Origin: Halomonas sp. LR3S48
GTDB taxonomy: Bacteria; Pseudomonadota; Gammaproteobacteria; Pseudomonadales; Halomonadaceae
Assembly (NCBI RefSeq): GCF_025725665.1
Contig: NZ_CP107009.1
Coordinates: 2,046,001-2,110,000 of the forward strand
DNA: 64,000 nucleotides
Reading direction: 5' to 3'
In this document: piece by piece, positions 1 through 64,000 of the stretch
Layout: every line of letters begins with the position of its first letter
How positions within the stretch are numbered: the first letter of the stretch is position 1
Notes under the pieces: generated by a model
Database searches by the model: none
The model's input: the letters and a program-made list of their open reading frames with translations, nothing else
What the model was told of the DNA's origin: nothing
Position numbers and translations under genes: made by a program

Positions 1-2
1 TG

Positions 3-176
3 GGCGACTTCGAGCGCGAGGGGCTCGAGCCGTTCCTGTACCACAAGGCGGGCCGCGAGGTGAGGATGTCCTACTACCGCGCCCCGGAGGCGATCTTCGA
101 GGATCAGGAGCTGGCGGCGGAGTGGGCGGGTGGCGCCTTCGCGGCGGCGCTACGCGCCAAGGCGGGCAAGCGCTGA
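3..176 (+). CDS. C-terminal end of a TfoX/Sxy N-terminal-domain-like protein (partial)
   Basis: Only the last 57 codons lie in the window; the gene begins upstream. The frame ends at the TGA at 174-176. The tail reads as a 'PFLYHKAGREVRMSYYRAPE' type segment followed by an acidic stretch and an Ala-rich helix. This resembles the end of the TfoX N-terminal domain, where a 'Y..aG..v.MSYyraPee.leD' pattern is usual. TfoX-N proteins are small and sometimes linked to competence regulation, but many standalone copies have no known role. The next gene is on the opposite strand, so the two converge. Family call is from a short fragment only. Confidence 0.6.
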   Translation, partial: GDFEREGLEPFLYHKAGREVRMSYYRAPEAIFEDQELAAEWAGGAFAAALRAKAGKR

Positions 177-187
177 CAGAAAAAAGT

Positions 188-313
188 TCAGCAGAGTCGC
201 GAGCCGAGCAGCAGCAGCGAGGCGTCGGCCGCTTGCCAGCCCCACCATGCAAGTGACAGGGCAGCGCCGAGGGCCAGCAGCGCGGCGAGTTTCACCAGGT
301 GAATCCGACTCAT
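188..313 (-). CDS. Small putative single-span membrane protein (41 aa)
   Basis: This small frame starts at an ATG (313-311) that overlaps the TGA of the upstream MFS gene by an ATGA junction, suggesting translational coupling. The product has a short basic N-terminus followed by a hydrophobic Leu/Ala-rich segment around residues 7-23 containing a Trp pair, then a second hydrophobic stretch near the end. No family is recognised. The tight coupling to a transporter is the main argument that it is real; it could be a transporter-associated peptide or simply chance coding beyond the MFS stop. Confidence 0.4.
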   Translation of the reverse strand: MSRIHLVKLAALLALGAALSLAWWGWQAADASLLLLGSRLC

Positions 314-1518
314 GCCTGAGCCTCCAGGGGCGCGGTGCGTTTGACCGGTGCCTCGCTGATGAACCAGTGCAGCAGGGCGGCGATCACCGAGAGCAGTATG
401 GCAAGCTTCCATACCACGTCATAGTCGCCATGCAGGTCGTAGAGCATGCCGCCCAGCCACACGCCGGTGAACGAGCCGACCTGGTGAAACAGGAAGACGA
501 TACCGCCAAGCATGGAGAGGTGGCGCACGCCGAATACTGCGGCGACGATGCCGTTGGTCAGCGGCACCGTGGAGAGCCACAGCAGGCCCATGGCGATGCC
601 GAACAGGTAGGCGCTGGCCGGGCTCAGCGGCAGGAACACGAAGGCGGCGATCACCGCACCGCGGGTCAGGTAGAGCCAGCTGAGCAGGCGCGGCTTGGAG
701 TAGATGCCGCCCAGCCAGCCGGCGGCGTAGGTGCCGAAGATGTTGAACAGGCCCACCAGGGCCAGGACGGTGCTGCCTACGTGGACGGCCAGGCCGTTGT
801 CGAACAAATAGCCGGGCAGGTGCACACCGATGAAAACCACCTGGAAGCCGCAGACAAAGAAGCCCAGGCACAGCAGCCAGAAACCGCGGTGCCCGGCGGC
901 CTCGTCCAGCGCTCCGCGCAGCGAGAGGTCGGTGGCCAGGCGTGCGGAGGGACGGTCCTTCAGCATGGCGCCGAGCGGTACCATCATTGCCGCCAGGGCG
1001 CCCATCGCCAGCAGTGCGGCCGACCAGCCGAGCCAGCCGAGCAGGCCCAGGGTGCCCGGCAGCATGGCGAACTGACCGAACGAGCCCGCTGCACTGACGA
1101 TGCCCATGGCCATGCTGCGCTTTTCCGGCGCCACGGCACGGCCCACGGCGCCGAGGATTACCGAGAAGGTGGTGCCAGAAAGCCCCAGGCCGATCAGCAC
1201 CCCGGCTGAGAGCGACATGCCCAGCGCCGATTCGGAAAGGCCCATGAACAGTAGGCCCAAGGTGTAGAGCACACCGCCGACCGCCACCACCCGGGCAGCA
1301 CCGAAACGGTCGGCCAACGCCCCGGTGAAGGGCTGGGCGAACCCCCAGATGAGGTTCTGCAATGCCAGGGCGAAAGCGAATACCTCGCGCCCCCAGCCGA
1401 GCTCGCTGCTCATTGGCTCGAGGAACAGACCGAAGCCATGACGCAGCCCCATGGCCAGCGAGATGACCAGGCTGCCGAGCAGGATCAACAGCAACGTGTG
1501 GCGGCGAAGGGCGTCCAT
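310..1518 (-). CDS. Major facilitator superfamily transporter, OFA/monocarboxylate-like
   Basis: A 402-residue protein with twelve predicted hydrophobic helices, the usual MFS length. The start region has a short basic N-terminus and then helix 1. The MFS signature between helices 2 and 3 is visible as 'GALADRFGAARV' near residues 66-77, and a central cytoplasmic loop lies around residues 195-215 ('KDRPSARLATD'). The arrangement resembles the oxalate/formate antiporter and monocarboxylate-porter branch, so a small organic anion is a reasonable substrate guess. It is alone on its strand apart from the 41-residue frame coupled to its stop. No regulator is adjacent, and the substrate cannot be read from sequence. 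Confidence 0.85.
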   Translation of the reverse strand: MDALRRHTLLLILLGSLVISLAMGLRHGFGLFLEPMSSELGWGREVFAFALALQNLIWGFAQPFTGALADRFGAARVVAVGGVLYTLGLLFMGLSESALGMSLSAGVLIGLGLSGTTFSVILGAVGRAVAPEKRSMAMGIVSAAGSFGQFAMLPGTLGLLGWLGWSAALLAMGALAAMMVPLGAMLKDRPSARLATDLSLRGALDEAAGHRGFWLLCLGFFVCGFQVVFIGVHLPGYLFDNGLAVHVGSTVLALVGLFNIFGTYAAGWLGGIYSKPRLLSWLYLTRGAVIAAFVFLPLSPASAYLFGIAMGLLWLSTVPLTNGIVAAVFGVRHLSMLGGIVFLFHQVGSFTGVWLGGMLYDLHGDYDVVWKLAILLSVIAALLHWFISEAPVKRTAPLEAQA

Positions 1519-1680
1519 GGTGATTATCCCGTTTGCAGACTAACGAGAATGCACTATCGCGCTTTCTCCATGGGCTGGCAATGTCGCCGATTGGCGACTT
1601 CCTTGTAGCTAATGCGCCACATGTGTAAAGGCGCTGTACTTCGCTATCATGAACACTGTTCGTCAACTTGGAGATACGTC

Positions 1681-1860
1681 ATGTCACGGCGCCTGTTGTT
1701 TCCTTTCGTCCTGATACTTGCCGCCATGCTGGTGGCAGGCTGCAGCTACCAGCCGGCACGTATCAAGTCCGAGCCGCTGATCGTCATCGACGATGGCCAT
1801 GGTGGGCATCATGGTGGCCGCTTCTGTCCTCCGGGGCAGGCCAAGAAGGGACGCTGCTGA
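1681..1860 (+). CDS. Small lipoprotein with C-terminal FCPPGQ-KGRC motif (59 aa)
   Basis: The chosen ATG follows a GGAG-type ribosome site. An upstream in-frame ATG at 1612 would add an implausible N-terminus ahead of a clear lipoprotein signal. The first about 20 residues are a signal peptide ending in the lipobox LVAGC, so the mature protein should be a lipid-anchored peptide of about 38 residues. It contains a His/Gly-rich stretch and ends in FCPPGQAKKGRC, giving two Cys plus the lipidated one. The next gene is a diverged copy with the same lipobox context (GCSYxPARI) and the same tail. Function unknown; metal or disulfide chemistry is conceivable from His and Cys content. Confidence 0.7.
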   Translation: MSRRLLFPFVLILAAMLVAGCSYQPARIKSEPLIVIDDGHGGHHGGRFCPPGQAKKGRC

Positions 1861-1969
1861 ATAAGCGCTCCCCAAAGGCGCGCTAGACTGACTAGAGTCG
1901 TACCCATAACGACTGCGAACGGGAACCGGAAGGGGCGTCTGGAGTTCTTGCCCTTGCGAGGTACATGCC

Positions 1970-2254
1970 ATGAAAACGTCCCTGCGCTTGCTCACCCTGA
2001 CCATTTTACCCCTCATGTTGGCCCTGGCCGGCTGCAGCTATTCGCCGGCGCGCATCACGCCCGAGCCGCTGGTCGTGGTCGATGGTTCCCATCGTCACTA
2101 TCACGGCGACAGGCATCATCATCACCGCGAGCGCTACGTGAAGCGCCACTACCGTGACGGACATCTTTATTACGACGATCGCCGTTATCGGGACCGCCAC
2201 CGTCACCGTGGCGGCTTCTGCCCGCCCGGGCAGAGCATGAAGGGACGCTGCTGA
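1970..2254 (+). CDS. His/Arg-rich small lipoprotein, paralogue of the upstream gene (94 aa)
   Basis: It has a signal peptide with lipobox LALAGC and a mature N-terminus GCSYSPARI matching the preceding small lipoprotein. The difference is a central insertion of about 40 residues, very rich in His, Arg, Tyr and Asp (about residues 40-80), before the shared tail FCPPGQSMKGRC. The two genes lie 109 bases apart on the same strand and look like a tandem duplication with expansion. The His-rich block could bind transition metals, and the basic character could bind anionic envelope polymers; both are guesses. No assigned family is recognised. Confidence 0.7.
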   Translation: MKTSLRLLTLTILPLMLALAGCSYSPARITPEPLVVVDGSHRHYHGDRHHHHRERYVKRHYRDGHLYYDDRRYRDRHRHRGGFCPPGQSMKGRC

Positions 2255-2333
2255 GCCAACGGGCCGTTTCATGATGCCGCTCGGCAGGGTAGTGTAGGAG
2301 GTTCCCTGACCGAGCGGGCGTCAAGAAACCGTC

Positions 2334-3104
2334 ATGTCTCTACTCGATCTGCGTGCCTCTAACCTGGGCCAGGAGCATGTGGCCCATGCCCATACGCACC
2401 ACCAGTTGATCCTGGCGACTTGCGGTGTCACCGAACTCGATATCGAGGGCGTCGGTAATCGAGTGACCAGTGGGCGTGGCTGCCTGATTCCCTGTGCGAG
2501 CCACCACGAATACGAAGGCGACGGACGCAATCGTACGCTGGTACTCGACGTGCCGCTGGCTGCGCTGGACGACATGCGCGACGGCGAGGAGCTGCAGCGT
2601 CTGTTCGAGCGGCCGTGTTTCTTTCCCGTATCGACCCGCCTCAATCAGCTTGCCGTCACACTGATGGCTCAGCTCGAGCAGTTCCCGGCCCTGCACAGCG
2701 AGATCGCTGCGCTGCTGCTGCGTGCGCTCTACCTGCAGCTCAAGGACGAGGCGCCGAGCACGACTTCATTCGGCCGTCACTCCACCGCGCGTATCGACCT
2801 CGACAGCCTCGACATCTGGATCGATCGGCATCTTGCCGACGAGATCCGGGTCGACCAACTGGCGGCGCTCTGTGCCCTGAGCCCAGGGCATTTCCATGCG
2901 CTGTTTCGTGAACTCACCTCCGTCACACCCTTGGCCTATGTGCAGCAGCGCCGGCTCGAGCATGCCCGGGCGCTGGTTCGGCACAGCCGCCTGAGCCTGG
3001 GGCATATCGCCAGCCTGGTCGGTTTCTGCGATCAGGGCAGCTTCAGTCGCGCCTATCGGCGTCATTTTGAAGTTTCCCCTTCCAGCGAGCGTCGCCATCG
3101 CTGA
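2334..3104 (+). CDS. AraC-family transcriptional regulator
   Basis: The 256-residue protein has an N-terminal cupin-like sensor half with a His cluster (HAHTHHQ near residue 19) and a C-terminal AraC/XylS double helix-turn-helix (about residues 155-250, including 'LAALCALSPGHFHALFRE' and 'IASLVGFCDQGSFSRAYRR'). It precedes the TRAP-transporter/deacetylase operon on the same strand with 101 bases between, so it is the natural candidate regulator of that operon. Ligand unknown. The start has only a weak ribosome site, so a few residues of uncertainty remain at the N-terminus. Confidence 0.85.
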   Translation: MSLLDLRASNLGQEHVAHAHTHHQLILATCGVTELDIEGVGNRVTSGRGCLIPCASHHEYEGDGRNRTLVLDVPLAALDDMRDGEELQRLFERPCFFPVSTRLNQLAVTLMAQLEQFPALHSEIAALLLRALYLQLKDEAPSTTSFGRHSTARIDLDSLDIWIDRHLADEIRVDQLAALCALSPGHFHALFRELTSVTPLAYVQQRRLEHARALVRHSRLSLGHIASLVGFCDQGSFSRAYRRHFEVSPSSERRHR

Positions 3105-3205
3105 GCCTGGGGCAAGAAGACGTGAGTCAGGGGCAAGCGGGGCGCAAGGTCTCCTCTTAGGCTTGGTGTGGCAATCCATAAAACACAATCATAATGAGGT
3201 GGATC

Positions 3206-4276
3206 ATGACCCCGTCGCTGACCCGTCTGGCAGCGCTCGCCGCACTACCGCTGGCCGTTGCCAGCGCCAACGTACTGGCGCAATCCCACGAAATGGCCAT
3301 CGCCACGCTGTTGCCCGAGGACATGAGCAACAACGAGGTCTACCCGGCGCTGGTGCACTTCAAGAACCTGGTCGAGACCCGCACCAACGGTGAGGTGGAG
3401 GTGGTGATCTTCGGTGGCGGTCAGCTCGGTTCCGAAGTAGAGACCGCCTCGGAAGTGCAGGGCGGGCGTACCCTGCAGTCCACCATCATCACCACCGGGG
3501 CGATGTCGTCCTTCTACGACGACTACCAGCTGATGACTGCCCCGTTCCTGTTCGACAACTGGCGCCAGGCCTGGGCCTTCTTCGACAGCGAGTGGTTCGC
3601 CGATTTCATGTCCGGCACCATTGAAGAGGCCAACATGCGCTACCTAGGCACCTTCGACGACGGCGGCGGCTTCGTGGCGTTCACCAACAACGAGCGCTTG
3701 ATCGAGACGGTGGAGGACCTGGAAGGGCTCAATATTCGCACCGAGGAGAACCCGGGGCACGTCGCCATCATGAAGGCGCTGGGCGCTTCGGCCACGCCGC
3801 TGCCGTGGGGCGAGCTGATCACGGCGCTGGAGACCGGCCTGGCCGATGGCCAGTTCAATGCGCCGGTGCTCAACACTACCTTCAATTTCGATGAGGTAAC
3901 CGATTACACCACGCTCACCGGCCACGTCTACAACAGTGCCGCCTGGCTGATCAGCGAAGACTGGTTCCAGGAACTGAGCGAGGAGCAGCAGACGGCCATC
4001 GTCACCTCGGCGCGCGAGGCCATCGAGCTCTCCCACGGCATGTCGGGGGCACTGGCCACCGCCAGTTGGGAGGAGTCCTGCGAGCGTTTCGAGGCGTGCC
4101 ATATCATGCCCACGGAAGAGCGTGAGCGGATGGCTGACATCGCCCGGCCGGCCTGGAAGGAGTGGATCGTCGGTGACTTCGGCATCGAGGAAGAGCGTGT
4201 CGATGCCTTCCTCGCGGAAGTGTCCCGAGTCGGGGAGGAAGTGGCCGAGTCGGACGCGGCGGTCTACGGCCAGTAG
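3206..4276 (+). CDS. dctP: TRAP transporter solute-binding protein, DctP family
   Basis: This is the periplasmic binding component of a TRAP uptake system. The ATG at 3206 follows a GAGGTGG ribosome site, whereas the in-frame ATG at 3194 overlaps that site, so 3206 is preferred. A signal peptide ends near 'NVLAQS' (about residue 26). The mature domain has DctP features, including 'GGGQLGSEVE', 'LMTAPFLF', and the 'IRTEENP' segment where the Arg normally salt-bridges a carboxylate substrate. It is followed by the DctQ and DctM membrane subunits. A perfect 12-bp hairpin sits between it and dctQ, as is common when a binding protein is made in excess over its permease. Confidence 0.92.
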   Translation: MTPSLTRLAALAALPLAVASANVLAQSHEMAIATLLPEDMSNNEVYPALVHFKNLVETRTNGEVEVVIFGGGQLGSEVETASEVQGGRTLQSTIITTGAMSSFYDDYQLMTAPFLFDNWRQAWAFFDSEWFADFMSGTIEEANMRYLGTFDDGGGFVAFTNNERLIETVEDLEGLNIRTEENPGHVAIMKALGASATPLPWGELITALETGLADGQFNAPVLNTTFNFDEVTDYTTLTGHVYNSAAWLISEDWFQELSEEQQTAIVTSAREAIELSHGMSGALATASWEESCERFEACHIMPTEERERMADIARPAWKEWIVGDFGIEEERVDAFLAEVSRVGEEVAESDAAVYGQ

Positions 4277-4306
4277 CCCGCGGTTCGTTTGCGTGCCCAA
4301 CGTCGC

Positions 4307-4333
4307 CCCTCGACCGGCACGGCCGGTCGAGGG
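4307..4333 (+). terminator. Intergenic hairpin between dctP and dctQ
   Basis: A perfect 12-bp GC-rich stem (CCCTCGACCGGC with its complement) closes a 3-nt loop. There is no strong T tract, so it is more likely a partial attenuator or 3'-end mRNA stabiliser for dctP than a full terminator. Confidence 0.6.
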
Positions 4334-4350
4334 CCTTTCGAGGTGAACCG

Positions 4351-4911
4351 ATGCAACTCCTTCGGCCCCTGCGCCGCCTGAGCGACGTGGTCAATCAGGT
4401 GGCGATCGTGATCTGTGTGGCCTGCGTGTTGATCATGCTGGGCATTTCGTTCACGGCGTTTCTCTACAAGCTGGTCACGGGCAGCTCGCTGAGCTGGACC
4501 TATTCGCTGGCGCGGCTCTTCCTGCCCTGGATCGGCTTTCTCTCGATGACTATCTCGCTGCGCTACGGTGAGCACGTAGCCATGACGCTGCTGGTACGCA
4601 GCCTGCCACGGGCGCTGCTGCAGTTTGCCGCGGGCCTGTGCCTGGCGGTGATCGGCCTGTTCGGTGCGCTGCTGCTGTGGTACGGCTGGGACTACTTCCT
4701 GGGTGCCACCCAGGTCTACATGGTCTCGGATCGTATCCAGATCCCCGGCAAGTTCACCGCTATCGTGATGCCTGTCAGCGGCGCCATCATCCTGCTTCAC
4801 CTGGTGCAAGGCTTCGCCCTGCTCGAGCACTTCATCGACGACGAAACGGTCATCGACGAGCTGATCGAGACCATCGACACCGAAACCGTCGAAACGGAGA
4901 CACGCGCATGA
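4351..4911 (+). CDS. dctQ: TRAP transporter small membrane subunit, DctQ family
   Basis: A 186-residue protein with four hydrophobic segments (roughly residues 18-40, 55-70, 88-110 and 138-160), the size and topology of DctQ subunits. It carries the typical 'W.Y.LARLFLPWIGFLS' pattern in the second segment. The C-terminus is a long acidic cytoplasmic tail rich in Asp, Glu and Thr (about residues 165-186), longer than in many homologues. It overlaps the start of the large subunit gene by ATGA, so the two membrane subunits are probably translationally coupled. Confidence 0.9.
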   Translation: MQLLRPLRRLSDVVNQVAIVICVACVLIMLGISFTAFLYKLVTGSSLSWTYSLARLFLPWIGFLSMTISLRYGEHVAMTLLVRSLPRALLQFAAGLCLAVIGLFGALLLWYGWDYFLGATQVYMVSDRIQIPGKFTAIVMPVSGAIILLHLVQGFALLEHFIDDETVIDELIETIDTETVETETRA

Positions 4912-6185
4912 CGCCTGCCATCGTGACCTTCGTCGTACTGCTGCTGATCGGTGCGCCGGTGGCGGTAGTAATGGCGCTTTCCGGCCTGGCCGGCGGCTTT
5001 GCCATGGGTGGCGAGCGCATGCTCGGGATCATCGCCGACCGCATGTTCTCCGGCGTTTCGGGGTTCCTGCTGATTGCCGTTCCTTACTTCATCTTCACCG
5101 CCGAACTGATGAACCAGGGCGGGTTGACCCACAAGCTGATCGCCTTCAACAATGCCCTGTTCGGGCGCGTGCGCGGGGCGCTCTCCCACGTCAACGTCTC
5201 GGTGTCGGTGTTCTTCGCCGGCCTGACCGGGGCGGCGATCACCGATACCGTGGCCATCGGCAAGATCATGATTCCCGAGATGAAGCGACAGGGCTACGAC
5301 GCCGAGTACGCGGCGGCAATCACCGCCTGCTCGTCGATCATCGGACCCATCATCCCGCCCAGCGTGGTGATGGTGGTCTATGCCACGCTGCTGCGCGACA
5401 TCTCGGTGATCGACCTGTTCGCCGGTGGCATCATACCCGGGCTGCTGATGGCACTGGCGCTGCTTGGCGTCAGCTTCTTCCTGGCCTGGAAACGGGGGTA
5501 TCCCAAGCAGGCGCCGACGCCCTTCAAGGTGGCGGTCTTTTCGTTCCTGGCCGCGCTGCCGGCCATGATCGTGCCGCTTATCATCCTGGGGGGCATTCTC
5601 TCGGGACTGACCACCATTACCGAGGCATCCGGTTTCGCCGCCGTCTATGCCATCGCGATCGGCGTGTTGCTCTATCGCAATCTCAACTGGCAAAAGATCT
5701 GGCACTCGCTGGTGGTGACGGTGCGCTTCTCGGGTGTGGTGTTCTTTCTGCTTGCCACCTCGGCGGTACTCGGCTGGTTCGTGACGCGCTCAGGAATCGC
5801 GCGAGATGCGGCGGGCCTGATTACCACCTTCAGCGACTCGGCCTTCCTGCAACTGATGCTGGTTTGCGTGCTGTTGATCGTGGTCGGCACCGTGATGGAC
5901 GTGCTGCCGGCTCTGGTGGTGGTGGCACCGGTACTGGTGCCGGCGATGATCCAGTTGGGGTTCGATCCGCTACACTTTGCCATCCTGATGATCGTGGTGC
6001 TCAATATCTCCAATGTGACGCCACCGGTAGGAATGACCCTGATGACGGCGGCGCGCATCGCCAATGTGCCGTACGAACGGGCGATCATCGCTTCGCTGCC
6101 GTTCTACGTGGCGTTCCTGGTGGTCATCGTGCTGCTCGCGGCTTTCCCGGCGCTCTCCACCTGGATCCCTTCGCTGCTCGACTAA
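4908..6185 (+). CDS. dctM: TRAP transporter large membrane subunit, DctM family
   Basis: The ATG at 4908 overlaps the dctQ stop, giving a 425-residue protein, the normal DctM length. It has about a dozen hydrophobic helices and family motifs such as 'PYFIFTAELMNQGG', 'FFAGLTGAAITDTVAIG', 'CSSIIGPIIPPSV' and 'LNISNVTPPVGMTL'. It uses a sodium gradient to move the solute handed over by DctP. Together with dctP and dctQ it forms the uptake step for the catabolic genes that follow 27 bases downstream. The substrate is not fixed by sequence; the context suggests an N-acylated amine or amino acid. Confidence 0.93.
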   Translation: MTPAIVTFVVLLLIGAPVAVVMALSGLAGGFAMGGERMLGIIADRMFSGVSGFLLIAVPYFIFTAELMNQGGLTHKLIAFNNALFGRVRGALSHVNVSVSVFFAGLTGAAITDTVAIGKIMIPEMKRQGYDAEYAAAITACSSIIGPIIPPSVVMVVYATLLRDISVIDLFAGGIIPGLLMALALLGVSFFLAWKRGYPKQAPTPFKVAVFSFLAALPAMIVPLIILGGILSGLTTITEASGFAAVYAIAIGVLLYRNLNWQKIWHSLVVTVRFSGVVFFLLATSAVLGWFVTRSGIARDAAGLITTFSDSAFLQLMLVCVLLIVVGTVMDVLPALVVVAPVLVPAMIQLGFDPLHFAILMIVVLNISNVTPPVGMTLMTAARIANVPYERAIIASLPFYVAFLVVIVLLAAFPALSTWIPSLLD

Positions 6186-6212
6186 GGAATGCAGAATGCA
6201 AGGAACGATACG

Positions 6213-7247
6213 ATGAAGTTCTTCTACCACCCCGACCAGGGGTACCACGCACCTGCCAGCTTTCTGGTGCGTGGCCAGCTCACGGCCTCGCCGGAGGGGC
6301 CGGTGCGTGCCGAGATGCTGTCCCAGGGATTGGCCGCGGCGGGATTCTCCTTGAGCGAGCCGGAGGAAGTCGACAGCCCTCGCCTTCGCGACCGCCTGGC
6401 CAGGATCCACACGCCGCGCTACCTGGATTTCCTCGAGACGATCCACGCTCGCTGGCGCCAGCTGCCCGGAGCCTCCGAGCTGGTGATGCCCAACATCCAT
6501 CCGTGTGGCGGCGGCCACCATTACCCGCGCCATCCGGTAGGCCAGGCGGGCTGGCACCTGCACGACATGGCATGTCCCATCGGCGCCGACAGCTTCCGCG
6601 GCATCCTGGCCAGTGCGGCTACCGCCCAGGCGGCAGCCGAGGCATTGCTCGGCGGCCACGGTACCACCTATGCGCTGTGCCGCCCGCCGGGACACCATGC
6701 CGGGCCGGAGCGGGCCGGAGGCTTCTGCTTCCTCAACAACTCGGCGCTGGCCGCCACGGTGCTGCGCGAGCAGTTCACGCGTGTGGCGATCCTCGACGTG
6801 GACCTGCACCACGGCAACGGCACCCAGGACATCTTCTACTACCGGGGCGATGTCTGGACCGGTTCGCTGCATGTCGACCCGACCGACTTCTATCCCTTCT
6901 TCTGGGGCGGTGCCAACGAGGAGGGCATGGGAGAAGGGCTCGGTGCCAACGTCAACCTGCCGCTGCCGTTGGGCAGTGACGGCGCCGTCTTCCTCGACAC
7001 GTTGGAGACGCTGATCGAACGCATGCAAGTCTTCCGCCCTGACGCGGTGGTGATTGCGCTGGGGCTGGATGCCCATCGGGACGATCCGCTGGCCGGCATG
7101 ACCCTCGAAACCGACGATTTCATCGTGGTTGGCCAACGCCTGCGTCGGTTGGGACTTCCCACCGTGCTGGTGCAGGAGGGTGGTTATCCTACCGAGCACC
7201 TGGGCGGCAATCTGGCGGCCTTCATGCAGGGCTTCACCGGCGGCTGA
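6213..7247 (+). CDS. Histone-deacetylase-fold amidohydrolase, acetylpolyamine-amidohydrolase-like
   Basis: A zinc amidohydrolase predicted to remove acyl groups from N-acylated amines. The ATG at 6213 has an AAGGA site at good spacing, whereas the ATG at 6189 abuts its site too closely; the result is 344 residues, normal for the family. The active site is intact: tandem His in 'RPPGHHAGPE' (about residues 157-165), zinc-binding Asp/His in 'DVDLHHGNGT', the third zinc Asp in 'GLDAHRDDPL' and the catalytic Tyr in 'EGGYP'. A His/Gly-rich loop ('HPCGGGHHYP') resembles the dimer loop of bacterial acetylpolyamine amidohydrolases. It is the first enzyme gene after the TRAP transporter. Confidence 0.88.
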   Translation: MKFFYHPDQGYHAPASFLVRGQLTASPEGPVRAEMLSQGLAAAGFSLSEPEEVDSPRLRDRLARIHTPRYLDFLETIHARWRQLPGASELVMPNIHPCGGGHHYPRHPVGQAGWHLHDMACPIGADSFRGILASAATAQAAAEALLGGHGTTYALCRPPGHHAGPERAGGFCFLNNSALAATVLREQFTRVAILDVDLHHGNGTQDIFYYRGDVWTGSLHVDPTDFYPFFWGGANEEGMGEGLGANVNLPLPLGSDGAVFLDTLETLIERMQVFRPDAVVIALGLDAHRDDPLAGMTLETDDFIVVGQRLRRLGLPTVLVQEGGYPTEHLGGNLAAFMQGFTGG

Positions 7248-7312
7248 CGGTAAAGCGCCAACGTGCAATCATCCACGGCTTGATCCACCCATTCCCTTCA
7301 AGAGAGAGCGAC

Positions 7313-7669
7313 ATGACCATTCATTACCATGAAAGCAATGCCCGCATGAGCCAGATCGCAGTGCACAACGGTACCGTCTACCTGGCGGGCCAGGTGCCGG
7401 GCGATGCCACGGCTGACATGCGCGGCCAGACCGAGCAGGTGCTGGCCCGCATCGACGAGCTGCTGGCCCAGGCCGGCACCTCCAAGGAGAACCTGATTTC
7501 GGCTCAGGTCTGGGTCACCGACATGGCGGAGTTCGGCCAGATGAACGAGGCCTGGGAAGCCTGGGTGGTGCCGGGTCGCCCGCCGGTGCGCGCCGCGCTC
7601 GAGGCCAAGCTGGCCAAGCCTGAATGGAAGGTCGAGATCATGGTGGTCGCGGCGCTGCCGGAGGCCTGA
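7313..7669 (+). CDS. RidA/YjgF-family enamine/imine deaminase
   Basis: The 118-residue product has the RidA fold pattern: 'MSQIAVHNGTVYLAGQVP' at the N-terminus and 'P.RPPVRAALEAKLA' near the end, including the Arg (about residue 100) that binds the carboxylate of imine intermediates in active family members. RidA proteins hydrolyse reactive enamines and imines released by PLP enzymes. The gene is one base upstream of the ornithine-cyclodeaminase-like gene and in the same operon as an aminotransferase, which fits imine clean-up. The chosen ATG at 7313 follows an AGAGAG stretch; an earlier ATG would add a non-conserved extension. Confidence 0.88.
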   Translation: MTIHYHESNARMSQIAVHNGTVYLAGQVPGDATADMRGQTEQVLARIDELLAQAGTSKENLISAQVWVTDMAEFGQMNEAWEAWVVPGRPPVRAALEAKLAKPEWKVEIMVVAALPEA

Positions 7670-7670
7670 G

Positions 7671-8612
7671 ATGCGCATCGTCACAGCCGAGGAAGTCGCC
7701 GGCGCGCTGCCCTGGTCGGCGCTGGTCGAGCGCCTGGCGCTGACGTTCCGTGAAGGGGTGGAATCACCTCCACGCCATCACCACGCCATGCATCGGCCGG
7801 ATGGCGAGGCCACCATGCTGCTGATGCCGGCCTGGGAACGGGCCGGCTACATTGGCGTGAAGATGGTCAACGTCTTTCCTCAGAATGCCGACCACGGCCT
7901 GCCTGCCATCTCCGGTGTTTACCTGCTCAGCGAGGGCGCCCACGGGCGCCCATTGGCCTGTCTCGACGGCAGTGAGCTGACTCGGCGGCGGACGGCGGCG
8001 GCCTCCGCCCTGGCAGCCCGTGAGCTGGCCCGAGAGGATGCCGCATCGCTGCTGGTGGTAGGCACCGGCAAGCTGGCCCCCATGGTGATCGAGGCCCACG
8101 CCGCGGTGCGCCCGATCAAGCGCGTTCGGATCTGGGGTCGCAACCCGGAGAAGGCGCGGCGCCTGGCTGCCGAATACGCCGACCGCTTCGATTGCGAGGC
8201 GGCAGAGGACCTCGAGACGGCGGTTCGCGAAGCGGATCTGATCAGTTGCGTGACGCTTTCCTCCGAGCCGCTTATTCGCGGCGAGTGGCTCACGCCGGGT
8301 GTCCATCTCGATCTGATCGGGGCGTTTCGCCCCGGCATGCGTGAAACCGACGCCGAGTGCCTGCGCCGTGGCGAGGTATTTGTCGATACCTACGCCGGCG
8401 CCCGCGGCGAGGCGGGCGACATCCTGCAGGCCATCGACGAAGGGGCCTTTGCCTTCGACGATATCGCCGCCGAGCTGGCGGAACTCGTCAGCGGAGAGAA
8501 GGCCGGTCGCAGCACGAACGAGGCGATTACCGTGTTCAAGTCGGTAGGAGCGTCGCTGGAGGACCTGGCGGCCGCCATCGAGGTTTGGGAACAGTTGGAG
8601 AAGCGAACATGA
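7671..8612 (+). CDS. Ornithine cyclodeaminase / mu-crystallin family protein
   Basis: A 313-residue NAD(P)-dependent family member. The N-terminal half carries the conserved substrate region ('GVKMVNVFPQN', 'LDGSELTRRRTAAASALAA'); the Rossmann half begins at 'LLVVGTGKLAP' (about residue 126), where the usual motif is GxGxQA, so the last positions differ. Family activities include ornithine cyclodeaminase, ketimine reductase and pyrroline- or piperideine-2-carboxylate reductase. In this operon, beside an aminotransferase and RidA, a cyclic-imine reductase seems more likely than true ornithine cyclodeamination. It overlaps the next deacetylase gene by ATGA. Confidence 0.85.
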   Translation: MRIVTAEEVAGALPWSALVERLALTFREGVESPPRHHHAMHRPDGEATMLLMPAWERAGYIGVKMVNVFPQNADHGLPAISGVYLLSEGAHGRPLACLDGSELTRRRTAAASALAARELAREDAASLLVVGTGKLAPMVIEAHAAVRPIKRVRIWGRNPEKARRLAAEYADRFDCEAAEDLETAVREADLISCVTLSSEPLIRGEWLTPGVHLDLIGAFRPGMRETDAECLRRGEVFVDTYAGARGEAGDILQAIDEGAFAFDDIAAELAELVSGEKAGRSTNEAITVFKSVGASLEDLAAAIEVWEQLEKRT

Positions 8613-9727
8613 AGGAGCGTGGCAGGACGGGGTTCTTCTGGCACGAGCGCTGCTTCTGGCACGACCCCGGCGCCATCGGTGTGTTCTCGGAGCCGGGGGA
8701 GTACTTGCAGCCCCAGCCGGCCTCGGAGAGCCCGGAGAGCAAGCGAAGGCTCAAGAACCTGCTCGAGGTGTCGGGGCTGATCGACGAGCTCGATGTACGC
8801 AAGGCACCGTCGGCCAGCCGCGAAGACCTGGCGCGCTTCCATACCGGACGTTACCTCGATGAGCTGGAGGAGGGCGACATGACCCGCGGCGGCGATGCCG
8901 GTGAGTGCGCTCCCTTCACACCAGGCAGCCTGGCGGCGGCCAGGCAGTCGACAGGCCTTGCGATTGCCGCGGTGGAAGCGGTGGCCACCGGTGAGCTGGT
9001 CAACGCCTATGCCCTGTGCCGCCCCCCGGGGCACCATGCCGAAGCCGACCGCGGCCGCGGTTTCTGCCTGCTGGGCAATATTCCGGTAGCCGTCATGCGG
9101 GCCCGGGCACTGGGGCAGGCCAGGCGCGTGGCGATACTCGACTGGGACGTGCACCATGGCAACGGTCAGCAGGCGGCTTTCTACGACGACCCCGACGTGC
9201 TGACCGTGTCGATTCACCAAGCCGGCAACTATCCGCTGGACAGTGGAGACTTCGATGAACTGGGCAAGGGGGCGGGGTACGGTGCCAACCTCAACCTGCC
9301 GATGCCGCCCGGCTGTGGCATCGGCGCCTATCGCTATGCCATGCAGGAGCTGGTGCTGCCCGCCATCGGCGGTTTCGCACCGGATCTGATTGTGGTGGCC
9401 TGCGGCTATGACGCCTGCGCCAAGGACCCGCTGGGCAAGATGATGCTCAACAGCGCGGCCTTTGCCGCCATGACCCAGCAGATCAAGGCCCTGGCCGAGC
9501 GCATCAGCGGCGGCAAGCTGGTGATGATCCACGAAGGCGGCTACTCCGAGGGCTACGTGCCGTTGTGTGGCCATGCGGTGATCCAGGTGCTGTCAGGCAG
9601 CCGCACCGCGGTGCCCGACCCGCAGAACGACGAGATCGCTGGCTGGGCTTACCAGTCGCTGCAGCCTCATCAGCGCGCCTTGATCGATGGCTGGTGCGAG
9701 TGTTGGCGGCGTGTGGCGCTATTGTGA
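8609..9727 (+). CDS. Second histone-deacetylase-fold amidohydrolase (class II-like)
   Basis: The ATG at 8609 overlaps the upstream stop (ATGA); the open frame extends further upstream but only by reading through the previous gene. The 372-residue product has all catalytic elements: 'RPPGHHAEAD', 'DWDVHHGNGQ', 'CGYDACAKDP' and 'HEGGYSEGY'. It is clearly diverged from the deacetylase at 6213-7247: it lacks that protein's His-rich loop and has a class-II HDAC-like N-terminus with paired 'FWHERCFWHD' residues. Two different deacetylases in one operon suggest two acyl positions, two substrates or sequential steps. Confidence 0.88.
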   Translation: MKERGRTGFFWHERCFWHDPGAIGVFSEPGEYLQPQPASESPESKRRLKNLLEVSGLIDELDVRKAPSASREDLARFHTGRYLDELEEGDMTRGGDAGECAPFTPGSLAAARQSTGLAIAAVEAVATGELVNAYALCRPPGHHAEADRGRGFCLLGNIPVAVMRARALGQARRVAILDWDVHHGNGQQAAFYDDPDVLTVSIHQAGNYPLDSGDFDELGKGAGYGANLNLPMPPGCGIGAYRYAMQELVLPAIGGFAPDLIVVACGYDACAKDPLGKMMLNSAAFAAMTQQIKALAERISGGKLVMIHEGGYSEGYVPLCGHAVIQVLSGSRTAVPDPQNDEIAGWAYQSLQPHQRALIDGWCECWRRVALL

Positions 9728-9742
9728 ATCGACGAGGATGAC

Positions 9743-10711
9743 ATGACTCCGCTCTACGATAGAGATGGCTGGATATGGCTGGATGGCGAGTGGCTGCCGT
9801 GGCGCGAGGCGCAGGCCCATTTACTGAGCCACACCCTGCATTACGGCATGGGCTGCTTCGAGGGCGTACGAGCCTATGCCGGGCCACAGGGGACGCACCT
9901 GTTTCGTGTGGCCGAGCACACTCGACGCCTGCTCGACAGCGCCCACGCCCTGGACATGCCGGTTGTCTTCGACGAGGCGGGTTTGATCGAGGCCCAGCGC
10001 CAGTGCCTGGTGCGCAACGAGCTGAGCAACGCCTACCTCAAGCCGACCATCTTCTTCGGTGCGGAAGGGCTCGGCCTGCGTGCCAAGGGCCTCAGCGTGC
10101 ACGTGATGATCGCCGCCTGGGACCTGGGCGACTACATTTCGGCCGAAGCCGCCTCACTGGGCCTGCGGGCGCTGACGTCTTCATGGGCGCGGCACCACGT
10201 CAACATCAGCCTGTGTCGGGCCAAGACCAACGGCCATTATGTCAATTCCATGTTGGCGCTCAATACCGCCGTCAAGGCGGGCTTCGACGAGACCATCATG
10301 CTCGACCCCGAGGGTTACGTGGCCGAGGCCTCCGCCGCCAACGTCTTCCTGCTGCGTGACGGTGTGCTGCACACGCCCGAGGTCACCTCCTGCCTGCAGG
10401 GCATCACCCGCGACAGTGTCATCCGCCTGGCTCGCGACATGCTGGGGCTGGAGGTGCGCGAGCGGCGCATCACACGCGATGAGCTGTATATCGCCGACGA
10501 AGCCTTCGTCACCGGCACCGCCGCCGAGATCCTGCCATTACGTGAGCTCGACGGGCGTCATATCGGCGCGCGCGCTGGGGCGCCACGCCCGGGGCAGCCT
10601 ATCGCCGGGGACTCCGTGACGGCTCGTTTGCAACGCCTCTACCGCCGGCTGACGCGTGGAGAGCTGGGCGATGATTTGACTACCTTCCACGACTGGCTGA
10701 CCCCGATCTAA
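9743..10711 (+). CDS. Class IV PLP aminotransferase, branched-chain aminotransferase-like
   Basis: The 322-residue protein has the fold-type IV signature. The cofactor Lys lies in 'CRAKTNGHYVNSMLALN' (about residues 153-169) and the phosphate-binding segment follows in 'GYVAEASAANVF' and 'TGTAAEILP'. An N-terminal 'HYGMGCFEGVRAY' is typical of IlvE. It is 15 bases after the second deacetylase, with a GAGGA site, so it most likely belongs to the same operon. A biosynthetic branched-chain role is possible, but the neighbours favour a catabolic transamination that yields a keto acid able to cyclise. Substrate remains open. Confidence 0.85.
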   Translation: MTPLYDRDGWIWLDGEWLPWREAQAHLLSHTLHYGMGCFEGVRAYAGPQGTHLFRVAEHTRRLLDSAHALDMPVVFDEAGLIEAQRQCLVRNELSNAYLKPTIFFGAEGLGLRAKGLSVHVMIAAWDLGDYISAEAASLGLRALTSSWARHHVNISLCRAKTNGHYVNSMLALNTAVKAGFDETIMLDPEGYVAEASAANVFLLRDGVLHTPEVTSCLQGITRDSVIRLARDMLGLEVRERRITRDELYIADEAFVTGTAAEILPLRELDGRHIGARAGAPRPGQPIAGDSVTARLQRLYRRLTRGELGDDLTTFHDWLTPI

Positions 10712-10752
10712 GCCATTCGTCTGAGTGTGCCCGATACTTCGAGACGCGCATC

Positions 10753-10777
10753 GCCATATGCAGGCTGCTAATATGGC
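10753..10777. promoter_or_regulatory. Inverted repeat upstream of the DUF4105 gene
   Basis: Seven-base arms GCCATAT and ATATGGC are separated by 11 bases in the gap before the next gene. It could be an operator or the AT-rich part of a promoter; no matching regulator is known. Confidence 0.3.
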
Positions 10778-10802
10778 CGCAACTCGAAGATAGTGGGGCG
10801 TA

Positions 10803-11825
10803 ATGACTCAGGCGATCGTAGATTTCTTGGTGAGTGGTTTGCTGGCCGTGGTCATGGCGTGGGGAGCTGCCGCGCTGTGGTTTCGCCTGCCCGGGTCACG
10901 AACACGACGACGCTTGGTCGTGGCCGGGTGGGGAATGGTGGCCGTGGCGCTGTTGCTGCTGGGTGTGCGCGGGCAGTGGCTGGCGAACGTGGCCCAGCTG
11001 TTGCTGCTGACGGCGCTGTTCCTCTGGTGGTTTCGACTGCAGCCGACCCATGACCGTCCCTGGTCCGACGACGTGAGCTACCTGGCCACCGGCGAGGTGC
11101 GGGACAACCGACTTACGCTGCATCACGTGCGCGATTTCGACTGGCGGACCCGCGACGATGCCTCGGTGCATTGGGAAGAGCGAAGCTACGATCTCGACAG
11201 GCTCGATTCGGTCGACATGATCGTCTCGAGCTGGGGGCGACCGGGAGTCGCCCACGTGATGGTATCGTTCGGCTTCGAGGGTGAGAGTTTCGTGGTCTTC
11301 TCGGTGGAGGTGCGTCGCCTCAAGGGTGAGCGCTTCTCCGAGATCGGCGGCTTCTTCCGCCAGTACGAGCTTGCCATCGTGGCCGCCGACGAGCGTGACG
11401 CGGTGGGTCTGCGCACCAAGGTGCGCGGCGAACGGGTCTCGCTGTTCCGGCTGCGCATGTCGCCGAGCGCCATGCGTTCGCTGCTGCTGGCCTATGTCGA
11501 AGAGGCCAATGCACTGGCCGAGTCGCCGCGCTTCTACAACACCATCACCGCCAACTGCACCACGCTGATTTTTGGCATGGCACGCGGCATCGGGGCGCGC
11601 CTGCCCTTCGACTATCGCCTGCTGGTGACCGACAGGCTGCCGGGCTATGCCTTCAAGGTCGGTGGGCTGTGGCCCGGACATACCCTGCCTGAGCTGGAAG
11701 AGAGCGGGCGAATCGACGAGCAGGCGCGTCGGGTGCATCGCGCTGCCGATTTCTCGCAGTGCATCCGCCAGGGAGTGCCGGGCTGGGAAGCGCTGGGCAG
11801 GGAGTCGCAGGCGCCGGCAGAGTAG
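10803..11825 (+). CDS. DUF4105 (Lnb N-terminal periplasmic domain-like) membrane protein
   Basis: The 340-residue protein starts with two or three hydrophobic segments (about residues 5-27, 38-55 and 62-77), followed by a soluble domain that should face the periplasm. That domain contains 'FYNTITANCTTLIFG' (about residues 240-254), whose Cys in an N-C-T context is the characteristic conserved residue of DUF4105, a papain-like fold. It also has a 'HVMVSFGFEGESFVVFSVEVRR' type strand pair typical of the family. The exact substrate is not known. It appears monocistronic, with a weak hairpin following the stop. Confidence 0.75.
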   Translation: MTQAIVDFLVSGLLAVVMAWGAAALWFRLPGSRTRRRLVVAGWGMVAVALLLLGVRGQWLANVAQLLLLTALFLWWFRLQPTHDRPWSDDVSYLATGEVRDNRLTLHHVRDFDWRTRDDASVHWEERSYDLDRLDSVDMIVSSWGRPGVAHVMVSFGFEGESFVVFSVEVRRLKGERFSEIGGFFRQYELAIVAADERDAVGLRTKVRGERVSLFRLRMSPSAMRSLLLAYVEEANALAESPRFYNTITANCTTLIFGMARGIGARLPFDYRLLVTDRLPGYAFKVGGLWPGHTLPELEESGRIDEQARRVHRAADFSQCIRQGVPGWEALGRESQAPAE

Positions 11826-11838
11826 CGAGCAACAAAGA

Positions 11839-11866
11839 GCGCCACGGGCGTGAAGCCACGTGGCGC
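11839..11866 (+). terminator. Possible terminator after the DUF4105 gene
   Basis: An 8-bp stem (GCGCCACG / CGTGGCGC) encloses a 12-nt loop just past the stop. There is no T tract. The rest of the 229-base gap up to 12054, between two convergent genes, shows nothing convincing. Confidence 0.35.
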
Positions 11867-12054
11867 ATGTCTCCCTGGGCATGATCCTTCATGCCGACAT
11901 TCCTGCACCGGCTTCCTGCCCGGTCGCATCCGTGTCGCAGCTCGACAGTATCCCTTGTCTTCTCCCCTTGCGGGGCATGACCCTTTATCCCATCAGCAGG
12001 TGACATTGCCGTGACGGCGTGGTGAAAAACGGTCGGATAAAGGCAATTCCAAGA

Positions 12055-12789
12055 TTAGTCTTCCTTCGCTGACTCTTCCAGTGAGCGCAGCAGGCCGCGC
12101 AGCAGTGACAGTTCCTTGCGACTGGGCCGTGCCCGGGCGAACAGTGCCTGCAACTGGGCTTCGGTGCGGGCATGGGGCTGGGTCAGAAAGCCGCTGATCT
12201 GCATCACGCGGCCAAGATGGGTGTGGAAATGATCGAGCTGCTCTCGGGTCGGCTGGCGCTCCTCGACGGGGCGTGGCTGACGATACAGGCTCTCGGGGCG
12301 CTGGCGCCATGCCTTGAACGTCTCGTAGGCCAATACCTGCACCGCCTGGGAGAGATTGAGAATGCCATAGTCCGGGTTGGCGGGAATGCTGACCTGATGG
12401 CTGCAGCAGCGGATCTCATCGTTGGTCAGGCCGAAGCGTTCGCGGCCGAATACCAGTGCTACCGGGTCGTCTGCGGCATTGGCGACCAACTCGCGGGCCA
12501 TTGCCTCGGGTTCGTCGAAGTGGGGCAGAGGCAGGCTGCGCAGCCGGGCGCTGGCGCCTACCACCTGCACGCAGTCGGACACCGCATCCTGCAGCGTTTC
12601 GACGACGCGCGCGCGGTCGACGATATCCTCGGCACCAGCAGCCAGGCGCGAGGCCTCGCTATCGGGAAAGCAGCGGGGGTTGACCAGCACCAGGTCGGTC
12701 AGGCCCATGGTCTTCATGGCCCGCGCCGAGGCGCCGATATTGCCGGGGTGGTAGGTCTGGACGAGGACGATACGAATATTGGCGAGCAT
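12055..12789 (-). CDS. trmJ: tRNA (cytidine/uridine-2'-O)-methyltransferase, TrmJ family
   Basis: A 244-residue SPOUT methyltransferase that 2'-O-methylates position 32 of several tRNAs. The knotted SAM-binding motifs are visible: 'HPGNIGASARAMKTMG' near the N-terminus, 'LVFGRERFGLTNDE' (about residues 112-125) and 'IPANPDYGILNLSQAVQVLAYE' (about 134-156). A helical C-terminal extension of roughly 75 residues is present, as in E. coli TrmJ. It is transcribed on the same strand as groESL, downstream of the groEL terminator in map order but starting upstream of none of those genes, so it is probably an independent unit. Confidence 0.92.
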   Translation of the reverse strand: MLANIRIVLVQTYHPGNIGASARAMKTMGLTDLVLVNPRCFPDSEASRLAAGAEDIVDRARVVETLQDAVSDCVQVVGASARLRSLPLPHFDEPEAMARELVANAADDPVALVFGRERFGLTNDEIRCCSHQVSIPANPDYGILNLSQAVQVLAYETFKAWRQRPESLYRQPRPVEERQPTREQLDHFHTHLGRVMQISGFLTQPHARTEAQLQALFARARPSRKELSLLRGLLRSLEESAKED

Positions 12790-12835
12790 GGTCGGCTTGC
12801 TTGTCGGGAAAAGCGTGATGGTAGCCCAAAAAGCA

Positions 12836-12861
12836 CAAGCCCCGCACGATGGCGGGGCTTG
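12836..12861 (-). terminator. Rho-independent terminator of groESL
   Basis: A perfect 10-bp stem (CAAGCCCCGC and its complement) with a 6-nt loop lies 40 bases past the groEL stop. On the minus strand it is followed by TGCTTTTTGG, a proper T tract, so it is a convincing intrinsic terminator. Confidence 0.85.
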
Positions 12862-12900
12862 CTCGTTCCTACAGGCCGTAAGGCCAAAGGGTGGGGCTGC

Positions 12901-14550
<1,650 letters not shown>

Positions 14551-14603
14551 TTACTTCCTGTCAGTTCGTGAACGTCTTATGGGAACGGAGTAGGTGCGTT
14601 GGC

Positions 14604-14897
14604 TCAGCCTTCGACCACGGCGAGAATATCGGACTCGCTCATGATCAGGACTTCCTCGCCATCGATCTTCTGCTTCTCGACGCCAAAGCCTTCCTTGAAA
14701 ATCACGGTGTCGCCGACCTTGACGTCCAGCGGGCGAACGTCACCGTTGTCGAGAATCCGGCCGTTACCGACGGCGAGCACTTCGCCACGAGTCGGCTTTT
14801 CCTGGGCGTTGCCCGGAAGCACGATGCCGCCAGCGGTTTTTTGCTCTTCTTCAACGCGACGGACGACGACGCGATCGTGCAAGGGACGGATGTTCAT
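14604..14897 (-). CDS. groS: Co-chaperonin GroES (Hsp10)
   Basis: The 97-residue product has the GroES start '[18 protein letters not shown]', the mobile loop '[16 protein letters not shown]' (about residues 20-35) that docks on GroEL, and the ending '[17 protein letters not shown]'. It is the first gene of the groESL operon, with an AGGAGA ribosome site. The unusual feature is the roughly 140-base 5' leader, which contains an 8-bp perfect hairpin shortly after the expected transcription start. Confidence 0.98.
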
Positions 14898-15006
14898 TGC
14901 TCACGTTCTCCTGATGGTCAGTGGTGCCATGGCATGCATGGCGGTTCATCATTTCCTCCCGGTCGAGCCGGAAGGTGGAGGGCGAGGACGCCTTCCTTGT
15001 TGAAGA

Positions 15007-15025
15007 TGCCGAGTTCCACTCGGCA
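15007..15025 (-). promoter_or_regulatory. Perfect hairpin in the groESL 5' leader
   Basis: TGCCGAGT and ACTCGGCA form an 8-bp stem with a 3-nt loop. It lies about 15-35 bases downstream of the expected start of the sigma-32 transcript. Its role (mRNA protection or an attenuator) is inferred only. Confidence 0.5.
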
Positions 15026-15047
15026 CCGTAGCCTTGTGCTGACCGAG

Positions 15048-15075
15048 AAATGGGGCCGGGCAAATCCCTTTCAAG
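15048..15075 (-). promoter_or_regulatory. Sigma-32 (RpoH) heat-shock promoter of groESL
   Basis: On the minus strand, CTTGAAA (15075-15069) is followed after 13 bases by CCCCATTT (15055-15048), matching the enterobacterial sigma-32 consensus (CTTGAAA, 11-16 bases, CCCCATnT). It lies between the fxsA stop and groS. No CIRCE element is present. Confidence 0.88.
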
Positions 15076-15119
15076 GGCCAGCGGTAAAATTTTTTGCTTG
15101 GGCGATTCACTGATGCGGA

Positions 15120-15638
15120 CTAGCGTCGCGGCTCGTTGCGACTGATGAAATCGCCTTCCAGTGGCTGACCGTCATTGCCACTCGGTTGTTCTTCATTCGC
15201 ACTGCGATCATGTGTATCGCTCTCGGGGCGGTGCCAATCGTCGCTGCGCCCCGGGTTGGCTTGCGATCCGCGATGGGCCACGCCAAGCAGGCGAAGGTTG
15301 ATCAGCGCCAGCAGGCGGGCGAGCAGCCGGCGTGCGCCGGGCAAGACACAGAGCAGGCCGAGCGCATCGGAAAGAAAGCCGGGGGCGAGCAGCAGGGCAC
15401 CGCCGAAGATCAGCGCCGCACCCGTCAACAGCTCGCTGGAGGGCAGCTCGCCTTGCGCCATGCGTTGGCGAGCGCGGGCGAGGGTGGCGGTGCCCTGCCG
15501 GCGAATCAGGTGGAGCCCGATGAAGCCGGTGGCAAGTACCAGTGCCAGGGTGGGCAGGAGCCCGATGTGGCTGCCAACGGAGAACAGCACGATGAAGTCG
15601 AGCAGGGTGAAAAGCGCAAAGAAGATCAGTAACGGCAT
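15120..15638 (-). CDS. fxsA: FxsA family cytoplasmic membrane protein
   Basis: The 172-residue protein has three to four hydrophobic segments in the first 120 residues and the family core 'GFIGLHLIRRQGTATLARARQRMAQGELP' followed by 'LLLAPGFLSDALGLLCVLPGARRLLARLL'. The last about 50 residues are a hydrophilic, charged tail. FxsA overproduction in E. coli suppresses exclusion of phage T7 by the F plasmid; its native role is unclear. It sits immediately upstream of groESL on the same strand, the same neighbourhood as in E. coli, with the heat-shock promoter between. Confidence 0.93.
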   Translation of the reverse strand: MPLLIFFALFTLLDFIVLFSVGSHIGLLPTLALVLATGFIGLHLIRRQGTATLARARQRMAQGELPSSELLTGAALIFGGALLLAPGFLSDALGLLCVLPGARRLLARLLALINLRLLGVAHRGSQANPGRSDDWHRPESDTHDRSANEEQPSGNDGQPLEGDFISRNEPRR

Positions 15639-15727
15639 GTCGTCTCCGGGGGTGGCGTTCTGCAGATCATGGGGGCGATTGGGGCAAATTCAAGCGTATT
15701 GGTCGTCTTGCGCGAGTTCATGATATT

Positions 15728-15747
15728 CTTGTGCTGCAGTGCACAAG
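15728..15747. promoter_or_regulatory. Candidate operator upstream of the SDR gene
   Basis: A perfect inverted repeat, CTTGTGC and GCACAAG separated by six bases, lies in the 250-base gap between the divergent fxsA and SDR genes. Symmetry and position suit a dimeric repressor site. The regulator is unknown. Confidence 0.45.
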
Positions 15748-15888
15748 ATCGGTTCCGCCCTCAAGTCGATTGAGCTCTCTGCCGAAAAGACAGCATGGCG
15801 AGAAGAATACGAGAACAGCGGGACGGATGCCCTTGCTCCTGAATCGAGCGGGCAACGAACCGGCTCACTACTTAACAGGGGACAGCGA

Positions 15889-16650
15889 ATGAAACTGGAC
15901 AAGACCGTGATTGCCATCACCGGCGGCGCCCGGGGCCTTGGCTTCGCCATGGCGCGCCGCCTGGGTCGTCAGGGCGCTACGCTGGCGCTGCTGGACATGG
16001 ACAGCGACGCACTGGACAAGGCGGTATCCATGTTGCATGCGGAAGGCATCGAGGCGGGAGCCTTTCGCGTCAACGTGGCGGACGAGGTATCGGTGAAGCA
16101 GGCCTTCGGTGACGTGGCGGCCACCTTGGGCCCTGTCAGCGGCCTGGTCAACAATGCCGGTATCTTGCGTGATGCGCTGCTGGTCAAGGCGAAGGACGGC
16201 AAGGTCGAGAAGACCATGTCGCTGGAGCAGTGGCAGTCCGTCATCGATGTCAATCTCACCGGTGTGTTCCTGTGTGGCCGTGAAGCCGCCAGCCAAATGG
16301 TCGAGGCGGGTCATGACGGGGTGATCGTCAATATTTCCAGCATCTCGCGAGCCGGCAACATGGGCCAGAGCAACTATGCGGCCGCCAAGGCGGCCGTGGT
16401 GGCGCTGACTACCACCTGGGCCAAGGAGCTGGCGCGCTACGGGATTCGCGTGGGGGCGGTGGCACCGGGCTTCATCGAGACCGACATGACCGCTTCCATG
16501 CGCGAGGACATGCTCGATAAGCTGACCGCCGGCGTGCCGCTCAGGCGGCTCGGTGACCCCGATCATATCGCCCAGAGCGTGGCCTTCATCATCGAGAACG
16601 ACTATTTCACTGGTCGGGTAATCGAGTGCGACGGTGGCCTGCGTTTATAA
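15889..16650 (+). CDS. Short-chain dehydrogenase/reductase, 3-oxoacyl-ACP reductase-like
   Basis: The ATG at 15889 follows an AGGGGA site and gives 253 residues, typical for classical SDRs; the frame stays open further upstream but that part lacks any conserved sequence. Cofactor motif 'GGARGLG' (about residues 11-17), 'NNAG' (about 89-92), the catalytic Ser in 'NISSISRAG' and the 'YAAAK' Tyr-Lys pair (about 164-168) are all present, as is 'PGFIETDMT'. An Asp after beta-2 ('LLDMDSD') favours NAD over NADP. FabG-like in appearance but standing alone, so the substrate is not certain. Confidence 0.85.
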
Positions 16651-16691
16651 CAGTCAAGAAGAAAGCCCAAGAAAACCCCTACCCAGAACGA

Positions 16692-16724
16692 CAGCGAGGC
16701 CGGCATGTGATGCCGGCCTCGCTG
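16692..16724. terminator. Strong bidirectional terminator hairpin
   Basis: A perfect 15-bp stem (CAGCGAGGCCGGCAT and its complement) closes a 3-nt loop. It lies between the convergent SDR and ComEA-like genes and likely ends both transcripts, although the flanking T runs are short. Confidence 0.75.
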
Positions 16725-16744
16725 CGTTTCACTACTACGCCACT

Positions 16745-17011
16745 CTAGAAAGCGACCTGGTCGCGGAATCCGTCCACGGTGGCTGATCCGATACCGCTGA
16801 CCCGGGTCAGGTCGTCGGCACTTTCGAAGTTTCCGTTGGCTTCGCGATCCTCGATGATTGCTTGGGCACGGCTCGGCCCGATGCCTGGCAGCTCGGCGAG
16901 CAATTCCGCATCAGCGGTATTGACGTTGATCGGTGCCACATCCTGAGCCATGGCCAGCGAGGCAAAGCTCAGTGTCAGCGCCAGAAAGGCAGCTTGAACG
17001 ACTCCCTTCAT
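16745..17011 (-). CDS. ComEA-like helix-hairpin-helix DNA-binding protein
   Basis: An 88-residue exported protein. Residues 1-22 are a signal peptide ending 'SLAMAQ'. The remainder holds two helix-hairpin-helix motifs: 'VNTADAELLAELPGIGPSRA' (about residues 29-48) and 'LTRVSGIGSATVDGFR' (about 68-83). Such small ComEA proteins bind double-stranded DNA in the periplasm and help pull it in during natural transformation; similar stand-alone proteins occur in many gammaproteobacteria without proven competence. A GAGGA site precedes the ATG. No other competence genes are nearby. Confidence 0.88.
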   Translation of the reverse strand: MKGVVQAAFLALTLSFASLAMAQDVAPINVNTADAELLAELPGIGPSRAQAIIEDREANGNFESADDLTRVSGIGSATVDGFRDQVAF

Positions 17012-17043
17012 CTCTTGTTTTCCTCGTTTGTGGAAGTTTTCTA

Positions 17044-17193
17044 CTTGAATTGCTCGAGACGCGGTTAGGTCTCGCCCTTCAAGCTAAACGAGTCAGGCAG
17101 GGAAAAAGAGTGGTATATCGCCATTCGCTATGTAAGAAAAAGCCGATAATGTTTGGGAGAAATTGCCCAATTCCATTGTGAGATTTCTTACAT
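17044..17193. other. Structured, AT-richer intergenic region with two nested inverted repeats
   Basis: The gap 17012-17264 holds two foldback structures. The first (17044-17083) has outer arms CTTGAA/TTCAAG and inner arms CGAGAC/GTCTCG. The second (17130-17193) has perfect 10-base arms ATGTAAGAAA/TTTCTTACAT enclosing an inner TTGGG/CCCAA hairpin. The local base composition is clearly more AT-rich than the genes around it. It could be a small RNA, a miniature repeat, or overlapping promoter/operator DNA for comEA. No coding potential is seen. Confidence 0.45.
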
Positions 17194-17224
17194 GAAAGCG
17201 GTGGAGCTTGCGCTGAAGCGGCTA

Positions 17225-17249
17225 CGCCCGACACCCACGGCATCGGGCG
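17225..17249 (-). terminator. Possible terminator after phhAB
   Basis: A 7-bp stem (CGCCCGA / TCGGGCG) with an 11-nt loop lies 15 bases beyond the phhB stop. No T tract follows, so this is a weak call. Confidence 0.35.
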
Positions 17250-17264
17250 AGGAAAGAGAAATCA

Positions 17265-17609
17265 TCAGCCCTCTGCGGCGGCCTTGTCGGTACGGGCGGC
17301 GAGAATGAAGTCGTTCTTGTGCAGTCCCTTCATCTCGTGGGACCACCAGGTCACGGTGACCTTGCCCCACTCTGTCAGCAGGGCGGGATGGTGACCCACC
17401 TCCTCGGCGATCTCGCCGACCCGGTTGGTAAAGGCCAGGGCCTGCTTGAAGTTGCGGAACTTGAATACGCGTTCGAGCTGCTTGACGCCGTCGCGCTCCA
17501 CCACGCTCCAGTTGGGAATATCGGCTTTGAGGGTTTCGATCTCAGCATCGCTGACGTGGGGGGCATCCCAGCTGCAGGCTTCGCACTGCTGTTCGGAAAG
17601 CTGGCTCAT
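17265..17609 (-). CDS. phhB: Pterin-4a-carbinolamine dehydratase
   Basis: The enzyme recycles the pterin cofactor oxidised by phenylalanine hydroxylase. The ATG at 17609 has a GAGGAG site; the open frame extends upstream into phhA but without conservation. The 114-residue product has the family core '[44 protein letters not shown]' (about residues 48-91), including the paired active-site His in 'GHHP' and the third His in 'WSHE'. It lies 70 bases downstream of phhA on the same strand, the same pairing as in Pseudomonas. Confidence 0.96.
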
Positions 17610-17679
17610 TGTTGGCTCCTCGTCGAAGTGTTGTTGGTTTGGGTCAGGGTAGTCGGCCAGGATGGTCGAGCAAGGGCCT

Positions 17680-18510
17680 TCAGGCCTTTGCCGCCTTGGG
17701 AGCCGGCTCGAAGCGCGGTTCGTGCAGGCCCAGCTCCATGGCCTGGTGCACCATGGCCATGATGTCCTGCTGTGAAAGCTCGTGCAGGGTCGAGAGATCG
17801 TCCAGCACGTAGTAGAGCGGCTGAAGAATGTCGATGCGGTAGGGCGTGCGCAGTGCCTCGATGGGGTCGAATGGCTGGTGCACCGGCGCATCCGACAGCG
17901 CATGCAGGGTCTCCTTGGGCGAGGAGATGATGCCGCCGCCGTAGATGCGTCGACCGTCCGGCGTGTCCACCAGGCCGAACTCCACCGTCATCCAGTACAG
18001 CCGGGCCAGGTAGACCCGCTCCTTGGGTTCGGCGGCAAGGCCGAGGCGGCCATAGGTGGCGGTGAACTCGGCAAAGGCCGGGTTGGTGAGCATCGGGCAG
18101 TGCCCGAATATCTCGTGGAAGATGTCGGGCTCCTTGAGATAGTCGAGCTCTTCCGGCGTGCGGATGAAGGTAGCCACCGGAAAGCGCCGGTTGGCCAGCA
18201 GCTCGAAGAAGGTGTCGAACGGTATCAATGCCGGGACCAGGGCGGTCTGCCAGCCGGTGCTGGCCTCGAGCACGCGGTCGATATCGGCCAGTTGGGGAAC
18301 CCGGTCCACGGGCAGGGCGAGTCGCTCCAGGCCATCGAGGTACTCCTGGCAGACGCGACCCTCGAGCATGCCGAGCTGGCGCTGCATCAGGGTCTGCCAG
18401 GTGGCGTTGTCCTGCTCGGGCCAGTCGATGAAGCCGTTGTCGTCGGGCAGACGCGCTCGATAGCCGGTCTTGCTGGCGATATCGCTGAGATGCGGGTTGG
18501 ATGACGTCAT
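17680..18510 (-). CDS. phhA: Phenylalanine 4-monooxygenase
   Basis: Converts phenylalanine to tyrosine using tetrahydrobiopterin-type cofactor and oxygen. At 276 residues it is the short, single-domain bacterial form. The iron ligands are visible as His132 and His137 in 'FHEIFGHCP' and Glu177 in 'YWMTVEFGL'. It precedes phhB in an operon and is transcribed divergently from phhR, with 304 bases between. A weak TyrR-like box (18633-18650) and a better one (18716-18733) lie in that gap, so PhhR control is likely. The product tyrosine would feed aminotransferase and then Hpd, encoded at 34.2 kb. Confidence 0.97.
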
Positions 18511-18632
18511 GGGTCACTCCGGTCGGCTGGTCTTGTGTTTGTCTTGCGAACCTTTTGACCCAGAGTCTAGGGCTGTGACGCCCCGAATTTTTTGCTCTTC
18601 AAGGCACGTCGGCGGCGGGTAATGCATCCTGT

Positions 18633-18650
18633 CGTAAAGAAAACCTGACG
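18633..18650. promoter_or_regulatory. Weak TyrR/PhhR-box-like site upstream of phhA
   Basis: CGTAAA, six bases, CTGACG compares with the TyrR box TGTAAA-N6-TTTACA: the left arm matches at five of six positions and the right arm at three of six. It is about 125 bases upstream of the phhA start. Confidence 0.4.
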
Positions 18651-18715
18651 ACTTCCTGCACGCCCAAGCCACCTTTCGCCAAAGCATGACATGGTTGAGT
18701 TTGAGCCAACCGGGG

Positions 18716-18733
18716 TGTCACGTTATCTTTACA
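18716..18733. promoter_or_regulatory. TyrR/PhhR box in the phhA-phhR gap
   Basis: TGTCAC, six bases, TTTACA keeps the right arm of the TyrR box TGTAAA-N6-TTTACA fully and four of six bases of the left arm. It lies 82 bases before the phhR ATG and could serve autoregulation, phhA activation or both. Confidence 0.6.
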
Positions 18734-18814
18734 GCCGAGTCACGTCCTCTTGACGTAATTTTGACGACGGTCTCGCTCCACTGCGTTCCTATCACGCCCC
18801 AGAGGACAAGCCCC

Positions 18815-20377
18815 ATGAGATTGAGGTTTCACTGCCAGAACCGTATCGGCATCCTGCGCGATATCGTCTCGCACTTCGTCGACTACGGCCTCAATGTCGC
18901 GCGTGGCGAAGTCGGGGGCGAGCATGGCAACGCCATCTACCTCCACATCCCCAATCTGCTCAATGCCCAACTGGCCACGCTCAAGCCGGAGCTCGAGGCG
19001 GTGCCCGGCGTATTCGGCGTGCGGCGGGTCAGCCTGATGCCTAGCGAGCGACGGCACCTGGAGCTCGATGCGCTGCTGTCCTCCCTTTCCGACCCGGTGA
19101 TGTCCATCGACATGGAGGGGCACATCGTCGCCGCCAACCGTGCCGCCGGCCAACTGCTTGGGGTGCGCATCGACGAGGTGCCGGGGCTTTCGCTCAACCG
19201 CTACCTGCCCGATGTGGACCTCCCGGCGCTGATTCGACGCAACAATGCGCGGGTCAACGGCCTTCGTATCAAGCTGCGTGACGCCACCTTCCTCGCCGAC
19301 ATCGCCCCGCTGCACCGTGAGCACCACGACGACGTGGCCTCCCTGGCCGGTGCCGTGGTGACCCTGCACAGCGCCGATCGCATCGGCGAGCGCATCTACC
19401 AGGTGCAGCGCCAGGAGCTGCGCGGCTTCGATGCGCTGTTCCAGGCGAGCCCCCGGCTGGCCGCACTGATTCGCGAGGCGCGGCGCATGGCGCCGCTGGA
19501 TGCGCCGCTGTTGATTCACGGCGAGACCGGTACCGGCAAGGAGTTGCTGGCAAGGGCATGTCACCTGGCCAGCTCTCGCGGGCAGGCGCCCTTCATGGCG
19601 CTCAACTGCGCCGGGCTGCCGGAGTCGATGGCCGAGACGGAGCTGTTCGGCTATGCGCCGGGCGCCTTCGAGGGCGCCCGCCCCGAGGGCAAGCTCGGCC
19701 TGCTGGAGCTGACCGCGGGCGGTACCATCTTCCTCGATGAAGTGGGGGAGATGAGCCCTCGTCTGCAGGTCAAGCTACTGCGCTTCCTGCAGGACGGCGG
19801 CTTTCGCCGGGTGGGCAGCGACGAGGAGACCTACCTCGACGTGCGGGTGATTTGCGCCACCCAGCAGGACCTGCCCAAGCTTTGCGCCGAGGGCCTGTTC
19901 CGCCAGGACCTCTACCACCGTCTCAATGTACTGTCGCTGGCGGTACCGCCGCTGCGCGACTGCCTCGACGGCATCGAGGCCATGGCACTGCACTTCATCG
20001 ATCGTGCCGCGCGCCAGATCGGTTGCCGCATGCCCGGGCTGTCGCCGGCCGCGCTGGCACGGCTATCCACCTACCACTGGCCGGGCAACGTGCGCCAACT
20101 GGAGAATGTGCTGTTCCAGGCGGTGTCGCTGTGCGAGGGCGATGCCATCGAGCCGGCTCATCTGCGCCTGCCGGATGTGGGCGCGGCGCCGGGTCTCTCC
20201 GGCATCGATCTCGACGGCAGCCTGGCCGGCATCATGAGCGACGTGGAGCGGCGTGTCCTTGCCGCCCTCTATCCGCAGTACCCCTCCAGCCGGCAACTGG
20301 CCAAGCGCCTCGGCGTGTCGCATACCACCGTGGCCAACAAATTGCGCAGTTACGGCATCGGTTCCACCGACGTCTGA
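18815..20377 (+). CDS. phhR: Aromatic amino acid catabolism regulator PhhR (TyrR family)
   Basis: The ATG at 18815 follows AGAGGA and gives 520 residues, close to TyrR. Domains in order are an N-terminal ACT domain (about 1-75, 'CQNRIGILRDIVSHF'), a PAS domain (about 80-190), a AAA+ domain with Walker A 'GETGTGKE' and 'GEMSPRLQVKLLRFLQ', and a Fis-type C-terminal helix-turn-helix ('SSRQLAKRLGVSHTTVANKLRSYG'). The loop that contacts sigma-54 in true enhancer-binding proteins reads GAFEGA rather than GAFTGA, as in Pseudomonas PhhR. It is divergent from phhAB. Its last 28 bases overlap the convergent recQ gene. Confidence 0.95.
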   Translation: MRLRFHCQNRIGILRDIVSHFVDYGLNVARGEVGGEHGNAIYLHIPNLLNAQLATLKPELEAVPGVFGVRRVSLMPSERRHLELDALLSSLSDPVMSIDMEGHIVAANRAAGQLLGVRIDEVPGLSLNRYLPDVDLPALIRRNNARVNGLRIKLRDATFLADIAPLHREHHDDVASLAGAVVTLHSADRIGERIYQVQRQELRGFDALFQASPRLAALIREARRMAPLDAPLLIHGETGTGKELLARACHLASSRGQAPFMALNCAGLPESMAETELFGYAPGAFEGARPEGKLGLLELTAGGTIFLDEVGEMSPRLQVKLLRFLQDGGFRRVGSDEETYLDVRVICATQQDLPKLCAEGLFRQDLYHRLNVLSLAVPPLRDCLDGIEAMALHFIDRAARQIGCRMPGLSPAALARLSTYHWPGNVRQLENVLFQAVSLCEGDAIEPAHLRLPDVGAAPGLSGIDLDGSLAGIMSDVERRVLAALYPQYPSSRQLAKRLGVSHTTVANKLRSYGIGSTDV

Positions 20378-22356
20378 TCGTTGATCAGCGTGGTACGGGC
20401 GGCAAGGTCACGCACCTCCGCGTAGCGATAGGCCTCCAATGCGCCGAAGCCAGGAAGGCGCCTTGCCTTGAGGCGGGTCAGCAGGGGGCCGGTCAGGCCA
20501 CACAGGAAACGTGCCAGCAGGTCGGGGGTGACGGGGTGGGCTTCGCCGTTGCCGATCACTTGCTGGACCAGCTCGCCCGTGAGTCGCTCGATGGTCTCGC
20601 TTGAAAGAGGCTCGAGTGGCTCGGGGTCGGGCAGGCGCGCGACCTGGCCGCGGCAGGCCGAGCAGTGGCCGCAGTGTTGTGGTACCCGGTCATCGCCGAA
20701 CCATTCGGCGAGCCGGCGGCTGAGGCAGGCCTCGCTCTCGAACAGCGCCAGCATTGCATGAAGACGCTCGACCTCGGCGCGTTCCTTGTCGCGGAAATAG
20801 GCGTGCAGCTCTTCGGTCAGGGCGGCAGGGTCGAGGTCGTCGCGCAGCACATCGAAGACCTCGGTCATCTGCTTGCTCTCGAGCACCATCCAGCCCTGGG
20901 CGACGAAGTAGTCCAGGGCGGTGATCACCCGGGCACGCTCGACGTTGAGGCCGCGTTCGCCACCCAGGCCCTCGAGCGCCGCAAAGTCGAGGTTGAACCA
21001 AGTCCGCGCGCGCTGCGAGGCGTCGAGGATCGCCTGGACGAAGGCGCCACGTTCGCCCGCGAAGCGGGCGACCAGAACCTCGGGCTCCTCGTGCAGGCGG
21101 AAGCGGTATTCGGCGAAATAGCTGTAGCGCGGCGCGATGATGCCGCGTAGTTCGAGCTGCACCAGCAGCGTCTTGAGCGGTAGCGGGCGGATATTGCTGT
21201 GCTGGGAGAGCGAATTGAGCACCAGTTCCCACTGGCGCATAGTGCCGCCTCGGGCAGCTTCGATCAGTTCGTCGATCACGCGGCGAATGCCATCGGGCTC
21301 CGGGGTGTCGCCGTAGACGAAGTTCTCCAGCACGTTGACGTGATCGCGCCCGGCCAGCATCAGGCAGTCGGAGGTCTGGCCGTCGCGGCCGGCGCGGCCG
21401 ATCTCCTGGCTGTAGTTCTCGACCGACTTGGGCAGGTCGAAGTGGACCACGTTGCGGATGTCGGACTTGTCGATGCCCATGCCGAAGGCGATGGTAGCCA
21501 CGATGCAGGGCGTATGGCCGGCCATGAAGTCGCGCTGGATGCGCTCGCGCGTCTCGCCGTCGAGCCCGGCGTGGTAGGCGATGGCACCCATGCCCGCCTT
21601 GCTCAGGTAGGCCGCCAGGCGCTCGGCGGTCTGCTGCAGGGTGACATAGACGATAGTGGGCTCGGGTGGCTCTACGCCGAGCTTGGGTCGCAGCCAATCC
21701 ACCAGCCGGCGTGGGCGCATCTCGGCCGGTACCGGCGCCACCTCCAGGTTGAGATTAGGGCGATAGAAGCCGGTGGCGGTCACGTCGCCTTCGGCGATGT
21801 CAAAGCGCTCGCGCATGTCGGCGATCACCCGCGGCGTGGCCGTGGCGGTCAGCAGCAGCACCTGGGGAATGCCGAACTCGCGGCGATACTGGGGCAGCTT
21901 GAGGTAATCCGGCCGGAAGTTGTGGCCCCACTCCGAGATGCAGTGGGCCTCGTCGACCACCAGCAGCGAGATCGGTACGCGGCGGATGAAGGCGCGGAAG
22001 CGCTCGTTCTTGAGCCGCTCCACCGAGATCATCAGGATACGGATCGCGCCGCGCTTGACGCCTTCCATGACCGCGGCCGCTTCCTCGCGGCTCTGGCTCG
22101 AGTCGATGCTGGCGGCGGCGATGCCGTGGCGCGCAAGGAAGGCGAGCTGATCCTGCATCAGTGCCAGCAGGGGAGAGATGACCAGCGTGAGGTGGGGCAG
22201 GTGCAGGGCGGGCAGCTGGTAGCACAGCGACTTGCCCGAGCCGGTGGGGAAGATCGCCGCCGCCGAGCGGCCCGCCGTGATTGCTTCGATGACCGGGCGC
22301 TGCCCGAGGCGGAAGTCGTCATAGCCGAAGACCCGCTGTAACGTCTGATCGATCAT
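20350..22356 (-). CDS. recQ: RecQ-family ATP-dependent DNA helicase
   Basis: A 668-residue superfamily 2 3'-5' helicase. Walker A is 'FPTGSGKS' (Lys42), the DEAH box is at residues 135-138, and motif VI is 'SQEIGRAGRDGQ'. Beyond the helicase core there is a RecQ zinc-binding element with Cys in 'HCGHCSACRG' (about residues 565-575) and a C-terminal segment ('TPDLLARFLCGL') in place of a clear HRDC domain. It differs from the canonical 600-residue E. coli RecQ in its C-terminal half, so it may be a second RecQ paralogue rather than the housekeeping copy. The 3' ends of recQ and phhR overlap tail to tail. Confidence 0.9.
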   Translation of the reverse strand: MIDQTLQRVFGYDDFRLGQRPVIEAITAGRSAAAIFPTGSGKSLCYQLPALHLPHLTLVISPLLALMQDQLAFLARHGIAAASIDSSQSREEAAAVMEGVKRGAIRILMISVERLKNERFRAFIRRVPISLLVVDEAHCISEWGHNFRPDYLKLPQYRREFGIPQVLLLTATATPRVIADMRERFDIAEGDVTATGFYRPNLNLEVAPVPAEMRPRRLVDWLRPKLGVEPPEPTIVYVTLQQTAERLAAYLSKAGMGAIAYHAGLDGETRERIQRDFMAGHTPCIVATIAFGMGIDKSDIRNVVHFDLPKSVENYSQEIGRAGRDGQTSDCLMLAGRDHVNVLENFVYGDTPEPDGIRRVIDELIEAARGGTMRQWELVLNSLSQHSNIRPLPLKTLLVQLELRGIIAPRYSYFAEYRFRLHEEPEVLVARFAGERGAFVQAILDASQRARTWFNLDFAALEGLGGERGLNVERARVITALDYFVAQGWMVLESKQMTEVFDVLRDDLDPAALTEELHAYFRDKERAEVERLHAMLALFESEACLSRRLAEWFGDDRVPQHCGHCSACRGQVARLPDPEPLEPLSSETIERLTGELVQQVIGNGEAHPVTPDLLARFLCGLTGPLLTRLKARRLPGFGALEAYRYAEVRDLAARTTLINDQTSVEPMP

Positions 22357-22416
22357 GTAGGCACTCCCTGCACTGTTGTTCTAAACGCTGAATTCTATCG
22401 ACTTGAGGCGGAGGCC

Positions 22417-22998
22417 ATGGCAACCACCAGGCGTGAGCGCACATTCTCGCATATCGTCGGCTTCGACGATTGTCCGTTCCCGCGCGGGCACCGCGGCGAC
22501 GTGGCCATCGTCGGCGCGGTGTTCTCCGGGCTGCGCCTGGAAGGCGTGCTCTCCGGCAAGGTACGCCGGGATGGCGTCAACAGCACCCGCGAGTTGATTC
22601 GCCTCGCCGGCGGCACGCGTTTTGCCGCGCATTTGCAGCTTGTCATGCTGCAGGGCGTGGCACTTGCCGGTTTCAATGTGGTCGACGCAGTGCGCCTGCA
22701 CACCGAGCTGGGCCTGCCGGTGTTGGTGGTGGCTCGCCGGGCGCCACGCAAAGACGCGATGCGTCGGGCACTGCTCGAACGGATTCCCGGCGGTGCGCGC
22801 AAGTGGGCGCTGGTCGAGCGGCTGGGCGAGATGGAGCCGCTCGCCGGCGTCTATGTGCAGCGCGTGGGTCTCAGCCGCGTGGAGGCTGAACACGTGCTTC
22901 GCGCCACCACGCCCCACGGCAGCGTGCCCGAGCCGTTGCGCGTGGCGCACCTGATCGCCGGCGGCGTGACCACGGGGGAGAGCAGCGGACGGGTCTGA
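22417..22998 (+). CDS. DUF99 family protein (endonuclease dU / endonuclease V-like fold)
   Basis: A 193-residue protein. Near the N-terminus 'IVGFDDCPFPR' supplies the conserved Asp pair of DUF99, followed by 'VAIVGAVFSGLRLEGVLSGKVRRDGVNSTREL' and later 'LPVLVVARRAP'. The family is common in archaea and scattered in bacteria; archaeal members have been related to endonuclease V and reported to act on deoxyuridine-containing DNA. It is divergent from recQ with only 60 bases between start codons, and ends about 110 bases before the Wadjet genes. A DNA-repair or defence-linked role is plausible but not shown. Confidence 0.8.
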   Translation: MATTRRERTFSHIVGFDDCPFPRGHRGDVAIVGAVFSGLRLEGVLSGKVRRDGVNSTRELIRLAGGTRFAAHLQLVMLQGVALAGFNVVDAVRLHTELGLPVLVVARRAPRKDAMRRALLERIPGGARKWALVERLGEMEPLAGVYVQRVGLSRVEAEHVLRATTPHGSVPEPLRVAHLIAGGVTTGESSGRV

Positions 22999-23043
22999 TT
23001 CGTCTCATTCATCGCTGCGTGTAAAACACAATGCTCTAGTGCC

Positions 23044-23072
23044 ATGACCCGAGAGGCCGAGCTTGGCATAAT
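23044..23072 (+). promoter_or_regulatory. Possible promoter of jetABCD
   Basis: A CATAAT -10-like hexamer (23067-23072) has only a weak -35 (ATGACC at 23044-23049) 17 bases upstream. It fits the chosen jetA start at 23107. Confidence 0.3.
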
Positions 23073-23106
23073 GCCCCCTCTTTTCTTCGCCCGCAGGGAA
23101 GACCTC

Positions 23107-24519
23107 ATGACCGCCTGGAGCAAGCTGCTGATCGCCACGACGCGGCTGATCGACCTGCACGATAGCGCCCATGAACCCGGCTCGCCCTTCGTGCAGGTCA
23201 GCCAGGAGCAGCGTCGCGGCCTGCGTGATGGCTACTGGCTTGACCTCGGCTGCCTGCTGCTCGACTACCTGCTCGACGAGGACTTCGCCACCAACAGCGC
23301 CTTCGTCTCGCAGACCCGCTGCCTCAACCATCTGCGCGAGATTTATCCGCAGTTGCCGCATGACGACCTGAGCTTCGTCGTCAACCTGCTGGCCACGCCT
23401 AGCGAGATTCACTTTCGGCAGTCGTCCCCGGCCGCGCGCCAGGCGACCCCGAGCGCGAATGCGAGCGTGATGGGGGAGAGTCGCGCCCGGCGCAGCACCA
23501 AGCGTACGGCGCTGGTCGAGAAGCAGGGCCAGACCGGCCAGGTGCGGCTCACGCCGAGCGGCCGCCAGGCGGTGACGTTGGCCAGCCAGGTCGAGGACCT
23601 GCTCTATTCCGAGTACGACGCCGCCAAGGTGCTGGCCGCGCTGGCGCGGGGCGATTTCGCCCGCATTCCCGACATCACCAACCAGATCCTGCTGGCGATC
23701 CGCGCCCTGACCCAGGAGCTGCGCCGGGTGCGCGAGAACCCCACCCGCGAGGGCAAGCTGGCCGCGCTGCTCGACAACGAGCGGCACTATCACAACGCGC
23801 TGACCAATATTCAGCAGACGCTGCTCGATGCCCGCGCCCAGCTCGCCACCCCGCGGCTGATGGAGCGTTTCGAGAACTGGCGCGAAGCGCAGGAGGAAGA
23901 ATGGGACCTGCGCGTGCTCTCCAGCGCCCTCGGCCGGGTACTCAACGCCATCGAGAACCTTTCGCGGCGGCTCTCGGAGCTGCTTGCCGACATCGCCGAG
24001 GGGCGCATCCAGGCCATGGGCGTGGTCGATTTCCAGGACATGGCACGCCAACTGCTCGAAGCGCCGCCCGCGGCTGCGCTTCGCGATGCCGTGGTGGCGC
24101 GCATGATGCCACTGCACGTACAGGCCACTTTTCCGCGCCTGGCACCCCTGGTGCCGCTGCTTGAGAGCCGCCGCGCCGAAGCCAGCGCCTCGGCGCTGGT
24201 GTTCGACGAAGCCGGAGACGCCGCCCCCGAGGATCCGCTGCTGGCGCGTTTCCTAGAGGCGCGCGGCCCGGCGCTGCGGAAGCGCATCCAGCAGGCGCCA
24301 CTGTCGTTGCCCGAGGCATTGGCCGAGGGCTGGCACCGCTTCGAGGAGGGCGATTGCCTGGCCCAGTTGCTCAACACCTTCGTCGACACCGAGCTGCTCG
24401 ACCCTGGATTGACGGTGGGTATCGAGGCCACGCCGTTCGAGCTCCGGCTCGACGATGGCCGTCGCATCGAAGGGGTCGTGACCCCGTCCCTCGGCTTTTT
24501 TAAGGAAGAACTTGTATGA
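23107..24519 (+). CDS. jetA: Wadjet anti-plasmid system subunit JetA (kleisin, MukF-like)
   Basis: JetA is the kleisin that bridges the two JetC heads and recruits JetB in the condensin-like Wadjet complex. The ATG at 23107 after AGGGAA gives 470 residues; an upstream ATG at 23044 is possible but overlaps the likely promoter. The protein has an N-terminal winged-helix-like region (about 1-100), a low-complexity linker rich in Ala, Ser, Arg and Thr (about 105-145), a helical middle with coiled-coil character ('RRLSELLADIAEGRIQAMGVVDFQDM') and a compact C-terminal domain. Assignment rests mainly on gene order and size rather than on a strong motif. It overlaps jetB by ATGA. Confidence 0.82.
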   Translation: MTAWSKLLIATTRLIDLHDSAHEPGSPFVQVSQEQRRGLRDGYWLDLGCLLLDYLLDEDFATNSAFVSQTRCLNHLREIYPQLPHDDLSFVVNLLATPSEIHFRQSSPAARQATPSANASVMGESRARRSTKRTALVEKQGQTGQVRLTPSGRQAVTLASQVEDLLYSEYDAAKVLAALARGDFARIPDITNQILLAIRALTQELRRVRENPTREGKLAALLDNERHYHNALTNIQQTLLDARAQLATPRLMERFENWREAQEEEWDLRVLSSALGRVLNAIENLSRRLSELLADIAEGRIQAMGVVDFQDMARQLLEAPPAAALRDAVVARMMPLHVQATFPRLAPLVPLLESRRAEASASALVFDEAGDAAPEDPLLARFLEARGPALRKRIQQAPLSLPEALAEGWHRFEEGDCLAQLLNTFVDTELLDPGLTVGIEATPFELRLDDGRRIEGVVTPSLGFFKEELV

Positions 24520-25352
24520 ACATGACCGAGATGGGCGAGGTGGTCGCCTACCTGCTGCGCTACCGCAGCGCCGAACGCACCCCGGGCGGCGGGCGCAAGC
24601 GCCGTGCCGCCCGCGAAGGCCAGCTCTCCGAGCGTGACGTCTGCGCCTTGATCGACGACGCCAGCGAGGCCGAGCGCGAGGCGCTGCGCGACTTCCTGGG
24701 CGGACAAGGGCTGAGGCTCAAGGCCTTCGAGGCCGGTGACTATCCGGGTATCGCGCCCGGTTCGCGCTACTACGCGCTGCTGCCCGACCCGGAACTGGAA
24801 CAGCCGCCGCTCTACACCCGCGAGCCGGTATTCGAGGCGCTCAAGCTGCGCCAGGAGAGCCGCGCCGAACTGGCCCAGTGGTACCTGCAGCTGTGGCTGT
24901 TGATGCACACGCTGCTCTACACCCGTTACAACCGCGCGCTCTCAGACGTCAGCCGCTACCAGGAGGCCACCTTCGCCGGGGCCGAGCTGGTCGAGCTGAT
25001 GCGTGACCAGCTCGAGTCATTGCGCGCCCTGGGCGAGGAGGCGCCGGAGGCAAGCCGGGCACTGCTCGAAGAGCGCGGCGAGGACATCAGCCGCCGGGTG
25101 CGCGCCTTCATCGACCTGCAGGTGCGTGCCGGCCTGCTCGAAGGTTTGCGCGAGGCCGATTCCGCAACGGCCAGCGAAGAGGGCGGCGGCGAGGTCTGGC
25201 AGCAGACCCTGCTCGGGGCGCTGGAGAGTGAGCAGATCGGCATCCACCAGCTCGCCCACCTGCATGCGCTGGCCCAGGGCCGCGTGGCGAGCCGGCATGC
25301 CGAAGAGAAAGATGAAGCGCCCATCGACGAGCGCGAGGAGACCCAGGCATGA
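24516..25352 (+). CDS. jetB: Wadjet anti-plasmid system subunit JetB (MukE-like)
   Basis: A 278-residue, mostly helical protein placed between jetA and jetC with 4-base overlaps on both sides. JetB is the MukE/KITE-type winged-helix subunit that binds the kleisin and DNA. Features include an Arg/Lys-rich stretch (about residues 18-35), a winged-helix-like 'LSERDVCALIDDASEAEREALRDFLGGQGLRLKAF' region and a charged C-terminal tail. A conserved 'YTREPVFEALKLRQESRAELAQWYLQLWLL' segment (about 97-127) matches the pattern of MukE-like proteins linked to SMC operons. Start at 24516 or two codons later. Confidence 0.82.
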   Translation: MNMTEMGEVVAYLLRYRSAERTPGGGRKRRAAREGQLSERDVCALIDDASEAEREALRDFLGGQGLRLKAFEAGDYPGIAPGSRYYALLPDPELEQPPLYTREPVFEALKLRQESRAELAQWYLQLWLLMHTLLYTRYNRALSDVSRYQEATFAGAELVELMRDQLESLRALGEEAPEASRALLEERGEDISRRVRAFIDLQVRAGLLEGLREADSATASEEGGGEVWQQTLLGALESEQIGIHQLAHLHALAQGRVASRHAEEKDEAPIDEREETQA

Positions 25353-28300
25353 GCGTGATCCACCGTATCGAGGTTGCCAACCTGCTCAACAAGCACGGTG
25401 ACGTCGCCTCGCCCTGGGACGCCAAGATGCGCCACGTACTGCTCGACCTGCGTGGCCAGTCCAGCGCCATCAGCATGGAAAACGGCTTCGGCAAGACCAC
25501 GCTGGCCGAGGCGTTGATCGGCCTGCTGTCGCGCGACCGCACGCTGCTCTCGCGCACCCGGCGCAAGTGTTCGCCCTCGTCGGTGGGTGGCGAAGGCCGC
25601 AGTTGGAGTCACCTGCGGGTGGAGTTCCGTTCGCGCAGCGGGCTCGAGCGCCAGGACGACATGCTGGCGGTGGCCGGAGAGGAAGTGGCCGGCGAGACCT
25701 TCGTGTTCGGCTTCTACGGCTACAGCGACGGCAGCGGGCTCTCCTTCTATCACTACGCCGGGCGTCTCGAGGACGTGCCGGTGCATCACCTCACCCTCGA
25801 CGGCAAGCTGGCGCTCTACGCCAACCGCGACGTCAAGGCCGTGATGGCCGAGCGCGGGGTGCGCCTGACCCACAACCGCGAGGAGTGGCTCGAGGCGGTG
25901 GGCGCCCACGTGTCGCGCCGCGAGCTGGCCCAGCTCGCCGCCTTCCAGAAGGAGGGCGGCGCCGACAAGAGCCAGATCTTCAACGCCATCAAGCCCCGCG
26001 CCGGCGAGAAGGCCGACCAGGCCTTCTTCTTCGAGGTGCTGGCCCCCGAGATCCTCTCCGGCGCCACCCGTGGCGAGACCGACGAGAGCGAGGAACTGAT
26101 CGAGGAGGTGATCCTCAACTCCGGCACCAACATCACCGAGCTGCGCCATCGCCTGGAGGAGGCCGAGAGCGACCAGCGCCGCGCCAGTGACAAGGTGGTG
26201 CGGCTGGCCGAGCTGCGCGAGCAGGGCGAGACCCTGCGCGATGCGCGTTCTCGCCTGGAGGAACTCGACCAGGGGCTGGCGGCCAGCGAAGCACTGCTGG
26301 GTGGCCAGGCGCTGCTGGGCCTGCCCGGGCTGCCCCGCGCCGCTTCTGAGGATGACGCCGAAGAGCGCGGGGCCGCTCCGTTGGATGGCTTTGCCTGGAT
26401 CGCCGGCGATACGTCGCGCCCCCGGGTCTCCACCTCATTACTGGCTACCCTCTCCGGCCTTTCCGAGCGGGCGGTGCGCCAGGCGCTCTCCGAGCGCGGC
26501 GCCCGGGTCGACGTGCATCGGCGCCTGATCCACCTGCCCGAAGCAGCATGGCCGCTCAACCGCGATGTGGGTCACGTCAGCTTCAAGGCCGCCCGCGAGT
26601 GGCTAGCCGAAAGCCACGCCCTGGCCGACGATGCGGCCCGCGACCGGGCACTTTCCGCCCTGGACGAGGGTGCCGACGCCTTCGAGGCGGCCGACGGCAA
26701 CCGCTTCCGCGAGGAGGTGATCGGCGACGGCGTCTATCTCGAGGAACTGACCCGCGACCTGACGGCCCTCGACGAGCGCCGCGACGATATGGAGCAGGAG
26801 CGCGAGCGGCTCGAATCCCAGCAGCGCGACTTCGTCGACAACCAGAGTTTCTACACCCAGGCCCTCTCCGAGGGGCTGTTCAGTGAAGCCGAGCTGGAAA
26901 CCCCGGAGGCCAGCGCCGAGGCGGCCAAGGCCGAGGCCGCCGACGCTCGCCGCGCCCTCAACGCGCACCTGGGCCGCGTCGGCGAGCTCAAGCAGGTCGC
27001 CGCCTGGCACGATGCTTTCCGCCGTGAGTGCCCCGGCACGGCACCGGCCGAGCGGCTGGAGGAGAAACTCGATCGTGAGGCCGAGCTGGCCGAGGCGCTC
27101 GATGAGCTGACGCTTCGTCGCGACGAGGTGGCCACCGCCTTCGAGACCGCGCGCGCAGAGCGTGAGCGACTCAACGGCGAGCGCGAACGTCTGACCGGCG
27201 AACAGGGCCTGCTGGCCCGTGGCCAGGCGCCATGGCGCGCCTTCGTCGAGGGTTGGCCGGGCGAGGAAGTCGGCGGCTTCTGGTCGCGGCGCAAGACGGC
27301 GCTGGCCGAGCTGGAGACGAACTCGCGCGAGGCCGAACAGCGCCGCCAGGATGCCGAGCGCATCCTGGCACGGCTGGCACCGCTGGCCGAAGCGGCACGC
27401 CGCTATGGCGAGCTGCACGGCGACGACGAACCGGTGCATCTGCGCGCACGACTGCGCGAGCGCGAACGCGAACTGGCCGACGAGCGCCAGCGGCTGACGG
27501 AGGAAGAGAGCCGCCTGCGCACGCTGCACCGGGCGCGGCTCGACTTCGCCGAGCGCAGCGAGCTGGCGCCCGAGAAGTGGCTCACCGATGCCCGGCGTCG
27601 CTACCCGCGGCTGTTGCGGGAAGCGGAGACGCTGGAAGCCGATATCGCCGCCCGCGAACGCTACCTGGAGAGCCTCTCCGGCGACCCGCTGGAGCGGCGC
27701 GTGGTGGAGGCCGAGGCCCATCGCCACCTGGACGACAGCGGCATCGCCTGGCAGCCGCTGCATGCGGTACTCAACGTCGAGACGCATACCCCCGAGCAGC
27801 GCCGCGAATGGCTGGTGCAGGCCGCCGGTGTGCTGTTCGCGCCGGTGGTGGCCGGGCGCGAGGCGGCCGAGTCCGCCGCCGCCGCGCTGATAGAGGCAGG
27901 CCTGGCGGTACCGGTGTTCGAGGCTGAGGCGCTTGCCGGCTTGCTGGCCCGGGGCGAGCCGCCGCTGGGTGCCGTGGCCGGGGTGGAAACCCTGGCGGTC
28001 AAGGCCGCGCTGGACCCGAGCTATCTCGAGGCGCTGCGCGAGGCCACCGAGAAGCGGCTGGCCGCCGACCGCGAGCGGCAGAAGGCGCTGGCCATCGAGT
28101 GCGAACGGCTCGATCCCCATGGCGAGACATTCGCCTTGGCGCTGCGTGCCCGCGAAGCCGACGAGGCGGACGTCGAGGTGGCGCTGGAGGCAGTGGCTGA
28201 GCAACAGGCGGCGCTGGCCGAACGTGAGGCCGAGCTGGCCCCGCGGCTGAGCGACACCGCGCTGGCCTGCATCGACGACTATCAGCGCTACCTGCAGGAG

Positions 28301-30253
28301 GGCGGCGAGATCGCCCAGCAGGAAGCCGCCGAGGCGCGGCTCGAGGCCGAGACGGCACTGGCCGAGCTTACGCCCCAGCGCGAGCGGGCCGCCCGCGAGC
28401 TGGAGGCGCACGGGCCGACCTGGCTGGCCGCCGAGCAGTTCAGCGACGCCGGCGGCGTCGAGCGGCTCCAGGCGTTGGAGACGCGCCTTGCCGAACTCGA
28501 GCGTCACCTGGCCGAGGCCGCGGCCAGGCTGGCCAGCGCGGAGGAAGAGAAAGAGGCGCTTGCACGGAAAGTCGTCGAGACCGAGGCCCAACTGCGCGGC
28601 ATCTTCAGCGACGGTGAGCGTGATCGGCTGCGTGCCCTGGCGCGCTTCGAGGCCGATGGAGGCGTCGACTTCATGGCCAGCGCAGGTGAGGTGCAGGCCG
28701 AACTGGAAGCGTCGCAGTCGCGGGCGACCCGGCGCGCCGACTTCGATTTCACGCGTATTCGCGCCTATCTGGAAGTGCGCGACGCCGGCGGCGGCAGCCA
28801 GAAGCTCGAACGCGAGATCGCCCGGGTCAAGCGTGAACTGGGTGAACTGCGCGACAAGCGCAAGACGCTTTCGGCAGAGCGGGATGTGCTGGAGGCGCGC
28901 CTGGCCGAGCAGCGCCGCGCGCTGGCCTGCGTCGACCAACTGGCCGTGGAGTGGCTGCGGGTACTGCGCGAGCTGCCCGAGGGCTGGCCGCGACGCCTGG
29001 CTGCACTGGTCGATCTCGATGAGGCCAGCCGCTGGCCCGTCGACACGGCTGAGCTCGAGGTACGCAATGAAGCGCTCGACGCCTGGCATGCCATGGTCGG
29101 TGAGAGGAACGAGCAGAGTGAGCTCGACGTCGAAGCGCTGGAAACCTGTCAGCAGACCCTGGTCGATGCCTTGGGCGAGCTCAACCTGGGCGAGCGGGCG
29201 CGCAACCGCGAACGTCAGGCGCGCCAGGTCGAGGCCGGCGAGCGCAAGCTGGTCGAGGCACTCGCCGAGGCGGCGCACAGCCGGCTGTTCAGCGACACCG
29301 AGCGTGCCCGCCTGGCCGGGCTGACGCATGCCAGCGCCGAGGCCCTGGACGACCTCTCGCGGCTGCACGACCAGCTCGCCGGCCAGCTCGACGAGCATCG
29401 CGTGCGGGTCGAGCGGCTGCATGCCTCCCGCGAGCAGATCGAGGGCACCCTGGTGGAGCGGCTCAGCTCGATCATCTCGGACGCCGCCGGCAATCTCGAC
29501 ATCCTCAAGCGCGTGGCCAAGAGCAGCGGCGAAGGCGGCGCCTTCTTCGAGGTCAAGGCCTCGCTGATCGGCCCCGACCAGCTGCGCGACCTGATCGCCA
29601 CGCTGCTGGCCGACATCGACGAGCACCAGGCGGCCATGCGCCGCCGCGCCGAGCGTGACGGCGGCATGGTCGATGGCGAGGCACGCAGGCGCGACGACGA
29701 CCTGCTGCGCCAGATTCGCCGGCGCATCTATCGCGGCCTGTTCCACGATGTGGCGATCCGCCTCAAGCACGACGCCATTCGCCCGCATGGGCGGCTGTTC
29801 TCGCTCAACGAGGAGATGTCGGAAGGGCAGCGCGAGGCGGTGTCGCTGATGTGGCTGGTCAAGCTCTCGGAGTTCGCCATCGAACGTGAGCTGCGCGAAT
29901 TGCCGGGGCATCATCGTCGCCGTGCACGCACCAGCCGCGAGAGCGTGATCCTGCTCGACGGGCTGTTCTCCAAGCTCTCGCACCGCCGCCTGATCCAGGA
30001 TTCGCTGGAGTCGCTGCGCAACACCCGTGGGCGCTTCCAGATGATCGGCCTGATCCACAACCCCAACTACGAGAACGACCCCGATATCTTCCCCACCTAC
30101 CTGGTGGGCAGCGTGATCGGCGGCGCCCAGGGGCAGGGCGGCCACGTGATGGTGCGTGACGGCCGCGTCACGCCGCCGGAGTCGGTAGGGCGCAGCGTCG
30201 GCGAGGCCAGCCTGTTCGGCATTCATGTCAGCGAGCCGGCGACCCAGGAGTAA
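25349..30253 (+). CDS. jetC: Wadjet SMC ATPase JetC (MukB-like), unusually large
   Basis: The 1634-residue ATPase motor is predicted to extrude plasmid loops. The N-terminal head has Walker A 'ENGFGKTT' (about residues 44-51). The C-terminal head has a signature-like 'MSEGQREAVSLMWLVKLSE' (about 1490-1508) and Walker B 'SVILLDGLFSKLSHRR'. Between them are very long Glu/Ala/Arg/Leu-rich coiled coils interrupted by a globular hinge-like region around residues 790-900. A second globular insertion lies in the first coiled-coil arm (about 310-440), including a helix-turn-helix-like 'LLATLSGLSERAVRQALSERG'. Many JetC proteins are near 1100 residues, so this one is MukB-sized. It overlaps jetB by four bases. 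Confidence 0.92.
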   Translation: MSVIHRIEVANLLNKHGDVASPWDAKMRHVLLDLRGQSSAISMENGFGKTTLAEALIGLLSRDRTLLSRTRRKCSPSSVGGEGRSWSHLRVEFRSRSGLERQDDMLAVAGEEVAGETFVFGFYGYSDGSGLSFYHYAGRLEDVPVHHLTLDGKLALYANRDVKAVMAERGVRLTHNREEWLEAVGAHVSRRELAQLAAFQKEGGADKSQIFNAIKPRAGEKADQAFFFEVLAPEILSGATRGETDESEELIEEVILNSGTNITELRHRLEEAESDQRRASDKVVRLAELREQGETLRDARSRLEELDQGLAASEALLGGQALLGLPGLPRAASEDDAEERGAAPLDGFAWIAGDTSRPRVSTSLLATLSGLSERAVRQALSERGARVDVHRRLIHLPEAAWPLNRDVGHVSFKAAREWLAESHALADDAARDRALSALDEGADAFEAADGNRFREEVIGDGVYLEELTRDLTALDERRDDMEQERERLESQQRDFVDNQSFYTQALSEGLFSEAELETPEASAEAAKAEAADARRALNAHLGRVGELKQVAAWHDAFRRECPGTAPAERLEEKLDREAELAEALDELTLRRDEVATAFETARAERERLNGERERLTGEQGLLARGQAPWRAFVEGWPGEEVGGFWSRRKTALAELETNSREAEQRRQDAERILARLAPLAEAARRYGELHGDDEPVHLRARLRERERELADERQRLTEEESRLRTLHRARLDFAERSELAPEKWLTDARRRYPRLLREAETLEADIAARERYLESLSGDPLERRVVEAEAHRHLDDSGIAWQPLHAVLNVETHTPEQRREWLVQAAGVLFAPVVAGREAAESAAAALIEAGLAVPVFEAEALAGLLARGEPPLGAVAGVETLAVKAALDPSYLEALREATEKRLAADRERQKALAIECERLDPHGETFALALRAREADEADVEVALEAVAEQQAALAEREAELAPRLSDTALACIDDYQRYLQEGGEIAQQEAAEARLEAETALAELTPQRERAARELEAHGPTWLAAEQFSDAGGVERLQALETRLAELERHLAEAAARLASAEEEKEALARKVVETEAQLRGIFSDGERDRLRALARFEADGGVDFMASAGEVQAELEASQSRATRRADFDFTRIRAYLEVRDAGGGSQKLEREIARVKRELGELRDKRKTLSAERDVLEARLAEQRRALACVDQLAVEWLRVLRELPEGWPRRLAALVDLDEASRWPVDTAELEVRNEALDAWHAMVGERNEQSELDVEALETCQQTLVDALGELNLGERARNRERQARQVEAGERKLVEALAEAAHSRLFSDTERARLAGLTHASAEALDDLSRLHDQLAGQLDEHRVRVERLHASREQIEGTLVERLSSIISDAAGNLDILKRVAKSSGEGGAFFEVKASLIGPDQLRDLIATLLADIDEHQAAMRRRAERDGGMVDGEARRRDDDLLRQIRRRIYRGLFHDVAIRLKHDAIRPHGRLFSLNEEMSEGQREAVSLMWLVKLSEFAIERELRELPGHHRRRARTSRESVILLDGLFSKLSHRRLIQDSLESLRNTRGRFQMIGLIHNPNYENDPDIFPTYLVGSVIGGAQGQGGHVMVRDGRVTPPESVGRSVGEASLFGIHVSEPATQE

Positions 30254-30256
30254 GCG

Positions 30257-31363
30257 ATGCGCGATGCCACTCTGATGCTCAACGAGGCGGCCAGGAAAGT
30301 CCTGGCCCAGCTAGAGAGAGAGTGGCAGCGAGTCTATGCGAATGGTAGTAAGGGTAAAGGCTGGCAAGCCGAACCCCTTGTCAGATCCCTCAAGCGGAAG
30401 GGAATCTGCGAGACGGAGCATCAGGCTTGGGAGGTTCTTGAAAAACTGCTGGATGCAGGTGCTATCTCACTGAGACAGGGCGGAAGAATTTCCCCGCATC
30501 AACGATGGAACGCCACCATATCGCTCGCTGAGGCTCGTATAGAGCAGCTCAAGGCCAATCTGCCTGATGTCGATAATCGGCTTGGCTTGAGCGCTGCGCA
30601 GGAACAGGCCTGGAGGCGAGCATTAGAATCTCCGCTGCGTGAATGGAGCATCGAGGACCAACTGGCACTGGCCGAGGGCCTCAGGCGGTTGGCCAACGAT
30701 CTGCCGGGGGGCTACCAACTGAGCCCTTACGTGGCCAGTGCGCGCTATCTGCTGGGAAGCAGCAAGCTGCTTGAGGCGCTGCCCACCGAGCTGGTGCGCG
30801 CGTTCGATATCGAGCCGACCAGCTTCCAACCCGCCGAGACCTGGCTGCTGGCCAGCGTGCCCGAACAGCCCGAGGGGCTCTTGCTGATCGAGAACGCGCA
30901 GAGTTTCAGTCAGGCCTGCCGTGTGGGGTGTGGCAAGCGCCTGGCCTTGATCTGCACGTTCGGCTATGGCCTCTCGCTGGCCAACGCCTTGGAAAGTGGA
31001 GACCGGGTGCGCCTGGTCGGCCAGGGTGCAGCCGGCGTCACCCTGCCGGACCTACTGGCTCTACCCAGCTCCACCTACTGGGGTGATTTCGACCCCGAAG
31101 GGCTGCGCATCTACAAGAGGTTGAACCACTTCCTGCCCGCGCTAGCGCTTTCCGCCCTGTTCGGTCCCATGCTCGCTGCCTTCGAGTCAGGCACAGGTCA
31201 TCCTCTCGATGCACTAAGCGGCAAGGCAGGGCAGCGAGCTGCCGGCAATTGGCAGCGCGGGCTCGACCAGGAGTGGCTGCCCGATGACCAGGTTCAGAAG
31301 TTGGCAGGTAGAGCGCTCGATCCGTCTGTTCAGAGTGGGCTCATGGAGCGCATTTTACAGTGA
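30257..31363 (+). CDS. jetD: Wadjet nuclease subunit JetD (Toprim)
   Basis: JetD is the Toprim nuclease that cuts plasmid DNA once the JetABC motor has measured it. The 368-residue protein has an N-terminal helical/winged region (about 1-130) and a C-terminal Toprim-like domain. The catalytic Glu is in 'LLLIENAQSF' (about residue 211) and the metal-binding Asp pair is in 'TYWGDFDPEGLRIYKRL' (about 276 and 278), matching the E...DxD layout expected of JetD. It starts three bases after jetC. The first 350 bases use more AT-rich codons than jetABC or its own 3' half, hinting at a recombined or separately acquired 5' end. Confidence 0.9.
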   Translation: MRDATLMLNEAARKVLAQLEREWQRVYANGSKGKGWQAEPLVRSLKRKGICETEHQAWEVLEKLLDAGAISLRQGGRISPHQRWNATISLAEARIEQLKANLPDVDNRLGLSAAQEQAWRRALESPLREWSIEDQLALAEGLRRLANDLPGGYQLSPYVASARYLLGSSKLLEALPTELVRAFDIEPTSFQPAETWLLASVPEQPEGLLLIENAQSFSQACRVGCGKRLALICTFGYGLSLANALESGDRVRLVGQGAAGVTLPDLLALPSSTYWGDFDPEGLRIYKRLNHFLPALALSALFGPMLAAFESGTGHPLDALSGKAGQRAAGNWQRGLDQEWLPDDQVQKLAGRALDPSVQSGLMERILQ

Positions 31364-31431
31364 ACGGATGGCGTTCCTTGTGCCGTCTGGCAACATGGTG
31401 AGCCGGGTTCTGCTTAATATAGGGAAATATA

Positions 31432-31986
31432 ATGCTGCGCACCTTGCTGTATGTCGGCGGCCTACTCGCCGTCTTATTCTTTGGCTTCAGCCTGTATGGC
31501 AAGGCAGCGCCGAGGTTTTTCCCGCCAACCGTGCCTGAGATGGCACCACCCAGCCAGCGTGCGGACGCTGTCCAGGTCATCAAGTCTGAGCGTGTCATGC
31601 GGTTGCTGCGAGAAGGCGAGGTCATAGCGGAATACCGCATTGCGCTTGGCGGTAGCCCGGAAGGACACAAGCAGCAAGAGGGCGATCAACGCACGCCAGA
31701 AGGCGAATACATCATCGACTGGCGCAACCCACGCTCGATTGGACACCTCTCACTGCATGTCTCCTATCCCAATGAAGATGACCGAGCGGTAGCGCGTGAG
31801 CTTGGTGTCGATCCCGGAGGCACCATCATGATCCACGGCATACTGAACGGCTGGGGCTGGCTTGGAAGACTGCATCGATATTGGGATTGGACGGATGGCT
31901 GCATAGCCGTTACCAATCAGGAAATGCGTGAAATTTGGTCTCTCGTCCCCAATGGTACTCCGATAACCATCAAGTGGAGCGCATAA
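31432..31986 (+). CDS. L,D-transpeptidase (YkuD domain) protein
   Basis: A 184-residue envelope protein with an N-terminal signal anchor (about residues 3-21). The YkuD catalytic signature is present as 'IMIHG' (His135) and 'WTDGCIAV' (Asp155, Cys157), the Cys being the nucleophile that cross-links or modifies peptidoglycan. It is smaller than E. coli Ldt enzymes and lacks a LysM domain, like many gammaproteobacterial YkuD/YafK-type proteins. It begins 68 bases after jetD and its base composition is more AT-rich than the chromosome around it, so it may have arrived with the 3' side of the defence island. Confidence 0.88.
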   Translation: MLRTLLYVGGLLAVLFFGFSLYGKAAPRFFPPTVPEMAPPSQRADAVQVIKSERVMRLLREGEVIAEYRIALGGSPEGHKQQEGDQRTPEGEYIIDWRNPRSIGHLSLHVSYPNEDDRAVARELGVDPGGTIMIHGILNGWGWLGRLHRYWDWTDGCIAVTNQEMREIWSLVPNGTPITIKWSA

Positions 31987-32026
31987 GGAAATTGGTTAAT
32001 TCACCATCAGAAGGAGGCTAACCACC

Positions 32027-32332
32027 ATGCACGTCATCATCGATCTCTGCGTCGTCCCGCTGGGTGTTGGGGTATCGGTCTCGCCGCAGATTGCCGCCTG
32101 CCAGCGGGTGATCGAGGCCTCGGGCCTCGAGCACCACATGCACGCCTACGGCACCAACATCGAGGGGCCGTGGGACGAGGTGATGGCGGTGGTCAAACGC
32201 TGTCACGAAGTGGTGCACGAGATGGGCGCACCGCGCATCACTACCACCATCAAGTTGGGTACACGCACCGACCGCGAGCAGTCCATGGCCGACAAGGTGT
32301 CGAGCGTCGAGAACAAACTGCGCAACTCTTGA
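32027..32332 (+). CDS. MTH1187/YkoF-type thiamine-binding family protein (UPF0045)
   Basis: A 101-residue ferredoxin-like fold protein. The N-terminal 'VIIDLCVVPLGVGVSVSPQIAACQRVIEASGLEHHMHAYGTNIEGPWDEVM' is the typical pattern of the MTH1187 family, followed by 'PRITTTIKLGTRTD' near residues 68-81. Members bind thiamine or related pyrimidines, and the cellular role is unsettled. A perfect AAGGAGG site lies seven bases ahead of the ATG, suggesting good expression. The gene converges with argP, with 21 bases between stops. Confidence 0.88.
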   Translation: MHVIIDLCVVPLGVGVSVSPQIAACQRVIEASGLEHHMHAYGTNIEGPWDEVMAVVKRCHEVVHEMGAPRITTTIKLGTRTDREQSMADKVSSVENKLRNS

Positions 32333-32353
32333 GCCGTCATCACGCAATATCGT

Positions 32354-33286
32354 TCAGGTCGGCAGCGGCGCCAGCCAGGCGTCGCCCAGCCGCAACAGGT
32401 GGTCGGTGAGGGCGTCGAGGATCTTGCCGCCCTGGCGCCAGTGGTGCCAGTAGAGCGGTACGTCGATGACATAGCCCGGCGACAGGTCGACCAGGCGACC
32501 GTCGGCCAGGTGCGGGCCGGGGTCGATCTCCTGTAGCCGCCCTTCGCTGAGTTCGCGCTCGGCCTGGCGCTCCGGCACCATGCCGTAGCCGAGTCCTGCC
32601 AGGGCCAGGCCGACGAAGCCTTCCGACGAAGGGCACAGGTGGTGGGGGAAGGGGGGCTCCACGCCATACATGGCCAGGAAGCGATGTTGCAGGCGGTCGT
32701 CGGGGCCGAAGACGATGGCCGGTGCCTGGCGCAGCGCTTCCGGCGTCACGCCATCGACGAAATAGCGTGCCATGAAGGCGGGGCTGGCCAGGGCGCGATA
32801 GCGCATGCTGCCCAGTCCGTGGCTGCGCGCCCCCTGTACCGGCGTGGGTGAATCGCAGATGCAGCCGGCCACGTCGCCATCGCGCATGCGCTTGAGCGCT
32901 ACCTCCTGATCCTCCACCACCAGTTCGAACAATACCCGGTAGTGCTCGCAGAAACGCCCAATGGCTTCTGGCCACCAGGTCGCCAGGCTGTCGGCATTGA
33001 TGGCCAGACGCAGGCGCTGCTCGCCGCCACCTAGTGCGGGCACCTCGCCCAGCAGGTCACTCTCGAGCAGGCGTACCTGCTGGGCGTGGTTGAGCAGGCG
33101 TCGGCCCAGTGGCGTGGGGGCTAGGCGCGGGCTTCGCACCAGCACCGGCTGGCCCAGGCGTGCCTCAAGCAGCTTGATGCGCTGGGAAACCGCCGATTGG
33201 GTCAGGCCCAGATGGCGAGCGCCACGTTCAAAGCCACCTTGGTCGAGCACGACTACCAGTGCCTCCAGCAGTTTGTAATCGAGCAT
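32354..33286 (-). CDS. argP: LysR-family regulator ArgP (IciA)
   Basis: The 310-residue LysR regulator has its helix-turn-helix at the N-terminus ('FERGARHLGLTQSAVSQRIKLLEARLGQPVLVR', about residues 18-50) and a periplasmic-binding-protein-like effector domain after residue 90. It is divergent from a LysE/ArgO exporter gene, with 95 bases between, which is the classic ArgP-argO arrangement: ArgP activates the exporter in response to arginine and is inhibited by lysine in E. coli. The family pairing makes the name fairly secure even though the effector cannot be read directly. Confidence 0.9.
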   Translation of the reverse strand: MLDYKLLEALVVVLDQGGFERGARHLGLTQSAVSQRIKLLEARLGQPVLVRSPRLAPTPLGRRLLNHAQQVRLLESDLLGEVPALGGGEQRLRLAINADSLATWWPEAIGRFCEHYRVLFELVVEDQEVALKRMRDGDVAGCICDSPTPVQGARSHGLGSMRYRALASPAFMARYFVDGVTPEALRQAPAIVFGPDDRLQHRFLAMYGVEPPFPHHLCPSSEGFVGLALAGLGYGMVPERQAERELSEGRLQEIDPGPHLADGRLVDLSPGYVIDVPLYWHHWRQGGKILDALTDHLLRLGDAWLAPLPT

Positions 33287-33381
33287 CGATTCTACTTATC
33301 CCCCAGTCGCTTTATTCATTTCTTTAATTTTCATGGCGAGCTTAGCCTTGGTGACTACGACTTGCCAGGGAGAAAAACAGT

Positions 33382-33990
33382 ATGTGGTTGTCATGGCTCA
33401 ATGGACTCTTGATCTGTGCGGGGTTGATCGTCGCCATCGGGGCGCAAAATGCCTTCGTGCTGCAACAGAGCCTGCGCCGCCAGAACGCCTGGCTGGTGGC
33501 CGGCGTCTGCGCGCTGTGCGACTGGCTGCTGGTGGGACTGGGCGTGCTGGGGCTTGGTGTGTTGATTGCCCAGCAGGAGGCGCTGATGGAAGTGGCACGT
33601 TGGGCCGGCGCTGCCTTTCTTGCGTGGCAGGCCTGGCTGGCCCTGCGCCGGGTCCTGACCGGCCAGGCACTGACAGCCGGTGGAGGCAGCGTGCAATCCT
33701 GGCAGGCGGCGCTGGCGGCAACACTTGCCGTGACCCTGCTCAATCCTCAGGTCTATCTGGAAACCGTGGTGCTGCTGGGAGCCATCGGCGCGGTGCAGCC
33801 GAGTCCGTTGGGATTCTTCATCGGCGCGGCGATGGCCTCGTTCGGCTGGTTCTTCGGCCTGGCGGCCGCGGCCGGCTGGCTGGCCCCGCGGCTGGCGAGC
33901 CCACGGGTATGGCGCGCCATCGACTTGGTGATCGGACTTATCCTGGCGTGGGTGGCGTGGCGGTTAGCGAGTGGCGCCATGATGCCTTAG
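33382..33990 (+). CDS. argO: LysE/ArgO family basic amino acid exporter
   Basis: A 202-residue inner-membrane protein with five or six hydrophobic helices. The N-terminal 'GAQNAFVLQQSLRRQN' (about residues 20-35) is the LysE-superfamily signature, and 'LLNPQVYLETVVLLG' follows in the second half. It exports arginine and/or lysine and is divergent from argP, so ArgP-dependent activation is expected from the shared 95-base intergenic region. The stop lies 15 bases before the first TyrR-type box of the hpd regulatory region. Confidence 0.9.
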   Translation: MWLSWLNGLLICAGLIVAIGAQNAFVLQQSLRRQNAWLVAGVCALCDWLLVGLGVLGLGVLIAQQEALMEVARWAGAAFLAWQAWLALRRVLTGQALTAGGGSVQSWQAALAATLAVTLLNPQVYLETVVLLGAIGAVQPSPLGFFIGAAMASFGWFFGLAAAAGWLAPRLASPRVWRAIDLVIGLILAWVAWRLASGAMMP

Positions 33991-34005
33991 GGGAGCGACG
34001 ACAGT

Positions 34006-34023
34006 TGTAAAGATATCTTTACG
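34006..34023 (+). promoter_or_regulatory. Near-perfect TyrR/PhhR box upstream of hpd
   Basis: TGTAAA, six bases (GATATC), TTTACG matches the TyrR box TGTAAA-N6-TTTACA at 11 of 12 positions. It is 218 bases before the hpd ATG and is the best such site in the window. Confidence 0.75.
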
Positions 34024-34077
34024 AAGTGTCAGGCTGACGCACCACGAGCAGGGCTGGTTTCATGGAGTTCAGAGGGC

Positions 34078-34095
34078 CGTAAGGTTTTTCTTACG
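34078..34095 (+). promoter_or_regulatory. Second TyrR/PhhR-type box upstream of hpd
   Basis: CGTAAG, six bases, CTTACG is perfectly palindromic, has the same six-base spacing, and matches the TyrR box at eight of 12 positions. Its centre is 72 bases downstream of the first box. Confidence 0.6.
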
Positions 34096-34135
34096 ATAAG
34101 GGCGAGAAGGGACCTCTGCCGTCCACGCTCCAGGT

Positions 34136-34153
34136 CGTAAAGGAGCGTTTCGA
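34136..34153 (+). promoter_or_regulatory. Third, weaker TyrR/PhhR-type box upstream of hpd
   Basis: CGTAAA, six bases, TTTCGA matches the TyrR box at nine of 12 positions. It is 88 bases before the hpd start, 58 bases after the second box. Confidence 0.5.
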
Positions 34154-34240
34154 TGGGGGACCGTGCGCACTAGGCTGGGGGCACCAGTTCGGCATCCATG
34201 ACTGCACGACATAACAAGGGCAAATCCCCTGGAGGTAAGC

Positions 34241-35341
34241 ATGAACGCACCCGCCAAGACCGTATCCCCGATCAGCCAAGAGAACCCCATCGGTACCAAC
34301 GGCTTCGAGTTCGTCGAGTACAGCGCACCGACCGCCGAAGGCATCGAGGCGCTGCGTGCACTATTCAATCGCATGGGCTTCACCGAGACGCGCAAGCACC
34401 GCTCTAAGCAGGTTTTCCTGTTCCAGCAGGAGAACGTCAACTTCGTGCTCAACGCCGAGCCGAACAGTCATGCCGCGGAGTTCGCTCACGTACATGGCCC
34501 CTGTGCCTGCGCCATGGCGTGGAAGGTGGCCGACGCCAAGCAGGCCTTCGATTACGCCGTGGCTCACGGCGCCGAGCCGATGGAGAATCCAGTCGGACCC
34601 GGCGAGGTGGGCATTCCCGCCGTTCGCGGCATCGGCGGCTCGCTGCTCTACTTCGTCGACAACAAGGTCGACAATGAAGGACGTACCATCTACGACATCG
34701 ACTTCGAGGCGATTCCCGGCCGTTCGCGCAACGACAACAGCGTGGGCCTCAAGGTGCTCGACCACCTGACCCACAACGTCGACCGCGGCCAGATGGACGT
34801 ATGGGCCGATTTCTATACCGAGATCGCCAACTTCCGCGAGAACCGCTACTTCGACATCAAGGGCAAGAAGACCGGCCTGCATTCCCGGGCCATGACCGGG
34901 CCGTGCGGCAAGATGCACATCCCGATCAACGAGTCGGCCGACGATACCTCGCAGATCGCCGAGTTCCTGCGCGAGTACAATGGCGAGGGCATCCAGCACC
35001 TGGCCATGGCCACCGACGATATCTACGCCACGGTACGTGCCTTGCGCGACAATGGCGTGACCTTCCTCTCCACGCCGGACACCTACTACGAGAAGGTCGA
35101 CGCGCGCGTGCCCAACCACCAGGAGAACGTCGAGGAGCTGCGTGAACTCAGCCTGCTGATCGATGGTGGCGAAGGCGAGGGCGTGCTGCTGCAGATCTTT
35201 ACCGAGACCGTGATCGGCCCGATCTTCTTCGAGATCATCCAGCGCAAGGGCAACGACGGCTTCGGCGAGGGCAATTTCAAGGCCCTGTTCGAATCGATCG
35301 AGGAGGATCAGATCCGTCGCGGTGTGCTCAAGGCGGATTAA
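34241..35341 (+). CDS. hpd: 4-Hydroxyphenylpyruvate dioxygenase
   Basis: Converts 4-hydroxyphenylpyruvate, the transamination product of tyrosine, to homogentisate. The 366-residue protein has two vicinal-oxygen-chelate halves; the iron ligands are His175 ('VLDHLTHNV'), His253 ('GIQHLAM') and Glu331 ('IFFEIIQRKG'). The ATG follows a GGAGG ribosome site. Upstream are three TyrR-type boxes, implying control by the PhhR encoded at 18.8 kb. A hairpin terminator follows. The downstream homogentisate genes (hmgA, maiA, fahA) are not in the window. Confidence 0.98.
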   Translation: MNAPAKTVSPISQENPIGTNGFEFVEYSAPTAEGIEALRALFNRMGFTETRKHRSKQVFLFQQENVNFVLNAEPNSHAAEFAHVHGPCACAMAWKVADAKQAFDYAVAHGAEPMENPVGPGEVGIPAVRGIGGSLLYFVDNKVDNEGRTIYDIDFEAIPGRSRNDNSVGLKVLDHLTHNVDRGQMDVWADFYTEIANFRENRYFDIKGKKTGLHSRAMTGPCGKMHIPINESADDTSQIAEFLREYNGEGIQHLAMATDDIYATVRALRDNGVTFLSTPDTYYEKVDARVPNHQENVEELRELSLLIDGGEGEGVLLQIFTETVIGPIFFEIIQRKGNDGFGEGNFKALFESIEEDQIRRGVLKAD

Positions 35342-35349
35342 TTGCCGCC

Positions 35350-35378
35350 GGCCCTGCCCATACCCCATGGGCGGGGCC
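35350..35378 (+). terminator. hpd terminator hairpin
   Basis: A 12-bp stem (GGCCCTGCCCAT with one G-T pair) and a 5-nt loop lie nine bases after the hpd stop, followed by GTTTCGTATT, a modest T-rich tail. Confidence 0.7.
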
Positions 35379-35503
35379 GTTTCGTATTCGATATGAAACG
35401 ACTGAAAGCAAGCCATTTCTACAAAAATAACGTTGCATCGCATGGATTGCAGCGTGCATATTGCTGCGTCGAGCGATAACAACGATTTCCCCCTGGTGAT
35501 CTG

Positions 35504-36964
35504 ATGACGACTCAACAACAACCCCGTGTCCAGTGGCTCAGCCGCTGGGGCTTCGTACTGGCGGCGACGGGTTCCGCTGTCGGCCTGGGCAATATCTGGA
35601 AATTCCCCTACATGACCGGTGAGCATGGCGGGGGCGCCTTCGTGCTGGTCTATCTGGTGTGCATCCTGGCGGTGGGCGTGCCGGTCATGATGACCGAAAT
35701 CGCCTTCGGTCGGCGCGGCCGCGGCAGCCCCATCGATGCCGTGCGGCGGGTGGTGAGCGAGTCCGGGCGCTCCTCGGTCTGGTCGCTGCTGGGCTGGATG
35801 GCGATGCTGTGCGGCTTCATGATCCTCTCGTTCTACGTGGTGGTGGCCGGCTGGTCGTTCTCCTATCTGTGGAAGATGCTGAGCGGCGGCCTGAATGGCT
35901 CCGGCGTCGACGACATGGCGGCAATCTTCGTCGCCAACAACGAGAACCCCTTGAACCTCGGCTTCTGGAGCACCCTGGTGACACTGGCGACCATGCTGAT
36001 CGTGGGCAAGGGCGTGCAGGCGGGCATCGAGAAGAGCGTGAGCTGGATGATGCCGGGCATGGTGATCATGCTGCTGATCCTGATCGGCTACGGAGTGTTC
36101 TCGGGCGGCTTCGGCGATGCGTGGAGCTTCCTGTTCTCGTTCAATACCGGCAGTCTGTCCAGTGAAGGAATGCTGGCCGCGCTGGGTCATGCGTTCTTCA
36201 CCCTGTCACTGGCTTCGGGTGCGATACTCACCTACGGCAGCTACCTGCCCGCCGGCGCTTCGATCGCACGTACCACTCTCGGCGTGGCGGTGGCCGATAC
36301 GCTTGTGGCGCTGATGGCCGGTCTGGCGATCTTCCCGGTGATCTTCGCCAATGGCATGAGTCCCGAAGGTGGGCCGGGGCTGCTGTTCATGAGCCTGCCG
36401 TTGGCCTTCCAGGCCATGCCGATGGGTACGCTTTTCGGCGTGCTGTTCTTCATCATGCTCTCGATGGCGGCATTGACCTCGTCGATCTCCATGGTCGAGG
36501 CCACGGTCTCCTGGCTGGTCGACAACAAGGGTATTACCCGTCGTACTGCCGCCTGGGGCACCGGGATCGTGCTGTGGCTGGTCAGTACCTTGGCGATGCT
36601 GTCGTTCAACGTCGGCGCCGACTGGACCCTGGCGGGCAAGCACTTCTTCGACTGGCTCGACTATCTCACCTCGCGCTGGATGATGCCGCTGGGCGGGCTG
36701 GGCATGGTGCTGCTGGCCGGCTTCGTGCTGAAGAGCGAGACCTTCCGTGAGGAGCTGGGCCTGGCGCCACACTGGCATGCGCTGTGGCTGTTCATGGTGC
36801 GCTACGTCAGCCCGCTGGGCATCCTGGTGATCTTCGTCGATGCGCTGGGCATTGCACGCCTGCAGTTCGGCCTGCACTGGCCGTGGCTACTGGGCGTGCT
36901 GGTGCTGATCACCCTGATCGGCGAGCTGGCCAGCCCGCGCCTGCGGCGGACGCTGGCCGGCTGA
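35504..36964 (+). CDS. Sodium:neurotransmitter symporter (SNF) family transporter
   Basis: The 486-residue protein has about twelve hydrophobic helices. The first carries the SNF signature 'GFVLAATGSAVGLGNIWKFPYMTGEHGGGAF' region (residues 16-46), which forms the sodium and substrate site. Bacterial SNF members such as Tyt1, MhsT and TnaT carry aromatic or hydrophobic amino acids with sodium. Its position directly after hpd suggests tyrosine or phenylalanine import, although the terminator between them and the separate 162-base gap mean it has its own promoter. A strong hairpin follows the stop. Confidence 0.92.
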   Translation: MTTQQQPRVQWLSRWGFVLAATGSAVGLGNIWKFPYMTGEHGGGAFVLVYLVCILAVGVPVMMTEIAFGRRGRGSPIDAVRRVVSESGRSSVWSLLGWMAMLCGFMILSFYVVVAGWSFSYLWKMLSGGLNGSGVDDMAAIFVANNENPLNLGFWSTLVTLATMLIVGKGVQAGIEKSVSWMMPGMVIMLLILIGYGVFSGGFGDAWSFLFSFNTGSLSSEGMLAALGHAFFTLSLASGAILTYGSYLPAGASIARTTLGVAVADTLVALMAGLAIFPVIFANGMSPEGGPGLLFMSLPLAFQAMPMGTLFGVLFFIMLSMAALTSSISMVEATVSWLVDNKGITRRTAAWGTGIVLWLVSTLAMLSFNVGADWTLAGKHFFDWLDYLTSRWMMPLGGLGMVLLAGFVLKSETFREELGLAPHWHALWLFMVRYVSPLGILVIFVDALGIARLQFGLHWPWLLGVLVLITLIGELASPRLRRTLAG

Positions 36965-36966
36965 GC

Positions 36967-36998
36967 TAGCGGCTTGCCCCGTCCGGGGCAAGCCGCTA
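36967..36998. terminator. Perfect hairpin after the SNF transporter gene
   Basis: A 14-bp perfect stem (TAGCGGCTTGCCCC and complement) with a 4-nt loop starts two bases beyond the stop codon. There is little T tract, but stem length and position support termination. Confidence 0.7.
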
Positions 36999-37032
36999 AT
37001 GTCGGGCCGGGACGTTTAATCGAGACAAGAGA

Positions 37033-37470
37033 ATGATCTCATACAAGGTTTGCGGTACCGGCCCGGTTGCGCCTCGTCTGCTGCGAGGCGCATTGACGCT
37101 CATGATGCTGCTCTTGATTGCCGGCTGCGCCGGACGCGATGGGAGCCGCGGCGGCGAGCGGGTATCTGCGCCTTCGGGCTGGAACGGCGAGCAGGGGCAG
37201 GCCTCGTTCTATGCCGACCGCTACCATGGCCGGCGCACCGCCAGTGGCGAAGCCCACGATCGCAACGCGCTGACGGCGGCGCACCGCAGCTTGCCGTTCG
37301 GCACCCGGGTCCGGGTGACGCGGCTGGACAACGGCCGCGAGACGGTGGTGCGCATCAACGACCGCGGACCCTTCGTGCGCGGTCGTGTCATCGATCTCTC
37401 TCGACGTGCGGCCGAAGAACTCAACATGCTCGGGCAGGGGGTGACGGAGGTGCGGCTGTCACCTGAGTGA
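37033..37470 (+). CDS. RlpA-like septal lipoprotein (double-psi beta-barrel)
   Basis: The 145-residue protein has a long N-terminus with a hydrophobic segment ending in the lipobox LIAGC (Cys32), followed by a short linker and an RlpA double-psi beta-barrel. Recognisable motifs are '[18 protein letters not shown]' (about residues 55-72) and '[22 protein letters not shown]' (about 112-133), the latter including the Asp and His-equivalent region of lytic transglycosylase RlpA. It lacks the C-terminal SPOR domain of E. coli and Pseudomonas RlpA, so septal targeting by denuded glycan is not expected. The gene converges on the binding-protein gene at 37548. Confidence 0.85.
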
Positions 37471-37547
37471 AGCGACCTCACCCGGCGCGTGTTCTCCCAA
37501 CGCCGTGTCCCTGATGGAGAAAGCAGTGGTGGGGCTCGCCATGGCGC

Positions 37548-38621
37548 TCAGCGAAGCGGCGGCACCTCGCGCTGAAACTCGCGACGCCAGCGGGCCAGCA
37601 GGGCCTCGCGCTTGAGCCGGTCCAGGGTGGCCAGCAGGCCGGGGCCGATCGCTATCGGGCGCAGGGCGTCGCCGACTTCGTCGCGCAGGGCATCGGCGGT
37701 GCCCGGGCCTGACAGGGCGGGGTGCATGGCCCCCAGATGGGTCTGTTCGGCGATCACGCGCTGGCCATCTTCGCTGAGCAGGAACTCCATGAACAGGACG
37801 GCCGATTCGGGGTGCGGCGCCAATCGCGGAATGAAGGCCAGGCGCTGGGTGACCAGCGCATAGTCTTCGGGTACCACCATGATCAGCTGTGGGTTGTCGG
37901 CCACCGCATCGCGCACATAGCTGCCGAGCAGGTTGTAGCCCAGCAGGTAGCGTCCCTCCTCGAGTCCGTCGAGCATCTCGCCGGTGGTGCCGGTGAGCAC
38001 CGTGCGGGCGTGTCCCAGGGCCGAGACCAGATCCCAGTAGCGCGGCGAGAGTCGCGACTCCTCGATGGCATAGGTATATCCCGCGCCGCTGCGTACCGGG
38101 TCGTAGGTGACGATACGGCCTGCCAAGGCGTCGGCGTGGTCGCTCAGCAGCTCGAGCAGGTCGCCATGACTGCGCACCTCGCCGAAGCGTTCGATCAGGT
38201 CGCGATGCACTACCATCACGATCGGTTCGAAGGTGAAGGCGAACAATTCGCCGCGCCACTGGGCCCACGCCGGCCAGCGCCGCGCCACGTCACTTTCGAG
38301 CGGCTGGGCATGGCCGTCGTTGGCGAGATGATACTGCCAGGGCATGGCGGAAGAGAGCACCACGTCGGCGGCATCCGGGGCGTCCAGGAAGCGCTGATGC
38401 AGTTCCAGGGTCGTCAGGTTGCGATAGGTCAGCTCGATGCGCGGGTGGCTCCGATGGAATGCCTCGAGCACGGGGCGTACCTGTGGCAGGTCGAGGGCGG
38501 CATGGATGACCAACGGCTGGGGCGCCCCGGCCTCTGGCTCGGCAGGGTAATGCAGGGTTTCCTCGGCCGCGGCGGCCAGGCTCCACAGGGCGACAAGCCA
38601 CCAGAACAGGAAGCGGATCAT
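37548..38621 (-). CDS. Extracytoplasmic solute-binding protein (ABC type) linked to a two-component system
   Basis: A 357-residue periplasmic binding protein of the iron/polyamine-like ABC family. A signal peptide covers about residues 1-19. The mature protein has 'LVIHAALDLPQVRPVLEAFHRSHP' at the start of the first lobe, the inter-lobe 'EPIVMVVHRDLIERFG', and later 'YDPVRSGAGYTY'. No ABC permease or ATPase gene is adjacent. Instead it is the last gene of an operon with iclR, tctD-like and tctE-like genes and overlaps the kinase gene by four bases. It may therefore act as a ligand-presenting partner for the sensor rather than as a transporter component. Confidence 0.82.
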   Translation of the reverse strand: MIRFLFWWLVALWSLAAAAEETLHYPAEPEAGAPQPLVIHAALDLPQVRPVLEAFHRSHPRIELTYRNLTTLELHQRFLDAPDAADVVLSSAMPWQYHLANDGHAQPLESDVARRWPAWAQWRGELFAFTFEPIVMVVHRDLIERFGEVRSHGDLLELLSDHADALAGRIVTYDPVRSGAGYTYAIEESRLSPRYWDLVSALGHARTVLTGTTGEMLDGLEEGRYLLGYNLLGSYVRDAVADNPQLIMVVPEDYALVTQRLAFIPRLAPHPESAVLFMEFLLSEDGQRVIAEQTHLGAMHPALSGPGTADALRDEVGDALRPIAIGPGLLATLDRLKREALLARWRREFQREVPPLR

Positions 38622-39991
38622 GGGTCCTCCTCGCTGAAGCGCAGGCGTACGATGAGTCCGCGATCGTCCGGGCCCTGGGCCAACTCGAACCGTGCGCCGT
38701 GGGCGCGGGCAATGCTGTCGACGATGGCCAGGCCTAGCCCGGAACCTTCACTTCCCTCCTCGCCGCGATGAAAGGGGCGTAGCACCAGCAGGCGGCGAGA
38801 TTCGGGAATGCCTGGGCCGTCGTCCTCGACTTCCAGCATGGGCGGCTGCACATGGGTGCGCACCGTGATGCGCCGGCCACCGTAGCGGCAGGCATTGTCG
38901 ATCAGGTTGTTCAAGGCCTCCTGCAGTTGCCAGTCGATGCCATGGACCCGGACGGGCCGAGGGGCACACTCGACACCGAGGTCGATGCCTTGGCGATGGC
39001 ATCCGGCCCAGTGGTCCCGAATCGCCTGGCGGGCGAGTTCGTTGAGATCCAGGGGCGTCAGTTCGGGGCGGTACTCGGGATTGTCGAGCCGAGTCAGCGA
39101 TAGCAGTTGCATGGCCAGCCGAGCAGTGCGTGCGCTGGTCGCTTGCATGGCGCTCAGGGCGTCGCGCCAGCGGGCAGGGTCGTCGTGGCGCAGGGCCAGT
39201 TCGGCTCGGGCCGAGAGCCCCGCCAGCGGGGTGCGCAACTGGTGCGAGGCGTCGCCGATGAAGCGCTCCTGGTTGGCGCGCACCCGGCGCATGCGTGCCA
39301 GCAGTTCGTTCAGGGTCTCGCGCAGCTCGGCCAACTCGCGGGGCAGTGAGAGGTCGAGGGGTTCCAGGGTGCGCGGGTCGCGGGCACGAATGGCGCGCCT
39401 CAGGCGCGTCAACGGCCTCAGTGCCGAGCGGATCGCCACCAGCAGGACCACGACGGCAACCAGGGCCATGGCGAGAATGTAGGCGAGGTTGGCGCGCAGC
39501 AGCTCGTGGGTCAGCGCATCGCGACCCTCTCGGCTGTGCGCCACGCGAATCTCGAAGCGCTCCCTGAGGCGCCAGTCCTCCAGGCGGGAGCGGCGCACAC
39601 CCTGGCGTAGCGTCATGCCCTGCCATTCGACGTTGCGGTAGAGCAGGGTGTCGCCATCCTCGCTGTCGCCGCGCTCGTCGCCTGGCAGCTCGGCGTTGCC
39701 GGTGATGAAGCGTCCATCCCGATCCACCAGGCTGTAGAAGACCCGTTCCTCGGCGTCAGTGGCGAGCATATCCAGGGCTGCCGGGGGCAGGTCGAGCCAC
39801 AGCCGGTCGTCCTGCCACTGGACCTGTTCGGCAATCGCCAGGCTGGCCGCTTCGAGCAGTCGGTCGAAGGCGCGGTCGGCAGTGTGGCGCGCATCCACCC
39901 AGGCTTGGAATACCATCAGGCCGCCCAATGGCAACAGCGGCAGCAGCAACCAGGCCAGCAGTCTGCGATAGAGGCTGTCGCCGCGTTTCAC
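38618..39991 (-). CDS. Sensor histidine kinase, TctE-like
   Basis: The 457-residue membrane kinase has two transmembrane helices (about residues 12-30 and 168-188) flanking a periplasmic sensor domain of about 135 residues, then HAMP-like sequence, a HisKA domain with the phospho-accepting His250 in 'IGDASHQLRTPLAG', and a HATPase domain ('NNLIDNACRYGG', 'DDGPGIPESRRLLVLRPFHRG', 'GSGLGLAIV'). It resembles TctE, which with TctD induces tricarboxylate uptake. The gene overlaps both the response-regulator gene before it and the binding-protein gene after it by four bases. Confidence 0.92.
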   Translation of the reverse strand: MKRGDSLYRRLLAWLLLPLLPLGGLMVFQAWVDARHTADRAFDRLLEAASLAIAEQVQWQDDRLWLDLPPAALDMLATDAEERVFYSLVDRDGRFITGNAELPGDERGDSEDGDTLLYRNVEWQGMTLRQGVRRSRLEDWRLRERFEIRVAHSREGRDALTHELLRANLAYILAMALVAVVVLLVAIRSALRPLTRLRRAIRARDPRTLEPLDLSLPRELAELRETLNELLARMRRVRANQERFIGDASHQLRTPLAGLSARAELALRHDDPARWRDALSAMQATSARTARLAMQLLSLTRLDNPEYRPELTPLDLNELARQAIRDHWAGCHRQGIDLGVECAPRPVRVHGIDWQLQEALNNLIDNACRYGGRRITVRTHVQPPMLEVEDDGPGIPESRRLLVLRPFHRGEEGSEGSGLGLAIVDSIARAHGARFELAQGPDDRGLIVRLRFSEEDP

Positions 39992-40650
39992 GTCGCCTCC
40001 AGCAGGTAGCCGAGCCCGCGAACCGTGCGCAGGGCGACGTCGCTGCCGTCCAGCCGCTTGCGCAGCCGATGCACGTAGACCTCGATGGCGTTTTCACCCA
40101 TGGGTTCGCCCTGGAAGGCTTCGTCGGCGAGGCGCGCCTTGTCGACGGGCTCGCCGGCGTGACGCATCAGGCAGCCGAGCAGGCGCTGCTCGCGGGGTGG
40201 CAGGGCCAAGGTTTCACCGGCGAGGGTGAAGCGTTGTGCCAGACCGTCGAAATGCAGTGCCCCGACGCGCAGCTCTTGTCCTCTTGCCCGACGCCTCAAC
40301 AGCGCACGCACGCGGGCCTCGAGTTCTTCGAGCGAGAAAGGCTTGGCCAGGTAATCGTCGGCGCCGAGGTCGAGCCCTCGTACGCGATCCTCCACCGCGC
40401 CGCGGGCGGTGAGTATCAGCACCGGCGTGTCGCGGTCGTGGCGCCGCAGCGTCTCGAGCACCTCGAGCCCACTGGCACCGGGAAGGTTGAGATCGAGCAG
40501 AACCAATGCGTGGTCGTGCTGGGGGCTCTCCAGGTGTCGGCGCGCGGCGTCGCCGTCGGCCAGATGCGTCACCACGTAACCCTCCAGGGCGAGGGCGTCC
40601 TGGAGGGTTTCGGCCAGCAGGTGGTCGTCCTCCACGAGCAGCAGGTTCAT
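39988..40650 (-). CDS. OmpR-family response regulator, TctD-like
   Basis: The 220-residue regulator has a receiver domain with acidic pocket 'LVEDDH', phospho-acceptor Asp53 in 'LVLLDLNLPG', and Lys in 'YLAKPF'; the C-terminal winged helix ends with 'VEVYVHRLRKRLDGSDVALRTVRGLGYLLE' type sequence. It is translationally coupled to iclR and the kinase gene. The most likely target is the divergent tctCBA promoter 800 bases away. Confidence 0.93.
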   Translation of the reverse strand: MNLLLVEDDHLLAETLQDALALEGYVVTHLADGDAARRHLESPQHDHALVLLDLNLPGASGLEVLETLRRHDRDTPVLILTARGAVEDRVRGLDLGADDYLAKPFSLEELEARVRALLRRRARGQELRVGALHFDGLAQRFTLAGETLALPPREQRLLGCLMRHAGEPVDKARLADEAFQGEPMGENAIEVYVHRLRKRLDGSDVALRTVRGLGYLLEAT

Positions 40651-41249
40651 GTCATGGCCTCCACTTCGCCCACGGCCGCCAATTCATCCAGTGCCGCTCT
40701 CAGTGCGGCCTCGCTACGCGCGTCGAGGCGGCTCGTCGGGCCCGAGAGGGTCAACCAGCGCCTGGGCTCGCCAGGAACGCTGGGCAGGGCATGCAGCAGC
40801 ATGTCGCCGCCAGGCAGCTCGGGGCGAGGATCATCGCTCGCGGCCAGAGGCCACTGGCTACCCGGGCGCAGTTCATGTCGCAGCGCAGTGTCGGGCAGGG
40901 CAACCAGGCGGCATTCGACATGGCGCCCTTGGTTCTCGAGCAGGGCGGCGGTCTCGCCGGTTTCGGCGGCCAGGCGGTCGAGCAGTGGCTGGACGCGGGT
41001 GGTCAGATGACGGCTGGGGGGATGGCGTCGCGCCAGGCGAAGCGGTGCGCTACCCAGGCTCCAGCGTCCATCGCGGCTGCGCTGCACGTAATCGAAACGG
41101 GCCAATGAGCCGAGCAGGCGCAGCAGGGTGCTCTTGTAGTAGCCGGTCGCCTGGGCGAGTTCGGCCAGGGTGAAGGCTTCCTGATCGACATCGAACGCTT
41201 CCAGTACGGTCAGTGCGCGCTCGACGGCCTCGACGCGATCCTGGGCCAT
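40647..41249 (-). CDS. IclR-family transcriptional regulator, shortened C-terminal domain
   Basis: The N-terminal winged helix is normal ('VERALTVLEAFDVDQEAFTLAELAQATGYYKSTLLRLLGSLARFDYVQR', about residues 8-56). The ligand-binding domain stops at residue 200, whereas family members are usually 250-270 residues; the missing part corresponds to the last third, where several ligand contacts usually lie. It is the first gene of the four-gene operon and divergent from tctC. Palindromes in the gap are candidate operators. It may have lost ligand response or pass it to the coupled two-component system. Confidence 0.85.
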   Translation of the reverse strand: MAQDRVEAVERALTVLEAFDVDQEAFTLAELAQATGYYKSTLLRLLGSLARFDYVQRSRDGRWSLGSAPLRLARRHPPSRHLTTRVQPLLDRLAAETGETAALLENQGRHVECRLVALPDTALRHELRPGSQWPLAASDDPRPELPGGDMLLHALPSVPGEPRRWLTLSGPTSRLDARSEAALRAALDELAAVGEVEAMT

Positions 41250-41290
41250 GTCATGGGTCTCCTGGGTCTTGAGGCATTATTGAACTTTGG

Positions 41291-41302
41291 TCGCAATTGC
41301 GA
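41291..41302. promoter_or_regulatory. Palindrome TCGCAATTGCGA in the iclR-tctC gap
   Basis: A perfect 12-base palindrome lies ten bases upstream of the likely tctC -35 element. The position suits an IclR-type or TctD-type operator. Confidence 0.5.
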
Positions 41303-41311
41303 TCCCGTCCA

Positions 41312-41340
41312 TTGACGCTGCCTGTCGACGCGCCTAGTTT
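41312..41340 (+). promoter_or_regulatory. Candidate sigma-70 promoter of tctCBA
   Basis: TTGACG (41312-41317) and TAGTTT (41335-41340) are separated by 17 bases. The -35 is strong, the -10 weak, as expected for an activated promoter. Confidence 0.5.
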
Positions 41341-41363
41341 CTATCCTGAAGAACGTTGTTCTG

Positions 41364-41381
41364 CCTTACAGAATTGTAAGG
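41364..41381. promoter_or_regulatory. Inverted repeat CCTTACA-N4-TGTAAGG upstream of tctC
   Basis: Seven-base perfect arms lie downstream of the candidate promoter. One half plus spacer (CAATTCTGTAAGG on the minus strand) recurs exactly at 44598-44610 ahead of urtA. Confidence 0.5.
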
Positions 41382-41443
41382 TAGCCCATGAAAGACTGCA
41401 AGTCACATTCCCACAACACGCCAAGACCGGAGGGACAACAACA

Positions 41444-42430
41444 ATGTCCACGAAAACGCCACTCAAACTCATCGCTATTGCCGCTTTCACACTGAGCGCA
41501 GGCAGCGCCATGGCTTTCGAGCCACAGGGTAAAGTGGAATGTCTCGCCCCGGCCGATCCCGGCGGCGGCTGGGATTTCACCTGCCGCAGCGTGGGCAACG
41601 TGATGGAGCAACTGGACCTGGTGCCGCGCAGCGTGCAAACCGTCAACATGGCGGGTGCCGGCGGCGGTGTTGCCTTCGCCCATACCGTGTCCAAGCGCGC
41701 CGGTGACGAGCAACTGCTGGTGGCCGCTTCCACCGCCACCACCACCCGCCTGGCCCAGGGTCAGTTTCCCGGCATGACCGCCGACATGGTCAACTGGATC
41801 GGAGCGCTGGGCGCCGACTACGGCGTCATTGCCGTGGCTGCCGACTCCGATTACGACGACCTGCCCGCGCTGATGGAGGCGCTCAAGGAAGACCCACGCA
41901 GCGTCAAGTTCGCTGGCGGCAGCGCCAAGGGCGGCTGGGATCACCTCAAGGTATTGATCGCTGCGGACGCCGCAGGCGTCGAGGATCTGCCGCGTATCGC
42001 CTATCTCTCGTACAACAACGGCGGCGAGGCCATGACTCAGGTCGTGGGCGGGCACGTGGATGCCTTCACCGGCGACATCAGCGAGGCTCAGGGTTTCCTG
42101 GAATCGGGCGACCTGCGCGTGCTGGCGGTGCTGTCCGACGAGCGCCTGCCCGGCGACTTCGCCGACATTCCCACCGCCAAGGAGCAGGGTATCGATGCCG
42201 TCGGCCCCAACTGGCGCGGTTTCTACATGCCCGCGGATATCTCCGACGAGGCCAAGCAGTACTGGGTCGACGCCATGGACACCATCTACGAGAGCCAGGA
42301 GTGGCAGGACATCATGACGAACAACGGGCTGATGCCATTCCACATGAGCGCCGGTGAGTTCGAGACCTTCGTCACCGAGCAGATCAACGACATCGAGACT
42401 CTCTCCAAGGATATCGGGCTGATTCAGTAA
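41444..42430 (+). CDS. tctC: Tripartite tricarboxylate transporter binding protein, TctC family
   Basis: The ATG at 41444, behind a GGAGGG site, gives a 328-residue protein; upstream in-frame codons read through the regulatory region. A signal peptide ends near 'GSAMAFE' (about residue 25). The mature protein has family features 'ADPGGGWDFTCRSVG' (about 36-50), 'NMAGAGGGVAFAHTV' and 'GGSAKGGWDHLKV', typical of TctC/Bug binding proteins that enclose a carboxylate ligand. Its stop overlaps the tctB start by one base. Substrate not determinable; citrate-like or other carboxylates are usual. Confidence 0.94.
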   Translation: MSTKTPLKLIAIAAFTLSAGSAMAFEPQGKVECLAPADPGGGWDFTCRSVGNVMEQLDLVPRSVQTVNMAGAGGGVAFAHTVSKRAGDEQLLVAASTATTTRLAQGQFPGMTADMVNWIGALGADYGVIAVAADSDYDDLPALMEALKEDPRSVKFAGGSAKGGWDHLKVLIAADAAGVEDLPRIAYLSYNNGGEAMTQVVGGHVDAFTGDISEAQGFLESGDLRVLAVLSDERLPGDFADIPTAKEQGIDAVGPNWRGFYMPADISDEAKQYWVDAMDTIYESQEWQDIMTNNGLMPFHMSAGEFETFVTEQINDIETLSKDIGLIQ

Positions 42431-42882
42431 TGACATTCAACGACCGCATTTTCGGTGTTCTGCTGATTGCCCTGGCCGTCGCGTACGGCTGGGGCGCCAG
42501 CCAGTTTCCCGAACCGTTCGGTGGGTCCGAGGCGATCGGACCCGATACCTTTCCTACACTGCTGGCCGTGGTGCTGGGGCTGTCGAGCCTCTACCTGATC
42601 GTACGGCCTGACCCGGACAATGCCTGGCCCTGGAGCCGTACCGGCGTCGAGCTGGTCGTCGCCGTGGTCGTGCTGGTGTTCTACGCCATGCTGCTCGAGC
42701 CGCTCGGCTTCATCATCAGCACCACGCTGGCCGTGGGCACCCTGTGTTGGCGCATGGGGGCCGAGCCGCTGCGCGCCTACCTGGTCGGGGCGGTAGCGGG
42801 CGTGGTGGTCTTCCTGCTGTTCAACTTCGCCCTCGACCTCGCGCTGCCGCTGGGTCTGCTCTCGTTCCTGGAGGTGAGCTGA
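42430..42882 (+). CDS. tctB: Tripartite tricarboxylate transporter small membrane subunit, TctB family
   Basis: A 150-residue membrane protein with four hydrophobic segments (about residues 7-20, 45-60, 75-100 and 115-145), the size and topology of TctB. It begins within the tctC stop (TAATG) and ends within the tctA start (TGATG), so all three subunits are translationally coupled. The sequence 'GPDTFPTLLAVVLGLSSLYLI' near residue 37 is a typical TctB pattern. Confidence 0.92.
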   Translation: MTFNDRIFGVLLIALAVAYGWGASQFPEPFGGSEAIGPDTFPTLLAVVLGLSSLYLIVRPDPDNAWPWSRTGVELVVAVVVLVFYAMLLEPLGFIISTTLAVGTLCWRMGAEPLRAYLVGAVAGVVVFLLFNFALDLALPLGLLSFLEVS

Positions 42883-44414
42883 TGGAAACCCTCGGCTTTC
42901 TGATCGATGGCTTCGGGGTGGCGCTCGCCCCGCATAACCTGATGTTCGCCCTGATGGGGGCCTTCCTCGGGACCCTTATCGGGGCACTGCCGGGCCTCGG
43001 GCCGGCCAACGGGGTGGCGATCCTGATCCCGCTGGCCTTCTCCCTGGGGCTGGCGCCGGAAACGGCGATGATCATGCTCACGGCGGTCTATGCCGGGGCC
43101 ATGTACGGCGGGCGGATCTCCTCGATTCTGCTCAATATTCCCGGCGACGAGCCGGCCATGATGACCTGCCTCGACGGCTACCCCATGGCCCAGCAGGGCA
43201 AGGCCGCCGAGGCACTGGCGATCTCCGCCATCGCCTCCTTCATCGGTAGCCTGGTTGCAACGGTGGGCCTGATCCTGCTGGCACCGGTGCTGGCCCGCTT
43301 CGCCCTGACCTTCGGGCCGGCCGAGTACTTCGCGCTGTTCCTGCTGGCGTTCGCCACCCTGGGCGGCATCACCGGCAAGAACCCCGTCAAGACGGTGGTG
43401 GCGGCCTGCCTCGGGTTGATGGTGGCTACCGTGGGTATCGACTCCACCGGCGTGCAGCGCTACACCTTCGGTACCCTGGAGCTCTACGAGGGTATCGACT
43501 TCATCATCGCCATCGTCGGTCTGTTCGCCATCTCGGAGCTGCTGTTCTTCATCGAGGAGCGTGCCGGCGGCGGCAAGAAGAAGATGGTCGTCAACAAGCT
43601 CAAGCTCAGTTGGGCCGACATTCGCAACATCCTGCCGTCGAGTCTGCGCGGCGGTGTCCTCGGCTTCATCGCCGGCGTTCTGCCCGGTGCCGGAGCATCG
43701 CTTGGCAGCTTCATCGGCTACACCCTCGAGAAGAAGGTGGTGGGCAAGAAGGGCTTCTTTGGCCAGGGCGACCCGCGCGGCGTGGCCGGCCCCGAGGCGG
43801 GCAACAATGGTGCCTCGAGCGGCGCCCTGGTGCCCATGCTGACGCTGGGCGTGCCGGGCAGCGGCACCACCGCGGTGCTGCTGGCGCTGCTGATCTCGCT
43901 CAACATCACCCCCGGGCCGCTGATGTTCACCCAGAACGCGGACATCGTGTGGGGCGTGATCGCGGCGCTGCTGATCGGCAACTTCCTGCTGCTGATACTG
44001 AACATTCCCCTGGTCGGCATCTTCGTCAAGCTGCTGTCGGTGCCGCCGATGTACCTGCTGCCGTGCGTGACGATGATCGCCTTTGTCGGCATCTACTCGA
44101 TCAGCAACACCACCTTCGACCTCTACTTCATGGTGGCCTTCGGTGTCGCCGGCTATGTGCTGCGCAAGCTCGAGATCCCGTTGGTGCCGGTCATCCTCGG
44201 CTTGCTGTTGGGGCCGGAGATGGAGAAGAACCTGAGCCACGCCATGGACATTTCCGACGGCGACTGGACCATCCTGTGGAACAGCGGCCTGGCCATCGGA
44301 CTGTGGGTGTTCGCCGGCGTGGGGCTGATCCTGCCCTACATCGTCGGACCCATCCTGCGGCGTCGCATGAAAGTGACGACAGCCGTCGCCAGCGGTAATC
44401 CAGAAGGCGACTGA
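42882..44414 (+). CDS. tctA: Tripartite tricarboxylate transporter large membrane subunit, TctA family
   Basis: The ATG at 42882 overlaps the tctB stop and yields 510 residues with about twelve hydrophobic helices. Family motifs are obvious: 'GALPGLGPANGVAILIPL' (about residues 30-47), 'YGGRISSILLNIPGDEPAMMT' and 'GVLPGAGASLGSFIGY'. It is the sodium- or proton-coupled permease that receives solute from TctC. A strong terminator hairpin follows 21 bases after the stop, isolating the operon from the urea uptake genes. Confidence 0.95.
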   Translation: METLGFLIDGFGVALAPHNLMFALMGAFLGTLIGALPGLGPANGVAILIPLAFSLGLAPETAMIMLTAVYAGAMYGGRISSILLNIPGDEPAMMTCLDGYPMAQQGKAAEALAISAIASFIGSLVATVGLILLAPVLARFALTFGPAEYFALFLLAFATLGGITGKNPVKTVVAACLGLMVATVGIDSTGVQRYTFGTLELYEGIDFIIAIVGLFAISELLFFIEERAGGGKKKMVVNKLKLSWADIRNILPSSLRGGVLGFIAGVLPGAGASLGSFIGYTLEKKVVGKKGFFGQGDPRGVAGPEAGNNGASSGALVPMLTLGVPGSGTTAVLLALLISLNITPGPLMFTQNADIVWGVIAALLIGNFLLLILNIPLVGIFVKLLSVPPMYLLPCVTMIAFVGIYSISNTTFDLYFMVAFGVAGYVLRKLEIPLVPVILGLLLGPEMEKNLSHAMDISDGDWTILWNSGLAIGLWVFAGVGLILPYIVGPILRRRMKVTTAVASGNPEGD

Positions 44415-44435
44415 GTCGACAATACCAACCCATCC

Positions 44436-44467
44436 GTCAGGGGCGCCGAGCGATCGGCGCCCCTGAC
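44436..44467 (+). terminator. tctCBA terminator
   Basis: A perfect 14-bp stem (GTCAGGGGCGCCGA and complement) with a 4-nt loop, followed by TTCGTTT, lies 21 bases after tctA. Confidence 0.8.
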
Positions 44468-44501
44468 TTCGTTTAGGGAGCTTCGTTCAGGGCGGGCGAG
44501 G

Positions 44502-44518
44502 CGCACCGGCTTGGTGCG
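44502..44518 (+). promoter_or_regulatory. NtrC-type enhancer site, distal, upstream of urtA
   Basis: CGCACC, five bases, GGTGCG matches the NtrC consensus TGCACC-N5-GGTGCA at ten of 12 positions. Its centre is about 163 bases upstream of the -12 element. A partial overlapping site (TGCGAC-N5-GGTGCA) lies at 44515-44531. Confidence 0.72.
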
Positions 44519-44566
44519 ACCTTGAGGTGCAGGCGATCTTTCCCGGCGCAAGGTTGGCCACTGGTT

Positions 44567-44583
44567 TGCACGACAGCGGTGCG
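44567..44583 (+). promoter_or_regulatory. NtrC-type enhancer site, proximal, upstream of urtA
   Basis: TGCACG, five bases, GGTGCG matches the NtrC consensus at ten of 12 positions. Its centre is about 99 bases upstream of the -12 element, the same distance as the proximal site at the ure promoter. Confidence 0.72.
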
Positions 44584-44659
44584 CCAGGACGCTTACCCAA
44601 TTCTGTAAGGTGTCCGTAATGGTTTGTAGATAAAGCGTTCTTCGGACTATGCCGCATGA

Positions 44660-44675
44660 TGGCGCAAGCTTTGCA
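44660..44675 (+). promoter_or_regulatory. Sigma-54 promoter of urtABCDE
   Basis: TGGCGC, five bases, TTGCA places GG and GC exactly ten bases apart, as required for -24/-12 elements. The 44415-44766 gap otherwise contains the tct terminator, the NtrC sites and the urtA leader. Confidence 0.8.
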
Positions 44676-44766
44676 AAGGCAGGGAGCCGAGTGCTGCACG
44701 GCCAATGTCGGCCGTGCAGGACCTTCACAACAAGTCCCTCCCGCAGGAGGGCGCAAGGAGGTTCGA

Positions 44767-46113
44767 GTGAACGCTTCCCGTCGCATCATGCCTTTCCCGC
44801 TTCGTCCCACTGCTGCAGCGCTGCTTGCGTCGATCGCCTTCGGTGCGGCCGGCCAGGCGCTGGCCCAGGAGGATCCGATCAAGGTGGGTATCCTGCATTC
44901 GCTGTCCGGCACCATGGCGATCAGCGAATCGACCCTCAAGGACACCGTCGAAATGCTGATCGAGCAGCAGAACGAGCAGGGCGGCCTGCTGGGGCGTCAG
45001 CTCGAGGCGGTGGTGGTGGACCCGGCTTCCAACTGGCCGCTGTTTGCCGAGCGTGCCCGCGAGCTGCTCGAGCAGCACGAGGTGGATGTGGTGTTCGGCA
45101 ACTGGACTTCGGTGTCGCGCAAGGCGGTGCTGCCGGTGTTCGAAGAGCTCAACGGCCTGCTGTTCTATCCGGTGCAGTACGAGGGCGAAGAGTCCTCCGA
45201 GAACGTCTTCTATACCGGAGCCGCGCCCAACCAGCAGGCGATCCCGGCGGTGGAGTACCTGATCAACGAGGTGGGCGTGGAGCGCTTCGTGCTGCTCGGC
45301 ACCGATTATGTCTACCCGCGCACCACCAACCGCATCCTCGAAGCCTTCCTCAAGGAGGAGCACGGCCTCGCCGACGAGGACATCATGATCAACTACACGC
45401 CGTTCGGTCACTCCGACTGGCAGAACATCGTCGCCGAGGTGCGCCGCTTCGGCAGCGAGGGCAAGAAGACGGCAGTGGTCTCGACCATCAACGGCGATGC
45501 CAACGTGCCGTTCTATCGTGAACTGGCCAACCAGGGCATCGATGCCGCCGACATTCCGGTCATTGCCTTCTCGGTGGGCGAGCAGGAGCTCTCCGGCATC
45601 GATACCGCTCCGTTGGTGGGTCACCTGGCGGCGTGGAACTATTTCATGAGCGTCGACAGCGATACCAACTATGACTTCATCGACGCCTGGATCGATTACG
45701 TCGGCGACGAGGAAGCGGTGACCAACGACCCCATGGAAGCGCATTACATCGGCTTCAACATGTGGGCCGAGGCGGTGCGCAAGGCCGGCACCACCGACGT
45801 CGATGCGGTCAAGGACGCCATCATCGGCGTGACTGTGCCCAACCTGACTGGCGGCTATGCGGCGATGATGCCCAACCACCACATCACCAAGCCGGTGCTG
45901 ATCGGCGAGGTGCAGGACAACGGCCAGTTCGACATCGTCTGGCAGACGCCTTCCAGCGTGGCTGGCGATGCCTGGTCCGACTACCTGCCGGGTTCGCGTG
46001 ACCTGATCGCCGACTGGCGCAAGCCCATGGAGTGCGGCAACTTCAACGTGGCCAATGGCAGCTGTGGCGGCAGTACCGCTGCGGAAGAAGCCGAAGCGGC
46101 GCTGGCCGAGTAA
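44767..46113 (+). CDS. urtA: Urea ABC transporter substrate-binding protein UrtA
   Basis: The start is placed at GTG 44767, which has a perfect AAGGAGG site five bases ahead. An in-frame ATG at 44656 would start inside the sigma-54 promoter and precede a clear signal peptide by about 50 residues. The 448-residue product has a signal peptide ending 'QALAQED' and mature family sequence 'IKVGILHSLSGTMAISE', 'NGLLFYPVQYEGEESS' and 'HYIGFNMWAEAV'. It captures urea in the periplasm for UrtBCDE. A 13-bp hairpin after the stop separates it from urtB. Confidence 0.95.
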   Translation: MNASRRIMPFPLRPTAAALLASIAFGAAGQALAQEDPIKVGILHSLSGTMAISESTLKDTVEMLIEQQNEQGGLLGRQLEAVVVDPASNWPLFAERARELLEQHEVDVVFGNWTSVSRKAVLPVFEELNGLLFYPVQYEGEESSENVFYTGAAPNQQAIPAVEYLINEVGVERFVLLGTDYVYPRTTNRILEAFLKEEHGLADEDIMINYTPFGHSDWQNIVAEVRRFGSEGKKTAVVSTINGDANVPFYRELANQGIDAADIPVIAFSVGEQELSGIDTAPLVGHLAAWNYFMSVDSDTNYDFIDAWIDYVGDEEAVTNDPMEAHYIGFNMWAEAVRKAGTTDVDAVKDAIIGVTVPNLTGGYAAMMPNHHITKPVLIGEVQDNGQFDIVWQTPSSVAGDAWSDYLPGSRDLIADWRKPMECGNFNVANGSCGGSTAAEEAEAALAE

Positions 46114-46120
46114 AGACCCA

Positions 46121-46148
46121 TCCCCCGCTGCCATGTGGCAGCGGGGGA
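46121..46148 (+). terminator. Hairpin between urtA and urtB
   Basis: A perfect 13-bp stem (TCCCCCGCTGCCA and complement) with a 2-nt loop begins eight bases after the urtA stop. It probably stabilises urtA mRNA or limits read-through, so the binding protein is made in excess. Confidence 0.65.
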
Positions 46149-46183
46149 GCACGCCTTCTCTACCGATCACGAGGAACTCTCCG

Positions 46184-47887
46184 ATGAGATATCCCCCCAT
46201 GCCCGGGCCAGCGGCGGCCGGGGCGAGGGCCGGCAGCGCTGCCTCCCGCGGTGATCGCGTGTCCGTGACGATGGGCTCGTGGTTGCTTGTCCTCGCTGTT
46301 GCCCTCGCGCTCGCACTTGGCCTGACGCTGGCCACTCCCGCTGCGGCGCAGGGTGAGCCTGCTGCCGGCGATGACGATGCGATCGAGTTGCTCGAGGCAT
46401 TGGAAGTATCCTCCTTTTCCGCCAAGGGTGAGGCCATCGAGGCCATCGTGCGTAGCGACGACTCCCGCGCCCGCGCTTGGCTTCAAGCACTGCTCGACGG
46501 GCGCCTGCAGCGTACCGACGAAGGCCGCTTCGTGGTGGTGCTCGAGAACACAGGTCGCGAATGGCCGGTACAGGATGCCCTGACCGGCGAGGCGCTGGGA
46601 AAGATGTCGCGCCGGGAGCTCGAGCGAGTGGGTATCAACAATGCCCTGCGCAACCAGCTGCGCAGCGCCATTGCCGTGGTCGATCTCTATGCCGCCGACG
46701 ACGGGCTGCGGCGGGCTTCCGCCGAGCGGCTGCTGGGTGAAGTCGATGACGACCTGGCGGGGCCGCTGGCCGAGGTAATCGAGGAAGAGCCGGATGCACA
46801 AGTGCGCGAGCGCCTGGTGCAGGCCCTGGCCATTCATCGGCTCGAACAGGGCGAGATCGAGGCGATGGACGACCTGCGCGGCAGCCTGCATCCCCGCGTG
46901 CGAGTGGCTCTCAATCGCGCCATGAACGGTGATGATCCGATGGTGGCCGATGCCGCCCGCGAGGCGTTGAACAGTATCGAGCAGATGCTCAAGGTCAACC
47001 GTGCCGTGGAGACGCTCTACTTCGGCCTGTCGCTAGGGTCGGTGCTGGTGCTGGCCGCCATCGGCCTGGCCATCACTTTCGGCGTGATGGGCGTGATCAA
47101 CATGGCCCACGGCGAGCTGATCATGCTCGGCGCCTACACCGCCTGGGCCATGCAACAACTGTTGCCTGGCCAGCCGGGGCTGGCGCTGATGCTGGCGATT
47201 CCCGCCGGTTTCCTCGTCGCGGCATTGGCCGGCATCACCATCGAGCGCGGCGTCATTCAGTTCCTCAAGGGACGTCCACTGGAGACACTGCTGGCTACCT
47301 TCGGTGTCAGCCTGATCCTGCAGCAACTGGTGCGCACCGCGATCTCGCCGCTCAACCGCACCGTGGTCACGCCGGAATGGATGAGCGGTTCTATCGCCGT
47401 CAACGATGCACTCTCTCTCACGCTCAACCGCATGTACGTGCTCGGCTTCGCCCTGGTGGTGTTTGCCGCGCTGATGCTGATCATGCGCCGAACCCGGCTT
47501 GGCCTCGAGGTGCGGGCGGTGACCCAGAACCGTGCCATGGCGCGCTCCATGGGTATCCGCGCCACCCGGGTGGACATCCTGACCTTCGCCTTGGGCTCCG
47601 GGGTGGCGGGGCTCGCCGGGGTGGCACTGTCCCAGCTCACCAACGTGGGCCCCAACCTGGGCCAGAACTACATCATCGACTCCTTCATGGTGGTGGTGTT
47701 CGGCGGGGTGGGGAACCTGTGGGGCACCCTGGTGGCGGGGCTTTCGCTGGGTGTGATCAACCAGGTGCTGGAGCCGTGGGCCGGTGCGGTGATGGCCAAG
47801 ATCATCGTGCTGGTATTCATCATCCTGTTCATTCAGAAGCGCCCCCGCGGACTCTTCCCGCAGAAGGGCCGGGCGGCGGAGGGCTGA
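46184..47887 (+). CDS. urtB: Urea ABC transporter permease UrtB
   Basis: The ATG at 46184, eight bases after a GAGGA site, gives 567 residues. As in many UrtB proteins there is a long N-terminal part before the permease: a signal-like hydrophobic segment (about residues 30-55, 'ALALALGLTLATPAAAQ') and a helical, probably periplasmic domain (about 60-270). The LivH-type permease occupies the last 290 residues ('GLAITFGVMGVINMAHGELIMLGAY', 'LLATFGVSLILQQL', 'VFGGVGNLWGTL'). It pairs with UrtC, which starts three bases after its stop. Confidence 0.94.
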   Translation: MRYPPMPGPAAAGARAGSAASRGDRVSVTMGSWLLVLAVALALALGLTLATPAAAQGEPAAGDDDAIELLEALEVSSFSAKGEAIEAIVRSDDSRARAWLQALLDGRLQRTDEGRFVVVLENTGREWPVQDALTGEALGKMSRRELERVGINNALRNQLRSAIAVVDLYAADDGLRRASAERLLGEVDDDLAGPLAEVIEEEPDAQVRERLVQALAIHRLEQGEIEAMDDLRGSLHPRVRVALNRAMNGDDPMVADAAREALNSIEQMLKVNRAVETLYFGLSLGSVLVLAAIGLAITFGVMGVINMAHGELIMLGAYTAWAMQQLLPGQPGLALMLAIPAGFLVAALAGITIERGVIQFLKGRPLETLLATFGVSLILQQLVRTAISPLNRTVVTPEWMSGSIAVNDALSLTLNRMYVLGFALVVFAALMLIMRRTRLGLEVRAVTQNRAMARSMGIRATRVDILTFALGSGVAGLAGVALSQLTNVGPNLGQNYIIDSFMVVVFGGVGNLWGTLVAGLSLGVINQVLEPWAGAVMAKIIVLVFIILFIQKRPRGLFPQKGRAAEG

Positions 47888-47890
47888 TCC

Positions 47891-49033
47891 ATGGATTCTT
47901 CTCGATTCTGGCTGCTGCGGCCGTTCGGCGAGCGTTCGACGCTGATCTTCCTCGGCGTGCTGCTGGCCGCAATGGCGGTGGTGACGCTGCTGCATGTGGC
48001 GGTACCGGCTGGGCATCCGCTCCATGTCAGTGCTTATACCGTTAACTTGTTCGGCAAGTACCTGAGCTACGCCCTGCTGGCGGTGGCGGTGGATCTGGTG
48101 TGGGGCTATCTCGGTATCCTCAGCCTCGGCCATGGCGCCTTCTTCGCCCTGGGCGGCTACGCCATGGGCATGTACCTGATGCGTCAGATCGGCGACCGCG
48201 GCGTCTACGGCCACCCGGTGCTGCCCGACTTCATGGTGTTCCTCAACTGGGACAGCCTGCCCTGGTACTGGCTGGGCTTCGACATGGCCGGGTTCGCCTT
48301 CCTCATGGTGCTGCTGGCACCGGGAGCACTGGCGCTGGTATTCGGTTTCCTGGCGTTCCGCTCGCGGGTCACCGGGGTGTACCTTTCGATCATCACCCAG
48401 GCGCTCACCTTCGCTCTGATGCTGGCCTTCTTTCGCAACGAGATGGGTTTTGGCGGCAACAACGGCTTGACCGATTTTCGCGAGATCCTCGGCTTCAACC
48501 TGCGTAGCGGTGATACCCGGCTTGGGCTGTTCCTGGCCACCGGCGTGGCCCTGGCGCTGGGCTACCTGCTGTGTCGGGCGATCGTGACGAGCAAACTGGG
48601 GCGGGTCTGCGTGGCGACCCGCGACGCCGAGGCGCGCACGCGCTTCCTCGGCTACCGGGTCGAACGCTTCCAGCTGTTCGTGTTCGTGGTCTCGGCCATG
48701 CTGGCGGGGCTGGCCGGGGCGCTCTACGTGCCTCAGGTAGGCATCATCAATCCCAGCGAGTTCTCACCACTGTTCTCGATCGAGATCGTGCTGTGGGTGG
48801 CGCTGGGCGGTCGGGCAACCCTCTACGGTGCGGTGATCGGGGCGATACTGGTCAATTACGCCAAGACGGTGTTCACCGGTGTAATGCCCGACGCCTGGCT
48901 GTTCGCCCTGGGTGGGCTGTTCGTGCTGGTCACGGTGTTCCTGCCCAAGGGTGTGGCGGGGCTGCTGGCGTTGCGGCTTCATCGCCGCCATGACGGTGAA
49001 AGCTCGCTTTCCTGCAAGGAGGTGGCGGCATGA
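47891..49033 (+). CDS. urtC: Urea ABC transporter permease UrtC
   Basis: A 380-residue LivM-type permease with about ten hydrophobic helices. Features include 'VWGYLGILSLGHGAFFALGGYAMGMYLM' (about residues 69-96), 'FRSRVTGVYLSIITQAL' and the EAA-like loop 'RDAEARTRFLGYRVERFQLFVFVVSAMLAGLAGALY'. It forms the channel together with UrtB. Its stop overlaps the urtD start by four bases. Confidence 0.95.
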   Translation: MDSSRFWLLRPFGERSTLIFLGVLLAAMAVVTLLHVAVPAGHPLHVSAYTVNLFGKYLSYALLAVAVDLVWGYLGILSLGHGAFFALGGYAMGMYLMRQIGDRGVYGHPVLPDFMVFLNWDSLPWYWLGFDMAGFAFLMVLLAPGALALVFGFLAFRSRVTGVYLSIITQALTFALMLAFFRNEMGFGGNNGLTDFREILGFNLRSGDTRLGLFLATGVALALGYLLCRAIVTSKLGRVCVATRDAEARTRFLGYRVERFQLFVFVVSAMLAGLAGALYVPQVGIINPSEFSPLFSIEIVLWVALGGRATLYGAVIGAILVNYAKTVFTGVMPDAWLFALGGLFVLVTVFLPKGVAGLLALRLHRRHDGESSLSCKEVAA

Positions 49034-49869
49034 ACATCCTGGGTTCATTGGCCAATCGTGACCGTGTCTTCGATTTCCTGGTGCCGGCCGAATCGCCCGT
49101 CGACGTACGCCATGGGCCGATTCTTTATCTCGAGGACGTCACGGTCAGCTTCGATGGCTTCAAGGCGATCAACGACCTGAACCTGACGATCGACGATGGT
49201 GAGCTGCGCTGCATCATCGGGCCCAACGGCGCTGGCAAGACCACCATGATGGACATCATCACCGGCAAGACCCGACCCGACAGCGGCAAGGTATGGTTCG
49301 GCAGTCGTCATGATTTGCTGACCATGAACGAGCCGGAGATCGCCAGCCTGGGCATCGGGCGCAAGTTCCAGAAGCCCACGGTGTTCGAGGCGCTTTCGGT
49401 ATTCGAGAACCTGGAGCTGGCCATGGCCGCCGACAAGCGCATACTGCCCACGCTGACGGCCCGCATGAGCGGTGAAATTCGTGACCGTATCGGCGAGGTG
49501 CTGACCAACATCGGGCTGAGCGAGCTGCGCCAGCGCCCGGCAGGCATACTTTCCCACGGACAGAAGCAGTGGCTGGAAATCGGCATGCTGCTGATGCAGC
49601 GGCCGCGGCTGCTGCTGGTGGACGAGCCGGTGGCCGGCATGACCGAGCAGGAGATGGAGCGCACCGCCGAACTGCTCACCGGTCTGGCCGGCAAGCAGTC
49701 TGTGGTGGTGGTGGAACACGACATGGGCTTCGTGCGCTCCATCGCGCGCAAGGTGACGGTGCTGCATCAGGGCAGCGTGTTGGCAGAAGGCAGCATGGAC
49801 CAGGTCTCGAGCGATCCACGCGTGGTAGAGGTCTATCTGGGCGCCGAAGCCGAAGAGGAGACGGTCTGA
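49030..49869 (+). CDS. urtD: Urea ABC transporter ATPase UrtD
   Basis: A 279-residue LivG-type ATPase. Walker A is 'GPNGAGKTT' (about residues 64-72), the signature is 'LSHGQKQWLEIGMLL' (serine-histidine variant typical of UrtD), Walker B is 'LLLVDEPVAGM', and the switch His is in 'VVEHDMGFV'. An N-terminal extension of about 30 residues precedes the first beta strand. It overlaps urtC and urtE on either side (ATGA and TGATG), so expression of the two ATPases and the permease is coupled. Confidence 0.96.
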   Translation: MNILGSLANRDRVFDFLVPAESPVDVRHGPILYLEDVTVSFDGFKAINDLNLTIDDGELRCIIGPNGAGKTTMMDIITGKTRPDSGKVWFGSRHDLLTMNEPEIASLGIGRKFQKPTVFEALSVFENLELAMAADKRILPTLTARMSGEIRDRIGEVLTNIGLSELRQRPAGILSHGQKQWLEIGMLLMQRPRLLLVDEPVAGMTEQEMERTAELLTGLAGKQSVVVVEHDMGFVRSIARKVTVLHQGSVLAEGSMDQVSSDPRVVEVYLGAEAEEETV

Positions 49870-50567
49870 TGCTCTCGATCGACAAGCTCAATCAATATTA
49901 CGGCGAGAGCCACACCCTGTGGGACCTCGATCTCAGCGTGTCGGCGGGGCAGTGCACCTGCGTGATGGGGCGCAACGGGGTGGGCAAGACCACCTTGATG
50001 AAGGCCATCATGGGTGAGGTCGCAGTGACTTCTGGCAGCATTCGCTACGCTGACGACGTGGAATTGACCCGCCAGCGGGTCGAGGATCGCTCGCGCCTGG
50101 GTATCGGCTACGTGCCCCAAGGGCGCCAGATCTTTCCGCTTCTTACGGTGGAGGAGAACCTGCGGACCGGGCTGGCGGCGCGCGGTGACGGTCGACGCAC
50201 CATTCCGGCGCGCATCTATGAACTCTTTCCCGTACTCGAGGAGATGAAGCAGCGCCGCGGCGGTGATCTCTCCGGTGGACAGCAGCAACAATTGGCGATT
50301 GGCCGGGCGCTGGTACTCGAGCCGCGCTTGCTGATTCTCGACGAGCCGGGAGAGGGTATCCAGCCCAATATCGTGACGCTCATCGGCGAGGTGATCCGCA
50401 AGCTGATCGGCGAGGACGGCCTGACGGTGCTGCTGGTCGAACAGAAGCTCCCCTTCGCCCGCAAGTACGCCGACCGTTTCGCGATCATGGATCGCGGCCG
50501 ACCGGTAGCCAAGGGCGAGATCGGCGAGCTGACCGATGCGCTGATCAAGGAGCACTTGACGGTGTAA
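49869..50567 (+). CDS. urtE: Urea ABC transporter ATPase UrtE
   Basis: The ATG at 49869 overlaps the urtD stop and gives a 232-residue LivF-type ATPase. Walker A 'GRNGVGKTTLMKAIMG', signature 'LSGGQQQQLAIGRALV', Walker B 'LLILDEPGEGIQPN' and 'VLLVEQKLPFARKYADRFAIMDRG' are all present. It ends the urt operon. A 262-base gap to ureD follows, holding the NtrC and sigma-54 elements of the urease operon. Confidence 0.96.
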   Translation: MLSIDKLNQYYGESHTLWDLDLSVSAGQCTCVMGRNGVGKTTLMKAIMGEVAVTSGSIRYADDVELTRQRVEDRSRLGIGYVPQGRQIFPLLTVEENLRTGLAARGDGRRTIPARIYELFPVLEEMKQRRGGDLSGGQQQQLAIGRALVLEPRLLILDEPGEGIQPNIVTLIGEVIRKLIGEDGLTVLLVEQKLPFARKYADRFAIMDRGRPVAKGEIGELTDALIKEHLTV

Positions 50568-50599
50568 TCATTCGCTGAGGTGTCCTGCGACCAAGCCTT

Positions 50600-50616
50600 T
50601 GCACCATTGTGCTAAC
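50600..50616 (+). promoter_or_regulatory. NtrC half-site upstream of the ure operon
   Basis: TGCACC is a perfect left half of the NtrC site; the right half (GCTAAC) is poor. Its centre is exactly 32 bases upstream of the next site, about 163 bases before the -12 element, matching the distal urt site. Confidence 0.45.
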
Positions 50617-50631
50617 CAGGGAAAGGACCGG

Positions 50632-50648
50632 TGCGCCGTGGCAGTGCA
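50632..50648 (+). promoter_or_regulatory. NtrC-type enhancer site upstream of the ure operon (middle)
   Basis: TGCGCC, five bases, AGTGCA matches TGCACC-N5-GGTGCA at ten of 12 positions. Confidence 0.68.
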
Positions 50649-50663
50649 TGCTGTTGGTTCCCT

Positions 50664-50680
50664 TGCGCCATGATGGTGCG
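50664..50680 (+). promoter_or_regulatory. NtrC-type enhancer site upstream of the ure operon (proximal)
   Basis: TGCGCC, five bases, GGTGCG matches the NtrC consensus at ten of 12 positions. Its centre is 32 bases after the middle site and about 99 bases before the -12 element. Confidence 0.72.
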
Positions 50681-50756
50681 TCCACTCGGGCCAAGAGCGC
50701 TTGTGTATACAAAATAAGCGAATGAATATGCTTGTTTTTTTCGGTCATCCACCATT

Positions 50757-50773
50757 CTGGTACAGCGGTTGCC
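50757..50773 (+). promoter_or_regulatory. Sigma-54 promoter of the ure operon
   Basis: CTGGTAC, five bases, TTGCC places GG (50759-50760) and GC (50771-50772) ten bases apart. It lies 57 bases ahead of the ureD start. Confidence 0.75.
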
Positions 50774-50829
50774 AAGAATAGGGCAACGCCTCGAGAGGAG
50801 GCAAAACCCTAGACAGAAGGCCGCTGCCG

Positions 50830-51723
50830 ATGACGGCTCGCTTCGACGCCACGACGCTACAGCCTCCCTGCGCTTCCGGTCACCGCTTCGATGCCGGCCG
50901 TCGCTGGGAAGCTTCGCTCCAGCTTGGCTTTGCCCTGCAGCAGGACGTGACTCGCATGGTGATGGCTCGCCATGTCGGCCCGCTGCGAGTGCAGCGTCCC
51001 TTTTATCCCGAGGGGCGCGACCGAGCCTGTCACGTCTATATGCTGCACCCCCCGGGTGGCCTGGTCAGTGGCGATGCGTTGGCTATCTCGGCAAGGGTCG
51101 AAGCCGGCGCTCATGCGCTGTTGACCACGCCCGCTGCCAACAAGCTCTACCGTGCCGACAGTCATGGCGTGGCCTGGGCACAGCACACCAGGCTCCGGGT
51201 CGAGGACGGCGGCGTTCTCGAATGGCTGCCCCAGGAAACCATCGCCTTCGACGGTTCGCGTGGCGAGCAGACGACGCACATCGATCTCGCTGGCGCTGCC
51301 CGTTGCCTGGGCTGGGAAGTACTGGCCCTGGGCCGCCCGGCAAGCCGTTTGCCTTACGCTTCGGGCCGCATCGAGCAGCGCTTCCAGTTGCTCCGCGACG
51401 GTAAGCCGCTGTGGCTCGAGCGCCAGCCGCTCGATCCCGGCCACCCGCGCTTCATGGGGCGCTGGGGGCAGGGCGGAGCCAGCGTGCAGGCCACGCTGTG
51501 GGCCGTGGGGCTGGCCGACGAGGCTGGCGCCATCGAAGTACTTCGCGACGCCATGGCGGCGAGCCCGCGCTGGGCCGTGACCGTTCGCCATGGCGTGATG
51601 CTGTTGCGCTACCTGGGGCATGAGCGCAATGAGGCCTGGGAGCTGTGTCAGCAGGCCTGGACTTGCCTCAGGCCTTTGCTTTCCGGTGTGCCTGCCCATC
51701 CTCCCCGTATCTGGTTTACCTGA
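50830..51723 (+). CDS. ureD: Urease accessory protein UreD
   Basis: The 297-residue scaffold protein binds apo-urease and recruits UreF and UreG for nickel insertion. Recognisable UreD sequence includes '[28 protein letters not shown]' (about residues 55-82), '[12 protein letters not shown]' (about 96-107) and '[15 protein letters not shown]'. It is the first gene of the urease cluster, downstream of the sigma-54 promoter, followed after 17 bases by ureA. Confidence 0.95.
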
Positions 51724-51740
51724 CTGACCAGGAGACTTGC

Positions 51741-52043
51741 ATGGAACTGACACCAAGAGACAAGGACAAGCTGCTGCTGTTCTCGGCCGCGCAACTCGCC
51801 GAGCGACGTCGGGCCCGCGGCCTCAAGCTCAACTACCCGGAAGCGGTGGCGCTTATCAGCTTCGAGATCATGGAGGGGGCTCGTGATGGCCGCAGCGTGG
51901 CCGAGTTGATGAGCTACGGTCGCGAGATTCTCGGCCGCGACGAGGTGATGGAGGGCGTGGCCGAAATGGTGCACGAGGTGCAGGTAGAGGCCACGTTTCC
52001 TGACGGCACGAAACTCGTGACGGTGCATACACCGATTGTGTGA
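51741..52043 (+). CDS. ureA: Urease gamma subunit UreA
   Basis: The ATG at 51741 follows CAGGAGA and gives exactly 100 residues, the canonical size. The sequence starts '[39 protein letters not shown]' and ends '[21 protein letters not shown]', as in the three-subunit bacterial ureases. It assembles with UreB and UreC into the (ABC)3 enzyme. Confidence 0.98.
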
Positions 52044-52053
52044 GGAGAGCCCT

Positions 52054-52370
52054 ATGATCCCCGGTGAGTACCAATTGCAGGACGGCGAGATCGAACTCTG
52101 CGCCGGTCGCGAGCGGATCTCCGTCGAGGTCGCCAATACCGGCGACCGGCCGATCCAGGTCGGCTCCCACTATCACTTTGCCGAGACCAACCCGGCACTG
52201 GTTTTCGACCGCGATAAGGCACGTGGCTACCGCCTGGACGTGGCGGCGGGTACGGCAATTCGCTTCGAGCCGGGCCAGGCGCGGGAAGTCGCGCTGATCC
52301 CCTTCGCCGGCACGCGCCATATCTACGGTTTTCGCGGCGAGGTGATGGGATCGCTGGATGGAGGTGAGGC

Positions 52371-52374
<4 letters not shown>
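52054..52374 (+). CDS. ureB: Urease beta subunit UreB
   Basis: The ATG at 52054 behind AGGAGA gives 106 residues, starting '[20 protein letters not shown]'; an upstream ATG at 52036 would add a non-conserved hexapeptide that overlaps ureA. It contains '[28 protein letters not shown]', highly conserved in urease beta subunits. It overlaps the ureC start by four bases. Confidence 0.98.
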
Positions 52375-54080
<1,706 letters not shown>

Positions 54081-54159
54081 ACCATGACTACATCGCCAAG
54101 CCAGCTTGTCATCGCGAAACCTTGCGTGACCGCTGACCCCTCGGGCGAAGCGACGCGGT

Positions 54160-54214
54160 CGATCTTCATGGATGAAGATCGAGGAAAGCCGGCACAGGGA
54201 TGTGCCGTCTTTCC
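54160..54214 (+). other. Two tandem hairpins in the ureC-ureE gap
   Basis: The first (54160-54181) has 10-base arms CGATCTTCAT/ATGAAGATCG around two bases. The second (54183-54214) has 14-base arms with one mismatch and a 4-nt loop. The 54081-54303 gap shows no convincing gene; a 97-codon frame (54084-54377) runs through it but overlaps ureE and lacks a ribosome site. An intergenic repeat or mRNA processing element is the likeliest explanation. Confidence 0.45.
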
Positions 54215-54303
54215 GACCGCAGGAGTCCGCACGAGGGGGCAGGGTTTCGGTCACGTGGCGTTGAGCGAGGGCAAGGCTGGCGGCCAGCGAAGAGGCAATA
54301 GCA

Positions 54304-54843
54304 ATGCTGAAACTGATCGAACGCCTGGGGCCCATCGAGGCAAGCCAGGCCACCGATACCCTGACGCTGCCCTATGAGCTGCGTATTCGCGGCAGGCTGA
54401 AGGCAATGAGCGACGCCGGCCGTGAGCTGGGCCTGTTCCTCGACCGCGGCCCGGTGCTGCGCGACGGCGAGGGCCTGCGCGCCGAGAGCGGCGAGATCGT
54501 GCGGATCCGGGCGGCCGTCGAGCCGGTGGTCACGGCGCGCGTAGCCGCCGGCTTGCCGCTGGCGCGGCTCGCCTATCACCTGGGCAACCGCCACGTGCAG
54601 CTGGCGCTCGGGGAGGATGAGCGGGGAGGTTACGTACGCTTCCCGCCGGACCACGTGCTGGAAGAGCTGGCCGAGCTGCTGGGGGCGATCCTTGAGCGGC
54701 ACGAGGCTCCCTTCGACCCCGAGTCCGGCGCGTACAACCAGCCCGGCCATGTCCATGCTCACTCCCACGGTCATCAACATGATCCCGAGCATTCGCATGA
54801 ACACAGCCACCTCCATGGACATGGCCACAGTCATGCCCATTGA
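54304..54843 (+). CDS. ureE: Urease accessory nickel metallochaperone UreE
   Basis: A 179-residue protein with an N-terminal peptide-binding domain ('LPYELRIRGRLKAMSDAGRELGLFLDRGPVLRDGEGL') and a metal-binding domain containing 'AYHLGNRHVQLAL' (about residues 92-104), where the His of the GNRH motif binds nickel. The C-terminus is strongly His-rich, with about 15 His in the last 32 residues, as in Klebsiella UreE, so it can store several nickel ions. It overlaps ureF by 11 bases. Confidence 0.96.
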   Translation: MLKLIERLGPIEASQATDTLTLPYELRIRGRLKAMSDAGRELGLFLDRGPVLRDGEGLRAESGEIVRIRAAVEPVVTARVAAGLPLARLAYHLGNRHVQLALGEDERGGYVRFPPDHVLEELAELLGAILERHEAPFDPESGAYNQPGHVHAHSHGHQHDPEHSHEHSHLHGHGHSHAH

Positions 54844-55525
54844 GCCGGCCGGGCAGGGTGGCGACTTGGCGCTGCTCGGGCTGCTGCAACTGGTCAGCCC
54901 GGCGTTGCCGATCGGCGCCTTCGCCTTCTCCCAAGGCCTGGAAAGCGCCTTCGAACTGGGTTGGGTCAGCGACGAGGAAAGCCTCGGCAAGTGGCTGATC
55001 GGCGTGCTCGACGACGGCCCGACGCGCTGTGAATTGCCGGCCCTGGCGCGCCTGCAGCAAGCCTGGGCAGCAGAAGATGGCGAGGCGATAGTCCAATGGG
55101 ACCAGTGGCTTGCCGCCAACCGCGAAACTGCAGAGCTGGCGGCGGAGGACTCACGCCTGGGGGCGTCTCTGACCCGTTTGCTCGGCAGCCTGTCATTAAT
55201 GCCGGTAGACGTACCCATGCCGCCGGGGGCCGGCTACGTCACCGTATACGCCTGGGCCGCCCAGGTGCGTGGGGTAGCGCCGCGCCAGGCCATGCTCGGC
55301 TTCGCCTGGGCCTGGCTCGAGAACCAACTGGCGGTGGCCTGCAAGGCGCTGCCGCTGGGGCATACCGCCGCCCAGCGTCTGGTTGAACGGTTGCGCCCGG
55401 TGCTGGTGGCCGCAGTGGATGAAGCGCTCGAGCTTGGTGACGACCAACTCGGCCCGGCACTGCCCGGCCTGGCCTTGGCCAGTGCCCTGCACGAAACCCA
55501 GTATTCACGGCTATTTCGCAGTTAG
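54833..55525 (+). CDS. ureF: Urease accessory protein UreF
   Basis: The ATG at 54833 is chosen because conserved sequence begins just after it ('[34 protein letters not shown]', about residues 12-45); in-frame ATGs further upstream translate the His-rich ureE tail in another frame. The 230-residue helical protein links UreD and the GTPase UreG. Typical UreF pattern '[14 protein letters not shown]' and a short basic C-terminal end ('QYSRLFRS') are present. Confidence 0.94.
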
Positions 55526-55548
55526 TGCTCAATAACCAGGAGAACGAC

Positions 55549-56187
55549 ATGACACATTGCCTACGTATCGGCGTCGGCGGCCCGGTGGGCTCCGGCAAGA
55601 CGGCCCTGCTCAAGCAACTCTGCCTGGCGCTGCGCGACCACTACGACATTGCCGTGGTCACCAACGATATCTATACCCGCGAGGACGCCGACTTCCTGTT
55701 GCGTCACGAGGCGCTGCCGGCCGACCGTATCCTCGGCGTGGAAACCGGAGGCTGCCCGCACACGGCGATCCGCGAGGACGCCTCGATGAACCTGGCCGCC
55801 ATCGACGAACTCCAGGCACGTCATCCGAACCTCGAGCTGGTGCTGGTGGAGTCGGGCGGCGACAACCTTTCGGCCACCTTCAGCCCAGAACTCTCCGATC
55901 TCACCCTCTACGTGATCGACGTCTCCGCAGGCGACAAGATCCCGCGCAAGGGTGGGCCGGGCATCACCAAGTCGGACCTGCTGATCATCAACAAGATCGA
56001 TATTGCCGAGCAGGTACACGCCTCGCTGGAGGTGATGGAGCGTGACTCGAAGAAGATGCGCGGCGAGCGTCCGTTCGTCTTCACCAACCTCTACGACGGC
56101 GTCGGCCTGGAGACGATCATTCAGTTCATTCTCGACCGCGGCATGCTGCCGGAGCGTCGGCTCCAGGCCCGGCCGGCCAACGCCTGA
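55549..56187 (+). CDS. ureG: Urease accessory GTPase UreG
   Basis: The ATG at 55549 has a CAGGAGA site; an earlier in-frame GTG abuts ureF without a ribosome site. The 212-residue GTPase has P-loop 'GPVGSGKT' (residues 11-18), the nickel-binding CPH motif in '[13 protein letters not shown]', 'SGGDNL' and the guanine-specificity motif 'INKIDIA'. GTP hydrolysis drives nickel delivery to urease. It is followed after 41 bases by a HupE/UreJ permease, probably cotranscribed. Confidence 0.98.
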
Positions 56188-56228
56188 CCACTCGTGCCTT
56201 CGCTAGTCATCGGAAAGGAGATCGTCCC

Positions 56229-56831
56229 ATGATCCATCGCTACGTTACTACCTCGCGTTTGGCCCTGGTTGCTGCGCCGGCCTTGCTGCTCGTTGCCGGC
56301 CTGGCCATGGCCCACCCTGGGCATGAACACCCCCACGGCGGCGGCTTCGCCGCTGGCCTGTCTCATCCGCTACTGGGCTTCGACCACCTGCTGGCCATGC
56401 TGGCGGTGGGGCTGTGGAGCCTGCGCCAAAGCCGCGCCTTCAGCCTTGCCGCACCGCTGCTTGCCGCAGGCGGCATGCTGTTGGGGGCGGGGCTGGCATG
56501 GGCCGGCTTTGCGCTTCCGGGCGTGGAGTTCGGCATCGCCATGACGGTGCTGCTGGCCGGTGTGCTGATTGCCGCCTTGGTCAAGGTACCCGCCGCCATC
56601 GGTGCCGGCGTGGTGGTGCTGTTCATGCTGTTCCACGGCCATGCCCACGGCAGCGAGATGCCGCATGGCGCCTCCATGCTGGCTTATCTGGCCGGCTTCA
56701 CCCTGGCGACCCTTGCCATCACCTACGCGGGCCGTGCGGCGGGTGCATTCCTCATGGCGCGTGAGAACCGCATCCTGAGGGCTCTGGGCGTGGCGATCGC
56801 CGCCGCCGGTGCGCTGTTCGCCTTTGGTTGA
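56229..56831 (+). CDS. ureJ: HupE/UreJ family nickel transporter
   Basis: A 200-residue membrane protein with a signal peptide (about residues 1-27), the conserved mature N-terminus 'HPGHEHPHGGGFAAGLSHPLLGFDHLLAMLAVG' (His-rich metal-binding segment, residues 29-61) and five further hydrophobic helices, plus a second His cluster 'FHGHAHGSEMPHGAS'. HupE/UreJ proteins take up nickel or cobalt for hydrogenase or urease. Its position directly after ureG strongly favours nickel supply to urease. Confidence 0.93.
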   Translation: MIHRYVTTSRLALVAAPALLLVAGLAMAHPGHEHPHGGGFAAGLSHPLLGFDHLLAMLAVGLWSLRQSRAFSLAAPLLAAGGMLLGAGLAWAGFALPGVEFGIAMTVLLAGVLIAALVKVPAAIGAGVVVLFMLFHGHAHGSEMPHGASMLAYLAGFTLATLAITYAGRAAGAFLMARENRILRALGVAIAAAGALFAFG

Positions 56832-56852
56832 GTAGCGCGAGCAGGCCCAGCT

Positions 56853-56878
56853 ACACGCCCGGCTCCGGCCGGGTGTGT
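56853..56878 (+). terminator. Terminator hairpin after ureJ
   Basis: A 10-bp stem (ACACGCCCGG paired with CCGGGTGTGT, one G-T pair) and 6-nt loop lie 21 bases after the stop. The T tract is weak. Confidence 0.5.
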
Positions 56879-56951
56879 CGTATGAGTGATAATTGACAGG
56901 AAACGCGCCGCCGCCCAGCTTGAAGGGAGCCGATTCGGGAAAGGAGGGCGC

Positions 56952-57170
56952 ATGGATACGCTACTGCTGGCGATAAAGATCCTCATCACACTGCTGGTCG
57001 CGATTCTCTTCGTGCAGAACATCGTCCTGGTCGAGGTACGCTTCCTGGCTTGGGGCGCGCGGATGCCGCTGGCGCTGCTGCTGTTGGCGATCTACGTATT
57101 GGGTATGGTCAGTGGCAAGGCTCTATTCCACTTGCTGGCTCGCCTACGCACTCGCCGTTCGCGCTCTTGA
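56952..57170 (+). CDS. lapA: LapA domain (DUF1049) small membrane protein
   Basis: The ATG at 56952 sits four bases after a near-perfect AAGGAGGG; the frame extends further upstream but lacks a ribosome site. The 72-residue product has two hydrophobic helices (about residues 3-22 and 36-58) separated by the conserved 'FVQNIVLVEVRFLAWGARMPLALLLL' pattern, typical of LapA/YciS-type proteins that in E. coli assist lipopolysaccharide regulation with LapB. No lapB is adjacent. It converges with the BrkB-family gene with two bases between stops. Confidence 0.85.
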   Translation: MDTLLLAIKILITLLVAILFVQNIVLVEVRFLAWGARMPLALLLLAIYVLGMVSGKALFHLLARLRTRRSRS

Positions 57171-57172
57171 GG

Positions 57173-58096
57173 TCAATCCACATGCGTTACCGCTGCGCGT
57201 CGTGGATCGACGTACCACGGCAGGCCACGACGGGCATTGTGCTCGAGTTCGGCGATCACCTGAGCACCGAGCAGCACGATCATGGCCCCCACTTCGAGCG
57301 TGAGCAGTACCACGATCAGGGTGGCGAGCGAGCCGTAGACCACGTTGACCAGCGAGACATTGAGGAAATAGAACATTAGCAGGAAGCGAACCCCCTCCCA
57401 CAGCAGTGCCGCGACGAAGCCACCTATCAACGCTCTCTTCAGAGCGATCTTGACGACCGGCAGCACTTTGTAGATGGCGCTGAAGAGCAGGAAGACGCCG
57501 ATGAAGCTGAACAGGTTCATCAGCGGGCCGGAGAGGCCTGCGAGGGGCATGTCGCGCCCAAGCGCCACCTGCCACAGGGTGCCGATGGCTTCGGCCAGGG
57601 TCACCATCAGGGTGAGAGCAGCCAGGCCGGCACCCAGCACCAGCATGAATAGATAGGGAAGCAGCACCGAGACCCAGATCCTGCGCTTGGGATGGGCTTC
57701 CGGCGTATGAAAGATGATCGCCAAGGCATCTTCCAGCATGCGAAAAACGAAGGAGCTGAAGATCAGCAGCATCAGAATGCCGAACAATCCGATCACATCG
57801 CGCGATTCCAGCAGGGCGCGTACTGCCTCCATCAGGCCATCGGCATGGGCGGGAGCCAGGTGAATCAACTGTACGCTGAGCACGTCGAGCAACACGTTCT
57901 CATCCACGATTCGCGTCAGCAGTACGGCAAGCAAGGCAAAAAGCGGAACGATGGAGAGCAGGATGTTGTAGCCGACCCCACCGGCCAGCAGGATGCCGCG
58001 ATTGCGTAGGAAGGCAGCCAGAACTCGCCACAGGAAGGCGCCAGTCCGTGGAATCAGGACGAACATGACGCGCTGCGACCTGCGGTCTCGAGGCAT
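57173..58096 (-). CDS. YihY/BrkB family inner-membrane protein
   Basis: A 307-residue membrane protein with six to seven hydrophobic segments. The family core is visible: 'NRGILLAGGVGYNILLSIVPLFALLAVLL' in the first half and 'ALIGGFVAALLWEGVRFLLMFYFLNVSLVNVVYGSLATLIVVLLTLEVGAMIVLLGAQV' near the end. YihY/BrkB proteins are widespread; the original virulence-factor and RNase BN labels are historical, and the real role is unknown. Start chosen at the ATG 58096 with GGAG ten bases upstream; the ATG at 58105 is an alternative. The protein ends in a charged tail. Confidence 0.88.
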   Translation of the reverse strand: MPRDRRSQRVMFVLIPRTGAFLWRVLAAFLRNRGILLAGGVGYNILLSIVPLFALLAVLLTRIVDENVLLDVLSVQLIHLAPAHADGLMEAVRALLESRDVIGLFGILMLLIFSSFVFRMLEDALAIIFHTPEAHPKRRIWVSVLLPYLFMLVLGAGLAALTLMVTLAEAIGTLWQVALGRDMPLAGLSGPLMNLFSFIGVFLLFSAIYKVLPVVKIALKRALIGGFVAALLWEGVRFLLMFYFLNVSLVNVVYGSLATLIVVLLTLEVGAMIVLLGAQVIAELEHNARRGLPWYVDPRRAAVTHVD

Positions 58097-58275
58097 GGTG
58101 AGCATTGCTCCTGGTGCCGGTTTGGGGTTCCTGCTGATCAAGGTATTCGTGCTGGCCGGCGGCTACAAGCCTGTCGCTTCGCTGGATGCTTCGCACAGGT
58201 CCGCTACACTGGGGCTGACGGAGGCTTGGTAGCCACCGTGTCGACCATCCTGAATTGGGCAGCAAGGAGAGCTGT

Positions 58276-58350
58276 ATGCGCAATATCATTTATATCATCG
58301 GCTTGATCGTGGTGGTGCTGTTTATCCTGTCCATGCTGGGGCTGCGCTAG
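58276..58350 (+). CDS. 24-residue hydrophobic membrane peptide
   Basis: A complete small gene, ATG at 58276 and TAG at 58348-58350, with an AAGGAGA ribosome site six bases ahead. The product MRNIIYIIGLIVVVLFILSM-LGLR is one transmembrane helix with an Arg near each end. Very similar tiny hydrophobic proteins occur as hypothetical genes in pseudomonads and relatives, to my recollection. It lies alone in the 321-base gap between two minus-strand genes, so it is independently transcribed. Function unknown. Confidence 0.6.
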   Translation: MRNIIYIIGLIVVVLFILSMLGLR

Positions 58351-58417
58351 GACCGGGTGAACGATCCCGAGGTCATGGCCGGCATCATCTCGCCGGTCGT
58401 GATCCATCGACAGGCCG

Positions 58418-59485
58418 TCATGCTCCTGCGAGTAACCCTTCCACCAGGCTGTGAAGCTGCTCCTGATTGAAACGGTTGCCGTCCGAGCTTGGCGTCGGAT
58501 CGGCCGTGATGGCGATGGTCAGGCTGCGCGATGGAATCACATACAGCCCCTGCCCGCCGAAACCCCGCCCGTAGTAGACACGCTCGTTCGCCAGCGTGGT
58601 GACGAACCAGCCGTATCCGTAGCCGTCGCCCGTCCAGCGCGAGGTTCCGTGTGCCTGCCAGGACGCCTCGACCCACCCTTCGGGCAGTACTCTGACGCCA
58701 TTGACCACGCCGTCATGGCGATAGAGTTCGCCGATCTGTATCAGTGCCCTGGGCGAGAGTGCCATGTCGTTGCCGCCGAAGTAGATACCCTGCGGGTCCT
58801 GTGGCCAGGACGGGATGACGATATCGAGTGGCTCGCCGAGCAGGCGTCGGGCCAGTGCCAGTGTGCTTTCGCCGCTTGCCTCGGTGAGGGCGGCCGAGAG
58901 CAGGTGGGAACTGCCGGTGGAATAGAGCATCTCGCCACCGGGTCGGGCGACGAATGGGCGGCTCAGCGCATCGGCCACCCAGTCGTCGCTGGCCACCCAG
59001 GCGCCATAGTTGTTGCCGGAGGTGCGTTCGAGTCCCGCCTGCAGCGTCAGCAGATGTTCCACCGTGATCTCGTCGATACGCGGATCGGCCTGCTCAGGAA
59101 CCCGTGGCCCGAGCAGTGCTACGATCGGCTGGTCGACGCCCTCGATCAGGTTTGCCTCGATGGCTGCGCCGACCAGGGCTGCCAGTACGGTCTTGGACAA
59201 TGACTTGATGTTGACTGGTTGGTCGGTGGCGGGACCATCCAGCCGATGCTCCAGAACGATCTCGCCCCGTTCGGCGACGACGATGGCGTGCAGTCGGGAG
59301 ATGTCCTCCGCCTCGCTGGCTAGTTGCGCCAGAGCCTGCTCGCTTACGCCAGCTTGTGCGCCTTGCTGCGCCTGGGCCCGCTGCGAGGGCGAACTCAGCA
59401 GGAACAGGCACAGCAGTAACGGTAGCATGGCCGGGAGCCAGCGATGGTGAAGGACCCGCGCCATGGCAGCTAGGATAGTCGACAT
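58418..59485 (-). CDS. Serine beta-lactamase/penicillin-binding-fold hydrolase
   Basis: The ATG at 59485 follows GAGAGGA and gives 355 residues with a signal peptide ending near 'RAQAQQ' (about residue 40). The class C beta-lactamase/esterase fold shows the SxxK motif as Ser95-Leu-Ser-Lys98 and a Tyr188-Ser-Thr in the YxN position, where the usual Asn is replaced. The third KTG-like motif is not obvious ('GRGFGGQGLY' occupies that place). True beta-lactamase activity is therefore uncertain; a periplasmic esterase or peptidase is as likely. Confidence 0.8.
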   Translation of the reverse strand: MSTILAAMARVLHHRWLPAMLPLLLCLFLLSSPSQRAQAQQGAQAGVSEQALAQLASEAEDISRLHAIVVAERGEIVLEHRLDGPATDQPVNIKSLSKTVLAALVGAAIEANLIEGVDQPIVALLGPRVPEQADPRIDEITVEHLLTLQAGLERTSGNNYGAWVASDDWVADALSRPFVARPGGEMLYSTGSSHLLSAALTEASGESTLALARRLLGEPLDIVIPSWPQDPQGIYFGGNDMALSPRALIQIGELYRHDGVVNGVRVLPEGWVEASWQAHGTSRWTGDGYGYGWFVTTLANERVYYGRGFGGQGLYVIPSRSLTIAITADPTPSSDGNRFNQEQLHSLVEGLLAGA

Positions 59486-59587
59486 GCCTGTCCTCTCTCG
59501 CAATTTCGTTCTTCTCTTCGAGAACCACGAGTTGCCGGAGGTTCCGAATGCGACAGGCTTATCCAAACCCAACGCAGGAGGCAGGAC

Positions 59588-60187
59588 ATGGAACATCGAC
59601 TCTACCTGCTACGCTGGCTGGGGGCTGGGTTGGGCGCGCTGCTGCTGGCCGGTTGCGTAGGTCGTGTCTTGCCACCCGAGCCTCGATCGCTCGCTGAGCC
59701 CGTCGATGTCTACCTGCTCGACCATGGACGCCACTCGAGCCTGGTGCTGCCACGCGAGGAGGGCGGCGTGGTGCGCTACAGCTACGGTGAATGGCGCTGG
59801 TACGTAGAGGGGCGCCGCCATTTGCCCGCCGGAGCCGCGGCCATGCTATGGCCCACCAAGTCCGGGCTGGGGCGAGGCGTCTACCCTGAGATAAGTTCAC
59901 CCGGTCAGTTCCATCGGCTGGCTCCGGAGGGATTGACCGATGTTCATGCCTTCCAAGCCGAAGCGGCGCGCGTGATGGCCCTGCGACGACGGCTCGATGA
60001 GCATTTCGAGCAGGCCGCTAGTGAGCCGGTGCCGAGCGAAGAGTTCGGGCTGGAGTTCGTTCCCTATCCGCGGCGGTACTCCGCCGTCCACCAGTCGAAT
60101 CTGGTCGTTGCGCGCTGGTTGCTTGCACTGGATGTCGACGTGCATGGCAGCCCCTGGTTTTCAAATTGGCGAGTCGACACGCCTTGA
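59588..60187 (+). CDS. Putative lipoprotein, DUF2459-like
   Basis: The ATG at 59588 follows a GGAGG-type site. The signal peptide ends in lipobox LLAGC (Cys23), so the mature protein is lipid-anchored. It contains 'VDVYLLDHGRHSSLVLPREEGGVVRYSYGEWRWYVEG' (about residues 40-76), a pattern resembling DUF2459 proteins, where a conserved 'HG.H..lvlp' follows an early beta strand, and two Trp/Tyr-rich strands. Function unknown. The gene is divergent from the beta-lactamase-like gene, 102 bases away. Confidence 0.6.
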   Translation: MEHRLYLLRWLGAGLGALLLAGCVGRVLPPEPRSLAEPVDVYLLDHGRHSSLVLPREEGGVVRYSYGEWRWYVEGRRHLPAGAAAMLWPTKSGLGRGVYPEISSPGQFHRLAPEGLTDVHAFQAEAARVMALRRRLDEHFEQAASEPVPSEEFGLEFVPYPRRYSAVHQSNLVVARWLLALDVDVHGSPWFSNWRVDTP

Positions 60188-60341
60188 ATGACCTCACCAA
60201 TTCGACGCATTGTGCGGCGCTGAGCCATCGATAGACACTTCCTTTCGCCTGGAAGAATCGCTATGTATGCTGAGGAAGGAGCGATACGCGGCTGTCGCCT
60301 TCCGGCGGCGGCTCAAAGGGACCACCTGGAGGGTCTAGTCC

Positions 60342-61454
60342 ATGCCGGAGACACCCGAGAGTCCACTTTACAAGGATAGGCGCGTCATGGCCTTGGTGGC
60401 CGTGGCCGTGCTCGCCATCATCTGGGCAATCTTTGCTCACAACAGCGCCACCGATCACCGCGACCGCAGTGAAGCCCTCGAAGAGCAACTGGCGGCAATC
60501 GAGGGCGAGCATCAGGATCTGCTCGCGGAACTCAATGAACGCAATCAGGCCGGGGAGGATATCGAGACACAGCAGGCACAGCTAGCCGAACTCGAGGAAG
60601 AACGTCAGTCGCTAGAGGCCGCCATGAGCGAGGAGCAGCAGGCCATCCGCGGCGAGATCGAGCGGCTCGAGGCCGAGGCCGATAATGCGCAGGCTCGTCT
60701 AGAGGCGCTACAGGAAGAACGTTCGACGCTGGAGAGTGAGCTGGAAGCCCGCCGCGGCGAGCAGGCCGAGATGGAAGAGAGCCTGACTGCGCTGCAGGAG
60801 GACTATCAGGCCGTGGATCAGGCGCGCGCCGATGCACAAGCGGCACGTCAGGATGCGGAGAGTGCCCGGCAGGAGGCAGAAGAGGCGCGTCAGGCCGCAG
60901 AGGAGGAGCGCCAGCAGGCGGAAGAGGCACATCAGCAGGCCGAGACCGAGCTCGAGCAGCTTACCAGCGAACTGGGCCAGATGCGGGAAGAGGCGGCCAG
61001 TGCCGAAGAGCGGCTCACGACCCTCAACGAGGCGTTGGCAGAGCGCCAGCGGGGACTCGAGGCAATGGAGAGCGATATCGAAGCGCTGGAAGCCAGGCGT
61101 GACGAGGTCGAAAGCGAAATAGGCGAGATCCGCGACGAGCGCGACGCCGCCATGTCCGAGCTCGAGTCGATTCGCCAGGAGCGCGACCGGTTGAACGAAG
61201 AGATCGAGTCCGGCCGCAGCAGCCTCGAGGAGACCGAAGCCCAGATCGAACGCCGGCAAGGGCAACTGCAGCAACTCGAGGCACAGCTGGCACAATGGCG
61301 CGATACACTGGCCGAACTCGAGTTGCGCACCGAATCGGCCGAGCAAGGCCGGCAGCAGCAAGACCAGCAACAGCAAGATAGGCAGCAAGACCAGCAGCAA
61401 GGCCAGCAGCAGAAAGATCCGCAGGAAGAGAGGGCCGATGCCGAACGCAGCTGA
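60342..61454 (+). CDS. Single-span membrane protein with a long periplasmic or cytosolic coiled coil
   Basis: A 370-residue protein. One hydrophobic segment (about residues 15-33) follows a short charged N-terminus, after which about 300 residues are almost continuous heptad-rich Glu/Gln/Ala/Arg/Leu coiled coil. The final 30 residues are a Gln/Asp-rich low-complexity tail of short repeats ('QQQDQQ', 'RQQDQQQGQQQ'). No enzymatic domain is seen. The layout resembles tethers or scaffold proteins of the envelope or division apparatus. A good ribosome site (GGAGGG) precedes the ATG. Family unknown. Confidence 0.75.
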   Translation: MPETPESPLYKDRRVMALVAVAVLAIIWAIFAHNSATDHRDRSEALEEQLAAIEGEHQDLLAELNERNQAGEDIETQQAQLAELEEERQSLEAAMSEEQQAIRGEIERLEAEADNAQARLEALQEERSTLESELEARRGEQAEMEESLTALQEDYQAVDQARADAQAARQDAESARQEAEEARQAAEEERQQAEEAHQQAETELEQLTSELGQMREEAASAEERLTTLNEALAERQRGLEAMESDIEALEARRDEVESEIGEIRDERDAAMSELESIRQERDRLNEEIESGRSSLEETEAQIERRQGQLQQLEAQLAQWRDTLAELELRTESAEQGRQQQDQQQQDRQQDQQQGQQQKDPQEERADAERS

Positions 61455-61616
61455 CGCACTCTCGGGAATCGTTGCGGCGGGCCAAGGCTCGCCGCACGCC
61501 GTTTCAGGCATACGTGGTTGTCGGATCTGCCACCCAGTCTCCGGCATCGGCGCGTATACTGTCGAGACAGGCGAATCGGCGCTCGCTGCCTTACGCAATG
61601 ATACAAGGAGTCAGTC

Positions 61617-62423
61617 GTGATCGAAGGGGTCAAGCATATCGTGGCCGTAGCATCCGGCAAGGGTGGGGTGGGCAAGTCCACCGTTACCGTCAACCTGGCG
61701 CTGGCCATGGTGGCCGAAGGTTATCGGGTGGGGATTCTCGATGCCGACATCCATGGCCCGAGTCAGGCCCAGATGCTGGGCGTGCCGGAAGGCGTTAGGC
61801 CCCAGCAGGCCGGCGAGAACAAGTTCCGGCCGCTGGAGACGCACGGCGTGCAGGCCATGTCGATGGCCTTCATGGTCGATACCCGGGAGCCCATGGTATG
61901 GCGCGGGCCGATGGTGGCAGGTGCCTTCCAGCAGTTGCTGACCCAGACCGCCTGGCAGGATCTCGATGTGCTGTTCATCGATATGCCCCCGGGCACCGGT
62001 GACATTCAACTGACCCTCGCGCAGAAGGTGCCGGTGGACGGGGCGGTGATCGTCACCACGCCGCAGGACATTGCGCTATTGGATGCCCGCAAGGGGATCG
62101 AGATGTTCCGTAAGGTGAACGTGCCGGTGCTGGGCGTGGTGGAGAACATGAGCCTGCACGTGTGCTCACACTGCGGTCATGCCGAGCCGATTTTCGGCGA
62201 AGGGGGCGGTGAACGCATTGCCGCCGAGTATGAGACGCGTGTGCTGGGCCGGCTGCCGTTGACACTGTCGATCCGAGAGCAGGTGGATGGTGGGCGGCCG
62301 ACGGTGGTCGCCGAACCGGAGGGGGAAGTGACGGGAATCTTCCGTGACATGGCACGGCAAATCGCCGATGCGCTCGCAGGTAAGTCGGCGGACGAAGGGC
62401 CAAGCATCTCGTTCAGCGACTGA
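61617..62423 (+). CDS. apbC: Iron-sulfur cluster carrier ApbC/Mrp (P-loop ATPase)
   Basis: The start is a GTG at 61617 with AAGGAG seven bases ahead. The 268-residue protein has the deviant Walker A 'SGKGGVGKST' (about residues 13-22), 'DADIHGPSQ', 'VWRGPMV', 'MPPGTGDIQLTL' and the cluster-binding pair in 'HVCSHCGHAEPIFGEGGG' (CSHC). It loads Fe-S clusters onto target proteins. The N-terminal DUF59 domain present in many Mrp proteins is absent; this shorter form is like the gammaproteobacterial type. A hairpin terminator follows. Confidence 0.94.
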   Translation: MIEGVKHIVAVASGKGGVGKSTVTVNLALAMVAEGYRVGILDADIHGPSQAQMLGVPEGVRPQQAGENKFRPLETHGVQAMSMAFMVDTREPMVWRGPMVAGAFQQLLTQTAWQDLDVLFIDMPPGTGDIQLTLAQKVPVDGAVIVTTPQDIALLDARKGIEMFRKVNVPVLGVVENMSLHVCSHCGHAEPIFGEGGGERIAAEYETRVLGRLPLTLSIREQVDGGRPTVVAEPEGEVTGIFRDMARQIADALAGKSADEGPSISFSD

Positions 62424-62471
62424 ATCCCTCGGTCTGGCCCCGTTAGCCGCAGGGCCGTGACGGCTGCATTC

Positions 62472-62494
62472 AGGGCCGCTATGATAGCGGCCCT
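62472..62494 (+). terminator. Terminator hairpin after apbC
   Basis: An 11-base palindromic pair (AGGGCCGCTAT / ATAGCGGCCCT) around a single base, 49 bases beyond the stop. The effective stem is about nine base pairs. No strong T tract. Confidence 0.5.
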
Positions 62495-62530
62495 AGGCTA
62501 TATCTGAAAACTGTCTGCGCTTGGCCATAC

Positions 62531-62598
62531 GGCGTTAAAAATCAGCTCAAAGTACTCATTTACGCTACGTAAACTCCGTCTTTTCGCTGATTTTTGCC
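62531..62598. repeat. Palindromic AT-rich intergenic element ahead of dcd
   Basis: Arms AAAAATCAGC (62537-62546) and GCTGATTTTT (62586-62595) are exact complements; the centre holds TTTACG-CTA-CGTAAA, and short GGC/GCC ends flank the element. It differs in composition from the surrounding DNA. It resembles a dispersed palindromic intergenic repeat, though no second copy is in the window. The rest of the 255-base gap before dcd is T-rich leader. Confidence 0.5.
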
Positions 62599-62678
62599 TT
62601 GTCTGACCTTCGCTCGCCGACTTTTCAGCCAAAGCCTACTTCTTCATTCTTCGGTACAACTTCTTCTCAGGACGTCCC

Positions 62679-63245
62679 ATGAGCATCAGACCCGACAGTT
62701 GGATCCGCCGCATGGCCGAGCGGGAAGGTATGATCGAACCCTTCGAAGCCGACCAGGTGCGTTACGTTAACGATCAGCGGGTGATCTCCTACGGGACCTC
62801 CAGCTACGGTTACGACGTACGCTGCGCCGACGAGTTCAAGGTGTTCACCAATATCCACTCCGCGGTGGTCGACCCCAAGGCGTTCGACGAGAAGAGTTTC
62901 GTCGACATCAAGGGTGACGTCTGCATCATTCCGCCGAACTCCTTCGCCCTGGCGCGCACGGTGGAATATTTCCGTATCCCGCGCAGTGTACTGACCATTT
63001 GCCTGGGCAAGTCGACCTACGCGCGTTGCGGCATCATCGTCAACGTCACGCCGCTGGAGCCCGAGTGGGAGGGGCATGTGACCCTGGAGTTCTCCAACAC
63101 TACCAACCTGCCGGCCAAGATCTATGCCAACGAGGGCGTGGCGCAGATGCTGTTCCTGGAGTCGGATGAAGTGTGTGAGGTTTCCTACAAGGATCGCGGT
63201 GGGAAATATATGGGGCAGAGGGGAGTCACCTTGCCCCGTACTTGA
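62679..63245 (+). CDS. dcd: dCTP deaminase
   Basis: The 188-residue enzyme deaminates dCTP to dUTP, the main source of dUMP in gammaproteobacteria. Family sequence is clear: '[12 protein letters not shown]', '[13 protein letters not shown]', '[67 protein letters not shown]' region (about residues 89-155), including the catalytic Glu in 'HVTLEFSNT' and Arg in 'KSTYARCG'. A GCAGGACG-like leader precedes the ATG; the long T-rich leader contains the palindromic element. Confidence 0.98.
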
Positions 63246-63248
63246 CCT

Positions 63249-63974
63249 TTACTCTTCGTCCAACTCCTCGGCGGCGTCGGCGTGGGAGAGACGCAGCCCA
63301 TGGGGTGGCAGCGTCGTGCCGTCGAGAATGGCGGCGTCGCCCTCGAGGCGCAGGCGCCCTTCCAGGAACCACTTCACCGCGATGGGGTAGATCAGGTGCT
63401 CGCGGGCGTGCACCTTCTCCTTGAGGCTGGCTTCGGTTTCGCCCTCGCTCACCTTCACCACGGCCTGGATGGCCACCGGGCCACCGTCGAGCTCCTCGGT
63501 GACGAAGTGCACGCTGCAGCCGTGTTCGGCCACACCGTCGGCCAGCGCCTTGGCGTGGGTATTGAGGCCGCGATAGGCAGGCAGCAGGGAAGGGTGAATG
63601 TTGAGCATGCGGCCATGGAAGCGCTGCACGAAGCGCGAGCTGAGGATCCGCATGAAGCCGGCAAGGATTACCAGATCGGGCTCGTGGCGCTCGATCACCT
63701 TGATCAGGGCGCCGTCGTAGGCGTCACGGCTGTCGTACTCGCCGTGGGGCAGGACCACCGCATCGATGCCGGCGTCACGGGCGCGCTGCAGCCCGTAGGC
63801 GTCCGCCACGTTGGAGATCACCGCGACGATTTCCCCGCCCAGCCGGTCGTGGGTCTGTTCGTCGATCAGCGCTTGCAGGTTGCTGCCGTTGCCGGAGATC
63901 AGCACCACCACCCGGCGCGCGCCTGTCGGCTCGGGCGTCAAGTCGTTGAGCGTGTCCACGTAGCTCTCGCTCAT
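63249..63974 (-). CDS. purN: Phosphoribosylglycinamide formyltransferase
   Basis: The third step enzyme of purine synthesis, transferring formyl from 10-formyl-THF to GAR. The 241-residue protein has 'VVLISGNGSNLQALID' (about residues 22-37), catalytic Asn/His in 'MLNIHPSLLPAYRGLNTHAKAL' (about 122-143), and catalytic Asp in 'TEELDGGPVAIQ'. It has about 20 extra N-terminal residues and a C-terminal extension compared with E. coli PurN. It overlaps the end of purM (ATGA) and converges with dcd, three bases apart. Confidence 0.97.
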   Translation of the reverse strand: MSESYVDTLNDLTPEPTGARRVVVLISGNGSNLQALIDEQTHDRLGGEIVAVISNVADAYGLQRARDAGIDAVVLPHGEYDSRDAYDGALIKVIERHEPDLVILAGFMRILSSRFVQRFHGRMLNIHPSLLPAYRGLNTHAKALADGVAEHGCSVHFVTEELDGGPVAIQAVVKVSEGETEASLKEKVHAREHLIYPIAVKWFLEGRLRLEGDAAILDGTTLPPHGLRLSHADAAEELDEE

Positions 63975-64000
63975 GCCTCGAGGTTCTCCAGCAGCACGGC
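63971..64000 (-). CDS. purM: 3' end of purM (phosphoribosylaminoimidazole synthetase), partial
   Basis: The last nine codons before a TGA at 63973-63971 read AVLLENLEA, in the frame that overlaps the purN ATG by ATGA. The purMN gene order is near universal in gammaproteobacteria, so purM is the expected upstream gene. The fragment alone is too short to identify. Confidence 0.55.
   Translation of the reverse strand, partial: AVLLENLEA

Follow-up and report, generated by a model that had tools for sequence, protein, structure and literature searches.

The closest described systems are the Wadjet systems of type I (JetABCD, also named MksBEFG or EptABCD) and of type II, the MukBEF and MksBEF condensins, and the Smc5/6 complexes with their KITE subunits (Nse1/Nse3-MAGE). 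The typed models of the Wadjet ATPase differ in length, with 1093-1215 positions for JetC1, 1355-1404 for JetC2 (leaving aside one fragment model of 390 positions) and 1472 for the single JetC3 model, and the Walker B motif read DE in all seven type I and type II JetC that we compared. In some of the comparisons the type I rows were stop-to-stop open frames with extra residues at the start. To our knowledge, the Smc5/6 KITE systems are eukaryotic and have no Toprim subunit, unlike the operon studied here. A review (PMC10586767) describes MksBEF of Pseudomonas aeruginosa, which is related but lacks JetD, as having a chromosome role. Our literature searches found no paper on the Wadjet branch described below, which lies in a stretch of 64,000 nucleotides of the salt-loving bacterium Halomonas sp. 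LR3S48 (the window). We propose, with a probability of roughly 60 percent, that the locus is a divergent Wadjet branch that is armed in this genome, that its JetABC core additionally performs a separate task, and that the host restricts small plasmids with the complete complex.

The sequence-only reading had described four tightly coupled genes on the forward strand, and their coordinates were confirmed on the DNA (Table 1), with 4-base overlaps between jetA and jetB (24516-24519) and between jetB and jetC (25349-25352), and three bases between jetC and jetD (30254-30256). All four genes are open. The longest frame of JetA begins at 23044 and the earlier start was placed at 23107; the latter is supported by the aligned relatives, whose JetA begin at this position or close by (MTAWSKLL), and by the single promoter-like site at 23044-23072, the only one found in 22900-32100 (0.4 expected by shuffling). 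JetABC occurs in this order in another 69 loci whose JetC is full-length, so the window genes are not a chance set of open reading frames.

Table 1. Genes, motifs and promoter-like site of the jetABCD locus (positions within the window)
Feature	Position	Strand	Remarks
Sigma-70-like promoter site	23044..23072	+	ATGACC-17-CATAAT, TG before second hexamer; consensus match only
jetA	23107..24519	+	470 aa, probable kleisin (MukF/JetA-like)
jetB	24516..25352	+	278 aa, KITE subunit
jetC	25349..30253	+	1634 aa, SMC ATPase
JetC Walker A, NGFGKTT, residues 45-51	25481..25501	+	GFGKT in 69/70 full-length JetC, GFGRT in 1
JetC signature, MSEGQR, residues 1490-1495	29816..29833	+	70/70 full-length JetC; 86/88 homologues
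JetC Walker B, VILLDG, residues 1533-1538	29945..29962	+	glycine replaces catalytic glutamate
JetC H-loop position, H1570 (GLIHNP)	30056..30058	+	histidine in 70/70 full-length JetC
jetD	30257..31363	+	368 aa, Toprim nuclease
JetD catalytic E212 (IEN)	30890..30892	+	invariant; aligned counterpart VEN in MksG (weak stretch, 1.9 bits)
JetD D277-x-D279 (WGDFDPEG)	31085..31093	+	invariant; aligned counterparts WGDLD in MksG and WGDMD in JetD(E248A), PDB 8q72

In the broad sense, a Wadjet is an operon of a kleisin, a KITE subunit, an SMC ATPase and a Toprim nuclease with the E...DxD residues, and we found each of these in the window, the kleisin by a low-confidence model. The Toprim residues claimed for JetD are present and invariant across 27 aligned JetD, and the nuclease is probably active in the window, judging from its residues. 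JetA is a probable kleisin of the MukF/JetA type, for which the fold evidence comes from VIA-align 2: its predicted model (pLDDT 64, pTM 0.37) was closest to MukF, with MukF or chains of MukEF/MukBEF complexes in rows 1-7 and a chain of Wadjet-II JetABC in tenth place. For the JetB model (pLDDT 78.5, pTM 0.75), the best rows came from the Wadjet JetABC structures of P. aeruginosa PA14 and E. coli, the chains having 189 and 195 residues and being taken as JetB by size. Third by Z (8.7) was one chain of the Nse1-Nse3-Nse4 complex, and MukEF/MukBEF chains were also among the matches. The first Foldseek match of JetB, a chain of the MAGE-G1/NSE-1 complex, had an E-value of 0.03, and none of the 203 Foldseek matches reached E 0.001. 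Rows were named by entry title, and chains were assigned to JetA, JetB, MukE or MukF from their length and range; only 1t98 is MukF by its title. PDB sequence searches with JetC, JetA and JetB were uninformative. The JetD profiles and residues, the motifs and the fold comparison thus support a full Wadjet-type gene set whose nuclease is probably active, while JetA-C stand outside every Jet model tested, so that likeness to the plasmid-cleaving systems is an extrapolation.

The window operon has a jetD and therefore differs from MukBEF and MksBEF as SMC-kleisin-KITE operons without nuclease; moreover, no Muk or Mks model in Pfam and NCBIfam matched, and the host retains Smc. A MukBEF/MksBEF-like operon lacking a Toprim JetD, which the earlier reading had named as counter-evidence, is thus not what this genome carries, but it nearly describes most of the relatives with JetC. 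Of the 77 genomes in the window's family that carry JetC, 23 have an intact jetD adjoining jetC. In the other 54 no intact JetD lies next to JetC, which separates this branch from type I and resembles P. aeruginosa MksBEF as described in PMC10586767. These 77 remained from 79 after the weak matches G714 and G883 were dropped, and they include one genome with jetC in pieces (G832) and one with a single stop inside it (G849). The family follows GTDB and reaches beyond NCBI's Halomonadaceae, since for three of its genomes JetC scores the same as in the Oceanospirillum loci. On the JetABC tree (L082 and L084 left out; L091 and L100 without JetC), the presence of jetD changed state at least 13 times, with L093, which has only 205 bases behind jetC, scored as without jetD. 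No second JetD was found elsewhere in the JetD-free genomes of the 58-genome set; the 77-genome set gave one weak unlinked match (G746) and a second weak match in an armed genome (G855). Clustering of the open reading frames downstream of jetC in jetD-free loci, within the flanks retrieved, revealed no shared replacement effector.

An alternative is that JetABC serves primarily as an additional chromosomal condensin of the MksBEF kind, with JetD as an accessory cutter, for example resolving circular or tangled chromosome products, and with plasmid restriction incidental or absent. We consider this rather unlikely, although several observations favour it besides the 54 of 77 genomes. JetC is under purifying selection in nuclease-free pairs (dN/dS 0.058-0.085), inheritance is mostly vertical beside housekeeping-like genes, and the JetD-less P. 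aeruginosa MksBEF has a chromosome role (PMC10586767). The dN/dS analysis as a whole covered 22 pairs, hand-picked from near neighbours on the tree. The neighbours common to 58 of the 70 loci are housekeeping-like; recurrent ones have window copies with thiamine-binding and LysR Pfam domains, and others, recognised by eye, are presumably a cyclopropane-fatty-acid synthase and a truncated haemoglobin. Against such a primary chromosomal role, 171 of the 250 family genomes gave no match for JetC at E 0.001, which makes JetC dispensable, and Smc was found in all 58 relatives (above the cut-off in 54). JetD is also patchy and evolves faster (dN/dS 0.205-0.311, the highest value, for L050-L053, being based on almost no synonymous change), as expected of an immune effector.

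When characterizing the ATPase site of JetC, we observed that the sequence-only reading was right for Walker A and the signature and wrong for Walker B, in which the catalytic glutamate is missing (VILLDGLFS). Glycine (G1538 in the window) occupies this position in 70/70 full-length JetC and in 88/88 database homologues (overlapping sets), unlike the glutamate of the seven type I/II JetC, all of which lack the H-loop histidine (position aligned by eye) that is invariant here. The JetC ATPase would thus have to function without the usual Walker B glutamate, and the H-loop histidine would be its likeliest substitute. That all members seen of an SMC family lack this glutamate is also relevant to the question of whether motors of this kind hydrolyse ATP, and by what route. 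Conceivably ATP hydrolysis by JetC is weak or absent, in which case the complex would be a DNA clamp locked by ATP, sensing small circles through their topology instead of by extruding loops. In favour of this, the E1042Q Walker B mutant of Corynebacterium glutamicum MksB is hydrolysis-deficient (PMC10123090); we find such a clamp improbable, given that the Walker A lysine (69/70), the signature (70/70) and the histidine (70/70) are all kept.

The earlier statement that order and sizes match known Wadjets did not hold for the length of JetC, which with 1634 aa exceeds the typed JetC models listed above, including the 1093-1215 positions of type I. With the Jet profiles of types I-III, only JetD responded, and weakly, to PADLOC JetD1 (54.7 bits), JetD3 (17.3) and JetD2 (16.2), whereas JetA, JetB and JetC matched none of the typed models up to E 0.1. 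True members score strongly on these models (1651 bits for one type I and 1469.6 bits for one type II JetC, both cross-matching other types), and we therefore ruled out assignment to types I-III. As for type II, this genome has no hit to its JetC profile TIGR02680 at E 0.001, a JetC profile comparison gave 0.7 percent, and the two type II JetC inspected have DE. The JetC3 model gave weak partial matches only in 274 genomes of the class. JetC also matched TrlF (26.3 bits, cut-off 350), the SMC-related model ASRP (17.9, cut-off 300) and PADLOC LmuB (14.4 bits), far under the cut-offs and in its long middle part (residues 434-1502), which we read as coiled coil. An ordinary mobile Wadjet of type I, II or III, to which the JetD1 match would point, is very improbable given the silent JetA-C models, the differing Walker B and the lack of defence genes among the neighbours. 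No defence island was found either, the eight window neighbours scanned carrying housekeeping-type Pfam domains or none. Some relatives do show decay (jetD frameshifted or truncated in L058, L042 and L032, a stop inside jetC in G849, jetC in pieces in G031 and G832/L082), but a functionless remnant in this genome is hardly credible with four open genes and a JetC dN/dS of 0.064 between the window and L086.

For the divergent, armed Wadjet branch, we envisage an SMC complex with four subunits that belongs to the Wadjet/MukBEF superfamily but lies outside the type I-III models. By analogy with the superfamily, JetABC would most likely load on DNA and act as a clamp or loop extruder that depends on ATP. 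JetD would dock on it and cut once a small circle had been reeled in; with the JetD residues intact, the host would thereby restrict small plasmids. Inheritance of JetABC is mainly vertical and chromosomal. In 398 genomes of the phylum, the JetC profile found one weak fragment and three full-length copies, the latter without exception from the window's family; the phage collection contained no JetC, and the plasmid collection a JetC fragment in two near-identical records. Since purifying selection keeps JetABC in lineages without jetD, the core would also have an independent task, probably chromosome handling alongside the host Smc, and jetD behaves like a removable module.

Further, we tentatively suggest, at slightly less than even odds, that this is a fourth branch of Wadjet, its catalytic site swapped (an H-loop histidine in place of the Walker B glutamate), and that it is becoming a nuclease-free condensin. 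Within one family, the nuclease would be lost and in some cases gained back in cassette form at the 3' end of jetC, with the motor core persisting under its own selection. If true, this would represent the proposed transition to MksBEF and MukBEF, seen repeatedly, and the relatives that keep the motor without the DNA-cutting part, most of those that have the system, may show how an immune system turns to chromosome handling. Two sister strains differ at the same site: Salinicola salarius DSM 18044 has jetD and 1A01339 has none, with flanks about 99 percent identical on both sides, so the role of JetABC without the nuclease is directly testable in this pair.

The window operon is a new variant and not a textbook Wadjet. 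The sequence-only reading had named the superfamily rightly and the system is real and intact; what makes it interesting is that the nuclease is optional and the ATPase site unusual. All four jet genes were reproduced on the forward strand, with four-base overlaps at jetA-jetB and jetB-jetC and three bases between jetC and jetD, in a window that is a piece of a one-contig genome of 4,689,245 bases. The longest jetA frame opens at 23044, and the starts of aligned relatives lie at or near the jetA start adopted here.

Features of the jet locus and related loci (L121, plasmid locus; L057 and L058, loci of the named collection)
Feature	Sequence	Positions	Strand	Remark
promoter-like site	window	23044-23072		sole one in 22900-32100
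jetA	window	23107-24519	+	probable MukF-like kleisin
jetB	window	24516-25352	+	KITE
jetC	window	25349-30253	+	SMC ATPase, 1634 aa
jetD	window	30257-31363	+	Toprim nuclease
L,D-transpeptidase gene (YkuD)	window	31432-31986		between jetD and thiamine-binding gene
JetD + JetC C-terminal fragment	L121, plasmid NZ_MT732184.1	10337-13104		fragment with DGLFSNLSH
188-base tandem repeat	L058	12237-12793		3 copies, 97 percent matches
188-base tandem repeat	L057	12233-12583		1.9 copies

When the Jet profiles were searched, as had been proposed, JetD matched PADLOC JetD1 (54.7 bits) and Pfam JetD_C (26.1 bits, above the cut-off of 22), whereas JetA, JetB and JetC had no Jet or Muk match in PADLOC, Pfam and NCBIfam up to E 0.1. 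Matches of JetC to models of coiled-coil ATPases stayed below the cut-offs: TrlF (26.3 bits, cut-off 350), the SMC-related ASRP (17.9 bits, cut-off 300) and LmuB (14.4 bits). JetA reached LmuB at 9.9 bits (E 0.09). Control JetC proteins from other genomes, one of each type, reached 1651 bits (type I) and 1469.6 bits (type II), and both cross-hit other types. In profile-profile comparison with type alignments of 4 and 2 rows, the Walker A part alone of JetC matched type I (probability 82 percent), and JetA (0.2 percent), JetB (0.6 percent) and JetC against type II (0.7 percent) gave no match. The fold is fairly well established for JetB and weakly for JetA. Names given to relatives of JetA and JetC include hypothetical protein, AAA family ATPase, chromosome segregation ATPase, DUF3375, DUF1631 and TIGR02677, and in the shortened form listed none reads JetA or JetC. 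In its catalytic region JetD can be aligned to MksG (E 0.00095) and to JetD(E248A) of PDB 8q72 (E 0.19); neither the E...DxD residues recognized earlier (E212, D277, D279) nor D337-Q-E vary among 27 aligned relatives.

The Walker A and signature motifs claimed for JetC are present, but the Walker B glutamate is replaced by glycine. Among 70 full-length proteins, the Walker A lysine was found in 69, and the signature MSEGQR, the glycine directly after the Walker B aspartate and the H-loop LIHNP in all 70. The same glycine occurred in 88/88 database homologues, some of them shared with the 70 and two of them distant, at 33 and 37 percent identity; Walker A read MENGFG[KR]T in 84 and the signature was kept in 86. 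In contrast, type I and II JetC have DE at Walker B and no H-loop histidine (aligned by eye) in all seven proteins compared, five of type I and two of type II. The host's own Smc has DE plus histidine. In the ABC transporter HlyB the H-loop histidine can carry hydrolysis, and H1570 of JetC may likewise be used in catalysis. Changing the Walker B glutamate to glutamine left C. glutamicum MksB hydrolysis-deficient (PMC10123090).

The window's GTDB family was covered by 250 genomes, of which 79 gave a JetC match at E 0.001. The match spanned nearly the full length in 77 (broken into pieces in one, interrupted by a stop in another), of which 23 had intact JetD beside JetC (armed), one a frameshifted JetD (G024), one a remnant (G826) and 52 none at the locus, with a weak unlinked JetD match in one of the 52 (G746). 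The named collection, which overlaps with these genomes, yielded 72 loci through two peptide patterns, 70 with jetC and 22 of those with intact jetD; jetD remnants were present in L058, L042 and L032. In a set of 58 relatives, all had Smc (above cut-off in 54), 13 had JetC and 7 a JetD match, including the broken G024 and a fragment with a stop in G031, and the JetD_C search gave no match in JetC genomes G005, G009, G010, G012, G025, G029 and G031. Full-length JetC occurred in 3 of 398 phylum genomes, all from the window's family. Genome G829 had two full-length JetC matches of equal score on different contigs, either a duplicate or an assembly effect. Since plasmid locus L121 carries JetD and a JetC fragment, close to a Tn3-family element that includes mercury genes, this branch is also on mobile DNA.

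Selection was estimated as dN/dS (Nei-Gojobori, own script) in hand-picked pairs. The 8 jetD-free pairs gave 0.058-0.085 for JetC, 0.054-0.163 for JetA and 0.030-0.237 for JetB, the 6 armed pairs 0.051-0.163 for JetC and 0.205-0.311 for JetD, and the 8 mixed pairs 0.064-0.158 for JetC. Therefore, given the low values in jetD-free pairs, JetABC is retained for some task without the nuclease, although jetD loss after the split is possible in some pairs. Alongside the observed gene set, motifs, selection and jetD turnover, JetABC would act by loop extrusion or clamping, JetD would cleave small circles, and the bare core may have a chromosome role. The closest precedents (both PMC10586767) are Wadjet-I, whose JetABC makes JetD sensitive to shape, and the MksBEF complex of P. 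aeruginosa, which lacks JetD and takes part in organising the chromosome. In open-access literature, most subscription papers lying outside its scope, no description of this branch was found, whether under Wadjet together with Halomonas (a genus mentioned once, in a single paper), under a missing JetD or under a novel or type IV Wadjet. A query on origins also came back empty, and passages in PMC12647877 and PMC12153180 do not treat the family.

A JetABC tree, built from 69 rows by a quick method, follows genus for the most part, the closest named relatives of the window's JetABC being Billgrantia bachuensis and B. pellis (Halomonadaceae). On it jetD presence takes 16 changes (at least 13 across starred branches) where shuffled labels take 19.5, and its clustering is thus only slight; such counts do not separate gain from loss. 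Of 20 splits, 11 are common to the JetD tree (23 armed rows) and the JetABC tree, and the distances in both are correlated (r 0.86; 0/2000 permutations as high, within Halomonadaceae too). JetD of L041, however, sits at 100/99 with the window and Billgrantia, in conflict with the JetABC tree; jetD was present in 2/6 outgroup rows, both Endozoicomonas, and absent from 15/16 Salinicola rows. From the tree, the L041 conflict and these outgroup and Salinicola patterns, we read jetD as ancestral and then lost repeatedly, with some recombination or regain. At the junctions, the match ended 10-25 bases ahead of the jetC stop in 6/8 armed/disarmed pairs and resumed 6, 9 and 80 bases past the jetD stop in L090/L052, L046/L050 and L071/L074, and only past further inserted genes in the window pairs and L031/L034; L042/L043 and L045/L051 had another pattern, L042 retaining its remnant. 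The JetC C-terminus in Billgrantia varied according to whether jetD is there: the window and the three armed loci end in ATQE, and the ten disarmed loci divide into four with EPS/EPT, three (L030, L032, L042) with the armed type (TQE) and three with other ends. Because of these junctions and ends, jetD and the jetC 3' end may have been exchanged together.

Within the fetched flanks of the 70 loci, 35 have RecQ on the upstream side of jetA, 38 have the thiamine-binding gene on the downstream side, and 12 have none of eight window neighbours (L043, L069, L081, L084, L087, L088, L093-L098), including all six outgroup loci. The thiamine-binding gene lay 30-43 bases behind jetC in five jetD-free Billgrantia (L029, L031, L033, L037, L086). 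The L,D-transpeptidase gene seems to travel in the jetD slot, since jetD-free L030 has a 92 percent identical copy 139 bases behind jetC. RES/Xre toxin-antitoxin-like ORFs, or the RES part alone, were seen by eye in the variable slot behind jetC or jetD of L032, L034 and L035. Two Salinicola salarius strains (L071/L074) with flanks about 99 percent identical differed in jetD; in the jetD-free one the slot holds a different ORF, about 138 codons long. The jet system of L058 (Halomonas beimenensis) may be decaying: arginine stands in place of its JetC Walker A lysine, and jetD of this genome carries a frameshift. The 188-base repeat between jetB and jetC, also seen in L056 and L089, consists of the jetB tail and the first 56 or so codons of jetC, and the upstream copies in L058 are short ORFs that stop at the following ATG, their Walker A being interrupted behind GFG.
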